Part shown: positions 1-53,698 of the stretch, piece after piece
How positions within the stretch are numbered: the stretch's first letter is position 1
Layout of the letters: every line of letters starts with the position of its first letter
NCBI GenBank assembly: GCA_017415185.1
Contig: JAFQHZ010000036.1
Location: 1-53,698, forward strand
Length of the DNA: 53,698 nucleotides
DNA from: Candidatus Gastranaerophilales bacterium
GTDB taxonomy: Bacteria > Cyanobacteriota > Vampirovibrionia > Gastranaerophilales > Gastranaerophilaceae
Direction: 5' to 3'
Program-made: the position numbers and the translations under genes
Notes under the pieces: model-generated
The model's database searches: none
The model's input: the letters and a program-made list of their open reading frames with translations, nothing else
What the model was told of the DNA's origin: nothing

Positions 1-34
1 AACTTCGGCTTTGTTGTTTTGTTGGTTTCTAGTG

Positions 35-116
35 GTGCACTAAGCTCAACATTATTCCTTCGGACAACTCGCTTTCGCTCAAACAATTCCTACGGAATAT
101 GTTTCGCTAAGTGCAC
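35..116. repeat. Long imperfect inverted repeat (hairpin)
   Basis: The arms at about 35-63 and 88-116 are imperfectly self-complementary. The outer arms read GTGCACTAAGC and GCTAAGTGCAC, and inner segments around ATTCC/GGAAT also pair. The gap between them (about 64-87) holds two CGCT motifs. No coding frame is convincing in 1-186. It lies downstream of uvrC, so it could act as a terminator or be part of a dispersed palindromic repeat. The family is not recognised. Confidence 0.5.
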
Positions 117-149
117 AATATAATGGGTAGTTTTATATAAAATAGATTT

Positions 150-180
150 GAGGAAATTAGGGTGGATGGAGGAGAAATAA
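150..180. repeat. Copy 1 of a short repeat also found at the right edge
   Basis: The core GGGTGGATGGAGGAG is preceded by GAAATT and followed by AAT. The same string, with two or three substitutions, occurs at about 53643-53674 in the same orientation. This copy ends only a few bases from the uvrC stop codon. It may be a dispersed intergenic element, and its presence at both edges would fit an assembly that broke at repeats. Confidence 0.5.
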
Positions 181-186
181 CAAAAT

Positions 187-1860
187 CTACTTCAAGGCTT
201 CTTTGCTTCTTAATTGTCTATGGAAAGTAATTGCGAATCTGTGTGCTTCATCCCTTATTCTTTGAAACAAATGAAGTGCGGCGGAATTTTGCGCCAAAAT
301 CACAGGCTCTTTTTTATTTGGCAAAAACACCTCTTCTTCTCTTTTTGCCAAAGAAACAATATTTAAATCAAGCTCAAATTCTTTCATAATCTCAACAACG
401 GAGGAAAGTTGCCCTTTTCCGCCATCAATTATAATTAAATCAGGAGGAGAAATTAAACCCGATTTAATTCTTTTAAACCTTCGAGAAAGTATTTCTCTCA
501 TCGATTTAAAATCGTCAACTTCGCCTTTTTGAAGCGTTTTTAGCTTATATTTTCTATATTTACTTTTTTTAGGTTGTCCATTTTCAAAATATACCCCAGA
601 AGCAACTGTATTAGTCCCTTGAATATGGGAAATATCATAACATTCAATTGTATGCGGAAATTTGCTTAGTTTTAATTTTTCTTGTAAATAACAACCAACT
701 TCATTATAGTCATTTTGAATATTCATCAAGTCTTTCAATTTTTGTTGTTCGAGATTAAAATTAGCATTTTTTTGTACCAAAGAAAGAATTTCCTTATCGG
801 CTTTTGTTGTTGCTTTAATAATGGAAACTTCTTTATTTAATCTTAAAGAAAGCCATTTTTTATATGTGTCAATTTCCTCAAAAACATCTGCCAATATAAT
901 TTTAGAAGGTAATTCTTCATCATTCAGCATAATATAATATTCTCTTATTGTGCTTTGAATTATTTCATCCAAATTATTTGAGTCTTCAAGAATTTGTGAA
1001 AAAGAAAAGTCTTTTTTATTAATTAATCTTCCTTGCCTAATTTGCAAAATGCTGATACAGATTAAATTTAATGAATTTGCAATTCCAATATAATCATAAT
1101 TTGCCCTTGTAGATTCAAAGACAACATTTTGTTTTTCGAGGGTTTTTTCAATATCATTAATCGAATTTCTAAACAACAAAGCCTTTTCAAAATCCATTTT
1201 TGCGCTTGCTTTGTCCATCTCTTTTTTTAAAGTTTTAATTAATTCTTTTCTTTTTCCTGACAAAAAAAGTTCAGCATTTTTAATAATATTTTTATATTCT
1301 TCGCTTGAAATTTTCTTTTGACAAGGAGCGCAACATTGCCCAATATCATAATACAAACAAGGACGAGATTTATATTTTGGATGGTTACATTTTTTTATCG
1401 GAAAAATTTTATTAATCACTTCAAGAGTTGCATGCATCGCCCTTGAATCAGTATAAGGACCGTAATATTTCCCTTTTAAAGGGTTTTTGTTGGATTTTCT
1501 TACAACTAAAATTCTTGGGTATTCTTCTTTGGTAATTAAAAAATAAGGAAATTTTTTGTCATCCTTAAGAAGAATGTTATATTTTGGCTTATGTTTTTTA
1601 ATTAATTCATTTTCTAAAATTAAAGCTTCGATTTCTGAATTAACAACAATGCATTCAATTTTCTCAATCTGAGGAACCATGACTTGAAGTTTGGGAGAAT
1701 CTTTTTTATTCCCCATAAAATAACTATTAACCCTATTATAAAGATTTTTTGCTTTTCCAATATAGATTATCTCTCCCGTATTATCAAAATATTGATAACA
1801 ACCAGGGAGCTTTGGCATATTTTTAACTTGTTGTTTAATTTGTTCGTTTTTAAAAGCCAT
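187..1860 (-). CDS. uvrC: UvrC, excinuclease ABC subunit C (no C-terminal HhH domain)
   Basis: UvrC makes the two incisions beside a lesion held by UvrB during nucleotide excision repair. The N-terminal GIY-YIG nuclease is visible (GCYQYF at residues 20-25, IIYIGKAKNLYNR from 31), followed by a UVR helix pair around 205-240 for UvrB contact. The C-terminal RNase H-like nuclease keeps D409 (CYDISH), D479 (IDGGKGQ) and H540 (DEAHRF). The protein stops 17 residues after that histidine, so the usual tandem helix-hairpin-helix DNA-binding domain (about 50 residues) is absent. The length is 557, against roughly 600 for typical family members. There is no Shine-Dalgarno site; an extended -10 ends 7 nt before the ATG. 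The partner uvrB lies at 10162-12150. Confidence 0.96.
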   Translation of the reverse strand: MAFKNEQIKQQVKNMPKLPGCYQYFDNTGEIIYIGKAKNLYNRVNSYFMGNKKDSPKLQVMVPQIEKIECIVVNSEIEALILENELIKKHKPKYNILLKDDKKFPYFLITKEEYPRILVVRKSNKNPLKGKYYGPYTDSRAMHATLEVINKIFPIKKCNHPKYKSRPCLYYDIGQCCAPCQKKISSEEYKNIIKNAELFLSGKRKELIKTLKKEMDKASAKMDFEKALLFRNSINDIEKTLEKQNVVFESTRANYDYIGIANSLNLICISILQIRQGRLINKKDFSFSQILEDSNNLDEIIQSTIREYYIMLNDEELPSKIILADVFEEIDTYKKWLSLRLNKEVSIIKATTKADKEILSLVQKNANFNLEQQKLKDLMNIQNDYNEVGCYLQEKLKLSKFPHTIECYDISHIQGTNTVASGVYFENGQPKKSKYRKYKLKTLQKGEVDDFKSMREILSRRFKRIKSGLISPPDLIIIDGGKGQLSSVVEIMKEFELDLNIVSLAKREEEVFLPNKKEPVILAQNSAALHLFQRIRDEAHRFAITFHRQLRSKEALK

Positions 1861-1875
1861 ATTGTAATATTAGCA
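1861..1875 (-). promoter_or_regulatory. uvrC promoter, predicted leaderless start
   Basis: On the minus strand an extended -10 (TGC TAATAT) is followed by six bases and then the ATG. Transcription would therefore begin at or next to the start codon. No purine-rich ribosome site is present. The same geometry recurs before rnhA and the gene at 24792. Confidence 0.5.
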
Positions 1876-1964
1876 TATTTTTTCAAATGTTATAAATGTA
1901 GTTTTTGTGGAACATAACTATTGAAGTTAGATAAAGTAATTGCAATCAAAAGGCAGGTGGGATT

Positions 1965-2252
1965 ATGATATTGGAATTTAAAGTTGACGAACTCTCAGTC
2001 CAGAGCGCTTGGCTTAAGACATTGTATGAATTAATTGAAGAATTAAACTGCAAATGTCAAACATTTATGGAAGAAAAATATAACACCAATCGAAATTGTT
2101 TTGCCCCGATTCGTGTTGTGAAAATTTTTGGTTCAAATTCAATGTTGAGCTGGCTAAAATTGAGAATGGAAAGATATAACCATTTTATCGATTCTCTTAA
2201 TTCTCAAGATGTTTTCAGCGCGTCTTTTTTAGACGACGAAGAAGAAATTTAA
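1965..2252 (+). CDS. Small hypothetical protein
   Basis: This 95-residue protein is not recognised. It is mixed-charge and probably helical, with no signal peptide or membrane segment. Three cysteines lie at residues 29, 31 and 45, and the tail is acidic (DDEEEI). A ribosome site (AGGTGGG) stands just upstream of the ATG, and a strong hairpin terminator follows the stop, so it looks like a monocistronic real gene. It is divergent from uvrC, with about 100 bases between the two starts. No function can be assigned. Confidence 0.65.
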   Translation: MILEFKVDELSVQSAWLKTLYELIEELNCKCQTFMEEKYNTNRNCFAPIRVVKIFGSNSMLSWLKLRMERYNHFIDSLNSQDVFSASFLDDEEEI

Positions 2253-2267
2253 GTTTAAAATATTTTA

Positions 2268-2303
2268 AAAAGCCCAAAGAGAATTCTCCTTGGGCTTTTT
2301 CTT
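2268..2303. terminator. Bidirectional rho-independent terminator
   Basis: The stem AAAGCCCAA(A/G)GAGAATTCTC(C/T)TTGGGCTTT is flanked by A-rich sequence on the left and a T-run on the right. It sits between two convergent genes and can serve both. Confidence 0.85.
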
Positions 2304-2318
2304 TTAAAATTTAAACAA

Positions 2319-2597
2319 TTAAACTAAAGCAAATTCAACATTCAATAATTCATTTGTTGCAAAGTTTTTTTGCAATTCTTGAATTTTAGCATTGAATTTT
2401 TCTTTACCTAAAGTTAATTCCCAAGTGCTTTCTTCATTATTTTTGTATGCCATTTCAAAATCATGAGTATTAATTTGAATTGATTTAGCTTCAATTCCTT
2501 TACCATAAATTGAACCTGGCAAGAAGCCTGCTTGTCTGATTTGACGAGGGTTTTTATCTGTTTCTCTTTCTAAAATTGTAAGTTTAGCGTTTGCCAT
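2319..2597 (-). CDS. rplY: Large ribosomal subunit protein bL25 (short form)
   Basis: bL25 binds 5S rRNA in the large ribosomal subunit. The 92 residues match the short E. coli-like form (94) rather than the longer Ctc form with an extra C-terminal domain. The typical N-terminal pattern is present (RQIRQAGFLPGSIYGKG, residues 18-34), followed by a beta-rich remainder. A clear AAGGAG site lies upstream of the ATG. The gene stands alone between a shared terminator and the divergent folP. Confidence 0.88.
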   Translation of the reverse strand: MANAKLTILERETDKNPRQIRQAGFLPGSIYGKGIEAKSIQINTHDFEMAYKNNEESTWELTLGKEKFNAKIQELQKNFATNELLNVEFALV

Positions 2598-2672
2598 TTT
2601 ATTCTCCTTGACTTAATATTTTGCTTAATTTTTAATTATAGTGTAACACTATTATATTTGTTAAACAAAAAA

Positions 2673-3830
2673 ATGCAATTTCTATCTAAAACAGTTTTAA
2701 AAAAATTTATAAATAAAGAAATTTCATCAGTAGGTTTTGATGAAAGTTATGTTAATCATGCAGTTAAAAAACATTCTTTTTTATCTATAAAAATATTTGA
2801 TGTCACACCTTCGCAAGCAAGCATTATCAAGCAAACTGCCCTTTCATGCGATTGCGATTGCGCTGTTAATCGGGGGGTAATTGATTGTTCGGTTAGTTAT
2901 TCAAATTGTATTTTGTCAGGAACAATTGCTCAATTGTTAAATGTTGCAAAAAAGCTTGAGCAACAACCATTTTCACTATCAAAATTGTCATCAAAAATAT
3001 TTGAACAAGTAGAATTTGCACAAAAAGACACTCCAAGAACAAAAATTATGGGAATTTTAAATTTAACCCCTAATTCATTTTCTGATGGTGGCGAATTTGT
3101 TGAAATTGACAAAGCAATTAATCATGCAATTGATATGATTGAAGCTGGAGCAAATGTTATCGACATTGGTGCACAATCTACAAAACCAAAAACGGACTTG
3201 GTTAGTGTAGTTTATGAAATTGAAAAAGTTACGCCAATAGTAACAGCTCTTAAAACAGCTTATCCGCATATTGAAATTTCTGTTGATACAATGTCATTAG
3301 GCTGTGCTAAAGCTGCGCTTGATGCAGGAGCGGACGTTTTAAACGACGTTAGCTTTTTAAAAAATCCTGAATTTATCAATATTTGCAAAGAAGCAAACAA
3401 AAAGTTAGTGATAATGCATTCTCGTGGAAATTCATACACAATGGATGATTTAACAAGTTACGAAAATGTTGTGGATGAAGTTTTCCAAGAATTATATGAT
3501 AAAACCCAATATGCACTTGAGATGGGCTTAAATAGAGAAAACATTATTGTTGATGTTGGATTTGGTTTTGCAAAAACAGTTGAACAAAATTTTGCATTAC
3601 TAAAAAGAATTAATGAATTTAAATCGCTCGGTTTCCCAATTTTAGCGGGTGTTTCAAGAAAAAGATTTCTTCAAGACGTTATAAATACTCGTGAGCCTCG
3701 TGATGCAGATATTCAATCTGTTTTAGCTGCAAGCTGGTTAATTCAAAACGATATTGAATATGTTAGAGTGCATGACGTTGATTTAACAATGCAAGCATTG
3801 AAATTTAATGACAGATTATACACTTTTTAA
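2673..3830 (+). CDS. folP: Dihydropteroate synthase with N-terminal extension
   Basis: DHPS condenses p-aminobenzoate with the pterin pyrophosphate to make dihydropteroate in folate synthesis. The TIM-barrel core begins about 120 residues in and shows the family motifs GILNLTPNSFSDGG, IDIGAQSTKP, SVDTMS, DVGFGFAKT and GVSRKRF. The core alone would be about 260 residues; the extra N-terminal segment is cysteine-bearing and of unknown role, though long DHPS forms are known in some lineages. The frame is open from a TTG at 2658; the ATG at 2673 is preferred here, but neither has a ribosome site. FolK, the preceding pathway step, is encoded at 31372-31881, so the pathway is dispersed. Confidence 0.93.
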   Translation: MQFLSKTVLKKFINKEISSVGFDESYVNHAVKKHSFLSIKIFDVTPSQASIIKQTALSCDCDCAVNRGVIDCSVSYSNCILSGTIAQLLNVAKKLEQQPFSLSKLSSKIFEQVEFAQKDTPRTKIMGILNLTPNSFSDGGEFVEIDKAINHAIDMIEAGANVIDIGAQSTKPKTDLVSVVYEIEKVTPIVTALKTAYPHIEISVDTMSLGCAKAALDAGADVLNDVSFLKNPEFINICKEANKKLVIMHSRGNSYTMDDLTSYENVVDEVFQELYDKTQYALEMGLNRENIIVDVGFGFAKTVEQNFALLKRINEFKSLGFPILAGVSRKRFLQDVINTREPRDADIQSVLAASWLIQNDIEYVRVHDVDLTMQALKFNDRLYTF

Positions 3831-3862
3831 GTTTCAACTTGTCATTCATATTCATCCAACTC

Positions 3863-3890
3863 TTGACAAAATCCATTTATTTAATACCAT
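3863..3890 (+). promoter_or_regulatory. Promoter of tRNA-Cys
   Basis: A perfect -35 TTGACA at 3863-3868 is separated by 16 bases from a -10-like TACCAT at 3885-3890. Transcription would start a few bases before the mature tRNA 5' end at 3904. Confidence 0.6.
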
Positions 3891-3903
3891 AGAATAAGGT
3901 CAA

Positions 3904-3975
3904 GGCGACATGGCCAAGTGGTAAGGCAGGAGCCTGCAAAGCTCTTATCCCCCAGTTCGAATCTGGGTGTCGCCT
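3904..3975 (+). tRNA. tRNA-Cys (anticodon GCA)
   Basis: The cloverleaf is complete. The 7-bp acceptor stem is GGCGACA/TGTCGCC, the D-arm contains AGTGGTAA, the anticodon loop CTGCAAA gives GCA, and the T-arm is CCCAG-TTCGAAT-CTGGG. The discriminator is U, as expected for cysteine tRNA. No CCA is encoded. A run of T follows immediately and probably ends transcription. Confidence 0.97.
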
Positions 3976-4000
3976 TTTTTATTGCCTAAATTTCGAAAAG

Positions 4001-5398
4001 TTAAATCATGTTTTTCATGATTTCTCTTTCATCCTGCGCAACAATATGAGCAGGATATCCAGCATGATGAATTTTTGGCAATAGCCAATCTTCGCTATAT
4101 TGAACTAATTCGGGACTATCATCATCAGTATCAACACAAACAAAAACAATTTTTCCTTGTTCGTCACGATAATAATCAACGACAGTGATTTCATGACCAT
4201 TAATAACTTTGTTTGCTTGACCATCTGTTGCAGGATTATAATCCGCTTGCTGAGTCATTCCGGCGGTTTCATTGGTTAAAACATAACCCAAAATAACGTC
4301 GTCTCCTGAATCGATTGTGTCGGTAATATGTTTTGAAATTTTATCAAGCGAACAATTGTAACCAATCAAATTTTGATCATCATCAATTTGATGATATACA
4401 AGAGAAGTTATTTCTTTATTTTTTATCAAAGATTCAACATAAGTTTTTTCAAGCTCAATTAAGCCTTGAGGATTGTCATTAAATTCACCCGCTCTTGTAT
4501 CATTAAGGGAATTATATGTTCCTTGAGAACCTAATCTCATTATTGCACTTTGAACCAAAACATCTGCAACATTTCTTTCTCCATTATCCCAATGTTTTGT
4601 TTGGGTATATGCTCGAACATAAGCGCCATCATCCAAGTCTACTTTAACTTTTAGCTTTTTAAAATCCATTTGGACTTTGTCGGCTTTTAGCAAACTAACA
4701 ATTTGCATTGCTTCTATTGGATTTTTTGAAATTGCTTTTAAATCAACGTTAAGCTCCAATTGTTTTTCACAAGAAGACAATTTTGAAACCCATCTTGCAA
4801 ATTCAGCAGGATATTTATCAGCCATGTTTGTTTCAATGGAAGCAGCGGCACAAGTTCCAGACAAGAAAACATCCATTGTTTCAAGGTCTTGTTTTGCAGG
4901 ATTGTCATTTGGTAATCTTGAAATAGCTTGTTGTTTAACACTGTCAGGAATATCACCAAATGTTTGAGTAACATATCTTGGATTGCATAAAATATCCAAA
5001 GTACTAGTAATCAAGTTTAATTGGTCTAAACCATAAGCACGTTGAGTTGTTGCGATTGAATATAAATTATCTAATACTGATGAGTTGTCATGAGGTGTTC
5101 TTGATAATAATTTGCCATTTTTTAATAAATAATCAAGTTGGGCATTTGGAAGCATAGCAGGCGAATTTGGGCTTTTTTGCGCATTTCTAAGAAAATTTAA
5201 AAGATATAAATATTTTTGAGAATCCTGCGGTGATAAATATGTGCTAGGTTGATAAACAGCACTAGAAGAGCCAACTCTTGGCAAATTGAAAGAAGAAATA
5301 GAAATCGGAGTTGTAGCAGGTGAAAAAGAACAACTTGCTTTTGTTTTCATTGTTCTATTGTTTGAATATATTGGATTAATCTTAATTTCAGGTATCAT
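4001..5398 (-). CDS. Putative papain-like cysteine protease, family unknown
   Basis: This 465-residue protein has no recognised family. The N-terminal 60 residues are polar and Ser/Pro/Thr-rich without a signal peptide. Residues 60-180 are helical. SGTCAAASIE places C183 at the start of a likely helix, as in papain-fold enzymes. NGHEITVVDYY places H402 at the start of a strand, and the following strand ends in an Asp cluster (D424, D426-428). The Cys-His-Asp order fits a papain-like peptidase or transglutaminase fold, but this is inferred from pattern only. Upstream is an AGAAGGTGAG ribosome site. It is convergent with tRNA-Cys and divergent from kdsD. Confidence 0.75.
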   Translation of the reverse strand: MIPEIKINPIYSNNRTMKTKASCSFSPATTPISISSFNLPRVGSSSAVYQPSTYLSPQDSQKYLYLLNFLRNAQKSPNSPAMLPNAQLDYLLKNGKLLSRTPHDNSSVLDNLYSIATTQRAYGLDQLNLITSTLDILCNPRYVTQTFGDIPDSVKQQAISRLPNDNPAKQDLETMDVFLSGTCAAASIETNMADKYPAEFARWVSKLSSCEKQLELNVDLKAISKNPIEAMQIVSLLKADKVQMDFKKLKVKVDLDDGAYVRAYTQTKHWDNGERNVADVLVQSAIMRLGSQGTYNSLNDTRAGEFNDNPQGLIELEKTYVESLIKNKEITSLVYHQIDDDQNLIGYNCSLDKISKHITDTIDSGDDVILGYVLTNETAGMTQQADYNPATDGQANKVINGHEITVVDYYRDEQGKIVFVCVDTDDDSPELVQYSEDWLLPKIHHAGYPAHIVAQDEREIMKNMI

Positions 5399-5530
5399 TA
5401 AAACAACAACTCACCTTCTACAATAAAATAAAAACATCAAAACAAAAAAAATTGATATTTATTAAAATAATATTAACACATTTTGATATTTAATATACAA
5501 TTTAACTAGAGAGCAATAAATGAGGGTGCA

Positions 5531-6499
5531 ATGATAAACAAATTACAAAACACAGACATTTTAGGCGCAATACAAACAATCGACACTGAAATCGAAGCAT
5601 TAAACGAACTTAAAAATTTATTAGACAATGATTTAACTCGTGCTTTAGATATGATTGAACAAACGCAAGGAAGAGTTATTATAACTGGAATGGGAAAATC
5701 TGGTCATATTGGCAAAAAAATTGCCGCTTCACTTGCTTCAACAGGAACGCCTTCCTTTTTTATGCACCCAGCAGAAGCAAGCCATGGCGATTTAGGAATG
5801 GTTACAGATAATGATTTAATTATTGCGATTTCAAATAGCGGCGAATCAAAAGAATTAATCGATATTTTAAATTACACAAAACGCTTCGGAATTCGCTTAA
5901 TTTCAATAACAAAAAACCCAGAAAGTTCATTAGGAAAAGCAGGAGATATTGTACTTAGGCTTCCATTATCAAAAGAAGCTTGCCCTCTTGGATTAGCACC
6001 AACATCTTCAACAACTGCAACCCTTGTTTTAGGAGACATCCTCACGGTTGCAATGATTGAAAGAAGAGGCTTTTCAAAAGCACAATTTAACCAAAGACAT
6101 CCTGGCGGAAAACTCGGCTCTATTCTTCAAAAAGTTAAAGATATGATGCACAAAGGCGAGGAAATGCCTCTTTTAAAAACTTCAGCAACAATTAACGAAA
6201 TCATTTTAGAAATGACATCAAAAAGACTTGGTTGTGTTGGTTTTGTTGATGAAAAAGGCGATTTTTGCGGAATGTTTACAGACGGCGACTTGAGAAGATG
6301 CTTAAATGAAGATTTAAAAAATGCAAAAGCAATTGATATTATGACAAAAAATCCAATTACAGCACATCCTGAGATGTTTGCTTCTGAGGCAATTAAAATT
6401 TTAAACGACAAAAAAATCACAAATCTTTTTGTTGTTGAAGACAATAAAGCAATCGGGGTAATTCATATTCATGATTTATTAAAAGCCGGAATTGTTTAA
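5531..6499 (+). CDS. kdsD: Arabinose-5-phosphate isomerase (KdsD/KpsF family)
   Basis: This enzyme interconverts ribulose-5-phosphate and arabinose-5-phosphate, the first step towards Kdo for lipopolysaccharide. The N-terminal SIS domain shows GMGKSGHIGKK, HPAEASHGDLG and SNSGES; the C-terminal third holds two CBS repeats (from about residue 205). The length of 322 is normal. The ribosome site is GAGGGTG. Terminators and long gaps around it indicate a single-gene unit. Its presence implies an outer membrane with Kdo-containing LPS, although a related GutQ-type role cannot be excluded. Confidence 0.93.
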   Translation: MINKLQNTDILGAIQTIDTEIEALNELKNLLDNDLTRALDMIEQTQGRVIITGMGKSGHIGKKIAASLASTGTPSFFMHPAEASHGDLGMVTDNDLIIAISNSGESKELIDILNYTKRFGIRLISITKNPESSLGKAGDIVLRLPLSKEACPLGLAPTSSTTATLVLGDILTVAMIERRGFSKAQFNQRHPGGKLGSILQKVKDMMHKGEEMPLLKTSATINEIILEMTSKRLGCVGFVDEKGDFCGMFTDGDLRRCLNEDLKNAKAIDIMTKNPITAHPEMFASEAIKILNDKKITNLFVVEDNKAIGVIHIHDLLKAGIV

Positions 6500-6518
6500 A
6501 CTTTGTTAAGAAATATTA

Positions 6519-6556
6519 AAAAAGCCCCGTATTTCCTAAAGAATACGGGGCTTTTG
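6519..6556 (+). terminator. Rho-independent terminator after kdsD
   Basis: The stem AAAGCCCCGTATT / AATACGGGGCTTT has a short loop (TCCTAAAG) and is followed by TT. Confidence 0.85.
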
Positions 6557-6583
6557 CCGTATGAAAAAATAAAGGTTAGTTAA

Positions 6584-9500
6584 ATGAATATTGGAAAAAT
6601 TACACAAGCAATAAGTGAATTTGGTCAAAAAGCAGCTGACGCCGTAACAAAACATATTGCAAAAACTGATTGTGAACAGATTCAAGAAATATCAAGCGAA
6701 TCAAGCAAAGCAACAAGAGCTTTAGGCCTGAGCAAAGTCATATTCAAAAAAGCAGATTCAAGCGAAGGAATATTAAAGCAAAATTTAAAACGCCTTCTTG
6801 AAGATTTAAAAGAAAAAAACTATGAAAATCCGCTTGAAATAGTTAAATCTTTATTTAAATTGATAACAAAGGATAATCTTGAACTTGCAAATGAAATGCT
6901 AGGAGGCGGTACAAATCATGCCCATATAAGTTCTATTCTTAAAAATGTTCAAGACAAAGAAAGCATAGAAGAATATACAAGGCTAGTTCGCAAAATAAAT
7001 ACAAGTGAAAATTTAAGCAAAAATTTAGACAAAAACGAACTCAAATATACAATTATGCAGGAATTATGCTGGTACAAAGACACCAAAAGCGAGCAATTTC
7101 AAAAAATTAAAAAACTAATTGAATTATGGCTAGATAACCCAAAAGTTTCAAGCGAATATCGCTTTAATCAATATTTTAGAGAAATTATCGCCTTAAAAGA
7201 AAATCCAGAAACAATTGAAGAAATGCTAGGGATGATTACTCAAGTCTATGAAGAACCAAGGCTAATTGGCAACAAAAATCTCAAATTTAACATTAGCGGT
7301 CTAATTAGTCAAAGAAGCGAAAAAGCCATAAAAGCCAAAAAAGCAATAATTCAAGAATTTTTAAACAATCCAGAATTTGAAGAACAATCGAAAGACAATA
7401 TCGGAGTAATTCTTGAAACAATTAATGAACATAATGGCGATATTATATCAACAATACTAAAGCTCATTAATATGCCAGAACACGGAAGCGTAAGATATAA
7501 TTTTTATACAATTATGCGAAACTGCATGCGTGAAAAAAACGCAAAAACAATGTCTGGCGTGCTAAAAAAATTAACAACAGAACAAAGATATCTTGAAGAC
7601 GAATCCATGCAAAGAAAAATGGGTTACATTCTTGCTAGAGTTTCAAATTCGCAAGATGCAAAATTTATTGAAGAATTTTTCAAACTTTGCGATGCAAGAC
7701 CAGCACTAAAAGATGCAAATATGGGTACCGTTATTTCAGAATTTAATGGGAAAAACTTTGGCTTTATAAGAAAATATGTCAACAATCAAGAATTATATGG
7801 AAACAAAAGTATAAGAGAAAACATAGGCAGTATTTTAAAAAATATTCAAAAAGATAAAGACACCAATGGCATAATAATGCCAATATTTGAGCAATTCAAA
7901 AAAACTCAAGACTTAGGTGAAGTCAATATTGGAGAAATCTTAGCAAACGTAAACGAAAAAAACTTCGGATTTATACAAGGATTTTTATCAAGCAAAACTC
8001 TGCGCTCAAGCGAAGAATTCAAAAGCAAACTAATTAAAATATTAGAATTATCAGACAAAAATGCTGACATCGAACCTTTAGAAGAATTTGTTCTTAAAAC
8101 TCCTCCTGAAAAATTAGCAAAACTTAGCAGCGAAGATATTATTAATCTTTCAAATTTAGTTTCAATAGAAAATTTAAAAGATTTAAACGAAATTCCACTG
8201 GCTAAAAAGAAAAGCTTGCTTGATTTTATCATTTCAAAAAACATCAGCGTTTTTAAAATAAGCGAAAAATATGGCGACAATTATCCAATTTTGCCAAAAA
8301 CAAAGGATGAATATTGCGCTTTATTAAATAGACTTGTTAAATCAATAGGTATTCAGACAAAACCATTAACAAGACAACAAATCAACATTTTTAACGGAAG
8401 AATGTTTGAATTATCAGATTTTCTTGCAAAAATTTCAGATAAAGAGTTTGCAGGGCTTGAAATCACGCAAAGCTATACAAAAGAATCATTTATCAAAGAT
8501 ATCCTAGAAAAAGTAAAAGGATTGGACGAAAAAGAACTTCAAAAAGTATATGATTATTTTGGATTCGAAATTAAAACGGTGCCAAATTCAGGCGGAAAAT
8601 TGGGGTTAGTTGGTTATCCTGTTAATTTAAACAATGGCGAAAAACTTGCCCAAATCAAAAACCCAAAAACAAAAGACGTTATTAATTCAATAAGAGAAAA
8701 TGTTATTTTATTTAGCGAAAATAACAAAATTATTGCAAGCAACCCATTAATTCAAGAATATCTTAATGAATTATTGAGACTTGCTCCAGAATTAAGAACA
8801 ACAATTAACAAAGCGCAGCACGGAACTCATGATTATGATATTATCAAACATTCGCTAAAGGTTATGAGTAAAGTTGCGCAAAATCCAAGCTATAAACAAT
8901 TAAGCGAATCAGACAAAAAAGTAATGCTTTTAAGTAGCCTATATCACGATATTACAAAAGCAGAAGGCAAAATTTCGCCTCTACATCCGCAAGAAAGCGC
9001 TTTTGATACATTTTATATTGCAAAAAAATTCAACTTAACAAGAAGCGAAGAAGTGAAACTTTACACTTTAATCAAACACCATGAATGGCTTGGTGACATC
9101 AACAAAACTACTGATGAAGCCGCAAGACGAGCTAAAATTCAATCTTATGCATACGATATGCAAGCAGATAACACATTTGAATTAGCAAAAATCTTAACAG
9201 AGGCAGATTTAAAAGGAATCAAAAAAGACGATTCATTCTATGAATATTTTAAAGACGATTTTGCAAGAATATCAAAAGAAGTTGATAAATCAATTCAACA
9301 ATTAAGAAAAACTCAACCACTACTGCCGACAACAAAACTTCCAAAAGCTGATATTATTTCAAGAGCAATTACAAAAGTAAATCCTGATATGTCTACAAAT
9401 ATAAAAGGATTATACAAAACTCCAGAAGGGTTAATTGTAATTAAATTTAACGAAATAGAAGATTGGGAAGCACTTGGTTTTCCAAAAGGCACAATTTCAA

Positions 9501-10165
9501 AAGGCATTAGGACGATATCTGAAAGCGACAAAACTCCAATTGACACAGGAAATATTAAATTTATTGTTCATGGACTAGATACAGAAACACAACTTGCAAC
9601 TTTTGATGCATTGGGTTTGCCTGATTCAGATGCATTACTTTCGGTAAGTTATACTGAACGCCCCGAAAGCAAATACAGATTTTTCAGACCTCAAGGAATA
9701 ATAGTTGAGACAGATACAAACTACATTCATGGTGGCGGAAATACAGACAAAGGCTCTGGTTATAAAAAAACAATTCAAACTTTTAAAGACCAATATATCT
9801 TTGGAGCAAAAAGACAATCAGACAGAGAATATGTCTCAAAGTTAATCAAGCAAGCTCTTGATATGAATGATGAAGAATATCTTGCATTTGTGAATAAATA
9901 TAAAAATAAATCAATGCTCGAAATTGAGCCTGAAGAAGTAAGAGAAAAATTAATCAAAGCAATGGCGCAAATTAATTCAAGTACAAGACTTGGAAATCGA
10001 AATTATAACGAAATGTATATTTCAAACCCAAAAATAACAGGAATTTTTGCATATAGCGAAGACGACAAAGTTGGCAAAGTAAGCGATTTTATGGGAAAAC
10101 AAGAAGATTTCCTTAAAAAATATGCCCTTGAAAACAATATGCCGTTTATAATTTTTGGAGATTAA
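6584..10165 (+). CDS. Giant helical-repeat protein with GlnD-like HD domain
   Basis: This 1193-residue protein has no recognised family. Residues about 110-480 contain degenerate helical repeats of roughly 34-36 residues, each with a [N/K][I/M/F]GxIL-type core (at 236, 272, 306, 345, 379, 413 and 448, with a further copy near 114). A metal-binding HD domain follows: H746/H749 ([11 protein letters not shown]), H788-D789 (LYHDITK), H832-H833 and D875 (ADLKG). Its layout resembles the HD domain of GlnD-type enzymes. Residues about 985-1193 form a separate compact region with an [15 protein letters not shown] stretch. There is no signal peptide or membrane segment. A plausible ribosome site (AAAGG) is present. 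Its 3' end overlaps convergent uvrB. A hydrolase or phosphohydrolase on a scaffold is inferred, not shown. Confidence 0.85.
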
Positions 10166-12150
10166 TTAATTAAACTTTTAATTTTTTTAATTTCATCCCT
10201 CAATTGAATTGCTCTTTCAAAATCAAGCAATTTTGCTGCCTTGTGCATATCTTGCTCTAATTGTTCTAATAATTTTGGCAAATCTTTCGTCTGAACGTTT
10301 AATTCAACCATTTGTTCTGCCACAACATCTTCTATGCTTCTATAACTTTGAACAAGGGATAATAAATTATTTTGAATTGATTTTTTAATTGTTTTAGGAA
10401 TGATATTATGCTTTTTATTGTAATCAATTTGCAAAGCACGACGACGCTTTGTCTCTTCAATTGCAATATGCATGGAATCGGTAATTTTATCAGCATACAT
10501 TACAACTCTTCCATTAGCATTTCTTGCGCTTCTGCCAATTGTTTGAATCAAAGATGTTTCACACCTTAAAAATCCTTCTTTATCAGCATCCATTATCGCA
10601 ACCAAAGAAACCTCGGGAATATCCAAGCCTTCTCTTAAAAGATTAACGCCAACTAAAATATCAAACTCGCCAAGCCTTAAATCCCTAAGAATTTCGACTC
10701 TTTCCAAAGATTTTACTTCACTATGCAAATAACGAACCTTTAAACCTTGATTTGAAAGGTATGTTGATAATTCTTCAGCCATTTTTTTGGTTAGAGTAGT
10801 GATTAAAACTCTATCTTTTTTTTCAACAACTTTATTAATTTCACAAATTAAATCGCTAACTTGACCAATGGTTGGCTTAACTTCAATTTCAGGGTCCAAT
10901 AAACCTGTTGGGCGAATGATTTGTTCAACAATTTGAGCGGATTCTTTTTTTTCAAAATCAGCAGGAGTTGCGCTAATAAAAATCTTTTGATTAATTTTTT
11001 CCCAAAATTCATCAAAAGTTAAAGGGCGGTTGTCTTTCGCTGCGGGTAATCTAAACCCAAAATCAACCAAGACATCTTTTCTTGCCCTATCGCCAAAAAA
11101 CATGCCTTTTAATTGAGGAATAGTAACGTGGGATTCATCGATAACAACCAAAAAATCATCCCCAAAATAATCCAATAAGGTTGCAGGAGGAGTTCCAGGA
11201 GCTCTTCTTTCGATAATTCGAGAATAATTTTCAATTCCTGAACAATAGCCCATTTCCTTAATCATTTCAATATCATAATTCACTCTTTGAGAAAGTCTTT
11301 GCGCTTCCACGATTTTGTTTTCGTTTTTTAGCTCGACAAGTCGATTATTGAGTTCTTCTCTAATCAAATCAAGGGTTTCATCAACCTCCTCGTCATAAGA
11401 CAAATAATGCACAGCAGGATAAATAACTATTTCAGACGGCTTTTCTAAAATTTCACCCGTAACTGCATCAATTCTTGTAATTGATTCAATTTCATCGCCA
11501 AAAAAAGAAATTCGATTAATAACTTTTTCATAACTTGGCATAATTTCAATAACATCGCCTCGGGCTCTAAAAGTTGAACGCTTTAATTCGACGTCATTTC
11601 TTTCGTAGCGAACTCCAACAAGATAGGTTAATAAATCTTTTCTGGTAATTTCTTGACCTACAACAAGGGTTACTGTTCCTTTAAAATAATTTTCGGGCAA
11701 TCCTAAACCATAAATGCAAGAAACAGAAGCAACGACAATTACATCATTTCTTTCATACAAACTTCTTGTTGTATTGTGTCTAAGTCTATCGATTTCATCG
11801 TTAATTGTTGCCGATTTTTCGATATATGTGTCTGTTCTTGGAATATAAGCTTCAGGCTGATAATAGTCATAATAAGAAATAAAATATTCCACAGCGTTAT
11901 TTGGAAACAACTCTTTAAATTCGTTATAAAGTTGCGCTGCGAGTGTTTTATTGTGCGCTATTACAAGGGTAGGTTTTTGCACTTTTTCAATGACATTTGC
12001 AATTGTGAAAGTTTTTCCGCTTCCTGTAACTCCAAGAAGAGTTTGAGAACTAGCCCCATCATTTAAACCATCAACCAATGCTTTAATAGCTTTTGGCTGA
12101 TCACCAGAAGGAGTCATATTTGAATTAATTTTAAATTTATTATATTTCAC
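10162..12150 (-). CDS. uvrB: UvrB, excinuclease ABC subunit B
   Basis: UvrB is the damage-verifying helicase-like subunit that loads UvrC. The Walker A motif GVTGSGKT lies at residues 40-47, and the beta-hairpin region ([13 protein letters not shown]) follows at about 90-105. The helicase motifs [15 protein letters not shown] and QTIGRSARN are present, and the C-terminal UVR helices (about 625-660) contact UvrC. The length of 662 is normal. The start is GTG with no ribosome site. It lies 9 bases downstream of proC on the same strand, and a TAAAAT hexamer overlaps the proC stop. The 3' end overlaps the convergent gene by 4 bases. Confidence 0.97.
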
Positions 12151-12159
12151 AATACAATT

Positions 12160-12975
12160 TTAACCCAAATCAATTGCTTTTTGCATTGTTTTTTGGATTA
12201 ATTCATCAAAAATTTCATCAATATTTGATTCTAACAAAATATTGTTTCCAACTTCAGTACATCCACCCGGAGTTGTTACATTCTTGATTAATTGTTCGAT
12301 ATTAAAATCATTTTCAAAAACCATTTCAGCAGAGCCAAGCGCAGTTTGGGTGGATAAAAGCAATGCTTCGTTTTTATCAAGCCCAAGTTTTGCCGCTGAT
12401 TGAGCCATTAATTCAATAATTTTAAAATAAAAAGCAGGACCAGAGCCAGATAAGGCTGTAATGATATCTATTTTATCTTGTGTTGTTTTAATAACCTTTG
12501 AACAAGTTGACATCAAATTAAAAGCAAAATCAAGCTCTTCAGAAGAAATTTCATCGCCAGAACAAATTGCACTCGCTCCTTTAGCAACAAGAGCAGGGGT
12601 ATTTGGCATAATTCTAATAACACGGGCATTTTCTATATAATCAGAATATTTTTTTAATTTAACACCCGCTAAAATTGATAAAATCAAATGTTCCTTATAA
12701 AATTCGCTCAATTCAGACAAAACTTCACCAACAACAAAAGGTTTAACTGCAAGCAGAATTACATCAACATTTTGCGCTAAATCTTTAATTGAATAAGCCT
12801 CTTTAAAACCATATTCACGACAAAGAGCGCCCGAAGCTTCCATATTGACATCATAAACATAAATATCATCATTTCTTAAAAATTTATGTTTTGAAACTCC
12901 GCCTAAAATTGCGCTTGCCATTTTTCCGCAACCAATAACACCTAACTTAACATCATCTTTACTAAATGCGACCAT
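12160..12975 (-). CDS. proC: Pyrroline-5-carboxylate reductase
   Basis: ProC reduces 1-pyrroline-5-carboxylate to proline, the last step of proline synthesis. The N-terminal Rossmann fold shows LGVIGCGKMASAIL (residues 12-25). The C-terminal half has the P5CR signature regions ALSGSGPAFYFKI and TTPGGCTEVGNN. The length of 271 is typical. The ATG has a GAGGTG ribosome site. It is followed closely by uvrB, so the two may share a transcript. Upstream it is divergent from rpmH. Confidence 0.95.
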   Translation of the reverse strand: MVAFSKDDVKLGVIGCGKMASAILGGVSKHKFLRNDDIYVYDVNMEASGALCREYGFKEAYSIKDLAQNVDVILLAVKPFVVGEVLSELSEFYKEHLILSILAGVKLKKYSDYIENARVIRIMPNTPALVAKGASAICSGDEISSEELDFAFNLMSTCSKVIKTTQDKIDIITALSGSGPAFYFKIIELMAQSAAKLGLDKNEALLLSTQTALGSAEMVFENDFNIEQLIKNVTTPGGCTEVGNNILLESNIDEIFDELIQKTMQKAIDLG

Positions 12976-12979
12976 AATC

Positions 12980-13008
12980 TTGACACCTCATTTTGTCCAA
13001 TATAATAT
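12980..13008 (+). promoter_or_regulatory. Promoter of rpmH-rnpA
   Basis: TTGACA at 12980-12985 pairs with TATAAT at 13001-13006 (15-base spacer) or TAATAT at 13003-13008 (17-base spacer). It starts only a few bases from the proC start codon, giving a back-to-back promoter region. Confidence 0.6.
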
Positions 13009-13018
13009 AGTAAATACC

Positions 13019-13035
13019 GACATTAAAAGAATGTC
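13019..13035 (+). promoter_or_regulatory. Hairpin in the rpmH leader
   Basis: GACATT-AAAAG-AATGTC forms a perfect 6-bp stem with a 5-base loop in the predicted 5' untranslated region, about 40 bases before the rpmH start. It could mark the 5' end of the mRNA for stability or control. Function unknown. Confidence 0.35.
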
Positions 13036-13073
13036 AAAAACTTATAAAAACTTAATCACAAGGAGAAAATAAA

Positions 13074-13226
13074 ATGCGTCGTACTTTAGAAGGTACTAAA
13101 AGAAAAAGACAAAACGTTAGCGGTTTTAGAGCTAGAATGGCAACTAAAAACGGCAGACGCGTAATTAATGCAAGACGCGCTAAAGGTCGTCACAAAGTAG
13201 CAATTACAGCTAAGAACCGTGCTTAA
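13074..13226 (+). CDS. rpmH: Large ribosomal subunit protein bL34
   Basis: bL34 is a small, very basic protein of the 50S subunit. The 50-residue product reads [18 protein letters not shown] and continues with the family pattern [22 protein letters not shown]. It is slightly longer than the usual 44-47 residues, because of a short extra C-terminal tail. A strong AAGGAG site precedes the ATG. The stop overlaps the GTG start of rnpA by 8 bases, as is common for this pair. Arginine is often CGT here, unlike the AGA-rich neighbours, consistent with high expression. Confidence 0.96.
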
Positions 13227-13587
13227 GCAAGAAAATAGGCTAAAAAGCAAACGTTCATACACGGCAACTTACAACAACAAAAATATCGTTAGTACAGATT
13301 CAATTGTCTTGTATGCAGGAAAAATAAAAACAGACAAAAACTGCCCCACCAGGGTAGGTTTTGTTGTTTCTAAAAAAGTTCACAAAAGAGCGGTTAAAAG
13401 AAACAAAATTAAGCGCTTAATGAGAGAAAACATAAGATTAATTTTAAAAAACAAAGAATTAACCGAGATAAACAATTATCAAAGTCTGATTTTCATGGCA
13501 AAAGAAAATATATTAGAAAAAAACTTTGAAGAAATTCGTAACACAATCTTAATATTGATGGATAAATTAGCAAATAAAAATATTTAG
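13219..13587 (+). CDS. rnpA: Ribonuclease P protein component
   Basis: RnpA assists the catalytic RNA in trimming tRNA 5' ends. The 122-residue protein has the family's conserved basic stretch around [26 protein letters not shown] (residues 45-70). It starts at a GTG inside the rpmH stop region, so it is translationally coupled. In many bacteria yidD and yidC come next; here a kinase-like gene follows 19 bases downstream. Confidence 0.95.
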
Positions 13588-13606
13588 AAATCTTATATAA
13601 AGCACA

Positions 13607-14470
13607 ATGGACATTTTAGTAAAAAATCTACTTGAAACTCAAACAAAAGAGAAAATTCAAAAGCCTAATTGTCAAACAAGAAGCGGCAGAAGCTTACTTG
13701 CGTTTTATCTTCAAACAAAATTTAAACAAATCATAAATCACGATAAAAAATCCGAAAAACAAGTAATTATTGATTACAAAAAAGGCTTTTTAGACGATTT
13801 TACAAATAGATTAATCAACCGTCCAGACGACAAAATTTTAATTGCATTGAGTGGCGAATCAGCAAGTGGCAAATCAACAATTTGCAAACAAATTACAAGA
13901 TGCATCGAAGAATTAAATCTTCCCGTTACAATTTTGACTGCTGATAATTATTTTAACGATATTTCTGAATTAATTAAAATTCATGGAAATTTTGATTTAT
14001 TAAGAGACTCTGGATATGATGTTGATTCACCAAATAATTTTTATCTAGACTTACTTAGAGAAGATATTTTAAAACTTCAAAAAGGGCTTGATGTTCTAAC
14101 GCCTGAATATCTAGTAAACGGAACAGGAATTTCAAAACCAAAATCAATCCCTGTAAAATCAAATAAAATTATTATTGTTGAAGGTATGTGTTCAATTTAT
14201 GAAAAAGTACAAGATATTTTCGACATAAAAATTTACATTGATTTAGACGAAGAAGAAAGAAAAAGAAGATTTTTAAATCGTGCAATTTTAAGAAACCAAG
14301 ACAATGAAAATGCGCTTAAACATTGGAATTACATCCAAACAGCAGGAAAAAAATATGTTCAACCTCAAAAACAAAATTGCGAAATAATTATTAATGGAGA
14401 ATGTGATTTAAATTATTTTGCACACATGGTTGAATATATAAATTTAATTACAAATAATTTTTCAGAATAA
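13607..14470 (+). CDS. Uridine kinase / phosphoribulokinase-family P-loop protein
   Basis: This protein of 287 residues carries a Walker A motif GESASGKS at residues 83-90, followed by TADNYF, GYDVDSPNNF and an IIIVEGMCSIYE strand. These match the uridine-kinase / phosphoribulokinase fold, where an alcohol group on a nucleoside or sugar is phosphorylated. The substrate cannot be told. The first 75 residues are an extra basic, probably helical extension. No ribosome site precedes the ATG; a TATATA/TATAAA stretch sits about 7-12 bases upstream, so either coupling to rnpA or a near-leaderless transcript is possible. Confidence 0.8.
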   Translation: MDILVKNLLETQTKEKIQKPNCQTRSGRSLLAFYLQTKFKQIINHDKKSEKQVIIDYKKGFLDDFTNRLINRPDDKILIALSGESASGKSTICKQITRCIEELNLPVTILTADNYFNDISELIKIHGNFDLLRDSGYDVDSPNNFYLDLLREDILKLQKGLDVLTPEYLVNGTGISKPKSIPVKSNKIIIVEGMCSIYEKVQDIFDIKIYIDLDEEERKRRFLNRAILRNQDNENALKHWNYIQTAGKKYVQPQKQNCEIIINGECDLNYFAHMVEYINLITNNFSE

Positions 14471-14505
14471 TTTTTTTATTTTTTCAAAAACCTTGTTATG
14501 CGTGC

Positions 14506-14604
14506 GTTACAAATATGTAAACTTTTGTAACAACTTCCGTATATGTTGAAATTATGTCTCGAATATATACTTTATATATATGGATACCAGGGTCGTAGTA
14601 TCCA
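14506..14604. promoter_or_regulatory. Three consecutive inverted repeats upstream of a coiled-coil gene
   Basis: The gap holds GTTACAA-N12-TTGTAAC (14506-14531), GTATAT-N20-ATATAC (14539-14570) and TGGATAC-N10-GTATCCA (14581-14604). The first two may be protein operator sites around the promoter (TATACT/TATATA-rich). The third would form a stem-loop in the leader of the gene starting at 14632. No known riboswitch is recognised. Confidence 0.45.
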
Positions 14605-14631
14605 CATGTAGTTAAAAACAAGGTAACAATA

Positions 14632-15099
14632 ATGGGCTGGGTAACATTAGCAGCAAGAAAACAATCCCTAAGACTCGCGATGAGTAACCTTGAAATGCGC
14701 GATTTGCAAATCAGTCGCACAATCAGGAGCACTCAGCACACTTCTGCGTTCGACCAGTCAATTATTAAAAATAATAAAGCTGTTGAGCTTAGAGAAATTA
14801 AAAATACTCTCGATGAAGTTAAAGGCGAAAAGCCGGAAGACATTAAAAGCGAAGAGTATAATGAGTGGTATATGGAATACCAATCAGCAAGAGAAGATTA
14901 CGAGGCTCAAAGACTAGAAATTTCAGAATTATACGACGACCAACTTGCAATGCTTGAAGAAGAAATTGCCGACGAAGAAGCAATGCTACAACAAGAACAA
15001 ACGACTGTTGAAGCGCAACTTGAAGCAATGCAAGCCGAGTATGATGTTGTTAAAGAACAAATCAGCACGGAAATCGAGCAATCAACAATCCAAATTTAG
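14632..15099 (+). CDS. Acidic coiled-coil protein, unknown
   Basis: This 155-residue protein is unrecognised. The first 45 residues are mildly basic and start MGWVTLAARKQSLRLAMSNLE; the rest is acidic and helical. A strong coiled-coil-like stretch runs from about 90 to 150, very rich in Glu and Gln. There is no signal peptide. The start is supported by AAGGTAA. Its own long leader with several inverted repeats suggests regulated expression. The composition would fit a structural or secretion-associated protein, but nothing shows this. Confidence 0.7.
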   Translation: MGWVTLAARKQSLRLAMSNLEMRDLQISRTIRSTQHTSAFDQSIIKNNKAVELREIKNTLDEVKGEKPEDIKSEEYNEWYMEYQSAREDYEAQRLEISELYDDQLAMLEEEIADEEAMLQQEQTTVEAQLEAMQAEYDVVKEQISTEIEQSTIQI

Positions 15100-15106
15100 G
15101 ATGATT

Positions 15107-15628
15107 CTATAAACCAACAAAAGCGGAAAACAATTTGATGACTTTGTCGGCTTCCTCGACCAAAGCCTCATAGTCGCTGTTGTTTTCAACTAAAATATTC
15201 CAATTCGAATAATTATCAAGTGCAGTCTCTGTATCATCGTCTGCGCTTACAATCACACCCCGTTTAGAACGATTTTCATAGGAGGATTCCACCCTAACCA
15301 AAAAAGCACCTTTAGACTTAAAAAAATCAACCTCATGTTCAACACGAACATCTGGAACAATTATATTATTCATATTTGCAAGATTTTTAAGCCAAAAATC
15401 AGAATCTTGCGCACGACCCTCGTTACCTAATTCAATCAACCCAGCCCTAAACAAATGTTTTTTAGATTCAATTTCTTCAAAAGTTAGACCATTTCTCTTA
15501 CCAAACTCCAACTTAATAGCATCCCCAATTCCAATTCTTTTAAAATCAGGCATTTTCTGAAGAAGAATCTTTGCCAAAGTATCTTTACCGCAATATTGTT
15601 TGCCGGAAATTACAATTATTTTATTCAT
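15107..15628 (-). CDS. P-loop kinase, dNMP-kinase-like
   Basis: This 173-residue protein opens directly with a P-loop, ISGKQYCGKDTLAK (Walker A at residues 9-16 of the ATG-started form). GKD in place of GKS/T is typical of deoxynucleoside monophosphate kinase-like and phosphomevalonate kinase-like families. A central DVRVEHEVDFF segment fits the 'DVR..(N)E' element of such kinases. The true substrate is uncertain. An upstream GTG at 15646 would add six residues, but the ATG at 15628 places the P-loop at the expected distance. It is convergent with the coiled-coil gene, 7 bases apart. Confidence 0.75.
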   Translation of the reverse strand: MNKIIVISGKQYCGKDTLAKILLQKMPDFKRIGIGDAIKLEFGKRNGLTFEEIESKKHLFRAGLIELGNEGRAQDSDFWLKNLANMNNIIVPDVRVEHEVDFFKSKGAFLVRVESSYENRSKRGVIVSADDDTETALDNYSNWNILVENNSDYEALVEEADKVIKLFSAFVGL

Positions 15629-15785
15629 AGCAAAATTATAAAACACAAATGTTAAAAATTATGTTAAGAATAATTAAAATAGTATATACTAATAAGCAAT
15701 AAGCATTTTAAAATTTTTTTTATTTAAATATAGGGGAATTATAACAACACGGTTTTACCAAACCAATAAGAAAAGGGGTATATTT

Positions 15786-16013
15786 ATGAGCAAAACTTCT
15801 TGCGCACCAAGCAAAAAGGCTGCAATTTCGCATGGACTAGAATTATTAGAGTATTCTACAACTCGAAACTTAAGAAAAAAGATTATGCTTTACGAGTTCG
15901 AAAACAGTTTTGTATCCAAATACAAAGCATATAAAGATTTTAAACTGCTTGAAAAAGAACTATCGAGCGACAAAAAAACCACAAAAAACAAAAAAATTGC
16001 AAAACTGCAATAA
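15786..16013 (+). CDS. Small basic hypothetical protein
   Basis: This 75-residue, lysine-rich, probably helical protein has no recognised family. An AAAAGGGG ribosome site lies ahead of the ATG and a perfect hairpin terminator follows the stop. A TATACT-type -10 sits in the 140-base upstream gap. The tail is KKTTKNKKIAKLQ. There is no signal peptide. It could bind nucleic acid by charge, but this is only composition-based. Confidence 0.6.
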   Translation: MSKTSCAPSKKAAISHGLELLEYSTTRNLRKKIMLYEFENSFVSKYKAYKDFKLLEKELSSDKKTTKNKKIAKLQ

Positions 16014-16038
16014 AAAATGGGGCAATTTGCCCCATTTT
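16013..16038. terminator. Bidirectional terminator
   Basis: AAAATGGGGCAA-TTGCCCCATTTT is a perfect palindrome between convergent genes. The A-run and T-run flanks let it work on both strands. Confidence 0.85.
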
Positions 16039-16579
16039 ATGTGTTAAAAACTTTGTCCTCTTTTGATGATGTTGAATCAGGAGAATCGACTTTTGATTCA
16101 TAAAACATCGACATTTGAGTCGGGTTAATTTTTGGATATTTTTCTTTAACATCCTTAATTTGTTCATTAATCCTGTATGCATTTATCTCGCTTTGCGTAA
16201 TTCTGCCATCATGATTTGTGTCAATTTCAGTGAAATTTGATAAAACTGTGTCTAACAAGCTAGACATTGTCCCGCCTGCGCCATTTGCGCAAAGTTGAGA
16301 CAGTTCTTGATATGTCATACCTTGCGTTTTTAGTCTTGTAACATAGTTGTTAATGTCTGAAACATTAAGTTTACCATCTCCATCCATATCAATTTGATTA
16401 AAATTAGTCATCATATAGCTTCTAAAGGTTTGATTAACGGTATATCTGATTGATTCATTTTCAGGATTCAATATTTTATCCATAGTTAATCCATCAGCAC
16501 CATTTAAAAGCAACAAATAGTTTGAATTTAAGCCAGAAATTGCGCCAGTGAATAAACTTGTACCTAATAAATTTGCCAT
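16037..16579 (-). CDS. EF-hand calcium-binding protein
   Basis: Two canonical EF-hand loops are visible in this 180-residue protein: DMDGDGKLNVSD (64-75, with Asp rather than Glu at position 12) and DTNHDGRITQSE (120-131). They are spaced like a calmodulin-type or dockerin-type pair. The N-terminus (LLGTSLFTGAISGLNSNYLLLL) is hydrophobic but not a clear signal peptide. The tail is polar and Ser/Asp-rich. The ribosome site GAGGTAA fixes the start. The role is unknown; a calcium-responsive structural or exported protein is plausible. Confidence 0.8.
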   Translation of the reverse strand: MANLLGTSLFTGAISGLNSNYLLLLNGADGLTMDKILNPENESIRYTVNQTFRSYMMTNFNQIDMDGDGKLNVSDINNYVTRLKTQGMTYQELSQLCANGAGGTMSSLLDTVLSNFTEIDTNHDGRITQSEINAYRINEQIKDVKEKYPKINPTQMSMFYESKVDSPDSTSSKEDKVFNT

Positions 16580-16697
16580 AATTTTACCTCATATTTTTTA
16601 TTAGTTTAATAATTTTTTCAAAAAAGTAAAACCAATAAATGTATGAAAAAATATTAAAAATTAGCATTAAAACAACAACAAAGCTAAGCTAAGATTA

Positions 16698-18533
16698 ATG
16701 AAATTTCTTAAAAATAATATTTTGCTAATTTTAATAATTATTTTGTCAATTTTCCTTAGAATCAATTATGACACGTTTCTTGAAGGATATAATTTTGACG
16801 AAATCGCAATGGTATCAATTGCAAAACTAAATTTTCCTTTTGAAATACTGAAATATAGCGCAATTGAGGATTACCATGCACCTTTATATTATTTAATTAT
16901 CCATCCATTTTGTAATATAGAAAATGCATATATCCCTCTAAGGCTATTAAATACAATTTTTTCGATTATTAATTTATTTGTTTTTTATCAAATTGGAAAG
17001 CTAATTCTAAACAAAAAAACAGGATTAATTTTAGCGCTATTACTTGCAATTAACCACCAACACATTGCGATGGCGAATTTTATTAAGTTTTATTGTCTTT
17101 GTTTTTTGTTGTGTAGCGCAATTTTTTATTATTTTATAAAAGTAATCAAAAAAAACGATGGATATAATAAGCTCGCTCTTTTAAATTCGTTATTCATCCT
17201 AAGCTCAACATTTGGTGTGCTTTTTGTTATTCTTGAATATTTAATATTGTTTTTAATTAAACAAAAAGCTTGCTTGAAATCTTTTCTTTTATCATTAATT
17301 GGTTTTGTTTTATATCTTCCAATTTTGTCTATTCAAGCAAAAACCGCTCTTTCAAACATAATTAACCCCCATGGGGCATATCCTTCTTTTTCAATTTTTG
17401 GAACGTATATTTTCCTAAATGATTGGTTTTCGCCGCTTTTAAATTATTCTTGCAATACGCAAACAGTTGAAAGTATGCCTTTAGTTGTTGACAACATTAA
17501 AAAAATGCTTTCAAATCAACCATTGGATTATATTTCATTAATCTCGTTTATTCTTTTATCATTTATTCCTGTTATTATTTCGCTATATTTTATTTACAAA
17601 GGAATCAAAGAAAACAAGGACTCAAAAAAGCTTTTCTTGCTGGGTTTATCATATTTTTTATGTTTTTCAATATTAATACTTCTTGAAATATCAGGCTATA
17701 TTCCATTATACATTTATCCTTTCGGATTGATTTTGATTATTTTAATAGGAATTGGTTATAATTATTCAACAAACAAATTTTTAATCGCTTATCTTTGCAT
17801 AGCTCAATTAATAGTAACAAACGTATATCCAGCACAAGCAAGGGAAGAAAAAGAAAAAATCTATGGAAAACTTGATTATGCAATCGAAAAAATCGACAAC
17901 AAGACAACTATTATTTTAATTGATGCAGGAAGATTTTTAAAACATTATTACAAAGACAAAAAAATCTTTGCGCTAGATTATGAGCAAATTGAAGGCGGAC
18001 ACGATAAAAAACTTTTTGAAATTTATTTCGGAGAAGAAATTGCCAAAAAGGCAAACAAACACAACATCAAGGCGCTAGTTAAACCAATAATTTTAAGCAA
18101 CAAAAAATCTCAAAATTTTGAAAATTATCTTCAAAAAGAATTGTTTTCAAACATCAAAAAAGACGAAAAATTAATCCTGATTTTCAATTCTGATAGCAGA
18201 TTTTTTACATATACACAAAAAGAAATCGAAAACCTTCTTGATGAGGAATATAGTCCACATTTAATAAATTCATCCTTAACATATCAAATCAAAAACAATA
18301 AAGAAGAGCTAAACCAATCTACGCTTGGCGAAATAATTCAAAGCAATATTACAAAAAATTTTGTTGGCGAAATTGAAAAAGAATTCAAAAAAATAAAAAT
18401 TGAACAATTTATTAAGAACATAAACGATAAATATCAAAAAGTTTATGAAAGCGACAAAAATCTTCCTGATATTCAATGGATAATGGAAAATCCAACAGCA
18501 GGATGGATATTTGTAACATATCAAAAAAAATAG
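16698..18533 (+). CDS. GT-C type membrane glycosyltransferase (family 39-like)
   Basis: This 611-residue protein has a hydrophobic N-terminal signal-anchor and about ten membrane segments up to residue 375, then a soluble C-terminal domain (380-611). The first extracytoplasmic loop has the FDE motif (D34, E35) typical of dolichol- or undecaprenyl-phosphate-dependent GT-C enzymes (ArnT/PMT-like). It is followed by DYHAPLYYLIIHP (58-70), the usual P-L-Y-Y element. It probably moves a sugar from a lipid carrier onto an envelope acceptor; donor and acceptor are unknown. There is no clear ribosome site. A second GT-C-like gene lies at 24792-26369. Confidence 0.8.
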   Translation: MKFLKNNILLILIIILSIFLRINYDTFLEGYNFDEIAMVSIAKLNFPFEILKYSAIEDYHAPLYYLIIHPFCNIENAYIPLRLLNTIFSIINLFVFYQIGKLILNKKTGLILALLLAINHQHIAMANFIKFYCLCFLLCSAIFYYFIKVIKKNDGYNKLALLNSLFILSSTFGVLFVILEYLILFLIKQKACLKSFLLSLIGFVLYLPILSIQAKTALSNIINPHGAYPSFSIFGTYIFLNDWFSPLLNYSCNTQTVESMPLVVDNIKKMLSNQPLDYISLISFILLSFIPVIISLYFIYKGIKENKDSKKLFLLGLSYFLCFSILILLEISGYIPLYIYPFGLILIILIGIGYNYSTNKFLIAYLCIAQLIVTNVYPAQAREEKEKIYGKLDYAIEKIDNKTTIILIDAGRFLKHYYKDKKIFALDYEQIEGGHDKKLFEIYFGEEIAKKANKHNIKALVKPIILSNKKSQNFENYLQKELFSNIKKDEKLILIFNSDSRFFTYTQKEIENLLDEEYSPHLINSSLTYQIKNNKEELNQSTLGEIIQSNITKNFVGEIEKEFKKIKIEQFIKNINDKYQKVYESDKNLPDIQWIMENPTAGWIFVTYQKK

Positions 18534-18614
18534 CTTGATTTTTCTTGCCATAGTGTATGTTTGTGCGAAAATTAGAATATCATAATAGATACTATTTAAA
18601 AAAGGAAAGAAAAT

Positions 18615-20702
18615 ATGCCAAGAAAAACTCCATTGGAAAAAATCCGCAATATTGGTATTGCAGCGCACATTGACGCTGGTAAAACAACTACCACAGAGCG
18701 TATTTTATTCTATACAGGAAAAACTCACAAAATCGGTGAAACACACGAAGGTGCTGCTGTTACAGACTTCATGGAACAAGAAAGAGAAAGAGGCATCACA
18801 ATCCAATCAGCAGCGGTTACTGCTTCTTGGAAAAATCACCAAATTAATATCATTGACACTCCTGGCCACGTTGACTTCACAATCGAAGTAGAACGTTCTT
18901 TGCGTGTATTAGACGGTGTTGTTGCTGTATTCTGCGCAGTTGGTGGTGTTCAATCTCAATCTGAAACAGTTTGGAGACAAGCTAACAGATATGAAGTACC
19001 TCGTATGGTATTTGTAAACAAAATGGACAGAACTGGCGCTGATTTCTATCGTGTAGTTGACCAATTAAGAAACAGATTAAACGCAAATGCTATTCCAATT
19101 CAACTTCCAATTGGTGCTGAAGATAGCTTCAAAGGTATCGTTGATTTGTTTGAAATGAAAGCTCATATCTACACTAACGACTTAGGTACTGATATTGAAG
19201 TAACTGATATTCCAGCAGACCTTGTTGAAAAAGCTCAACAATACAGAGACGAAATGGTTGAAGCAATTGCTGGTGAAGACGATGAATTAATGGAAAAATT
19301 CTTCGAAGATCCTTCAACAATCACAGTTGATGAATTAAGAGCTGGCTTAAGAAAAGCCGTTTGCAATAATAAAATTGTTCCAGTAAACTGCGGAACAGCA
19401 TTCAAAAACAAAGGTGTTCAATTATTATTAGACAACGTTGTTTGGTATATGCCTTCTCCAGTAGACGTTAAAGCTATTGAAGGCGAATTAGAAGACGGAA
19501 CAAAAACAGAACGTCATTCTTCTGATGATGAACCATTCTCAGCATTAGCATTCAAAGTTATGACAGACCCATTTGTTGGTCGTTTAACATTCATGAGAAT
19601 ATATTCTGGTTCAATTGCTTCTGGTTCATACGTTTTAAACGCAACAAACGGCAAAAAAGAAAGAATTTCTCGTTTGGTTCGTATGTATGCTGACCAACGT
19701 ATTGAAGAAAATGAAATCTTTGCTGGCGACATCTGCGCAGCAGTAGGTTTAAAAGATACAACAACAGGTGATACACTTTGCGACGAAAAAGCTCCAATTA
19801 TCCTTGAAAAAATGAGCTTCCCAGAGCCAGTTATCTCTGTTGCAATTGAACCAAAAACAAAAGCTGACCAAGACAAAATGGGTATCGCTCTTCAAAAACT
19901 TGCTGAAGAAGATCCATCTTTCAGAGTTAAATCAGACGCTGAAACTGGTCAAACAATCATTTCTGGTATGGGCGAATTGCACTTAGATATCATTGTTGAC
20001 AGAATGTTAAGAGAATTCAAAGTTGAAGCTAATATTGGTAAACCTCAAGTAGCTTACCGTGAAACTATCCGTGGCAACGCTGATCAAGACTCTAAATTCA
20101 TCCGTCAATCAGGTGGTAAAGGTCAATATGGTCACGTTAAAATTAAAATCAGCCCAGCTGGCGAAAACGAAGGTTTCGTATTCGAAAACAAAATCGTTGG
20201 TGGTGCTATCCCTAAAGAATATATCGAACCTGCAAGAAAAGGTATGGAAGAAGCTCTTGAAGGCGGTATCTTAGCTGGATATCCTATGATTGACGTTAAA
20301 GTTGAACTTTACGATGGTTCATTCCACGAAGTTGACTCTTCTGAAATGGCATTCAAAATCGCTGGTTCAATGGCAATCAAAGAAGGTACTAAAAAAGCTC
20401 AACCTTGCATTCTTGAACCAATGATGAAAGTTGAAATTGAAATTCCAGACGAATTCACAGGCACAATCATCGGCGATATTTCAAGACGTCGTGGAAGAGT
20501 TGAAGGTCAAGAACCTGTTGGAAACACTGGCAATGTTATCGTTCGTGGTATCGTTCCATTGGCTAACATGTTTGGTTACGCAACAGACTTAAGATCAAAT
20601 ACTCAAGGTCGTGGCACATTCTCTATGGAATTCAAATGCTACGAACAAGTTCCAGCAAATATTGAAAAAGAAATTATTTCAAAAGCTGGCTCTCAAGAGT
20701 AA
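18615..20702 (+). CDS. fusA: Elongation factor G
   Basis: EF-G is the GTPase that moves tRNA and mRNA after peptide-bond formation. The 695 residues show G1 AHIDAGKTT (17-25), G3 DTPGHVDF and G4 NKMD, followed by the domain II-V regions ending in the usual GRGTFSMEF motif. The upstream AAAGGAAAG site fixes the ATG. Codon use differs from the neighbours: CGT for Arg and more C-ending codons, a highly-expressed-gene signature. It stands alone with its own terminator rather than in a str operon with rpsL, rpsG and tuf. Confidence 0.98.
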
Positions 20703-20717
20703 TAAAAAGTCTAGAAT

Positions 20718-20749
20718 AAAAAAGTCGATACCGAGGTATCGACTTTTTT
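20718..20749 (+). terminator. Rho-independent terminator after fusA
   Basis: AAAAAGTCGATAC-CGAG-GTATCGACTTTTT is a perfect long stem with a tetraloop and T-run. Confidence 0.93.
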
Positions 20750-20786
20750 ATATGTAATGTGTTATTTCATACAAATTCTTTTGTAA

Positions 20787-20872
20787 AAGCCTAAAGGCTT
20801 TGTTCATTTTTTCTTCTTTTGCACTCAAACGCCGATAAAAGAAAAAGAAGATGAACTGGGGCGAGAGCCCCA
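20787..20872. repeat. Cluster of hairpins in the fusA downstream gap
   Basis: Three structures lie in a row: AAGCC-TAAA-GGCTT (about 20787-20800); a long imperfect arm pair of GTTCAT plus a TTCTT-rich tract against a GAAAAAGAAG tract plus ATGAAC (20802-20856); and TGGGGC-GAGA-GCCCCA (20857-20872). An open frame across it on the minus strand is biased and looks non-coding. It may be an intergenic repeat or an RNA; no known family was recognised. Confidence 0.45.
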
Positions 20873-20920
20873 AATAAAAAATGTTTAATTTTGTATAAAT
20901 AATACATTTTACACAAAATA

Positions 20921-20945
20921 AAAAGGCGCATTTCTGCGCCATTTG
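20921..20945 (-). terminator. Terminator of the small minus-strand gene
   Basis: On the minus strand GGCGCA-GAAA-TGCGCC is followed by TTTTTATTTT. It lies about 45 bases after the stop at 20988. Confidence 0.75.
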
Positions 20946-20987
20946 TAAACCTACCTATATTCCCCCATTTCAGATAAACGACTATTT

Positions 20988-21251
20988 CTAGCCATTTACA
21001 ATACTTGTGATGAACGAAACCACATCTGAAAAGCCTTCTTTGACAAAATCTCTTGCCAAGGTTTTCAAAGAAGTGTTATCAAAGCTTTCAAATACATACT
21101 GAATTGGATCTTCAGTCGCTTTGAAACGGCATCTGATACTTCTTGAATCGATTTCATTCAAGTTAGATTTCAAAACTTCCGAATTATCAATCGGATTAAA
21201 TGGATTAAATGTTTCTTCCATTAAGTTTGTTCGTTTTTGAAATCTTGCCAT
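20988..21251 (-). CDS. Small hypothetical protein
   Basis: This 87-residue protein is unrecognised. It is polar, with no signal peptide or membrane helix, and its C-terminal third is mildly hydrophobic (FSDVVSFITSIVNG). A weak purine-rich site (AGAGAGA) precedes the ATG, and a good terminator follows. It shares an upstream region with the divergent sigma-factor operon. No function is assigned. Confidence 0.6.
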   Translation of the reverse strand: MARFQKRTNLMEETFNPFNPIDNSEVLKSNLNEIDSRSIRCRFKATEDPIQYVFESFDNTSLKTLARDFVKEGFSDVVSFITSIVNG

Positions 21252-21441
21252 TTTTCATTCTCTCTCTTGGTATATCTCTCTGATATATTAATAAAGTAAT
21301 TTTTAATTAAAAAATTGCCTTTTTTTAGCTAACAAATATATACTTTTTGCAACCCAAATCCTGAAAAGCAGCGCCACAAAGGGCTTTTAAAATATTAAGA
21401 AATGTTACATTAAAAAAATGAACAAAATATAAGCAATTAAC

Positions 21442-21458
21442 GTTATAATAAATATAAC
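21442..21458 (+). promoter_or_regulatory. Palindromic promoter element of the sigma-factor operon
   Basis: GTTATA-ATAAA-TATAAC contains a TATAAT hexamer and lies about 13 bases before the ATG of the first gene, directly ahead of the AAGGAA ribosome site. It could be an operator overlapping the -10, or a small leader hairpin. Confidence 0.35.
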
Positions 21459-21470
21459 AAGGAAAAAATT

Positions 21471-21701
21471 ATGGACGAATTATCAAACTTATTAAAAGAA
21501 GCAAAACCCTTATATAAACAAAGAAAAAGAAGAAAAACAATAGCCAAAATGATTCTTTGTATGACAATGCCTGCAATAATCATCAGCAGCGCCAGTCAAA
21601 TTTATTTGCAGGGCAATGATATTTATTTGTCTTTGGAAAATAACAGCCTGCAATACGAATTAATGGAAGACGATTTTGGACTATTAGGACTCGACAATTG
21701 A
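21471..21701 (+). CDS. Small single-pass membrane protein, candidate anti-sigma factor
   Basis: The 76-residue protein has a short basic cytoplasmic N-terminus (about 1-22, ending KQRKRRK), one membrane helix (about 24-43) and an acidic outer tail. Its stop codon overlaps the start of the downstream ECF sigma gene, so both are translationally coupled. In the CnrYXH system the anti-sigma CnrY is also a short single-pass protein, and the position here suggests the same job. There is no zinc-finger anti-sigma motif, and sequence similarity to known anti-sigma factors is not evident. Confidence 0.65.
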   Translation: MDELSNLLKEAKPLYKQRKRRKTIAKMILCMTMPAIIISSASQIYLQGNDIYLSLENNSLQYELMEDDFGLLGLDN

Positions 21702-22198
21702 AAGATATAATAAGCAAAAATAGCTATAAAATTAAGCAAATAATCAAAAATTTTACAGGCGAATATAACGAAGATTTAGAACAAGAAGTTTATATAAAAA
21801 CATATAAAAATCTTGGAAAATATAGTGAACAAAACAAATTTTCGCAATGGATTTGCACAATTGCAGCAAATCTTTGTCGAGATTATTTAAGAAGTTCCAA
21901 ATTTAAAAAACAGAGCCAAACAACAAACGACGAGGAGCTTTTAAACAACATCGCCAACAAAAAAACACCCGAAATAGAATATTCACAAAAAGAACGCCAA
22001 AAAATAATTTTAAAAGAAATCAACGCACTTCCAAAGAAAATGAAAGAAGTGATTATTCTTTATGAATTTGAGGATTGTTCCTATGAAAAAATTGCCCAAA
22101 AGCTCAAAATTCCAGAAGGAACAGTTAAATCAAGAATTAATAACGCAAGAAAAATTTTAAAAGAAAGACTTAGTTTTTTAATGAAAGAGGAAAACTAA
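21698..22198 (+). CDS. ECF-type RNA polymerase sigma factor
   Basis: This 166-residue protein has the ECF two-domain layout. Region 2 lies at about 20-70 (EDLEQEVYIKTYKNLGKY, then FSQWICTIAANLCRDYLR). Region 4 lies at about 108-160 (LPKKMKEVIILYEFEDCSY, then KIAQKLKIPEGTVKSRINNARK). The start is TTG, overlapping the stop of the membrane-protein gene. Its stop overlaps the next ATG (TAATG). It is the probable regulator of its own operon and of unidentified target genes. Confidence 0.9.
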   Translation: MKDIISKNSYKIKQIIKNFTGEYNEDLEQEVYIKTYKNLGKYSEQNKFSQWICTIAANLCRDYLRSSKFKKQSQTTNDEELLNNIANKKTPEIEYSQKERQKIILKEINALPKKMKEVIILYEFEDCSYEKIAQKLKIPEGTVKSRINNARKILKERLSFLMKEEN

Positions 22199-22659
22199 TG
22201 AATAGAAAAATTTTATCAATTTTAGCAATAATCGCAATAAGCATTTGTTCTGCCCAAGCGCACGATTACCACAATAACATCCCTCGTAAGCCAACTTTTA
22301 AAGAACAAAAACAAATGGACAATTTAATCGACAAAAGATTAAAATTAACAGAGGAGCAAAAAGACCATCTCAAAAAAAATCGTTCACAGCACAGAAAAGA
22401 GATGGAAAAAGTTGTTAAAAAAATGGAAATTCAACACGAAAAAATCAGAAACATCTATTTTTCGGGTATTCCAAAATTTCAAGCAGATATAAAAACTGCT
22501 CCAATGAAAGCAGAACTCGTCCTTTTGAAGCAAAATGCTGACAAATTAAGGCAAGAACACAGAAAAAATTTCGAAAGTTCGCTAACAGAAGAACAAAAAA
22601 TCGAATTTAAAAAATTAAGAAAAGAAATGGCTCAAAATAGACCAAAAAATCATAGATAA
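22198..22659 (+). CDS. Periplasmic LTxxQ (Spy/CpxP/CnrX-like) protein
   Basis: The 153-residue product has a signal peptide (MNRKILSILAIIAISICSAQA, cleavage after residue 21) and two LTEEQ motifs (50-54 and 129-133), the signature of Spy/CpxP/ZraP/CnrX-type periplasmic proteins. The mature protein is helical, very basic and has several histidines (H22, H25, H57, H65, H80, H121, H152) that could bind metal. Spy and CpxP are chaperone-like stress sensors; CnrX senses metal for an ECF sigma factor. The genetic coupling to a sigma factor favours a sensory role here. Confidence 0.85.
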   Translation: MNRKILSILAIIAISICSAQAHDYHNNIPRKPTFKEQKQMDNLIDKRLKLTEEQKDHLKKNRSQHRKEMEKVVKKMEIQHEKIRNIYFSGIPKFQADIKTAPMKAELVLLKQNADKLRQEHRKNFESSLTEEQKIEFKKLRKEMAQNRPKNHR

Positions 22660-22664
22660 TTTTA

Positions 22665-22693
22665 AAACCAAGCTTTCTTAGGCTTGGTTTTTT
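22665..22693. terminator. Bidirectional terminator
   Basis: AAAACCAAGC-CTAAGAAA-type loop-GCTTGGTTTT separates the sigma operon from the convergent 682-residue gene. It overlaps that gene's last few codons. Confidence 0.8.
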
Positions 22694-24726
22694 GGTTGCG
22701 TTCTTTTTGGTGTTTTAATATAATATTTCAATTCTTCCATTCGCTCTTCAAGCATTTCCCTTTTGTAGCGTTGAAATTCAGGATTTGCTTTTTTGCCCTC
22801 AATATATTGCGCAAAACTAAATCTTGGTCTGATTTCATCCAGTAATTTTTCTTGGTCAATTCCCGAAAGATCAACATCACCACAAAGAATTTTAATGTCT
22901 TCGATTTCGGCTTCGCTTAATGATTCAACAGGTCTCAAATTTTGATGAGATAACATTGAAACATCAGGCTTGATTTGCAATTCTTCGCGTTTTGGGCGAT
23001 TTTTTCTTATTATAACCTTTTTAGAAACCGGCAAATCGCCTTCAATTGGTTCAGGCTTTCCATCTAAACCAATTCGATATGTCATTCCATATTTTTCACC
23101 TGTCAAAGGGTCATAAATTTCAAAAGCGTCGCCTTGTTTCCAAAGGTATCTATCCATTTCAAAAGCTTCATCACTAAGCCCTTCTTGAGCAGAAGAAACA
23201 ACGCTTCTATGTCGTTCTTGCAACTCTTTTGCCATTTTATGCGCTTCTTCAGGCGTATAATGATAATGTGATTGTTCAATTGGCTTAGCTGTTTCCAAAA
23301 TAGAAAGAGCTTCTCCAGGCTTTGCATCCATAGCTTTTTTTGATTTATCAAAAGCCGTTTCAAAATCATCCTCATCGAGCGGAAGATTTTTCCAAGTTTT
23401 TGCTTCATCAATTATTTGTTGAACCTCGTCCTTTGGCTGAGTTTGAGGCGTTTTTTTAGCAACGTCTTTAGTTATCTTTGTTTTTTGTTTTTTTGGTTTT
23501 TCAATATTTTTCGATTTAGTTTTTGGCGTTTTTGATGATGAATCAATTTTTTTAGAAACATCGCCTTTTTTAGCAACACTTGAAGCAGCAGGAACTTGTT
23601 TTTTTGCAACTGCTTGCGCTTCGTCAAATCCGCAAAGAATTTTTAATTCTTCCATTTCACTATCAGAAAACGGTTTAACTGTTTCCAATTTTGGAGGTGA
23701 ATTCAAAGTTTCTTGGACAACTTGCGCTTGAATTGGCTTTTCAACTTGAACTTGTTTAGCTAATTCGCTCGCTTTTTGTAATGTTTCTTTCTTTGGCTCA
23801 CTTGCTGCTTGAGAAGCCGCTTTATTGACAACAATTCCTTTTGAAGGCGCTGATTCAACCGCTTCTTGAACAATAACAGGTTTCTTTTTAGCAAACAAAG
23901 ATTTAAACATTTTAGCAATTTTACTTTGTTTTTTAGAAACCTTATTATCGGGTTTTAGCGGAGCTTCGCTAGAATTAATAACTTTCGAAGAAGTTTCAAT
24001 CAGTTCTTCTTGAGTTTTTGCTGGAGGCAAAGCCTTAAGCGAATAATCCGGCATTTTTTCATATAACGGGATTGGATTTGTACCATTAGCCACTGGGGCT
24101 TTTGGTTTCTTTATGCCGCTTCCTTTTTTAGCATCAATAATTGGTTTTGGAAGCTTTGGAAGATTATTTCCCTTTTGATTAATTTGAGGCGAAGAAACGC
24201 CAACAACTTCTCCTTGCTTAGTTTTAATTTTAGGAGTAGAAGAAATAGAAGCTTGAACTCCTTCATTTACTGCTTGAGAAGCATTTTTATTGGAAGCTTG
24301 CGCTGCTTCTTTTTCGCATTGTTCCATATAATCGTGATAAGCCTTTTTAATGTCTTTTGCAAGTTTTCCAAAAAAACCATCTTGTTTGGATGTTGTTGGT
24401 TTTTTTGGAGTGTCAGCTTTTTTTGTTAAATTGCTAAAAATTTCGCCAATTTTTGCTTTGTTTTTAAACAGCAAAACACCACCCGCAGCTAAACCAAGGG
24501 TAATTACAGCAATTTTCAAAGCTTTTGCAATATCAAATTTTTTGTTTTTTTCTTTTGGATTATTTTTTTGTGAACGACTAAAACTATCAAGCGGAGTTGC
24601 AACTCCTGTGTTAATCCAATTTGTTAAAGAACCGCTCATGCCCAAAATTCTTTGACCACCCAAATCTGCAGTGGACATCAAATTAGAATTTGAATTTGCA
24701 TTATTAATGTTTAATCCTCGGCTCAT
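22678..24726 (-). CDS. Membrane-anchored disordered protein with repeated KILCG motif
   Basis: This 682-residue protein is unrecognised. It has a polar N-terminus (1-65), one membrane helix (about 69-87) and a long Lys/Pro/Ala-rich, probably disordered region. Two copies of S-[DE]-[SA]-E-[MI]-E-[ED]-[LI]-KILCG occur at 354-366 and 604-616, each followed by acidic residues. Both copies centre on one Cys-Gly. The C-terminal 130 residues are charged and helical. There is no ribosome site. It is divergent from a glycosyltransferase-like gene. A scaffolding or envelope-spanning role is possible but unproven. Confidence 0.7.
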   Translation of the reverse strand: MSRGLNINNANSNSNLMSTADLGGQRILGMSGSLTNWINTGVATPLDSFSRSQKNNPKEKNKKFDIAKALKIAVITLGLAAGGVLLFKNKAKIGEIFSNLTKKADTPKKPTTSKQDGFFGKLAKDIKKAYHDYMEQCEKEAAQASNKNASQAVNEGVQASISSTPKIKTKQGEVVGVSSPQINQKGNNLPKLPKPIIDAKKGSGIKKPKAPVANGTNPIPLYEKMPDYSLKALPPAKTQEELIETSSKVINSSEAPLKPDNKVSKKQSKIAKMFKSLFAKKKPVIVQEAVESAPSKGIVVNKAASQAASEPKKETLQKASELAKQVQVEKPIQAQVVQETLNSPPKLETVKPFSDSEMEELKILCGFDEAQAVAKKQVPAASSVAKKGDVSKKIDSSSKTPKTKSKNIEKPKKQKTKITKDVAKKTPQTQPKDEVQQIIDEAKTWKNLPLDEDDFETAFDKSKKAMDAKPGEALSILETAKPIEQSHYHYTPEEAHKMAKELQERHRSVVSSAQEGLSDEAFEMDRYLWKQGDAFEIYDPLTGEKYGMTYRIGLDGKPEPIEGDLPVSKKVIIRKNRPKREELQIKPDVSMLSHQNLRPVESLSEAEIEDIKILCGDVDLSGIDQEKLLDEIRPRFSFAQYIEGKKANPEFQRYKREMLEERMEELKYYIKTPKRTQPKNQA

Positions 24727-24776
24727 AATTAAATAAAGTATTTCTTTATTAAAAAATTGCCAAAAAAATTATAGTT

Positions 24777-24791
24777 TGTTATAAAAAAATT
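24777..24791 (+). promoter_or_regulatory. Extended -10 directly ahead of the start codon
   Basis: TGT TATAAA at 24777-24785 is followed by six bases and the ATG at 24792. This predicts a leaderless transcript. There is no Shine-Dalgarno site. Confidence 0.5.
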
Positions 24792-26369
24792 ATGACGACA
24801 AAAAAAAATATATTAATTTTAACAATATTTTTTTTAATGTTTTCCCTGATTTTTTATGCAAAAACAGGAAATATGCTTGTTGATTTTTCAAGAGAAACAT
24901 TTATTCCGTTTCAAATGAATAATGGAGAAAAATTAATTAAAGATATTTTTTTAATTTATGGACCATTTGGCTATATTTTAAATTCTTTTCTATATTTGTT
25001 TGGACCAAATTTAAACATATTATTATTTGAAGCACATATTGTTTCATATTTAATTTTAATTTCTTTTTATTTTATCTTGGAAAATTTCCTATCAAAAAAA
25101 GCAACTTTAGCTTTCAGCCTTGCCTTTTTGGCAATAAGCATTTTTTCAAATTCAACTTTTTCTTTTGTTTTGCCGTATTCTTTTTCAACTCTTTTAGGAG
25201 TTTTAGGAGTATATTTTAGCCTGTATTGCTTGCTATATAACAAAAAAACAATGTTGTTTTTGTCTCTTGGGCTAATTTTTTGTAATAAAATCGAATTATT
25301 TATCCCAATTTTTATAATTAGTTTAGCTTTTTTAATATATTCAAAAAAAAGTTTCAAGAAAAATTTTTGTTATATTTTTGTTTTTCCCTTTGTGTGTCTA
25401 ATATATTTTTTATTTAACAAAATCAGCTTGGATGACATATTTAAAAATTACTTTTATTTAAAAGCAATGTTGGATTCAAAATCACTAAAATATTTATACG
25501 AAGGAATGGGAACTTTTTTTAACTTTGAATATTTTAAATACAACATTCTTTTAAGCGCAAAAACTCTTGGAATTTTAACAATTTCATATTTAATATATCT
25601 AATCAAAAAGCCTGCTTTAGCATATTCATTTTTGATAATAGGTTTTTGTTTGATAAACACAAATTTTGCACTTAATTTAATTGGCTTTTTTGCAATATTG
25701 GTTAGCTTTTTAAGCTATAAAAAAGGTATTTCAAAAGAAGAAATTATCCTTTTATTGTTTGCTTTGATACTTTGTTCGAAATCTTTTTTTGCAATAAATT
25801 CTCTTTCATATTCAAATTTTGGATATATTTTGATAATTTTTTATACATTCTTACAATTACAAAAAATCATAGACAAAACTTGGCTAATTAATTCAATAAT
25901 GATATTTTTCATATTGAATTTTATAGGAAATCTTGGGTTTTATATTTCCAATCAAAAAGGAAATTTTAAAACAAAAATCGGGAAAATTTGGATTAAAAAA
26001 GAAGAAGAAACTCTTTTTAAAACAACAAACAAATATATAGAAAAAAACATTAAAAAAAATGAAAACTTTATTGTTTTGCCAGAAGGACAAATTTTCAATT
26101 TAATCCACAAAAAAAACCATAATTTTTCAAATTCAACTTTTACGCCATTAGACTTTGAAACATTTGGAGAAAAAAATATTATTAAAACCCTTCAAAACAA
26201 CAAAACAGACTATATAATTTTTTATCCAAGAAACACATTTGATTATGGCGCAAAAACAATTTGTTATGATTATGCTGTTGATTTTTGTAAATTTATCGTG
26301 GATAATTATACTCAAGTTGCAAGTATAAAAGACAAAGATAAAGTAGTTATTTTTAAGATAAAAAAATGA
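24792..26369 (+). CDS. Polytopic membrane protein, GT-C/family 39-like glycosyltransferase
   Basis: This 525-residue protein has about eleven membrane helices, then a soluble tail from about residue 400. The first loop contains D31 and R34-E35 and a YGPFGY element (56-61), reminiscent of the D-x-x-R-E ... YGP pattern of family 39-like integral membrane glycosyltransferases. A lipid-linked sugar donor is expected for that class; the acceptor is unknown. Its stop overlaps the rimO start by 4 bases (ATGA), so the two are co-transcribed. Confidence 0.7.
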   Translation: MTTKKNILILTIFFLMFSLIFYAKTGNMLVDFSRETFIPFQMNNGEKLIKDIFLIYGPFGYILNSFLYLFGPNLNILLFEAHIVSYLILISFYFILENFLSKKATLAFSLAFLAISIFSNSTFSFVLPYSFSTLLGVLGVYFSLYCLLYNKKTMLFLSLGLIFCNKIELFIPIFIISLAFLIYSKKSFKKNFCYIFVFPFVCLIYFLFNKISLDDIFKNYFYLKAMLDSKSLKYLYEGMGTFFNFEYFKYNILLSAKTLGILTISYLIYLIKKPALAYSFLIIGFCLINTNFALNLIGFFAILVSFLSYKKGISKEEIILLLFALILCSKSFFAINSLSYSNFGYILIIFYTFLQLQKIIDKTWLINSIMIFFILNFIGNLGFYISNQKGNFKTKIGKIWIKKEEETLFKTTNKYIEKNIKKNENFIVLPEGQIFNLIHKKNHNFSNSTFTPLDFETFGEKNIIKTLQNNKTDYIIFYPRNTFDYGAKTICYDYAVDFCKFIVDNYTQVASIKDKDKVVIFKIKK

Positions 26370-27670
26370 AGAAAAAAGAAACAATTGGAATTTTACAATT
26401 TGGCTGTGCCAAAAATTTGGTGGATATGGAATTAATGCTTGGTTTGCTCGTTAAAAACGGGTATAGTTATAGCTTAAATCCTGATGATGAAAATATCAAA
26501 ACAGTCATAGTAAACACTTGTTCTTTTATATATGATGCCGAAAAGGAAAGCATTAGCGCAATATTAGATATGATTCAAAAAGGAAAAAGGGTCATTTTGA
26601 CAGGTTGTCTTGCGCAAAAACACCCACAAGAACTGCCAAAACTTCTTCCTGAAATTAAAAATTTCATTGGAACTTGCGAATACGATAAAATCGTTGAAGC
26701 AATTGAAAACGAAGAATATCACAATATTTCACAAAAACCAGACTACAATTATCGAGAAGATATTAAACGTGAACAAATAACAGTTGGCTCTTCAAGCTAT
26801 ATTAAAATTGCAGAAGGATGTTATTATAATTGCGGCTATTGCGTTATTCCACAGCTTCGAGGAAAATATAAATCAAGAAAAATGGAATGCATAATTCAAG
26901 AAGCGCAAGAGCTTGCACAAAAGGGGGTTTCTGAAATCATCCTAATTGCTCAAGACACAACAAGCTATGGCTTGGATTTATATAAAAAACCAATGCTTGC
27001 AAGTCTTTTAAGGGAATTAAACAAAATTGAAAATTTGAATTGGATTAGAATTATGTATGCGTACCCAACAAATTTCAATGATGAATTAATGGAAGCAATG
27101 AATGAGCTTGATAAAGTCGTGAAATATATTGATATTCCACTTCAACATTCCCATATTGATGTGTTAAAAAGAATGAAACGTCCTGCAATTGATTATCGAA
27201 AATTTGTAAAAAAATTAAGAAAAAAAATCAAAGATGTTGCAATTAGAACAACATTTATCGTGGGCTACCCTGGAGAAACAGAAGAAGAATATCAAGATTT
27301 GTATAATTTCATCGAAGAAATGAAATTTGATAAAGTAGGGGTTTTTGAATATTCGAAAGAAAAAAACACTTATGCATACACGCTCAAACCCCAAATTAAA
27401 GCAAATATCAAAAAGAAAAGAAAAAATGCTTTAATGAAATTGCAAAAAGAAATTTCAACACAAATAAATAAAAATTGTCACAATAAAACAATTCAATGTA
27501 TAATAGAAGAAATACATTCTGATGGCAATATTGTTGCAAGAAGCTACAAAGACGCACCCGAGGTTGATGGATTAGTATATATCAAAAGCGACGAATATCT
27601 AACACCCGGAGATATTGTAGATGTTAAAATCACAAATTCGACAAGCTATGATATGTATGGAATAGTATAA
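26366..27670 (+). CDS. rimO: Ribosomal protein uS12 methylthiotransferase RimO
   Basis: RimO adds a methylthio group to an aspartate of ribosomal protein uS12, using two Fe-S clusters and S-adenosylmethionine. The N-terminal UPF0004 domain carries its cluster cysteines (C14, C52, C81). The radical-SAM motif GCYYNCGYC gives C152, C156 and C159. A C-terminal TRAM domain (about 365-434) follows. The opening GCAKNLVD favours RimO over MiaB. The length of 434 is normal. Its start overlaps the preceding membrane-protein gene. Confidence 0.94.
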   Translation: MKKKETIGILQFGCAKNLVDMELMLGLLVKNGYSYSLNPDDENIKTVIVNTCSFIYDAEKESISAILDMIQKGKRVILTGCLAQKHPQELPKLLPEIKNFIGTCEYDKIVEAIENEEYHNISQKPDYNYREDIKREQITVGSSSYIKIAEGCYYNCGYCVIPQLRGKYKSRKMECIIQEAQELAQKGVSEIILIAQDTTSYGLDLYKKPMLASLLRELNKIENLNWIRIMYAYPTNFNDELMEAMNELDKVVKYIDIPLQHSHIDVLKRMKRPAIDYRKFVKKLRKKIKDVAIRTTFIVGYPGETEEEYQDLYNFIEEMKFDKVGVFEYSKEKNTYAYTLKPQIKANIKKKRKNALMKLQKEISTQINKNCHNKTIQCIIEEIHSDGNIVARSYKDAPEVDGLVYIKSDEYLTPGDIVDVKITNSTSYDMYGIV

Positions 27671-27692
27671 TTAAAAGGGTCTGGAATTATAA

Positions 27693-28091
27693 ATGCAAAA
27701 AGAAAATAAAAATAAAAAGTTAAACACTTCTATGGCAATTTTGCCGATAAGCTCAATTGCTTCCGCTTTAAATGTTCACCAAAGAACGCTTAGAATATAC
27801 GATAGCGAAGGAATACTTTGTCCTAAAAGAACAGACAAAAACAGAAGAAATTACAGCTTGGATGATTTAGAAAAAGCAAAATTAATTTTGTTTTTAACAA
27901 GAAATTTAGCGCTAAATTTGGCAGGTGTGAAAATAATTTTAGCAATGCTTGAAAAAAACAAAATTAAACCTGCTGATTATTTGCCTTTTGTTGAAAAAAT
28001 TGCAAAAGATGCCGGAATTGACACAACTGCACAAAAAAACAATATCGAAAAAACATCAAAAAGAGGAAGAAAACCTAAAGCTGTAAAATAG
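27693..28091 (+). CDS. MerR-family regulator, HspR-like, with AT-hook-like tail
   Basis: The winged-helix region (residues 17-85) shows ISSIASALNVHQRTLRIYDSEG, then RRNYSLDDLEKAK and LNLAGVKIIL, which match HspR, the heat-shock repressor branch of the MerR family. Classical HspR represses the dnaK operon, but no chaperone gene is nearby. The C-terminus ends in KRGRKPK (123-129), an AT-hook-like motif that could add minor-groove binding. It lies 22 bases after rimO. Its last 17 bases overlap the 3' end of lipA on the other strand. Confidence 0.82.
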   Translation: MQKENKNKKLNTSMAILPISSIASALNVHQRTLRIYDSEGILCPKRTDKNRRNYSLDDLEKAKLILFLTRNLALNLAGVKIILAMLEKNKIKPADYLPFVEKIAKDAGIDTTAQKNNIEKTSKRGRKPKAVK

Positions 28092-28953
28092 CCTCATAAG
28101 CTTCTTTTGCTTTATAAGAACTTCTTGCTAATGGCGCAACAATTGGATAAATATCCGTTTCTTTTTTGATAAATGATTCTATTTTTTCATATTCTTCCAA
28201 AGAATAATATTTTTCAACTGGCAAATGTTGTTTAGAAGGGCGAATATATTGCCCAATTGTCAAAATATCAAGATTAACATTAGCTAAATCAAGAATAAGT
28301 TTTTTAACTTCTTCAAAATTTTCACCCAAACCAAGCATAAACCCAGATTTTGTTATCAACCCATTTTTATGCATATAAGATAATACATCCAAAGTGCAGT
28401 TATAATTTGCCAACTGGCGAGCAATTGGATACAATCTTTCAATTGTTTCAATGTTGTGATTAAAAACATCGGGTTTTGCTTCAACAATTCGATTAAGTGC
28501 GATTTTATCCCCTTTAAAATCAGGGGTTAAAACTTCAATTTTAACATTATGATTTAATTTTCTAATTTCGTTAATTGTGTTTTGATAATGAATTGAACCA
28601 TAATCGTTGTTTTCTTTTAAATCATCCCTTGTAACAGAAGTAATTACGCAATATTCAAGCGCCAATTCTTGAACTGCAAGCGCAACATGAAAAGGTTCTT
28701 CTAGGTCAATTCCAAGAGGAGTTTTTTGAGAAATATTACAAAAAGCACAATTTCTTGTGCAAGTATTTCCTAAAATCAAAAATGTTGCAGTTTTAGAAGA
28801 ATAACATTCGCATTTATTTGGACATCTCGCCCCATCGCAGACAGTGTTTAAATTATTTTTGGTCAATATTTTTCTAACTTGTTTATAATTTTCATTATCA
28901 AGCGAAGCTATTTTAGTTTTTAAATATTCGGGAAGTCTTTGAATATTATCCAT
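28075..28953 (-). CDS. lipA: Lipoyl synthase
   Basis: LipA inserts two sulfurs into protein-bound octanoate to make lipoate. The auxiliary cluster cysteines are C39, C44 and C50; the radical-SAM motif CTRNCAFC gives C65, C69 and C72. The conserved RSSY near the C-terminus supplies the serine ligand. The length of 292 is normal. The ribosome site GAGGTG lies inside the end of lpd, which overlaps by 8 bases. Linkage to dihydrolipoamide dehydrogenase fits its role in lipoyl-dependent complexes. Confidence 0.97.
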   Translation of the reverse strand: MDNIQRLPEYLKTKIASLDNENYKQVRKILTKNNLNTVCDGARCPNKCECYSSKTATFLILGNTCTRNCAFCNISQKTPLGIDLEEPFHVALAVQELALEYCVITSVTRDDLKENNDYGSIHYQNTINEIRKLNHNVKIEVLTPDFKGDKIALNRIVEAKPDVFNHNIETIERLYPIARQLANYNCTLDVLSYMHKNGLITKSGFMLGLGENFEEVKKLILDLANVNLDILTIGQYIRPSKQHLPVEKYYSLEEYEKIESFIKKETDIYPIVAPLARSSYKAKEAYEAILQL

Positions 28954-30259
28954 TTTTTAACACCTCACAAACTGCTTCACTGAAGCTTGGATGTGGGAAA
29001 ATCATATCTTCAACATCTTGTATTGGAATTTTTCTATCAATTAAAATATTAAATATTGAAATTAAAGCACTTGCTTCGCAAGAAGCAACGTGTGCGCCAA
29101 CAATTACATCATCCTTAATTATAACCTTAACAATTCCATCAGAACAATCGTCACACCAAGATTTTGCAATTGAAGATATCAGGATTTTTTTAATTGTATA
29201 ACCTTCTTGATTTTGAATATCTTGCTCTCTTAAACCTATTGAAGCGATTTCTGGAGTAATATATATTACAGCAGGAATTGGCTTGGTTACAATATTTTTA
29301 TCAAATAAAATTTTGTTCATTATTGAACGAGCTTGATAACTTGCGCTATGAGCAAGCATAGACGTTCCTGTGGCATCACCAACAACAAATAAATTTTCCA
29401 TATCGGTAAAACCAAAGCTATCAGCTTTTAATTTAAATTCTTCTGCGCATCCTCCAATAACCACTTTAGGCATTTTTGGTCTTCTTCCAACTGCAACCAA
29501 AATGCAATCAGTATCAAATGCAACTCCTGAATTTAAAGTCACAAGATCGTTTGAAACGCTTACGATATAATCATTTTTATAATATGTCACATTTGATTGT
29601 TTTAATATTCTTTCAACTCTTTTTTGTAAATCAATATCCAAAACAGGAGCCAAAACTGGCGCTTTTTCAACCAATTTTACTTCAACTCCAAAATCGGACA
29701 AAATTTTTGCCCATTCAAGACCAATTGCGCCGCTGCCTATAATTGCAATTTTTTTAGGCAAATCGTACATTTTAAATAAATCATCAGAATTAATTACAAA
29801 ACTTCCATCAAAAGGTAAACCCGGAAGTTCAATTGCTTCAGAACCAGTTGCAACAATGATATTTTTAGCTTGATAAACATTATCATCAGCATAAATTTCT
29901 AAATTATCATAATTTATAAAAAGCTCCGCTTCTGCTTTAACTAGTTTAACTTTTTTTGAAATTGTCATATTTAAAAGTTTATTGAATTTATTAACAATTT
30001 CAATCTTTCTATCTAATATCCCTTGCCAATTATAACCAGGAGCAGAAAAAATATTTAATCCAAGTTTGGAGCATTTTGAAATTTCGCTAAACAATTGAGA
30101 AGCATGAAGAATTGATTTTGTAGGAACACACCCAACATTAAGACAAGTTCCGCCTAATTCATTTTTTTCAAAAGCAATAACATTTAAACCATTCTTTGTC
30201 GCAATTTGAATTGCTTCAAGTCCAGCCGGTCCAAGACCAATAACAGCTAAATCGTACAT
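28946..30259 (-). CDS. lpdA: Dihydrolipoamide dehydrogenase-type flavoprotein
   Basis: This is the E3 subunit that reoxidises dihydrolipoamide in 2-oxoacid dehydrogenases or the glycine cleavage system. An FAD-binding GLGPAGLE motif lies near residue 8, the redox disulfide GGTCLNVGCVPTK has C39 and C44, a second nucleotide-binding GSGAIGLEW follows, and the C-terminal HPSFSE contains the catalytic His-Glu pair. At 437 residues it is slightly shorter than usual (about 460). A GGAG site precedes the ATG. It overlaps lipA, so the two are co-expressed. Confidence 0.93.
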   Translation of the reverse strand: MYDLAVIGLGPAGLEAIQIATKNGLNVIAFEKNELGGTCLNVGCVPTKSILHASQLFSEISKCSKLGLNIFSAPGYNWQGILDRKIEIVNKFNKLLNMTISKKVKLVKAEAELFINYDNLEIYADDNVYQAKNIIVATGSEAIELPGLPFDGSFVINSDDLFKMYDLPKKIAIIGSGAIGLEWAKILSDFGVEVKLVEKAPVLAPVLDIDLQKRVERILKQSNVTYYKNDYIVSVSNDLVTLNSGVAFDTDCILVAVGRRPKMPKVVIGGCAEEFKLKADSFGFTDMENLFVVGDATGTSMLAHSASYQARSIMNKILFDKNIVTKPIPAVIYITPEIASIGLREQDIQNQEGYTIKKILISSIAKSWCDDCSDGIVKVIIKDDVIVGAHVASCEASALISIFNILIDRKIPIQDVEDMIFPHPSFSEAVCEVLKNG

Positions 30260-30275
30260 TTAAATCTCCAAACTT

Positions 30276-31394
30276 CTATTTATTAATTATAGAACGGACG
30301 ACGTCATTTGCAACAACATAAGCGCTAGACCAGCAATTTTGCAAATTGAAACCACCGCAAAAACCGTCAATATTTAATATTTCGCCACAAAACCAAAGAT
30401 TATCGCAAATTTTAGATTTGCAATTTTTATCAACAGAATCAAGGCAAACTCCGCCCTTGTGAACAATTTCGCCAAGAGAAGAATTTCCAAGAATATTTAA
30501 TTCAAGCTTTGAAAGCTGTTTTAAGCGTTCTTTTGAAATTTCAGACGCTTTTTTGTTAAATTCGCTAACATGAACTTGAGCAAAAGATTTTGGAATTAAT
30601 TTTGAAATCAAAATTCCGATTGTTTTTTTAGTGTTCAATTGAATTAATTTTTCAAGTTCTTCAGCATTAAAAAGATTAATTTCAATTTTATAAGGAAAAG
30701 GCAAATCAACATTTAAAGAAGAAATTTTAAATGCCAAAGGTCCTGAAATTCCATCCGAAGTAGTAACAAAATCACCATCAAGCGCCTTAATGCTAATTCC
30801 CTTAGGAAAATTAAAATTTTCAACCTTAAGAGCGCATAAAGCACGTTTAAATTCCTCCATTGGCTGCTTAAAGCTTTGAATAAGCTTTGTTGTATTTCTT
30901 GAGCCAGCGCAAAGAACAATTCTGTCGAAATTTTCAAGCTCGTTTTTGTTGAAAATTTCTTTGTTAATTAATTTAATATTTTTATATTTTTTTAAAGCAG
31001 AAAGCATTTTGTCTTTAACATCTTTAGCGCTATTGCTTTTTGGAAAAATTCGTCCATCACTTTGAATATATGTTTTAATGCCGATTTTGTTAAAAAATTC
31101 AATAGAATCGTAATTAAAATGACTTGAAAATAAAGAATATAAAAACTTTTCGCCTCTTGGATAATTGGAAGCAAATTCTTTAATATCAAATATTGCATTT
31201 GTGATGTTACATCTGCCTCCTCCTGTCGGTAAAATTGTTCTTAAGGCTTGTGATTTATCAAAAATTGAAATTTTATATTTATCGAAATTTGCTTCTTTAA
31301 ATTTCAAAGCAAGATTAAGCGCACAATAAACCCCCGCAGGACCAGCGCCAACAATTGCAATATTATAAGTTTTATCTTGGCAAAACTGTTCCAT
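30276..31394 (-). CDS. NAD(P)/FAD-dependent oxidoreductase, HI0933/BaiN-like
   Basis: The 372-residue protein begins with a dinucleotide-binding IAIVGAGPAGVYCA motif, then TGGGRCNITN and, at the C-terminus, WFCGEILNIDGFCGGFNLQ. These are hallmarks of the HI0933/YhiN flavoprotein family, whose physiological substrates are mostly unknown. The frame is open further upstream, to 31505 inside folK, but the ATG at 31394 puts the FAD motif near the N-terminus and has AGAGGA upstream. It overlaps the folK end by 23 bases. Confidence 0.88.
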   Translation of the reverse strand: MEQFCQDKTYNIAIVGAGPAGVYCALNLALKFKEANFDKYKISIFDKSQALRTILPTGGGRCNITNAIFDIKEFASNYPRGEKFLYSLFSSHFNYDSIEFFNKIGIKTYIQSDGRIFPKSNSAKDVKDKMLSALKKYKNIKLINKEIFNKNELENFDRIVLCAGSRNTTKLIQSFKQPMEEFKRALCALKVENFNFPKGISIKALDGDFVTTSDGISGPLAFKISSLNVDLPFPYKIEINLFNAEELEKLIQLNTKKTIGILISKLIPKSFAQVHVSEFNKKASEISKERLKQLSKLELNILGNSSLGEIVHKGGVCLDSVDKNCKSKICDNLWFCGEILNIDGFCGGFNLQNCWSSAYVVANDVVRSIINK

Positions 31395-31881
31395 ACAAAA
31401 AAACATCCTCTGGGTTTTCAAGCTCATCATATAATTCAGAAATTGTTTTATTAAACACAGGATGAACCAAATCAGACTTGACTTCAAGCATTGGAACAAG
31501 AACAAAAGCCCTTAAATGCATAAGCGGATGTGGAACGATTAACTTTTCAGGCAAAGAAATTAATTTATCATCATACATAAGAATATCAATATCAATAGCT
31601 CTTTGCGCCCATTTTTCGTTTTCTCTTCTAATTCTGCCGAGTTTTACTTCAATATTTTGACATAATTCAAGAAGCTCTTCGCAGCTTAAATCCGTATCAA
31701 GTGCAACAGCAGCATTTATAAACCAATCTTGATTTTTATTTCCCCAAGGTTCTGTTTCATAAAAAGAAGAGGTTTTAATAATTTTAATAGAATCAGACAT
31801 GCTAAGATAGCTAACCGCTTGCTGAATATTTGATAACCTATCTCCTAGGTTCGAACCAAGTGACAAAAAAACTCGTGACAT
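31372..31881 (-). CDS. folK: 2-amino-4-hydroxy-6-hydroxymethyldihydropteridine pyrophosphokinase
   Basis: FolK (HPPK) transfers pyrophosphate from ATP to 6-hydroxymethyl-dihydropterin, making the substrate of FolP. The signatures LSLGSNLGDR, FYETEPWG, RRENEKWAQRAIDIDIL and VPHPLMHLRAFVL are all present. The length of 169 is normal. An AAAGGAATG site lies upstream. It heads a four-gene minus-strand unit with the flavoprotein, lpd and lipA. Confidence 0.96.
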   Translation of the reverse strand: MSRVFLSLGSNLGDRLSNIQQAVSYLSMSDSIKIIKTSSFYETEPWGNKNQDWFINAAVALDTDLSCEELLELCQNIEVKLGRIRRENEKWAQRAIDIDILMYDDKLISLPEKLIVPHPLMHLRAFVLVPMLEVKSDLVHPVFNKTISELYDELENPEDVFLYGTVLPR

Positions 31882-31928
31882 TGTTAAATCATTCCTTTTG
31901 TATATTTAACATTTTATAATTATTTTGT

Positions 31929-31934
31929 TATAAT
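31929..31934 (+). promoter_or_regulatory. -10 element of ftsH
   Basis: TATAAT preceded by TGT (extended -10) lies about 30 bases ahead of the ftsH start. The GAGGAG ribosome site is at the normal distance, so this gene has an ordinary leader. Confidence 0.55.
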
Positions 31935-31966
31935 ATCAATAAGTATTTAGTATTTTAGAGGAGCTT

Positions 31967-33850
31967 ATGAACAAAAATCAATCCGTTGGCATCTATTTGC
32001 TTGTTGCCGTGTTTTTAATTGCAGCTTTGTCTGTTGTTTTTAAAGGTCCAAATACATCAACAAGCGAAATTTCATACACGCAATTTTTAAACAAAGTTCA
32101 AATGGGAACAATTGAAAGTGTTCATATTTCAAAAGATACACTCATTGCAATTCCCAAAAAACAAGAAACAAAACAAGAAGAAACAAAGCAACTTCCAGCC
32201 AACCCCTTGGGTTTAAATTCGCTTTCTCAAACTCAACCAAAAGAATTGTTTAAAGTTCAAATTCCTGAAGGAGACAAAGATTTATACGAATTACTTAAAA
32301 ACAAAAGCGTAGAAATTCAAGTAAATCCAGAAAAAACTTCGTTTGGCGCTTTTGGATATGGACTTATTTCTATAATATTTATGCTTGTTGTGATTTTTTC
32401 AATCATCAAAGGAATCCAGCACACAGGCTCTTCGGCGCTTAACTTTGGCAAGTCTCGTGCAAAAATGTTAATGGATGACAAAATTAAATTAACATTTAAA
32501 GATGTAGCAGGAATTGACGAAGAACGCCAAGAACTAGAAGAAATTGTTGATTTTCTTAAAAATAGCGAAAAATATACAAAACTAGGGGCAAAAATTCCAA
32601 AAGGAGTTCTTCTTGTTGGCGCTCCTGGTACTGGTAAAACTCTTATGGCAAAAGCCGTTGCAGGAGAAGCTGGTGTTCCATTCTTTTCAATATCAGGCTC
32701 TGATTTCGTTGAAATGTTTGTCGGCGTTGGCGCAAGCCGTGTTCGTGATTTATTTGAACAAGCAAAAAAACATCAACCTTGTATGATTTTTATTGACGAA
32801 ATTGATGCAGTTGGTCGTCAAAGAGGCGCCGGAATGGGCGGAGGTCACGACGAAAGAGAACAAACTCTTAACCAATTACTTGTTGAAATGGATGGTTTTG
32901 ACGAAAACACTAACATTATTGTTATCGCTGCAACAAACAGACCAGACATTCTAGACAGCGCATTATTAAGACCAGGAAGATTTGACAGACAAATTTATGT
33001 CAACGAACCAGACGTTAAAGGAAGAGAAGAAATTCTCCAAGTTCATGCAAAAAACAAAAAACTCGGCAAAGATGTTGATTTAAAAGTCCTTGCAAAAAGA
33101 GTTCCAGGCTTTACTGGTGCAGATTTAAAAAACCTTTTAAACGAAGCAGCTCTTCTTGCTGCAAGAAATAACGCAGAAGCAATCTCAATGAATGATATAG
33201 ATAGATCAATTGACAGAGTTATTGCAGGCATCGAGAAAAAATCAACCGTTTTAACTCAAGAAGACAAAGAAAGAACAAGCTACCACGAAGCAGGACATGC
33301 GGTTATTTTAAAAATGTTAGACGATTGCGAAGAAGTTCAAAAAATCTCTATTATTCCTCGCGGACGTGCGCTTGGCTTAACTTGGTACACCCCAAAAGAC
33401 GATTCAAAACATCAAACAAAAAGAAAATTATTAGCTCATATTACAGACCTTCTTGGTGGAAGAGTTGCGGAAGAGCTTGTTTATGGGGATAATATTTCAA
33501 CTGGTGCTTCTAATGACATGCAAAGAGCAACAAAAATCGCAAGAAATATGGTTGCTCAATGGGGTATGAGCGAAAAAATGGGCAATATGACATACGGTCA
33601 GCCAAATGAACATGTGTTTATGGGACGTGATTTTGGTCAAACAAAAGACTATTCTGAACAAATTGCCTACGAATTAGATCAAGAAGTTAAACGCATAATT
33701 GATGAAAAATATGCTCTTGCAAAACAAATTTTAATTGAAAATAGAGACATATTAAACGAGCTTGCAGCTTCACTTTTAGAACACGAAAGCATTAATGCAG
33801 AAGAATTTGATGAAATCGTTGAAAAAGTAAAACAAAGAAGACAAGCATAA
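31967..33850 (+). CDS. ftsH: ATP-dependent zinc metalloprotease FtsH
   Basis: FtsH degrades misassembled membrane proteins and selected regulators. The first membrane helix is at about 5-25 and the second at about 128-148, with a periplasmic domain between them. The AAA module shows Walker A GAPGTGKT (218-225), a Walker B followed by [12 protein letters not shown], and the SRH region. The zinc site HEAGH is at 440-444. The length of 627 is normal. A GAGGAG site and a strong downstream terminator define a single-gene unit. Confidence 0.98.
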
Positions 33851-33852
33851 TT

Positions 33853-33881
33853 AAAAGCCCTCCTTAATTGGAGGGTTTTTA
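33853..33881. terminator. Terminator after ftsH (bidirectional)
   Basis: AAAAGCCCTCC-TTAATT-GGAGGGTTTTT lies between convergent genes. The stem is six G-C-rich pairs flanked by an A-run and a T-run. Confidence 0.88.
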
Positions 33882-33889
33882 ATATCTTT

Positions 33890-35818
33890 TTATTCGTTTG
33901 GAGGTTCAATTTCTTGTTGTGGAACTTCCAATAAATCAATATTTTCAAGCTCAACAACTTCTTCATTTCCTCTTAATTTAGGCATAATATTTGGCTTATG
34001 AAGATTTTTTTCGTTTTCTTCATCCTCTTGTGTTTTCTCATCATATTGAGCATATTTTTCTTTATCGTCAACAGGTTCTTTATGCCCTCTTGTGTGAATA
34101 GTAAATTTATAGGTTGGTTTATTTTCTCTAAATTGTTCAACTAAATCTTGATTATCTCTGAACAAAATGACCACATCGGAAGTTGAATTAATGCTAAACA
34201 TATTAGGCAAAGTAAGCTTATTAATTTCACCTTTAGAAACATCAAGGCTATAATCATTCCAACCTTGAGAATATCTTGACATAATGATATAGTTTGCTCG
34301 AGCATTATCCTTTTCAACAAGAACATTATAGCTTTGAATTGTATCCAAATTAATTACTTCGATTCCTGGGAATAAAGAAGAAATATCAACATGATTTAAA
34401 GTATAAAGATTGAAAGTTTTTCCATTAAAAGTAACTTTTGAAATAGACAATTTATCTTGGTTGAAAACATATAAACCATCAGAAATCAAATATAATTTTG
34501 AATATTTTAAAATATTCAACTCTTGCATAGGGGAAAACATATTATTATAAATTGAAATATTGTTGTTTTCATCAGGCTCACTTATAACAAATTCCCCCGA
34601 AGAAAGGGTATGAGAAGAATCATATCTTGCCCATTTTCCATTTTTAATGTCATAAACAAAAGAAAGAGGTAAATCTATATTTTTATTTGTAAAAATATTT
34701 TTTCTCAATTGAACAAAAACATCATTCAAAACGCTATTTTTAACGTTATCATTAAAATTTTCTAAAGAAAAAATCTTATAAGGGTAATCGTTTTTAAAGT
34801 TTTCTTCGCCATAAGCACGCTTTTTATCCAAATAGCTCATAATTAAAGGTCTAAAGTTTGAAGTTTTTTTGGTTTTAATGAAATATTCATAAGCTTTTTT
34901 GAACTCATCACGCATTTCTTGCGTTGTTGTTGCATAAATCGAAGGTGTGAAAATGAATTTCCTAAAATCATAATAGAGTTGTTGTTCTAATTCTTCTTTA
35001 ATAAATTCATTTTGAGTAGTTTGATATAATTTCTCATAATCAAAAATTTTATCCGCCAATTTATTAGGTTTAATTTTTAAATCTAAACCAATTGAAGAAG
35101 GATAATTGTATTTTAATCGCAAATTAACATATTTTTTAAAATCATCCCTCAAAAATTCGCCATATTTCTTTTTTATGAAATCATAATTCGGATAAAGAAA
35201 AATAAAATCACCACCAGAAAAAACAGAAACAGAAGTGTCTTCAAATTTCTTTGATATTAAAGGCAGGCAAGATGAAGAATTTTTCAAATTTTGACAAGAA
35301 GGAATTTCTTGAATTTTCAAATTCAAAACATTAGGCAATTTTTCCAATTCTTTCAAATAAGAAGCAAAAATTTGCTCTTTTTTATCTTGAGAATCAGAAG
35401 AATTTTCAAAATATAAATGTAAAAAATCTTCGACTTGTTTAATATTTTTTGCAAATTCTTCAAAAGACATCGGTTCTTTAAGAAGTGGAATTTGAGAAGG
35501 GTTTTCAATTAAATTTTTAAATTGCAAAACTTCTTTTTGATCTTGGTGACTATTTAAAATGTGAAACAAAGAAATGCAAAGCGCACACAACATCACAATC
35601 AAAAACAAACCTGTACCAATCGCCATATTATCAAATGTTTTTGTGTGTTTAAATTTTAAACCATTATTATTTGAAACTCCAAAAACGCTTTGACCAAACT
35701 GTTCTAAAGAAGAATTAATATCATTCTTTTTATCATCAGACAACCTTATTCCACATCTTGAACAAAATATATCTTCGTCATTATATTCAAATCCACAACC
35801 ACGACACTTGTTAGCCAT
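33890..35818 (-). CDS. Zinc-ribbon membrane protein with large outer domain
   Basis: This 642-residue protein is unrecognised. The N-terminal zinc ribbon has C5, C8, C19 and C22 (CRGCGF ... FCSRCG). One membrane helix (about 66-88) is followed by an extracytoplasmic part of about 500 residues with no recognised fold. The C-terminal 50 residues are very acidic and probably disordered. It is the last gene of a three-gene minus-strand operon, with only 2 bases between it and the flavoprotein gene. A sensor or envelope scaffold is possible. Confidence 0.75.
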   Translation of the reverse strand: MANKCRGCGFEYNDEDIFCSRCGIRLSDDKKNDINSSLEQFGQSVFGVSNNNGLKFKHTKTFDNMAIGTGLFLIVMLCALCISLFHILNSHQDQKEVLQFKNLIENPSQIPLLKEPMSFEEFAKNIKQVEDFLHLYFENSSDSQDKKEQIFASYLKELEKLPNVLNLKIQEIPSCQNLKNSSSCLPLISKKFEDTSVSVFSGGDFIFLYPNYDFIKKKYGEFLRDDFKKYVNLRLKYNYPSSIGLDLKIKPNKLADKIFDYEKLYQTTQNEFIKEELEQQLYYDFRKFIFTPSIYATTTQEMRDEFKKAYEYFIKTKKTSNFRPLIMSYLDKKRAYGEENFKNDYPYKIFSLENFNDNVKNSVLNDVFVQLRKNIFTNKNIDLPLSFVYDIKNGKWARYDSSHTLSSGEFVISEPDENNNISIYNNMFSPMQELNILKYSKLYLISDGLYVFNQDKLSISKVTFNGKTFNLYTLNHVDISSLFPGIEVINLDTIQSYNVLVEKDNARANYIIMSRYSQGWNDYSLDVSKGEINKLTLPNMFSINSTSDVVILFRDNQDLVEQFRENKPTYKFTIHTRGHKEPVDDKEKYAQYDEKTQEDEENEKNLHKPNIMPKLRGNEEVVELENIDLLEVPQQEIEPPNE

Positions 35819-35820
35819 AT

Positions 35821-37320
35821 TTATACATTACCCGATATTTCTCTTGCAACATTTATACCACAAATCATTGCTTCATCCATATTGTTATATTTATGTTGTC
35901 CATTTCTTCCTGCAAGATACAAATTAGTATATTTAGAAAGATGTTTTTTAATTTTGTCTATTTCCTTATATGAACCAAAATACGTTGGATATGCCTTCTT
36001 TTCTCGAACAACAAAAGATTGTAGTATATCTTCTTTATTAAATAAATTATACTTTTGAGCTTCCATCTGAGCAATATTAATAATTTCAGAATCGCTCTTT
36101 TGCCAAAAATCATCAGTTTCGTTAGCAAAATATTCGAGCGAAATTAAATAATTGTTTTTATAATCACCAACTAAATAAGGAGACCAATTATTCATGATTT
36201 GAATACGAGCAGCAATTGCATCTTTTTCTTGCAAATATATCCAGCAATCAGGGGTGATGTTATTAATTGTTGGATAATTTGTTGAATTTTTAAGATTAAA
36301 TTCTTTAGTATAAAAGCTTGCAAGAATATAATCCCTATATGGCAAGCTAAGAGCTTCTTGTTTAATATCATAAGGTGCATCAACACCAACTATTAAGTCT
36401 TTAATTGGCATAGTTGAAACAAAGAAATGCGCAGGAATTTCTTTAATTTCATTATCTTGAGTTTTATATCTTAATGAAAGAATTTTGTCATTATGATAAT
36501 TAAAATCAACAAATTCAGAATTTAATATTATTTCTCCGCCATTTTCAATGATATATTTTGCCATTAAGTCCCATAATTGAGAACAACCATATTTTGGATA
36601 GTAAAATTCATCAATCAAGGATGTTTCTTTTTTGAATTTGATGAATTTAAATTGAGACAAAATTGAATTCAAAATTGTTTTAAATAAAGAAAGTTTCCTG
36701 ATTCTTTGATGACCCCATTCGCAAGATAATTGAGAAGCGTCTAAGCCCCAAACTTTTTTAGTATAATCCTTGAAAAAAATCGAATATAAGACTTCGCCAA
36801 AACGATTCACCATAAAATCTTCAAGATTGTTTTCTTTTCTTTTGAAAATCATGCTTTTAATATAGCTGCATCCAGCTTTAAATGATGTTTTCAGCCCTAA
36901 ATTTAAAAATGTTTCAAGTGAAAATTTCAAAGGATAAGGGAAAAATTTTGAATTATAAATTATGCTTGAAAATCTTTTTCGAACAAGCATAACATCATCT
37001 TCTTCGTTTGGATTTTTTCCGTTTTTAGGATATTTTACATCACGATTTGCAAGAATATCATCAATTGCAGGAGAATTTTGCACTTCAAGAAATTTAAACC
37101 AAATCGATTTAATATATTCATCATTTGTGTGCAATCTATGTCCGCCAATGTCTACACCCAAATTATCTTTATAGACAGTTCTTGATAAACCGCCAACACA
37201 GCCTAGCTTTTCGATAATAATAGGTTTAATATTTTTATCTTTTTGCAATAATTCATAAGCAACCGCAAGTCCGCAAGGACCAGCACCAACTATTGCAACT
37301 GTTTTTTTGTTTTCCATCAT
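35821..37320 (-). CDS. FAD-dependent oxidoreductase, UDP-galactopyranose mutase-like
   Basis: This 499-residue protein begins with a dinucleotide-binding IVGAGPCGLAVAYELL (10-25), followed by GCVGGLSRTVY and GVDIGGHRLHT, and ends with LAGRNGQHKYNNMDEAMICG. This combination marks the flavin monooxygenase/amine-oxidase-like superfamily that includes UDP-galactopyranose mutase and protoporphyrinogen oxidase-like proteins of sugar-polymer loci. A role in envelope sugar metabolism is plausible, but the substrate is unknown. The start is ATGATG with no ribosome site. The preceding gene ends 2 bases upstream. Confidence 0.82.
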   Translation of the reverse strand: MMENKKTVAIVGAGPCGLAVAYELLQKDKNIKPIIIEKLGCVGGLSRTVYKDNLGVDIGGHRLHTNDEYIKSIWFKFLEVQNSPAIDDILANRDVKYPKNGKNPNEEDDVMLVRKRFSSIIYNSKFFPYPLKFSLETFLNLGLKTSFKAGCSYIKSMIFKRKENNLEDFMVNRFGEVLYSIFFKDYTKKVWGLDASQLSCEWGHQRIRKLSLFKTILNSILSQFKFIKFKKETSLIDEFYYPKYGCSQLWDLMAKYIIENGGEIILNSEFVDFNYHNDKILSLRYKTQDNEIKEIPAHFFVSTMPIKDLIVGVDAPYDIKQEALSLPYRDYILASFYTKEFNLKNSTNYPTINNITPDCWIYLQEKDAIAARIQIMNNWSPYLVGDYKNNYLISLEYFANETDDFWQKSDSEIINIAQMEAQKYNLFNKEDILQSFVVREKKAYPTYFGSYKEIDKIKKHLSKYTNLYLAGRNGQHKYNNMDEAMICGINVAREISGNV

Positions 37321-37322
37321 AA

Positions 37323-37718
37323 TTAAAATGTTATCTTTGGTTTAGCTTTTTTCAATTCAACAACTTTTCGATAAGCAGTATTCGCCCTTGATTCAAATGT
37401 AACGGGTTCAAGTTTTGTTGTGGTTGTATTGGTAATATTTTCATAATCACCATTTAATTCATTATATCGAAAAAGGTTATAATATTTTACTCTAGCGCAA
37501 AAAGGATGTGTTTTTTGAGCTTGAATTGTAATAACGGTATCTTCGCCATTCTTTAATTTCATTTTTACATTATAAAAATAAAAATTTTTATATTCTTTAA
37601 TGCTATCAACATCAAGAGAGATTGCTTTTCCTTTTGGAGAAGTTAAATCAACCCAATTAATTGCAGACGCAAAATTAAATGACATTATAATTAAAGCTAA
37701 TAAAATTTTCTTAACCAC
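37323..37718 (-). CDS. Small secreted protein
   Basis: The 131-residue product has a signal peptide (VVKKILLALIIMSFNFASA, cleavage about residue 19) and a beta-rich mature part (INWVDLTSPKGKAISLDVDSI and further strands), a layout resembling surface-adhesin protein E-type domains; this resemblance is weak. The start is a GTG at 37718, fixed by a perfect AAGGAGG at the right distance; the longer open frame to 37763 lacks a site. It is the first gene of a tight operon with the flavoprotein and the zinc-ribbon protein. Confidence 0.75.
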   Translation of the reverse strand: MVKKILLALIIMSFNFASAINWVDLTSPKGKAISLDVDSIKEYKNFYFYNVKMKLKNGEDTVITIQAQKTHPFCARVKYYNLFRYNELNGDYENITNTTTTKLEPVTFESRANTAYRKVVELKKAKPKITF

Positions 37719-37722
37719 ATGT

Positions 37723-37730
37723 GCCTCCTT
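37723..37730 (-). promoter_or_regulatory. Ribosome binding site that sets a GTG start
   Basis: AAGGAGGC on the minus strand lies 4-5 bases before GTG at 37718. The overlapping ATG one base off (37721-37719) is out of frame. Confidence 0.75.
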
Positions 37731-37805
37731 ATATAATTTTATATTTTCCAAAACAAATTGCAAAATATTTTAAAAAAAGTTATACTTCTAAAATTGGAGA
37801 GGAAA

Positions 37806-38777
37806 ATGCCTTATATAGAAATTATTATCGGATTTGTTTCATTTTTAATAGGTTTTATTATTGCAACAATAATTTTCAAAAAGAAAAACAACGATTTTGC
37901 AATTTATTCAATGCTTAATGATTTTAAAAATTCAATTGATGAATACAAAAACCAAACAATGCTAAACACAAAAGAAATTAATAACGCCATTAAAAGCGCA
38001 TCTGACTTAGCAAAAGTTTTAACAACAAATCAAAATTTAAAAGGTCAATTTGGAGAAGATTGTCTCGAGGCGATACTAAAGGCTTGCTATCCAAACGAAA
38101 ACATTAATTATATAAAACAATACAAGACAACAAACTTGCAAAATAAAGAAATCAAGCCCGATTTTTTGATTAAATTGCCAAACGAAAAATCAATTTTGAT
38201 TGATTGCAAACTAAATCTTGAAAAATATATTGAATACCAAGAAAATCCAAACTTAAAATCTGAATTTATTAAAGATTTGAATGCAACAATCAATCTTTTA
38301 TCAAACAAAAAATATGAAAGCGCAACAGACTTGAATCAATGTGGCTTTATTTTGATGTATATACCTTTAGAGCCGATATTAACCGAAATATATACAGACA
38401 AAGACTTTATTAGTGTAATCAAAAATGCAAATGAAAAAAATATAATTATTGTTGGAAATTCATCAATTTTAACCACAATAAAGCTTGTCAAGCTTCTTTG
38501 GGCGCAAGATTCGCAAGAAAAAAATATTAAAAATATTATAGATATTGCACAAAATATTTATGAATATATTTCGCTACACACCCAAAATTTATACAAAATT
38601 AAAACAATACTTGAACAAAACACAGACAACTTCAATAAAGAATATGAAAAACTTTCTTCAAACAACAAATTATTTAAACAAATTGAAGATTTAAGAAATT
38701 ATGGCATTCAGACAAATTCAAAAAAAGAAGGAAAAAAACTGAATGAAATTAAAATACACCAAGATTTCTTAAACTAA
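37806..38777 (+). CDS. rmuC: RmuC-family protein
   Basis: RmuC-family proteins limit inversions and recombination at short repeats in E. coli, and contain a nuclease-like core. After an N-terminal membrane helix (about 3-24) and a coiled-coil stretch, the core motifs appear: LKGQFGEDCLEAIL, IKPDFLIKLPNEKSILIDCKL, and FILMYIPLEPIL. The ATG at 37806 is chosen because GGAGAGG precedes it and the membrane helix then begins the protein; the frame is open from 37758. At about 323 residues it is a little short for the family (often 400-500). Confidence 0.88.
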   Translation: MPYIEIIIGFVSFLIGFIIATIIFKKKNNDFAIYSMLNDFKNSIDEYKNQTMLNTKEINNAIKSASDLAKVLTTNQNLKGQFGEDCLEAILKACYPNENINYIKQYKTTNLQNKEIKPDFLIKLPNEKSILIDCKLNLEKYIEYQENPNLKSEFIKDLNATINLLSNKKYESATDLNQCGFILMYIPLEPILTEIYTDKDFISVIKNANEKNIIIVGNSSILTTIKLVKLLWAQDSQEKNIKNIIDIAQNIYEYISLHTQNLYKIKTILEQNTDNFNKEYEKLSSNNKLFKQIEDLRNYGIQTNSKKEGKKLNEIKIHQDFLN

Positions 38778-38814
38778 AGGTTAATAAATGTAACATTTTC
38801 TAATACTTTAGTAT

Positions 38815-38838
38815 AATATCCTCCAAACAGAGGATATT
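38815..38838 (+). promoter_or_regulatory. Perfect 9-bp palindrome covering the ribosome site
   Basis: AATATCCTC-CAAACA-GAGGATATT is a perfect stem with a 6-base loop. The 3' arm contains the GAGG ribosome site, 8 bases before the ATG at 38842. A TATAAT hexamer (38812-38817) overlaps the 5' arm. On a transcript coming through from rmuC it would hide the ribosome site; for a promoter at that TATAAT it would be a DNA-level operator. Confidence 0.6.
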
Positions 38839-38841
38839 ATA

Positions 38842-39057
38842 ATGTATATGGAAATAATTAAATTGCTAAAGGATTACGCAAAAACCCCATTACAAAAGGA
38901 GTTAGGCAATTATTTCAACCAAGAGCTTGACTCAACAATTTGTGCTGAAAAAATTAAAAATAAAAAATTCATGATTCAATATATACAACCTCTTAATGAC
39001 TTTATTATTCACACAACAGCTCTTCCTTGCACAAACGCAAAAAGAATCTTGTACTAG
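38842..39057 (+). CDS. Small hypothetical protein
   Basis: This 71-residue protein is unrecognised. It is mostly helical at the N-terminus (EIIKLLKDYAKTPLQKELG), with two cysteines (34 and 63), no signal peptide and no membrane helix. The ribosome site AGAGGAT is good but lies inside a perfect palindrome. The gene sits in front of the metalloprotease-like gene, 32 bases apart, so the two may be co-transcribed. Confidence 0.6.
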   Translation: MYMEIIKLLKDYAKTPLQKELGNYFNQELDSTICAEKIKNKKFMIQYIQPLNDFIIHTTALPCTNAKRILY

Positions 39058-39089
39058 CAAAGTCTTTCATTTACATTTGTTGTTTATAT

Positions 39090-41123
39090 ATGCAAATATT
39101 AAAAATACCAAACACAAGGTATATTAATTTCAATTCGAAAAAGAGAATAAACCAGCAAAACGCAACAACAAATATAGCAAAAGCGCAACAAATTCAAAAA
39201 CACGCAAATACAATAGAAAGATTTGATAAAAAAAGAATCAAGGATGCTAATGTTAGAATGTTGGCAGCTTTAGGCTGCAAATTTGATGATTTAAACCATC
39301 TTACGCCTGAAATATTACACCTTGAAGACATTGAAACAATTTTAAGATTTGTTCAATTGAAAAATGGCTCTTTTTCAAGAAAATTGACAGACGACGAAGC
39401 ATGGCTTTTATCAAAGCCATACAGCATTAAATTAGCAGACGAATGCGAAGCACAAAACGAGATATATTTTGTTGATGAAAAAGTAAAATTCGAAAAAAGA
39501 GCGTCTAAAAAATATTTCACAAGAAGAATGAATAACGAAGAAGTAGAAAACTTCATTGCATTAAAAGATTATGATTATGATTTTGCAACAGTAAACCAAA
39601 TTATGCGCTATCTTGAACTTACAAGCCCATATCACGGATTAAGCAGAAATTTAACCACACAGGAAGCAAGATATTTTGCTAAAAAATGTTCATCTTTTTT
39701 TGAAATTCAAGGTTTTATTGACCAAATTGAAAACAGTCCAGAACTAAAAGCGGTTTATGAAAATATTTCAAAAAACAATTACACATTCACATATCGAACA
39801 CAGCAAACAAACGGGAAAAAAGAACTTTGCCTTAAAACAGACGAAGGAAATTTTCAAAAAATTTATACTTTTATTGATGGAAAATTAACAAGCCAAATTA
39901 AAAACCATATTCCAGAATATGGCAAATTAGAAGCTTGGGATGCAACAAAAAGAACAACAAGTTTCATTTCATATTCGCAATTACCATATAAACAAGATAG
40001 CGCAATTTATACAAAAAGTATTTTAGAAATTTTAAACAACAAAAAAGGAGAAGTTGATAGAATCACTCAAACAACTTTTGGCGAAGATTGCATTGCAGAC
40101 ACCAAGACTTTTAAGCTCGATGAATATGATGAAAACATTGATGTTTTATCAAAAATTCAAGAAGAAACAATAAAACCAAGTGCTCATACAACAGAAAAAA
40201 CAACCAACAAAGATGGTTCAACAACAATTATCCAATCCTATCAAACTCAAGACACAAGTTCAAAAAGAACATTTAGTGAAAAAGAAAACGGCTGGACTTT
40301 GAGTTATACAATCAAGGACAGCAAAGGAGAAAACCTATATTCAACAGAAAGATCGTTTGAAAAAATAGGCAAAAACACAACCCTAACAATAATAAACGGG
40401 ATAAGATATGTTGCAAATTTTGACGATAAAACCAAAAAAATCAATATTACAAGGCAAGACGGAAAAACATTTCAAATTGAAGAAATCACGGGAAATGGAA
40501 TTGCTTATGGCGATTTTGATTTTGATGAAGATTATACAGAAAAAACTGACGATTTATGGGAATTTTGCAAAAATAAACTGCCAGCCGATTTAATTATCAT
40601 TCTTAATTATTATCAGACTTTAATTTATCCAATAGAAGAAGAATTAGATTCTGAATTTACAGATTTTAATGCAATTTTTACAGGACAAAACGCAGGAATT
40701 TTAGCCCACGAAATTGGTCACATGCTAAGCAGGGGATATAGCGCAATAAGCGAAATGAATTCAAGAATTTCTCAAAATAATATTTTAAAAAGTATTTATG
40801 AGGATGAACTTGAAGAATTTAACAAAAACAATTCAAAATCCATAAGCAAAAATGCAATTGAATATTTTAACGAAACAGGAAGTACAAAAGACAAAAAAGA
40901 AGAGGAAGAAACCCCTCAAGCACGCTCAATTGAAAATTTCGAAGAATTAAATATTAACACTGGTCTTGAAGAAATTGTTGCAGAATGCATGTATATTAAA
41001 ACAATTCCAATTGTAAAAAACCCAGTCATAGCGCTTAGAACGCATTATCTTATGATGCATTTTCCAAAAACAATCGCTTTTGCAAATATTTTATTAGAAG
41101 AATTATGCCTTGAAATTCTTTAA
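39090..41123 (+). CDS. Putative zinc metallopeptidase (HEIGH motif), family unknown
   Basis: The 677-residue protein (counted from ATG 39090; an upstream open frame to 39027 overlaps the previous gene and lacks a site) has HEIGH at 540-544 inside [18 protein letters not shown] candidate third zinc ligand E632 sits in [10 protein letters not shown], an arrangement like gluzincins such as the anthrax lethal-factor-like group. The N-terminus is polar without a signal peptide. The middle (about 290-500) is beta-rich. The family is unknown. Its 3' end overlaps convergent rnhA by 4 bases. No ribosome site is seen. Confidence 0.78.
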
Positions 41124-41605
41124 TTTTCAAAGCCAGAATCTTGCTCAAGTTCTTGTTTGTTTCTTGCTTCAACAGCCAATTTGTCGCAAAGGTTGTTAAA
41201 TTCGTTTGAAGCGTGTCCTTTTACCCAAATAAATTCAATCTTGTGCGGTTTCATTGCTTCAATGAGCCTTTGCCATAAATCAATATTTTTAACTGGATTT
41301 TTAGTGTTTAATTTCCAATTTTTCAATATCCAACCTTCAAGCCATTTTTGATTTATTGCATCAACAACATATTTTGAATCAGAATAAAGTTCAATATCGC
41401 AAGGACTTTTAAGAGCATTAAGAGCATCAATTACAGCCAATAATTCCATGCGATTATTTGTTGTCATATTAAAACCACGAGAAAGATTTTTTTGAACAAC
41501 GCTACCGTCGTTTTTTTCATACATTAAAACAATGCCATATCCACCTTTTCCGGGGTTATTTGCGCAAGCACCATCTGTATAAATTTTTACTTTAGGATTT
41601 GTCAT
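41120..41605 (-). CDS. rnhA: Ribonuclease HI
   Basis: RNase HI cuts RNA in RNA-DNA hybrids. All catalytic residues are visible in the 161-residue protein: D11 ([11 protein letters not shown]), E54 (NRMELLAV), D76 (YSDSKYV), H131 (VKGHAS) and D141 (LCDKLAV). The tail after residue 148 is Glu-rich. There is no ribosome site; an extended -10 (TGATAATAT) ends 7 nt before the ATG, predicting a leaderless message. It is divergent from aroF. Confidence 0.97.
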
Positions 41606-41620
41606 AAAATGATATTATCA
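41606..41620 (-). promoter_or_regulatory. rnhA promoter, predicted leaderless start
   Basis: On the minus strand TGA TAATAT is followed by CATTTT and the ATG. The spacing is identical to uvrC. Confidence 0.5.
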
Positions 41621-41715
41621 CAAAACAACATTTCTTAATAAGCTATATACATTATTTCCTGTTTGTGGTTGAATGTAATTTGCAATAATACCATTTATAT
41701 CGGAGAGATAATTTT

Positions 41716-42750
41716 ATGATAATAGTAATGGAGCATAATGCCACAGCACAACAACTACAAAGAGTCGTTGAATACATTGAAACTAGAGGCTTAAAAACCC
41801 AAGTAAACAACGGAACACAATTAAACGTTGTTGCAGTAATTGGTGACAAATCAGGAATCAATGCCGAAAATATAGCAGCTCTTGATGGCGTTCGTGAAAT
41901 TAAAAAGATTCAAGAAGCATATAAACTTGTTTCAAGAGAATCACACCCAGAAGACACTATTATCACTTTCCCAAATGGTGTTAAAATTGGCGGACTAGAA
42001 CGACCTGTTTTAATGGTTGGACCTTGCTCTGTTGAAAAAGATTACGAAGGGCTTTTAAAAGTTGCAATGGCAGCAAAAGAAATGGGTTGCCAATTTTTAA
42101 GAGGTGGCGCATTCAAGCCAAGAACAAGCCCTTATGATTTCCAAGGACTCGAAGAAAAAGGTTTGCAATATTTAGCAAAAGCAGGCAAAAAAACTGGGCT
42201 TTTGGTTGTTAGCGAAGTTATGGATACAATGGATATTTCGCTTTTATGTCAATATGCTGATATTTTGCAAGTTGGCGCAAGAAATATGCAAAACTTCAAA
42301 CTATTAAAAGCTTTAGGAAGAATCAAAAAGCCGGTTATGATTAAAAGAGGACCAGCAGCAACAATAAAAGAGCTTCTTTTAGCAGCAGAATATGTTTTAG
42401 CCAATGGCAATCCTAATGTTATTCTTTGCGAAAGAGGCGTAAAAGGCTTTGATACACAATATTCAAGAAATGTTTTAGATATTGCTGCAGTTCCAATTAT
42501 TAAAAAATATTCTCATTTGCCTGTTATCGTTGATCCATCTCATGGTACAGGAAAAAGATATTTAATTGAACCAATGGGCAAGGCAGCTCTTGTTGCAGGG
42601 GCACATGGGTTAATGTATGAAATACATCATGACCCAGACAACGCAATGTGTGACGGAGCGCAAAGTTTGAATCTTGAACAATTTAAAGAAGTGACAAGAT
42701 CACTAAATAAATTAATCGGAAGAATAGACTACGACAATAAAAACAGCTAG
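41716..42750 (+). CDS. aroF: 3-deoxy-7-phosphoheptulonate synthase (type I beta)
   Basis: DAHP synthase joins phosphoenolpyruvate and erythrose-4-phosphate in the first step of the shikimate pathway. The first ~75 residues form a small ferredoxin-like regulatory domain, as in the type I-beta enzymes that are inhibited by aromatic products. The catalytic barrel shows VGPCSVE, LRGGAFKPRTSPY, QVGARNMQN, KRGPAATIKE and IVDPSHGTGKR. The length of 344 is normal. The ribosome site is GGAGAG. glyQ follows 9 bases after the stop. Confidence 0.95.
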   Translation: MIIVMEHNATAQQLQRVVEYIETRGLKTQVNNGTQLNVVAVIGDKSGINAENIAALDGVREIKKIQEAYKLVSRESHPEDTIITFPNGVKIGGLERPVLMVGPCSVEKDYEGLLKVAMAAKEMGCQFLRGGAFKPRTSPYDFQGLEEKGLQYLAKAGKKTGLLVVSEVMDTMDISLLCQYADILQVGARNMQNFKLLKALGRIKKPVMIKRGPAATIKELLLAAEYVLANGNPNVILCERGVKGFDTQYSRNVLDIAAVPIIKKYSHLPVIVDPSHGTGKRYLIEPMGKAALVAGAHGLMYEIHHDPDNAMCDGAQSLNLEQFKEVTRSLNKLIGRIDYDNKNS

Positions 42751-42759
42751 GAAACAAAA

Positions 42760-43635
42760 ATGGCATTAACTTTTCAAGAATTAATATTAAATTTATCAAA
42801 ATATTGGTCAGACAATGGTTGCGTTATTCAACAGCCTTATGATATTGAAAAAGGCGCAAGTACAATGAATCCAGCGACTTTTTTAAGAGCGTTAGGTCCT
42901 GAACCTTTCAATTGTGCTATGGTGGAGCCTTGCAGACGTCCAACTGACGCAAGATATGGCGAAAACCCTAATAGATTAGGGCACTATTTCCAATATCAAG
43001 TTATTTTAAAACCAAATCCTGACAATGCTCAAGATTTATATTTAAACTCGCTTAGCGCAATGGGTATTGATTTAACAAAGCACGATGTTCGTTTTGTTGA
43101 AGACAATTGGGAATCTCCAACCCTTGGTGCTGCAGGAGTAGGCTGGGAAGTATGGCTTGATGGCATGGAAATCACTCAATTCACATATTTTCAACAAGTT
43201 GGCGGTTTAGAAGTTAAACCAGTTGTTCTTGAAATCACTTATGGACTTGAAAGAATTGCAATGTATTTGCAAAACGTTGATAGCGTTTTTGATATTAAAT
43301 GGAACAACGAATTAAAATATGGCGATATTTATCTTCAAAACGAAATTGAACAATCAAAATATAATTTTGAATATTCAACACCAGAAAGCCTATTCAAAAT
43401 GTTTGATTTAGCTTCACAAGAAGCAAACAAATGTATGGAAGCAGGAATTGTATTACCAGCATACGACTGGGTATTAAAATGTTCGCACACTTTTAATTTG
43501 CTAGATGCTCGTGGCGTAATTTCAAAAGACGAAAGAATTAACTTCATAAACAGAGTAAGAACTCTAGCAGCTGGAGTTGCCAAATTATATGTAGACCAAA
43601 GAGAAAAACTTGGTTTCCCGTTAATTAAGAAATAA
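42760..43635 (+). CDS. glyQ: Glycyl-tRNA synthetase alpha subunit
   Basis: The alpha subunit of the tetrameric bacterial GlyRS holds the aminoacylation site. The 291 residues match the family closely: [21 protein letters not shown] near the start, [39 protein letters not shown], and [21 protein letters not shown]. The beta subunit gene glyS, often next in order, is absent from this window. Permease genes follow instead, 9 bases downstream. The ribosome site is AGGAA. Confidence 0.97.
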
Positions 43636-43644
43636 GGAAGAAGC

Positions 43645-45204
43645 ATGACAAAAAACGACGATAGGGATTTTGCGCCCAATTTCGCAGAAAAAATTGAAGT
43701 TGGTATAATTTCTAAATTAGTTAAAAATTTATTGAAAATTAAAAATCCCGACAATATGATTAAACAAGCGCAAGATGGAGGTCTTAAAAAAACTTTAGGA
43801 GCTTTTGATTTAATTATTCTTGGCGTAGGAGCAATTATTGGAAGTGGAATTTTTACCGTTGCAGGAATTGCTGCAATTGAATCAGGTCCATCATTAGTAA
43901 TTTCAATGATTCTAGCGTCATTGGCTTGCGTTTTTTCAGCATTATGTTATAGCGAATTTGCTGCTATGATTCCAGCTTCAGGTGGCGCATATACATACAC
44001 ATACGCAACTATGGGCGAATTCATGGCCTGGATTATTGGTTGGGTATTAATGCTTGAATATCTTGTTGGTTATATCGCCGTTGTGAGCGCTTGGAGCGGA
44101 TATTTCATGCAATTTATAAAAGGTTTTTCTTTTTTACCGCAATGGCTTACAAATCCGCCTGTTTATTTAATTCATGATTATTCAACATTAGTTAAAGATG
44201 GCGTAGATATTGCAACTCAAGTTCCACATTTTCTTGGAATTCCGATTTGTGTTAATATTCCAGGAATTCTAATTTCAATTTTCATCATTGCAACATTAAT
44301 TAAAGGTATGCAAGAATCAAAAAATATGACTGGAATTTTAGTAGTAATTAAAATTGCAGTTGTTGCAGCCTTTGTTATAACTGGATTTTTCTATATTAAA
44401 CCAGAAAACTGGACTCCTTTTATGCCAAATGGATTTTCTGGAATGTTTGCAAGCGCATTTACAATTTTCTTTGCATACATTGGTTTTGACGCTATTGCAA
44501 CAGCAGCAGAAGAAACAAAAAACCCTCAAAAAAACCTTCCTATTGGTATAATTGGCTCTTTAATTGTTTGCACAATTTGTTATGTATTAGTGGCATTGGT
44601 TTTAACAGGCATGGTCCCACTAAGTGCAATCGACACACAAGCGCCAATTGCAAGCGCTATGGCAATGGTTGGTCAAAATTGGGTTGCAGGCTTTATTTCA
44701 ATTGGCGCATTAACTGGCTTGACTTCAGTATTGCTTGTTTTAATGCTTGCAGGAACAAGAATTTTATTCTCAATGAGCAGAGATAATTTCTTGCCTAAAG
44801 TTTTCCAAAAAGTACATCCAAAATATCAAACTCCACACGTTTTAACATATATGGTTGGCGCAATCTGTATTATTGGTTCGCTATTCCTAGATATCCAAAA
44901 AGCTGCGGATTTGGTTAATTTTGGCGCAGTTGCAGCATTTATTGTTGTTTGCGTAGCAATATTAATCTTAAGAAAAACTGACCCAAATAGACATAGACCT
45001 TTCAAAGTGCCATGTTGTCCTTATTTTCCAATCCTTGGAATATTATGCTGTGGCGGATTAATGCTTTATTCAATGTCATTAAAAAAATTATCAACAATCC
45101 TTTTTGTTGTTTGGGTATTAATAGGAATCGTTTTCTATTCAGTTTATAGCTATAAACAACAAAGAAAAGCAGAGCTTGAAACAATCGGGGAAAATAATGT
45201 TTAA
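43645..45204 (+). CDS. APC-family amino acid permease (cationic-type, YfnA-like)
   Basis: The 519-residue protein has an N-terminal soluble extension of about 45 residues, then roughly 12-13 membrane helices. The helix-1 glycine motif GVGAIIGSGIF and the AYIGFDAIATAAEETKNPQKNLPIGI stretch are hallmarks of the CAT branch of APC transporters. The substrate is probably an amino acid; which one is not shown. It sits 9 bases after glyQ, with an AAGGAAG site, and overlaps its paralogue downstream. Confidence 0.92.
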   Translation: MTKNDDRDFAPNFAEKIEVGIISKLVKNLLKIKNPDNMIKQAQDGGLKKTLGAFDLIILGVGAIIGSGIFTVAGIAAIESGPSLVISMILASLACVFSALCYSEFAAMIPASGGAYTYTYATMGEFMAWIIGWVLMLEYLVGYIAVVSAWSGYFMQFIKGFSFLPQWLTNPPVYLIHDYSTLVKDGVDIATQVPHFLGIPICVNIPGILISIFIIATLIKGMQESKNMTGILVVIKIAVVAAFVITGFFYIKPENWTPFMPNGFSGMFASAFTIFFAYIGFDAIATAAEETKNPQKNLPIGIIGSLIVCTICYVLVALVLTGMVPLSAIDTQAPIASAMAMVGQNWVAGFISIGALTGLTSVLLVLMLAGTRILFSMSRDNFLPKVFQKVHPKYQTPHVLTYMVGAICIIGSLFLDIQKAADLVNFGAVAAFIVVCVAILILRKTDPNRHRPFKVPCCPYFPILGILCCGGLMLYSMSLKKLSTILFVVWVLIGIVFYSVYSYKQQRKAELETIGENNV

Positions 45205-46699
45205 AAAAATTATTTCCAATTTATTAACAAGAAAAACAGCACAACAATTGCTCGATAGAGCTCGCACTGGCTCACTTAAAAAAACATTAAATGCGTTTGA
45301 TTTGTTTGTAATCGGAATTGGAGCGGTTGTTGGAACAGGGATTCTAACAATCATCGGAACTGCAATACAAGGCGATTTAGAAACCGCTGGTGCAGGTCCT
45401 GCGATTGTAATTTCAATGATTTTAGCAGCACTTGCTTGTGTATTTTCAGCGCTTTGTTATAGCGAAGTTGCTTCAATAATTCCTGTTTCAGGAAGCGTTT
45501 ACACATATTGTTATGCAACACTTGGGGAATTCGCCGCTTGGATTGTCGGTTGGGTTTTAATGCTTAACTATGTAATTGGAAACATAACAGTTGCAAGCTC
45601 TTGGTGTGGTTATTTAACTCAACTTTTAAAAGGTTTTTCTCAATATTTGCCTAGCTTTATAACAAATTGTCCGATATGGCTTAGAAGCGATGTTCGCTCA
45701 ATCAGCGCAATGTGCGACAAATATGGTCTTGATTTACACGATAAAATTCCATTTTTATTCGACAAAATTCCGTTTGCAATCAATCTTCCTGTTATAACTT
45801 TAACACTTATTTCAACCCTAATTTTAATCAAAGGAATAAAAGAATCAACAAAATTTGCAACGATAATGGTGGGTTTAAATTTATTTATGATTTTTTCTTT
45901 CATCGTTGTTGGCGCATTTTATGTTAAACCTGAAAATTGGGTTCCTTTTGCTCCAAACGGCATGAGCGGAATCTTAATGGGCGCTTTCATCATTTTCTTT
46001 GCCTATATTGGTTTTGATGCAGTTTCCACAGCAGCAGAAGAAACAAAAAACCCTCAAAAAGATTTACCAATCGCAATTTTGGGAACATTAATTTTCTGCA
46101 CAATTTTATACATCCTTGTTGCATTAGTATTAACAGGCATTGTGCCAATTAATCAAATCAATCCTTCAGCGCCAATTGCAGCAGCACTAACTTCGATAAA
46201 CAAGAATTTTCTTGCAGGTTTTATATCAGTTGCGGCAGTGTGTGCTTTAGCTTCTGTATTTTTAATTTGCCAACTTGCTTCAACAAGAATACTTTATGCA
46301 ATGAGCAGGGATAAATTTTTGCCTAAAATTCTTCGCTCAATTCACAAAAAACACAGAACTCCCCATATAATGACTTGGCTTGTTGGGCTTGTTGTCATAA
46401 TATGTAGTTTATTTATGGATTTAAAAATATCAGCCGAATTGTGCAATTATGGAACATTTACTTCATTTATCGCAATTTGTATCGCTGTAATTATCCTGAG
46501 AAAAACAGAACCAAATTTAAAAAGACCATTTAAAGTGCCTTTTGTGCCATTATTCCCAATCCTTGGCATAATTTCATGTTCTGGTTTAATGCTTAATTCA
46601 CTACAACAGCTTTCAACAAGCGCTTTTATGTTCCTTGTTTGGATAATAATCGGCGCCGCAATATATTTTGGATTTAGCTATAAAAACCTAAGAAATTAA
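45197..46699 (+). CDS. APC-family amino acid permease, paralogue of the previous
   Basis: This 500-residue protein is clearly related to the preceding permease (GIGAVVGTGIL; AYIGFDAVSTAAEETKNPQKDLPIAI), so the pair arose by tandem duplication. Differences are a short N-terminus and a longer loop around residues 160-200 (CPIWLRSDVRSISAMCDKYG). The ATG at 45197 has a GGGGA site; a longer frame to 45176 has no site. It overlaps the previous gene by 8 bases. Its stop directly abuts the convergent flagellar gene. Confidence 0.92.
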   Translation: MFKKIISNLLTRKTAQQLLDRARTGSLKKTLNAFDLFVIGIGAVVGTGILTIIGTAIQGDLETAGAGPAIVISMILAALACVFSALCYSEVASIIPVSGSVYTYCYATLGEFAAWIVGWVLMLNYVIGNITVASSWCGYLTQLLKGFSQYLPSFITNCPIWLRSDVRSISAMCDKYGLDLHDKIPFLFDKIPFAINLPVITLTLISTLILIKGIKESTKFATIMVGLNLFMIFSFIVVGAFYVKPENWVPFAPNGMSGILMGAFIIFFAYIGFDAVSTAAEETKNPQKDLPIAILGTLIFCTILYILVALVLTGIVPINQINPSAPIAAALTSINKNFLAGFISVAAVCALASVFLICQLASTRILYAMSRDKFLPKILRSIHKKHRTPHIMTWLVGLVVIICSLFMDLKISAELCNYGTFTSFIAICIAVIILRKTEPNLKRPFKVPFVPLFPILGIISCSGLMLNSLQQLSTSAFMFLVWIIIGAAIYFGFSYKNLRN

Positions 46700-47080
46700 T
46701 TATTCAAAATCGTTAATTTCGAAAGTTGAAACAGTATTTATGCTAGTAGGTTCATAAGCATTTAATACTTTTTTAGCTTTTTTTATGCTTGAAAGTTTGG
46801 TAAAAAACTCTTCTTTTATTTTTTTAACAAGCTCAATGTTTTCTTTTTCAAGCTGAACCAATTTAGAGCGGAGCCCCATTAATTCTTTATTTTGTTTAAC
46901 TTCTTCAAGCCTTGCTTTTTCAAAGAAAATTATTTGCCTAATTAAAGATTCTTTTTCTTGAATGGCAATATCAACGCTATCCCAATCATCCGCCTCGATT
47001 AAAGCTTTAATATGTGCATTTGATTTAAAAAATTTATCATAAAGAAGTTTAAGGTGATTATAATCATTAATACTAAGCAT
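46700..47080 (-). CDS. FliT/FlgN-like flagellar chaperone (tentative)
   Basis: The 126-residue protein is almost entirely helical and coiled-coil-like, with the helical-bundle composition of FliT/FlgN-type export chaperones; no specific signature was found. The call rests mainly on position: it follows fliS with a one-base stop/start overlap (TAATG type). FliT-type proteins protect the filament cap protein FliD. Confidence 0.6.
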   Translation of the reverse strand: MLSINDYNHLKLLYDKFFKSNAHIKALIEADDWDSVDIAIQEKESLIRQIIFFEKARLEEVKQNKELMGLRSKLVQLEKENIELVKKIKEEFFTKLSSIKKAKKVLNAYEPTSINTVSTFEINDFE

Positions 47081-47559
47081 TATTCATCATCCTCTTCTTC
47101 GTCTTCATCATCATCGTCATATTCATCATCGTCGTCAGAATCATAATAATCAACTCCCGATGATGAAGCAGCCTGTTCTTGAGCTTCTTTTTGAGCAAGA
47201 ACAATTGCTTGTTCCCAAGTAGCTTTTAAGCTTTTTAAATATTTTAAAACCTCATCAATTGGTTCAATTTGGCGTTTCATATTTGCCTGAACGAGCCTTC
47301 TTATGAAATATTCATACAGACTAATTAAATTTTCAGCCAATTGTGGCGCAACTTCTCTATCCATTGAATTAATAAATTCTTGAATAATATTTTGAGCGCC
47401 AATTAAATTATTATGCACAGCCTCATGTTCTTTGTTTTGCATTGCGACACGAGCTTTGTTTAAAAATTGAATAGCTCCATCGTATAACATAATCAAAATT
47501 TGCTCACGAGAGGCAGTTTCGATGCTGGATTTTTGATATTGTTTCACATATTGATTCAT
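47080..47559 (-). CDS. fliS: Flagellin export chaperone FliS with acidic tail
   Basis: FliS binds flagellin and prevents premature polymerisation. The family pattern is clear in residues 1-125 (YQKSSIETASREQILIMLYDGAIQFL, then EFINSMDREVAPQLAENLISLYEYFIRRL). The usual FliS is about 130 residues; this one has a C-terminal tail (about 137-159) of almost only Asp and Glu with two tyrosines. The tail is encoded by GAT/GAC/GAA-type simple repeats. It is coupled on both sides by one-base overlaps. Confidence 0.93.
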   Translation of the reverse strand: MNQYVKQYQKSSIETASREQILIMLYDGAIQFLNKARVAMQNKEHEAVHNNLIGAQNIIQEFINSMDREVAPQLAENLISLYEYFIRRLVQANMKRQIEPIDEVLKYLKSLKATWEQAIVLAQKEAQEQAASSSGVDYYDSDDDDEYDDDDEDEEEDDE

Positions 47560-47975
47560 TAGAATTTCCTGTTAATCATGCTTCCTTGGGAATTAGACAA
47601 AAAACCAACATAAGATGATAATTCATCCGCATTAATTCTTTGCACAACTTTTGATGATGACTTCTCAATAATTAATATATTATTGGATTCTTCTTCAAGT
47701 TTCAAGAGATATTTATTGCTATCAGATAAATCATATTTAATAATTTCTTCTTCAATTTCTTCTTGGGTTTCTTCCTCCAAATCAACAAATTGTTCAGCAA
47801 GCTCAGGGTTTTCATGCTCTTTTTCTTTATCAGGATCAATTTTTTGACCATTAGCCAAACCATCAACAACTTTGTGGTTGTTTTCGAGACTAAATTTGGC
47901 AACATTATTTAGCTCTGCTGAATTATGTTCTGGTGTTATTCTAAGTTGATTTACAGAAATACCATCTAAACCCAT
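47559..47975 (-). CDS. FlaG-like protein (tentative)
   Basis: This 138-residue protein has a long acidic, low-complexity middle and a C-terminal beta-like segment (KYLLKLEEESNNILIIEKSSSKVVQRINADEL). That segment resembles the FlaG consensus (short strands around 'VV.I....G.V.R.IP..E'), and flaG is often beside fliS and fliD. The match is weak. An AGAGGT ribosome site and a TATAAT element about 17 bases further upstream head this three-gene unit. Confidence 0.55.
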   Translation of the reverse strand: MGLDGISVNQLRITPEHNSAELNNVAKFSLENNHKVVDGLANGQKIDPDKEKEHENPELAEQFVDLEEETQEEIEEEIIKYDLSDSNKYLLKLEEESNNILIIEKSSSKVVQRINADELSSYVGFLSNSQGSMINRKF

Positions 47976-48007
47976 AAATACCTCTAGCTAAATTATACAG
48001 TATTTAG

Positions 48008-48034
48008 ACACTAGTTTAATAAATCAAATAGTGT
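48008..48034. promoter_or_regulatory. Inverted repeat in a divergent promoter region
   Basis: ACACTA-N15-TAGTGT lies between the divergent flagellar unit and the gene at 48081. It is upstream of a minus-strand TATAAT at 47992-47997, in a position suitable for an operator. Confidence 0.35.
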
Positions 48035-48080
48035 ATTTATCAAGTTGATTTATTTATATATAATAATTGAGGAGGAAAGC

Positions 48081-48833
48081 ATGCAAAAAATATCTGACAT
48101 ACTTATTGAAAACATTAAAAATCTACCAATGTGGGTCAAGCAAGTTATCACAAAAGAAATTTTCGATGACTTGAATAAAAAGCTTGAAGAATTTAACGAG
48201 CTTGCTGAAATTAATGACCTTTTTCAATATATGTGTCCAAAAGTAACTTTCAAAGGCAAACAAGAATTGCAAGAAAAAACTCTTGCTTTGTCTGATGGAT
48301 ATTATGTTTTTCTTAAAGAATTAATCGAAGGAAACAATATTTTTGAAATCACTATCAAAAACAATTGGACCTTAGCGGACAGCGCAAAAATATTTTGCAG
48401 ACTAAACGAACTAGAATATTTGCTTATTCCAGATTATTCAACAAACAAAAATGTTGCAATAGCGTTATTTATTGCCGGAAAATTAAAAACAGGCGAATTT
48501 CTTAAAAGAATTGGTAAAGTCAGCGCAATTCAACTAGAACAAGCAATTCGCTATCAAAAAGAATTAAACGACGAAGGTCGTCATATTAAAATGGCAAGCA
48601 TATTAATCAAACTCGGCTTCATTACAGACAAAGGACTTGATAGCCTTCTTTTGTTAAAAGACGAAGCTAAAAAACGTTTGCCAATTAATGTTGGGCTTGT
48701 ATCTGCAAAATTAACAACCCAAGAAGATGAACAAGACCAAGTTTCCAGAATGCAAAGAGAAATTGCCCGTCTTGAAAATGAAAATATCATCATGAAAAAA
48801 CGTCTTAAAAAATTATTAAACATTAACGACTAA
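48081..48833 (+). CDS. MshEN-like domain protein with C-terminal coiled coil
   Basis: The 250-residue protein starts at the ATG with a GAGGAGG site (48069-48075); the frame is open from 48045. Residues about 140-195 (GEFLKRIGKVSAIQLEQAIRYQKEL and SILIKLGFITDKGLDSLL) resemble the N-terminal domain of GspE/MshE-type secretion ATPases, a c-di-GMP-binding fold in some proteins. There is no ATPase part. A heptad-like helix at about 215-247 follows. The gene is divergent from the flagellar unit. A motility or pilus regulatory link is possible, not shown. Confidence 0.68.
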   Translation: MQKISDILIENIKNLPMWVKQVITKEIFDDLNKKLEEFNELAEINDLFQYMCPKVTFKGKQELQEKTLALSDGYYVFLKELIEGNNIFEITIKNNWTLADSAKIFCRLNELEYLLIPDYSTNKNVAIALFIAGKLKTGEFLKRIGKVSAIQLEQAIRYQKELNDEGRHIKMASILIKLGFITDKGLDSLLLLKDEAKKRLPINVGLVSAKLTTQEDEQDQVSRMQREIARLENENIIMKKRLKKLLNIND

Positions 48834-48890
48834 GATGTAAAATATTCTTACGATTTTTCATTTTTTTAAATTAAAAAACATCTTTTAAGA

Positions 48891-48902
48891 TAGAATTAGA
48901 AT
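48891..48902 (+). promoter_or_regulatory. -10 element abutting a start codon
   Basis: TAGAAT at 48891-48896 is followed by six bases and the ATG at 48903. No ribosome site is present. This is the same geometry as uvrC, rnhA and trmFO. Confidence 0.4.
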
Positions 48903-49355
48903 ATGGCTAATTCAAATTATATGAATTTAAAAACGAGAGTTCAAAAACAACAAAAAAAGACGATTCGAAAGATTCGTTTTTATCACTCATTCCTAACGAT
49001 TGTGCTTTTATTGTGCGTTGTTCAAATTAGTTACAGCGCTCTTTTGAATCTAGCCAAAATTGTTGTTTATCAAACAAAAATCGTCAAAGCTCAAGAATTG
49101 CACAGCAAAGCGCAAGAGAGAAATCAATATCTTAAAAGTGAAATTAAAAATTTCAGCTCAATGCATAAAGTTGAATCAATCGCAAGAAATAACCTTAAAA
49201 TGGCCGCAAAAGACGAAGTTTTAATTATTATCAATCAGCCAGCCCCAATCACCACAGAAACAAAAAAAGTTCCAAACAATGGCTTCACCAAATTTTTGGA
49301 AACTTTTTCAACAAAGTTCAATAAAGATATTGAACCCGACAAAATTTCAGAATAA
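48903..49355 (+). CDS. DivIC/FtsB-like septum formation protein
   Basis: The 150-residue protein has a basic cytoplasmic N-terminus (1-27), one membrane helix (about 28-50), a short coiled coil (about 55-85), and the typical motif VESIARNNLKMAAKDEVLIII that closes DivIC/FtsB-type proteins. These bitopic proteins bridge the divisome. The tail after residue 112 is polar. The gene starts without a ribosome site, and a TAGAAT hexamer ends 7 nt before the ATG. Confidence 0.85.
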   Translation: MANSNYMNLKTRVQKQQKKTIRKIRFYHSFLTIVLLLCVVQISYSALLNLAKIVVYQTKIVKAQELHSKAQERNQYLKSEIKNFSSMHKVESIARNNLKMAAKDEVLIIINQPAPITTETKKVPNNGFTKFLETFSTKFNKDIEPDKISE

Positions 49356-49499
49356 TTATTTCACAACCCTAATTATTTGCTGATTATCGCAAACATGAGC
49401 AATTGCCGCTAAAGCAAGTTTTCTTCTTTTAAACATGCTTTTAATAATTAATTCATTAGAATTTAAGTAATTTTTTGATTTTTTTAATGATTTAAACAT
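49356..49499 (-). CDS. Possible 47-residue basic protein
   Basis: This open frame lies entirely in the gap between the division gene and trmFO, which is otherwise empty. The product is highly basic (MFKSLKKSKNYLNS at the start, FKRRKLALAAIAHV in the middle) with a GGTG-type weak site upstream. The stretch encoding ALAAIAH is richer in G+C than the surrounding intergenic DNA, which favours coding. Its stop directly follows the stop of the convergent neighbour. Similarity to known proteins is not recognised. Confidence 0.4.
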   Translation of the reverse strand: MFKSLKKSKNYLNSNELIIKSMFKRRKLALAAIAHVCDNQQIIRVVK

Positions 49500-49602
49500 G
49501 ATAACACCACATATTTTCTTATATTAATAATATCGACATGCTTTTCAAATTCTTTAATAATATATTAATAAATATTAAGTGAAATATTTGAAATTTTAGT
49601 TG

Positions 49603-49614
49603 TATAATAAAGCT
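49603..49614 (+). promoter_or_regulatory. trmFO promoter, predicted leaderless start
   Basis: A consensus TATAAT (49603-49608) is followed by AAAGCT and the ATG at 49615, so the transcript would start at the initiator codon. The -35 (about 49579-49584, GTGAAA) is weak. Confidence 0.55.
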
Positions 49615-50955
49615 ATGACAGAGAAAATAAGAGTTATAGGCGCGGGTTTAGCAGGTTCAGAAGCTGCAATTTATTTGGCAAAAAAAGGATACAAAGTCGA
49701 CTTAATCGAAATGCGACCAAAGTTTCAAACAGGAGCGCATACAACATCATATCCAGCGGAATTGGTTTGCTCAAATAGCCTCGGCTCGCTCGATTTATTG
49801 TCCGCTTCAGGTTTATTAAAAGAAGAAGCGCTAAAATTGGGTTCAACTCTTTTTGAAATAGCTAAAAAATGTTCTGTTCCTTCGGGAAATTCTCTTTCGA
49901 TTGATAGATTTGGTTTTTGCGAAGAAATCAAAAAAATAATTGATTCTTTTGAAAATATTAATCAAATAAATGAAAAATATGAAAAAATCGATTCTTCAAT
50001 CCCAACGATTATTGCAACAGGACCATTAAGCGCAAACGAACTTGCGCAAAATATTAAAGAGGAATTTGGAGAAGAAAATTTCCATTTTTTTGATGCAATT
50101 GCTCCAATAGTAGAAAAAAGCTCAATCAACTTTGAAAAAGCCTTTTGGGCGTCAAGATGGGACAAAGGAAGTGCCGATTTCATCAATTGCCCGATGGAAA
50201 AAGAAGAATATGAAAAATTTTATGAAATTTTAACAACGGCGCAGCGTGCGCCATTGCACGATTTTGAAGCTGGATATTTTGAAGGTTGTATGCCAATTGA
50301 AGTTATGGCTTCAAGGGGAATTGACACACTGCGCTTTGGACCAATGAAACCAGTCGGGCTTTTCGATAAACGAATTCCAACTGAATTCAAAAAAAATCAA
50401 TTTTATGCAGTTGTGCAACTTCGCCAAGACGATAAGCAGGCGAATTTATATAACCTTGTTGGATTTCAAACAAACCTGAAGTGGAAAGAGCAAAAAAGAC
50501 TTGTTCAAAGCATTCCCGGGCTTGAAAATGCTTCAATTGTGCGCTATGGCGTAATGCATGCAAATACATTTATCAATTCGCCAAAAATTCTCAACAAGTC
50601 ATTACAAACAAAAAAATATCCAAACATCTTTTTTGCAGGACAATTGACAGGAGTTGAAGGTTATTGCGAAAGTATTTCAACAGGGCTTTTTGCTGCGATA
50701 AATATGGATAGATACATTAAAAACAAAGAATTAATCAAGCTCAACAATCAAACAATGCTTGGTGCATTAATAGACTACATAACCTTTGAAGAACATAAAA
50801 AACTTCAACCGATTAACTCCAATTGGGGGATAATTAAAGAAATAGAAGGCGATAAAAAGAAATTAAAAAAAGACAAAAACCTTAAAAATCAAATTCGCTC
50901 ATCAAGAGCATTAGAGGAAATCGAAAAAATAAAAAACACAATAGAGGAAACATAA
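49615..50955 (+). CDS. trmFO: TrmFO, folate- and FAD-dependent tRNA m5U54 methyltransferase
   Basis: TrmFO methylates uridine 54 of tRNA, using methylenetetrahydrofolate and FADH2. The 446-residue protein opens with the FAD motif RVIGAGLAGSEAAIYLA. The family signatures are LIEMRP, AELVCSNSLGS, PSGNSLSIDRFGF, DKGSADFINCPM, and GQLTGVEGYCES. The ATG at 49615 fits the family start; an upstream in-frame codon at 49600 would precede the probable transcription start. Its stop overlaps the pepA start (TAATG). Confidence 0.96.
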   Translation: MTEKIRVIGAGLAGSEAAIYLAKKGYKVDLIEMRPKFQTGAHTTSYPAELVCSNSLGSLDLLSASGLLKEEALKLGSTLFEIAKKCSVPSGNSLSIDRFGFCEEIKKIIDSFENINQINEKYEKIDSSIPTIIATGPLSANELAQNIKEEFGEENFHFFDAIAPIVEKSSINFEKAFWASRWDKGSADFINCPMEKEEYEKFYEILTTAQRAPLHDFEAGYFEGCMPIEVMASRGIDTLRFGPMKPVGLFDKRIPTEFKKNQFYAVVQLRQDDKQANLYNLVGFQTNLKWKEQKRLVQSIPGLENASIVRYGVMHANTFINSPKILNKSLQTKKYPNIFFAGQLTGVEGYCESISTGLFAAINMDRYIKNKELIKLNNQTMLGALIDYITFEEHKKLQPINSNWGIIKEIEGDKKKLKKDKNLKNQIRSSRALEEIEKIKNTIEET

Positions 50956-52442
50956 TGAGATTTTTAACAAAAAAAATTGAACAAAACGAATCAGATGTAA
51001 TTGTATCTTATATTTACGAAGATGCGAAAAACGAAAGCGAAGTTTTCGAATATTTAGATAAGCTATCAAACAATGAACTATCAAAACAAATTTACGAATA
51101 TAAAACAATCAAAGGTACACTAGCCGAAACATTCAAATTTTCATTAAATAAAGACAAAAAAGCAATCATAGTTGGCTTAGGCAAAAAAGAAAAATTAACT
51201 AGACAAAAATTTGCACAATGCATCGCTTCAGCAGGACGTTGCGCAAAAACAATACAAGGCGCAAAATCCATTGGTTTTGAACTTCTAGAACACAAAACAA
51301 AATGTGATTGCAATTATTCAAATTTTGAAAAACACGATTGCGCTAAAATAATCTTCACTTCTGCAAGAATTGGACTTTACGAATTTAATAAATATTTATC
51401 AGACAAAAAAGAATCAATTGAAGCAATTGAACTTTTGGAGAACAATTTAAACCAAGAAATCGAAACAGCAGCACAAATTGGCGCATATAGCTCTTTTGCA
51501 ATGAAATTTGCAAAAGATTTAATCAACGAATCGGCTCAAATTGTAACTCCTGAATATGTTGCAAATTTAGCAAGCGAAATTTCAAAAGAGCACAAGCTTG
51601 AATTGAAAATCTACAACAAAAATCAAATCAAAGAAATGGGCATGAATGCATTTTTGGCAGTTGGGCAAGGAAGTGTTAATGAGCCAAAATTTATACATTT
51701 AAAATATAAACCAAAATCAACTCCAAGGAAAAAAATTGCACTAATTGGCAAAGGAATAACATTTGATTCAGGCGGATTAGACATTAAGCCTGCTGCTTCA
51801 ATGCTCACAATGAAAACAGATATGTCTGGCGCAGCAACGGTTTTAGGAATTATTCAAGCAATTGCAAAAATAGAACCTGATATCGAACTTCATGTAATCA
51901 GTGCGCTTTGCGAAAATATGCCTTCAGGCTCTTCATATAAACAAGGGGATGTTGTAATAGCAAAAAACGGCAAAACCATCGAAATTGACAACACAGACGC
52001 CGAAGGAAGAGTAACCCTTGCAGACGCTCTTTGTTACGCTGATACTCTTGGAGTTGATGAAGTAATTGACATTGCAACCCTTACAGGAGCAGTAATTGTC
52101 TCTTTGGGTCATAATATTACTGGCGTTATGGGCAATAATCAAAAACAAATAGATAATTTTATTGAAATGTCTAAAAAATGCGGAGAAAACACTTGGCAAA
52201 TGCCTATTTTGGAAGAAATGAAAGACAATTTAAAATCCGAAATAGCAGATATGAAAAACACTGGCGGAAGAAACGCTGGAACATCGACTGCTGCTTGGTT
52301 TTTGTCAAACTTTACAAAATCAAACTCATGGCTACATTTAGATATTGCAGGCACAGCTGCTCCTGAAAAATCCAACAAAGAAACCTTAAAAGGTCCAACA
52401 GGAGTAATGATTAGAACTTTAATCAATTATTTGATTTCATAA
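50955..52442 (+). CDS. pepA: Leucyl aminopeptidase (M17 family)
   Basis: M17 aminopeptidases remove N-terminal residues using two metals. The catalytic half shows GKGITFDSGGLDIKPAASM, KTDMSGAATVLG, and the signature NTDAEGRVTLADAL, with the metal ligands Lys, Asp, Asp and Glu in place. The N-terminal macro-like domain is divergent. The length of 495 is normal. The ribosome site GAGGAAA lies inside the end of trmFO, so the two are coupled. Confidence 0.96.
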   Translation: MRFLTKKIEQNESDVIVSYIYEDAKNESEVFEYLDKLSNNELSKQIYEYKTIKGTLAETFKFSLNKDKKAIIVGLGKKEKLTRQKFAQCIASAGRCAKTIQGAKSIGFELLEHKTKCDCNYSNFEKHDCAKIIFTSARIGLYEFNKYLSDKKESIEAIELLENNLNQEIETAAQIGAYSSFAMKFAKDLINESAQIVTPEYVANLASEISKEHKLELKIYNKNQIKEMGMNAFLAVGQGSVNEPKFIHLKYKPKSTPRKKIALIGKGITFDSGGLDIKPAASMLTMKTDMSGAATVLGIIQAIAKIEPDIELHVISALCENMPSGSSYKQGDVVIAKNGKTIEIDNTDAEGRVTLADALCYADTLGVDEVIDIATLTGAVIVSLGHNITGVMGNNQKQIDNFIEMSKKCGENTWQMPILEEMKDNLKSEIADMKNTGGRNAGTSTAAWFLSNFTKSNSWLHLDIAGTAAPEKSNKETLKGPTGVMIRTLINYLIS

Positions 52443-52473
52443 AAAAGACAGGAATTAGGAAAGCGAGGAAAAA

Positions 52474-52758
52474 ATGAAAAAATTATTTTCAATTGTAGCA
52501 CTTTTTGCAATTCTTTCTATGATGACACCAGCAATGGCAGGAACACACGGCAAAGACGGCAAAATTTCAGGAAGAAGCGTTGGCGCAGCAGTATGTTCAC
52601 TTTTGGTTTGGCCTGGTATCGGTCAAGCAATCAATGAACAATCAACAGAAAAAAACGTAACACACGCTGTTTTAGGTCTTACTGGCATATTTAGAATTTG
52701 GTCATTCTATGATGCACTAATCGACCGTGATGGCGGTGTATGGCATAACAGAATATAA
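52474..52758 (+). CDS. Small secreted hypothetical protein
   Basis: This 94-residue protein has a clean signal peptide (MKKLFSIVALFAILSMMTPAMA, cleavage after residue 22). The mature part is short, starts GTHGKDGKISGRS, and has a hydrophobic stretch (VGAAVCSLLVWPGIGQAI) that may be a membrane-interacting helix. The ribosome site (GCGAGGAAA) is good and a terminator follows. The family is not recognised. Confidence 0.75.
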   Translation: MKKLFSIVALFAILSMMTPAMAGTHGKDGKISGRSVGAAVCSLLVWPGIGQAINEQSTEKNVTHAVLGLTGIFRIWSFYDALIDRDGGVWHNRI

Positions 52759-52760
52759 TT

Positions 52761-52783
52761 AAAGCCCCAAAAGGGGCTTTTTT
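52761..52783. terminator. Bidirectional terminator
   Basis: AAAGCCCC-AAAA-GGGGCTTTTTT separates the small secreted gene from the convergent prepilin-like gene. Confidence 0.88.
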
Positions 52784-53588
52784 AATCTTGTGCAGACTTT
52801 TCGAGCCATTCGTCTGCTTTTGCACCAGTTAATATTTTTCCATCTGCACGAATACCAAACCCGAAAGGACATTCATTAACGCAATCATCAGCAGTTGCAT
52901 TTTCAGGAACTCCGTCTATATCCATGCAGAAAGCCTTGTAAACAATATCGAGATTATTAACATCATGAAAAGTTGGAATCACTTGATAAGGTGGTGAAAA
53001 AACTCTAAATTCACCGACTCCGGAATAAGCTACTTTTAAACCAAACAACGTAGCAGGAGAAGGGTCGTAATACCAAACACCATTAGACGTTACAATTTGA
53101 TTGGCTTTAACGCCTCTAGTAAAAGGAAATTTAGCACAAGAACTATCAATAGAAACTTTCTTTTCTTGCATATATTCGTTTTCGATTGTATATGGATTGC
53201 CACTCATTCTATCATTCCAAGTTGTTCCAGAAGAAGGTGCTAAAAAAATAAAAGCCTGAATATTGGCATCGTCACAATCAACGCTTTTTGTGCTCATCAT
53301 ATCTGCAAGAGTTAAACAGAAAAATTTTCTTTGTTCAGGATTAGTCTCCCATTCAGACATCAATACTCCATCAGAACGCACACCCAAATCGCCATCAATA
53401 TAATATTTGTCGCTCGAAACAAGCTCTCGCAAAGCAAGACTTAATGCATTATACCCATTTTTAAACTTCAAAATATTTTCATCAGGCTTTGACCTCATAG
53501 CAGTTGGAATTAAAACTGCACTTAAAACCCCGATTACTACAAGAACAATCATTGTCTCTGCTAGGGTGAAAGCAAATTTATGTTTCAT
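52782..53588 (-). CDS. Type IV prepilin-like / pseudopilin protein
   Basis: The 268-residue protein begins MKHKFAFTLAETMIVLVVIG: a short basic leader, then FTLAE and a hydrophobic helix, the class III signal read by a prepilin peptidase. Residue -1 would be Ala, not the usual Gly. The mature domain is large, cysteine-bearing (for example C109, C118 by count of the motif region, and CPFGFG near the C-terminus) and not recognised beyond the type II secretion / type IV pilin N-terminus. Cysteine numbering is approximate. The AGGAG ribosome site is good but lies in a small hairpin. Such proteins are abundant in Gastranaerophilales-type genomes. Confidence 0.85.
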   Translation of the reverse strand: MKHKFAFTLAETMIVLVVIGVLSAVLIPTAMRSKPDENILKFKNGYNALSLALRELVSSDKYYIDGDLGVRSDGVLMSEWETNPEQRKFFCLTLADMMSTKSVDCDDANIQAFIFLAPSSGTTWNDRMSGNPYTIENEYMQEKKVSIDSSCAKFPFTRGVKANQIVTSNGVWYYDPSPATLFGLKVAYSGVGEFRVFSPPYQVIPTFHDVNNLDIVYKAFCMDIDGVPENATADDCVNECPFGFGIRADGKILTGAKADEWLEKSAQD

Positions 53589-53595
53589 ATTGATA

Positions 53596-53608
53596 CTCCT
53601 TTGAGGAG
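53596..53608 (-). promoter_or_regulatory. Ribosome-site hairpin of the prepilin-like gene
   Basis: On the minus strand CTCCT-CAA-AGGAG forms a 5-bp stem whose 3' arm is the Shine-Dalgarno sequence, 7 bases before the ATG. Confidence 0.4.
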
Positions 53609-53642
53609 CATTCTAATATATATATATATATTACAAGTTGAT

Positions 53643-53674
53643 TTTGAGAAATTGGGGTGGATGGAGGAGGAATT
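53643..53674. repeat. Copy 2 of the edge repeat
   Basis: The stretch ending GGGGTGGATGGAGGAGGAAT matches the copy at about 150-180, in the same orientation, with two or three substitutions. It lies upstream of the prepilin-like gene, beyond a (TA)n tract at about 53617-53632. No gene is visible between 53589 and the window end. Confidence 0.5.
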
Positions 53675-53698
53675 TAGTTTTATTTTAAGATACGTCAC

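Follow-up and report, generated by a model that had tools for sequence, protein, structure and literature searches.

A conserved ECF sigma factor operon of gut Gastranaerophilales with a predicted minimal anti-sigma factor derived from a zinc-bearing family

Results

A trio of overlapping genes for a membrane protein, an ECF sigma factor and an LTXXQ protein

The window analysed here is a stretch of 53,698 nucleotides from Candidatus Gastranaerophilales bacterium, an AT-rich gut genome of 1.87 Mb, with gut metagenome-assembled genomes of the same candidate order as close relatives on record. It carries an operon of three genes on the forward strand (Table 1). An earlier note, made from the sequence of this DNA, had described these genes as translationally coupled, and both junctions bear this out: the TTG start of the sigma gene overlaps the TGA stop of the first gene (AATTGA), and the string TAATG joins the sigma and LTXXQ genes. 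The assignment of the second and third products was likewise confirmed. The second matches the Pfam sigma70 r4_2 (E 4.9e-15) and r2 (E 2.5e-10) domains with no r3, as is usual for ECF sigma factors. The third, in which LTEEQ occurs twice, scores above the cut-off for PF07813 and thus belongs to the LTXXQ (Spy/CpxP) family. The 76-aa first product has no Pfam match. The hairpin beyond the operon, recognized by eye, is absent from the output of a terminator scan.

Two genes on the opposite strand flank the operon. The 87-aa protein adjoining it features the motif DPINLAF..IE..SLKTLA.DFVKE, which is also found near the operon in several relatives of the genus, while the convergent gene codes for a protein of 682 aa that is low in complexity, rich in Lys and Pro, and has a hydrophobic segment close to its start. 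Neither of these proteins has a Pfam match.

Table 1. Features of the operon and its immediate flanks in the window
Feature	Position	Strand	Basis
87-aa protein adjoining the operon	20988-21251	-	open reading frame
ECF promoter of the autoregulatory type: -35 TGAAC (21419-21423), 17-nt spacer, -10 region CGTTATAAT (21441-21449)	21419..21449	+	
Shine-Dalgarno AAGGAA of the first gene	21459..21464	+	sequence; AAGGA likewise placed in most relatives
Minimal membrane anti-sigma factor (predicted), 76 aa, ATG start	21471..21701	+	profile-profile match to zinc-bearing forms
Predicted cytoplasmic sigma-binding peptide MDELSNLLKEAKPLYKQRKRRK, residues 1-22	21471..21536	+	conservation; matches the RsiW helix 3/linker region
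Transmembrane segment, residues ~23-41	21537..21593	+	hydropathy; helix spanning 12-56 in a relative's AlphaFold model
Periplasmic C-terminal tail motif DDFGLLGL	21669..21692	+	shared by zinc and short forms
ECF sigma factor, 166 aa, TTG start	21698..22198	+	Pfam sigma70 r2 and r4_2; TIGR02937 E 1.2e-26
Secreted LTXXQ protein, 153 aa, Spy/CpxP/ZraP/CnrX-type fold	22198..22659	+	PF07813 E 1.1e-7; Spy profile match; model
Terminator-like hairpin AACCAAGC-TTTCTTAG-GCTTGGTT, then TTTT	22666..22693	+	by eye in sequence
682-aa Lys/Pro-rich protein	22678-24726	-	open reading frame

Phyletic distribution of the operon

Of the 58 relatives searched, nearly all have a close homologue of the sigma factor, and the order anti-sigma, sigma, LTXXQ was the same in all 46 loci fetched; the layout of the trio is thus not due to chance. 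Conservation of the trio in relatives was one of the points on which the earlier reading of the locus could have failed, and the synteny holds across the order Gastranaerophilales.

Within the genus of the window, the circuit has decayed repeatedly, with close orthologues not found in four of its genomes (G006, which is 77% complete, G010, G022 and G027). Since the sigma gene is missing or broken in several members of the genus, the circuit is dispensable. As to the remains in individual genomes, G011 has a frameshifted sigma gene (L023 and L222), G010 retains only an orphan LTXXQ gene (L271), and G022 and G027 lack both the sigma and the LTXXQ gene.

Beyond the order, gut Alphaproteobacteria share the operon, its short anti-sigma and its promoter; 61 loci were recovered there after removal of duplicates (L204-L267; e.g., L258 from Azospirillum sp. 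CAG:239); two of these loci are cut such that the anti-sigma gene is unreadable. Among 115 sampled genomes of Alphaproteobacteria only four carry the operon, all four of them small. A literature search returned no paper on the ECF factors of Gastranaerophilales.

Promoter and candidate regulon

The motif GAAC-N16/17-CGTT lies upstream of 43 of the 46 orthologous operons, and in most genus relatives it is placed about 46-58 nt before the ATG. Its fuller form, GAAC-N16/17-CGTTATAAT, is found roughly once in each genome, in front of the trio; genomes that lack the sigma gene do not have it. Judged by sequence, the operon has the ECF promoter of an autoregulated circuit (GAAC at -35, CGT at -10), and autoregulation by its own sigma factor is predicted. 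A sigma-70 promoter scan yielded matches near the shuffle mean. The palindrome GTTATA-ATAAA-TATAAC, which the earlier note placed at the promoter, does exist in this sequence; we rejected it as an operator, as it occurs in only one of the 46 operons. It overlaps the conserved -10 element, of which its left half forms a part.

A search of the genome for promoters resembling that of the operon, which the earlier note had suggested, identified six operon or gene starts, all of secreted or membrane proteins. The five besides the trio were found with a looser -10 (CGTTTT or CGTTCT) and precede genes for a His-rich secreted protein with WG repeats, a TolC (PF02321, E 1.6e-49), a His/Cys-rich membrane protein, a secreted protein with YDKYG repeats, and a secreted protein of 97 aa, after which a His-rich one is encoded. 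The other loose matches lie inside coding DNA, as most do, or before no open frame. The raw motif is not enriched genome-wide, and a scrambled control pattern gave no clear gene start in 14 distinct matches. As an indicative figure, a strong N-terminal hydrophobic stretch was seen in 36 of the 40 genus starts fetched, loci partly chosen by eye, versus 8 of 45 genes of the window; the remaining four starts belong to one membrane protein family. Because the motif precedes secreted, often His/Cys-rich proteins and TolC, these genes are suggestive of an envelope regulon, although this motif might also serve other ECF factors in the genome. In four alphaproteobacterial genomes the promoter pattern is too loose to be used.

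Two further kinds of genes were seen behind this promoter type. In G005, a gene for a very His-rich secreted protein (86 aa, 14 His) has this ECF promoter and immediately precedes the operon (L154, G005:C4:85585-85639). A genus-wide family of secreted proteins of about 90 aa, with the signature TTNVYV..NIMCT..GICTNGY and no clear Pfam family, is found in 11 genomes (L156-L158, L160, L161, L168, L171-L174 and L177).

Zinc-bearing sister forms of the short membrane protein

Outside the genus of the window, in the order's other genera and families, the operon begins with a gene for a longer protein of 105-128 aa, in which C5, H23, C27 and C30 are invariant. ZAS anti-sigma factors have this CHCC pattern. 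Used as a profile, the zinc forms recovered RsiW, the anti-sigma factor of SigW in Bacillus subtilis, as the sole significant match in the PDB (E 1.9e-4), with the alignment running through the Hx3Cx2C motif on into helix 3. Since the Pfam zf-HC2 model detected the zinc forms only below its cut-off (E 0.005-0.016), their placement in the ZAS family rests on this profile match.

The short forms, which range from 72 to 94 aa, match a profile built from the zinc forms alone over their whole length (probability 99.6, E 7e-24): their first residue aligns at column 41 of the zinc forms, and the alignment reaches the last residue. Their start Met corresponds to an internal Met kept in nearly all zinc forms. 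The CnHx3Cx2C motif, which in ZAS factors spans helices 2-3, is absent from the window protein and all other short forms; the window protein also lacks helices 1-2 and the first half of helix 3, and hence the four-helix class I domain with its helix 1 on sigma4. By these alignments, the 76-aa protein is a descendant of a class I ZAS anti-sigma factor from which the zinc domain has been lost, given that the short form begins exactly at the conserved internal Met. Relative to RsiW, what it keeps aligns with the end of helix 3 and the next linker, while the RsiW ectodomain is missing as well, and its operon, unlike that of SigW, places the anti-sigma gene first.

In a tree of 106 sigma proteins, the partners of all short forms fall in one clade (support 100/97), with Alphaproteobacteria forming one clade with the Gastranaerophilales short forms (95/91). 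A cross-phylum transfer of the operon is thereby likely, and the simplest reading is that the zinc domain was lost a single time and the operon then moved once into gut Alphaproteobacteria. On adding outgroup sigma factors, the short clade was kept (97/98), with the base of the tree being a fork that leaves its placement versus the zinc forms unsettled. As the sigma tree thus does not fix the root among the zinc forms, it is the homology to RsiW that favours loss over gain.

The retained peptide and its predicted contact with the sigma factor

The description of the first product in the earlier note as a single-pass membrane protein with a basic cytoplasmic end holds across the family: residues 1-26, with a net charge that averages +5.3 over 85 short relatives, are basic, and one hydrophobic segment follows. 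Among 83 distinct sequences from the two phyla, E10, A11, P13 and Y15 are invariant, and S5, L7, L14 and K19 are kept at 92-99%, while the transmembrane segment is nearly free to vary. Both zinc and short forms share a tail consensus LPxD[ED][YF]GLL (D 93%, L 92%).

The SigW-RsiW structure offers a template for interpreting this pattern. There, the C-terminal half of helix 3 lies in a groove of sigma4, burying 1316 A2, and helix 3 with linker L4 occupies the sigma2 groove, burying 1805 A2, with helix 1 contributing only 489 A2; CnrY has only the part equivalent to RsiW helices 3-4, with a similar binding mode (PMC5358783). As aligned, the segment kept in the short forms corresponds to the larger part of the RsiW-equivalent interface, namely the second half of helix 3 and the linker. 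From the sequence and by analogy, we infer that residues 1-22 would bind and inhibit the sigma factor. An AlphaFold model of a read-through fusion of anti-sigma and sigma from a relative (A3; 35 such loci are naturally in frame, and the stop was read as Gly) was uninformative on the complex (pTM 0.43) and had helices at residues 3-10 and 12-56, with a break before Pro13.

The LTXXQ protein

A PDB search with the single LTXXQ protein returned nothing useful, whereas the family profile retrieved Spy (3OEO, E 1.7e-5) and the Salmonella VirG-like STV (5.2e-5). The model of the window protein (pLDDT 92.6) has CnrX, ZraP, STV and CpxP as its best plausible fold matches, with target TM-scores of about 0.5-0.8 and weak E-values. 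On these grounds the protein is predicted to act in general like the Spy, CpxP and CnrX partners. The many histidines noted earlier come down to a modest seven after the signal peptide and are not a family feature: among 37 relatives no His is invariant, nor any Cys or Met besides the start, and the CnrX-type conserved metal ligands (His, Met, Glu) are lacking. Metal sensing, though possible, is not supported as a family trait, as no His is conserved. In two genomes (L027, L028), the LTXXQ protein has a Cys/His-rich N-terminal stretch (CNCDCKCDCGCDHHKGHHHGYHKGHH), a possible metal-binding tail.

Comparison with known systems

The likeness to CnrYXH of Cupriavidus metallidurans, raised in the earlier note, proves closer than was supposed there. 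Both systems combine a short membrane anti-sigma, an ECF sigma and a CnrX-like periplasmic helical protein, the LTXXQ fold matches CnrX, and the kept segment is the part of RsiW to which CnrY is equivalent; yet there is no sequence match to CnrY, with 4CXF not found at E 10 by the short-form profile. CnrY is a class II anti-sigma factor, with two helices that wrap sigma2 and sigma4 from outside and no zinc. The window protein differs from it in a cytoplasmic part of only about 22-26 residues, and the LTXXQ protein differs from CnrX in what appears to be a cleavable signal peptide and in the absence of conserved metal ligands from its family. Spy, CpxP and ZraP are kin of the LTXXQ protein by family, by profile match (Spy) and by fold (ZraP and CpxP), but the window version is encoded with an ECF sigma and an anti-sigma and not with a two-component system.

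By description, the SigAb/AabA/AabB system of Acinetobacter baumannii is similar in joining an ECF sigma, a small membrane anti-sigma and a periplasmic partner, with autoregulation and a very small direct regulon (PMC12153292). There, AabA and AabB both inhibit SigAb, and the 41-residue cytoplasmic part of AabA alone suffices (PMC12153292). It differs in that AabA has 107 aa with those 41 cytoplasmic residues, in its gene order, and in the copper response known for SigAb. A possible further parallel is the RpoE8 operon of Azospirillum brasilense, where an ECF sigma gene neighbours one for a hypothetical protein and one whose product carries the annotation of a periplasmic heavy metal sensor (PMC12826043).

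Weighing the alternatives

The reading toward which we lean, if by a modest degree, is that the 22-residue cytoplasmic peptide is a complete anti-sigma, representing a natural step from a ZAS class I to a CnrY-like factor, made by losing the zinc domain and taking over an internal start codon, which then spread between two phyla of bacteria in the gut. One might instead suppose that the short protein no longer inhibits and is a remnant tethering the sigma factor to the membrane, an activator, or a start-site leader for the sigma gene, with the LTXXQ protein or transcription alone controlling the circuit. The zinc bundle and helix 1, the sigma4 contacts in all known class I anti-sigmas (PMC7406223), are indeed gone, and the tight overlap with the sigma gene could explain retention through translational coupling alone. 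We consider this unlikely, as a leader would not need E10, A11, P13, Y15 and K19 to be nearly invariant across 83 sequences from two phyla, and as the larger share of the RsiW interface lies in what is kept. Still less probable is an ancestral short form to which fusion added the zinc domain in other lineages. The fork at the base of the outgroup-rooted tree would let the short forms be sister to all zinc forms; however, the zinc motif of RsiW, a protein from a different phylum, runs without a break into the kept helix, the zinc-form profile aligns this whole helix end to end, and a fusion would need to recreate that register.

A narrower version of the main model concerns the signal: in a CnrYXH-type metal circuit, the LTXXQ protein would bind Zn, Cu, Ni or Co, and the regulon would buffer or export the metal. 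The fold matches to CnrX and ZraP, the secreted His/Cys-rich proteins and the TolC among the candidate targets, and the His/Cys-rich N-termini of some LTXXQ relatives (L027) make this a tentative option with a real but minority share of our confidence. Against it are the lack of an invariant His, Cys or Met besides the start, His counts that span 0 to 12 across the LTXXQ family, nearest sequence matches that are the chaperones Spy and STV, and the absence of a metal pump among the candidate targets.

Discussion

A compact anti-sigma/ECF sigma/LTXXQ circuit with an unusually small anti-sigma, as first proposed from the sequence, is well supported by the synteny and the RsiW homology, and we regard it as quite likely that the operon is an autoregulated envelope-stress switch. 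Beside the homology, domain loss, conservation, promoter and candidate regulon computed here, we infer the sigma binding by the short peptide, the roles of the tail and the LTXXQ protein, the proteolysis and the stimulus. At rest, the 76-aa protein in the inner membrane would hold the ECF sigma via its 22-residue cytoplasmic peptide, probably as a helix, a Pro kink and a short basic helix set in a groove across sigma4 and sigma2. The zinc domain would have been lost once, with a Met once inside the protein now serving as the start of translation. On the periplasmic side, sensitivity may be set by the conserved tail (LPxDEYGLL) together with the Spy/CpxP-like LTXXQ protein: when free, the latter would hold or shield the tail; when drawn away by misfolded protein or metal, it would leave the anti-sigma to be cut and the sigma released, which would then transcribe its own operon along with a few secreted His/Cys-rich proteins and TolC.

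The layout and the general mechanism are of an already known kind. The novelty lies in a class I anti-sigma that has lost its zinc half in nature, so that about 22 cytoplasmic residues are left, and that has spread across two phyla. Anti-sigma factors are classified by structure, and the relation between the resulting classes is not clear. Here intact zinc forms and stripped forms stand side by side, cut at a conserved Met, and because both coexist in one family, an origin of CnrY-like factors from class I becomes testable. If true, a 22-residue inhibitor of an ECF sigma would be a compact part for synthetic circuits. The operon further provides a case of the transfer of a regulatory operon across phyla and, for the uncultured gut Gastranaerophilales, a first predicted stress regulon.
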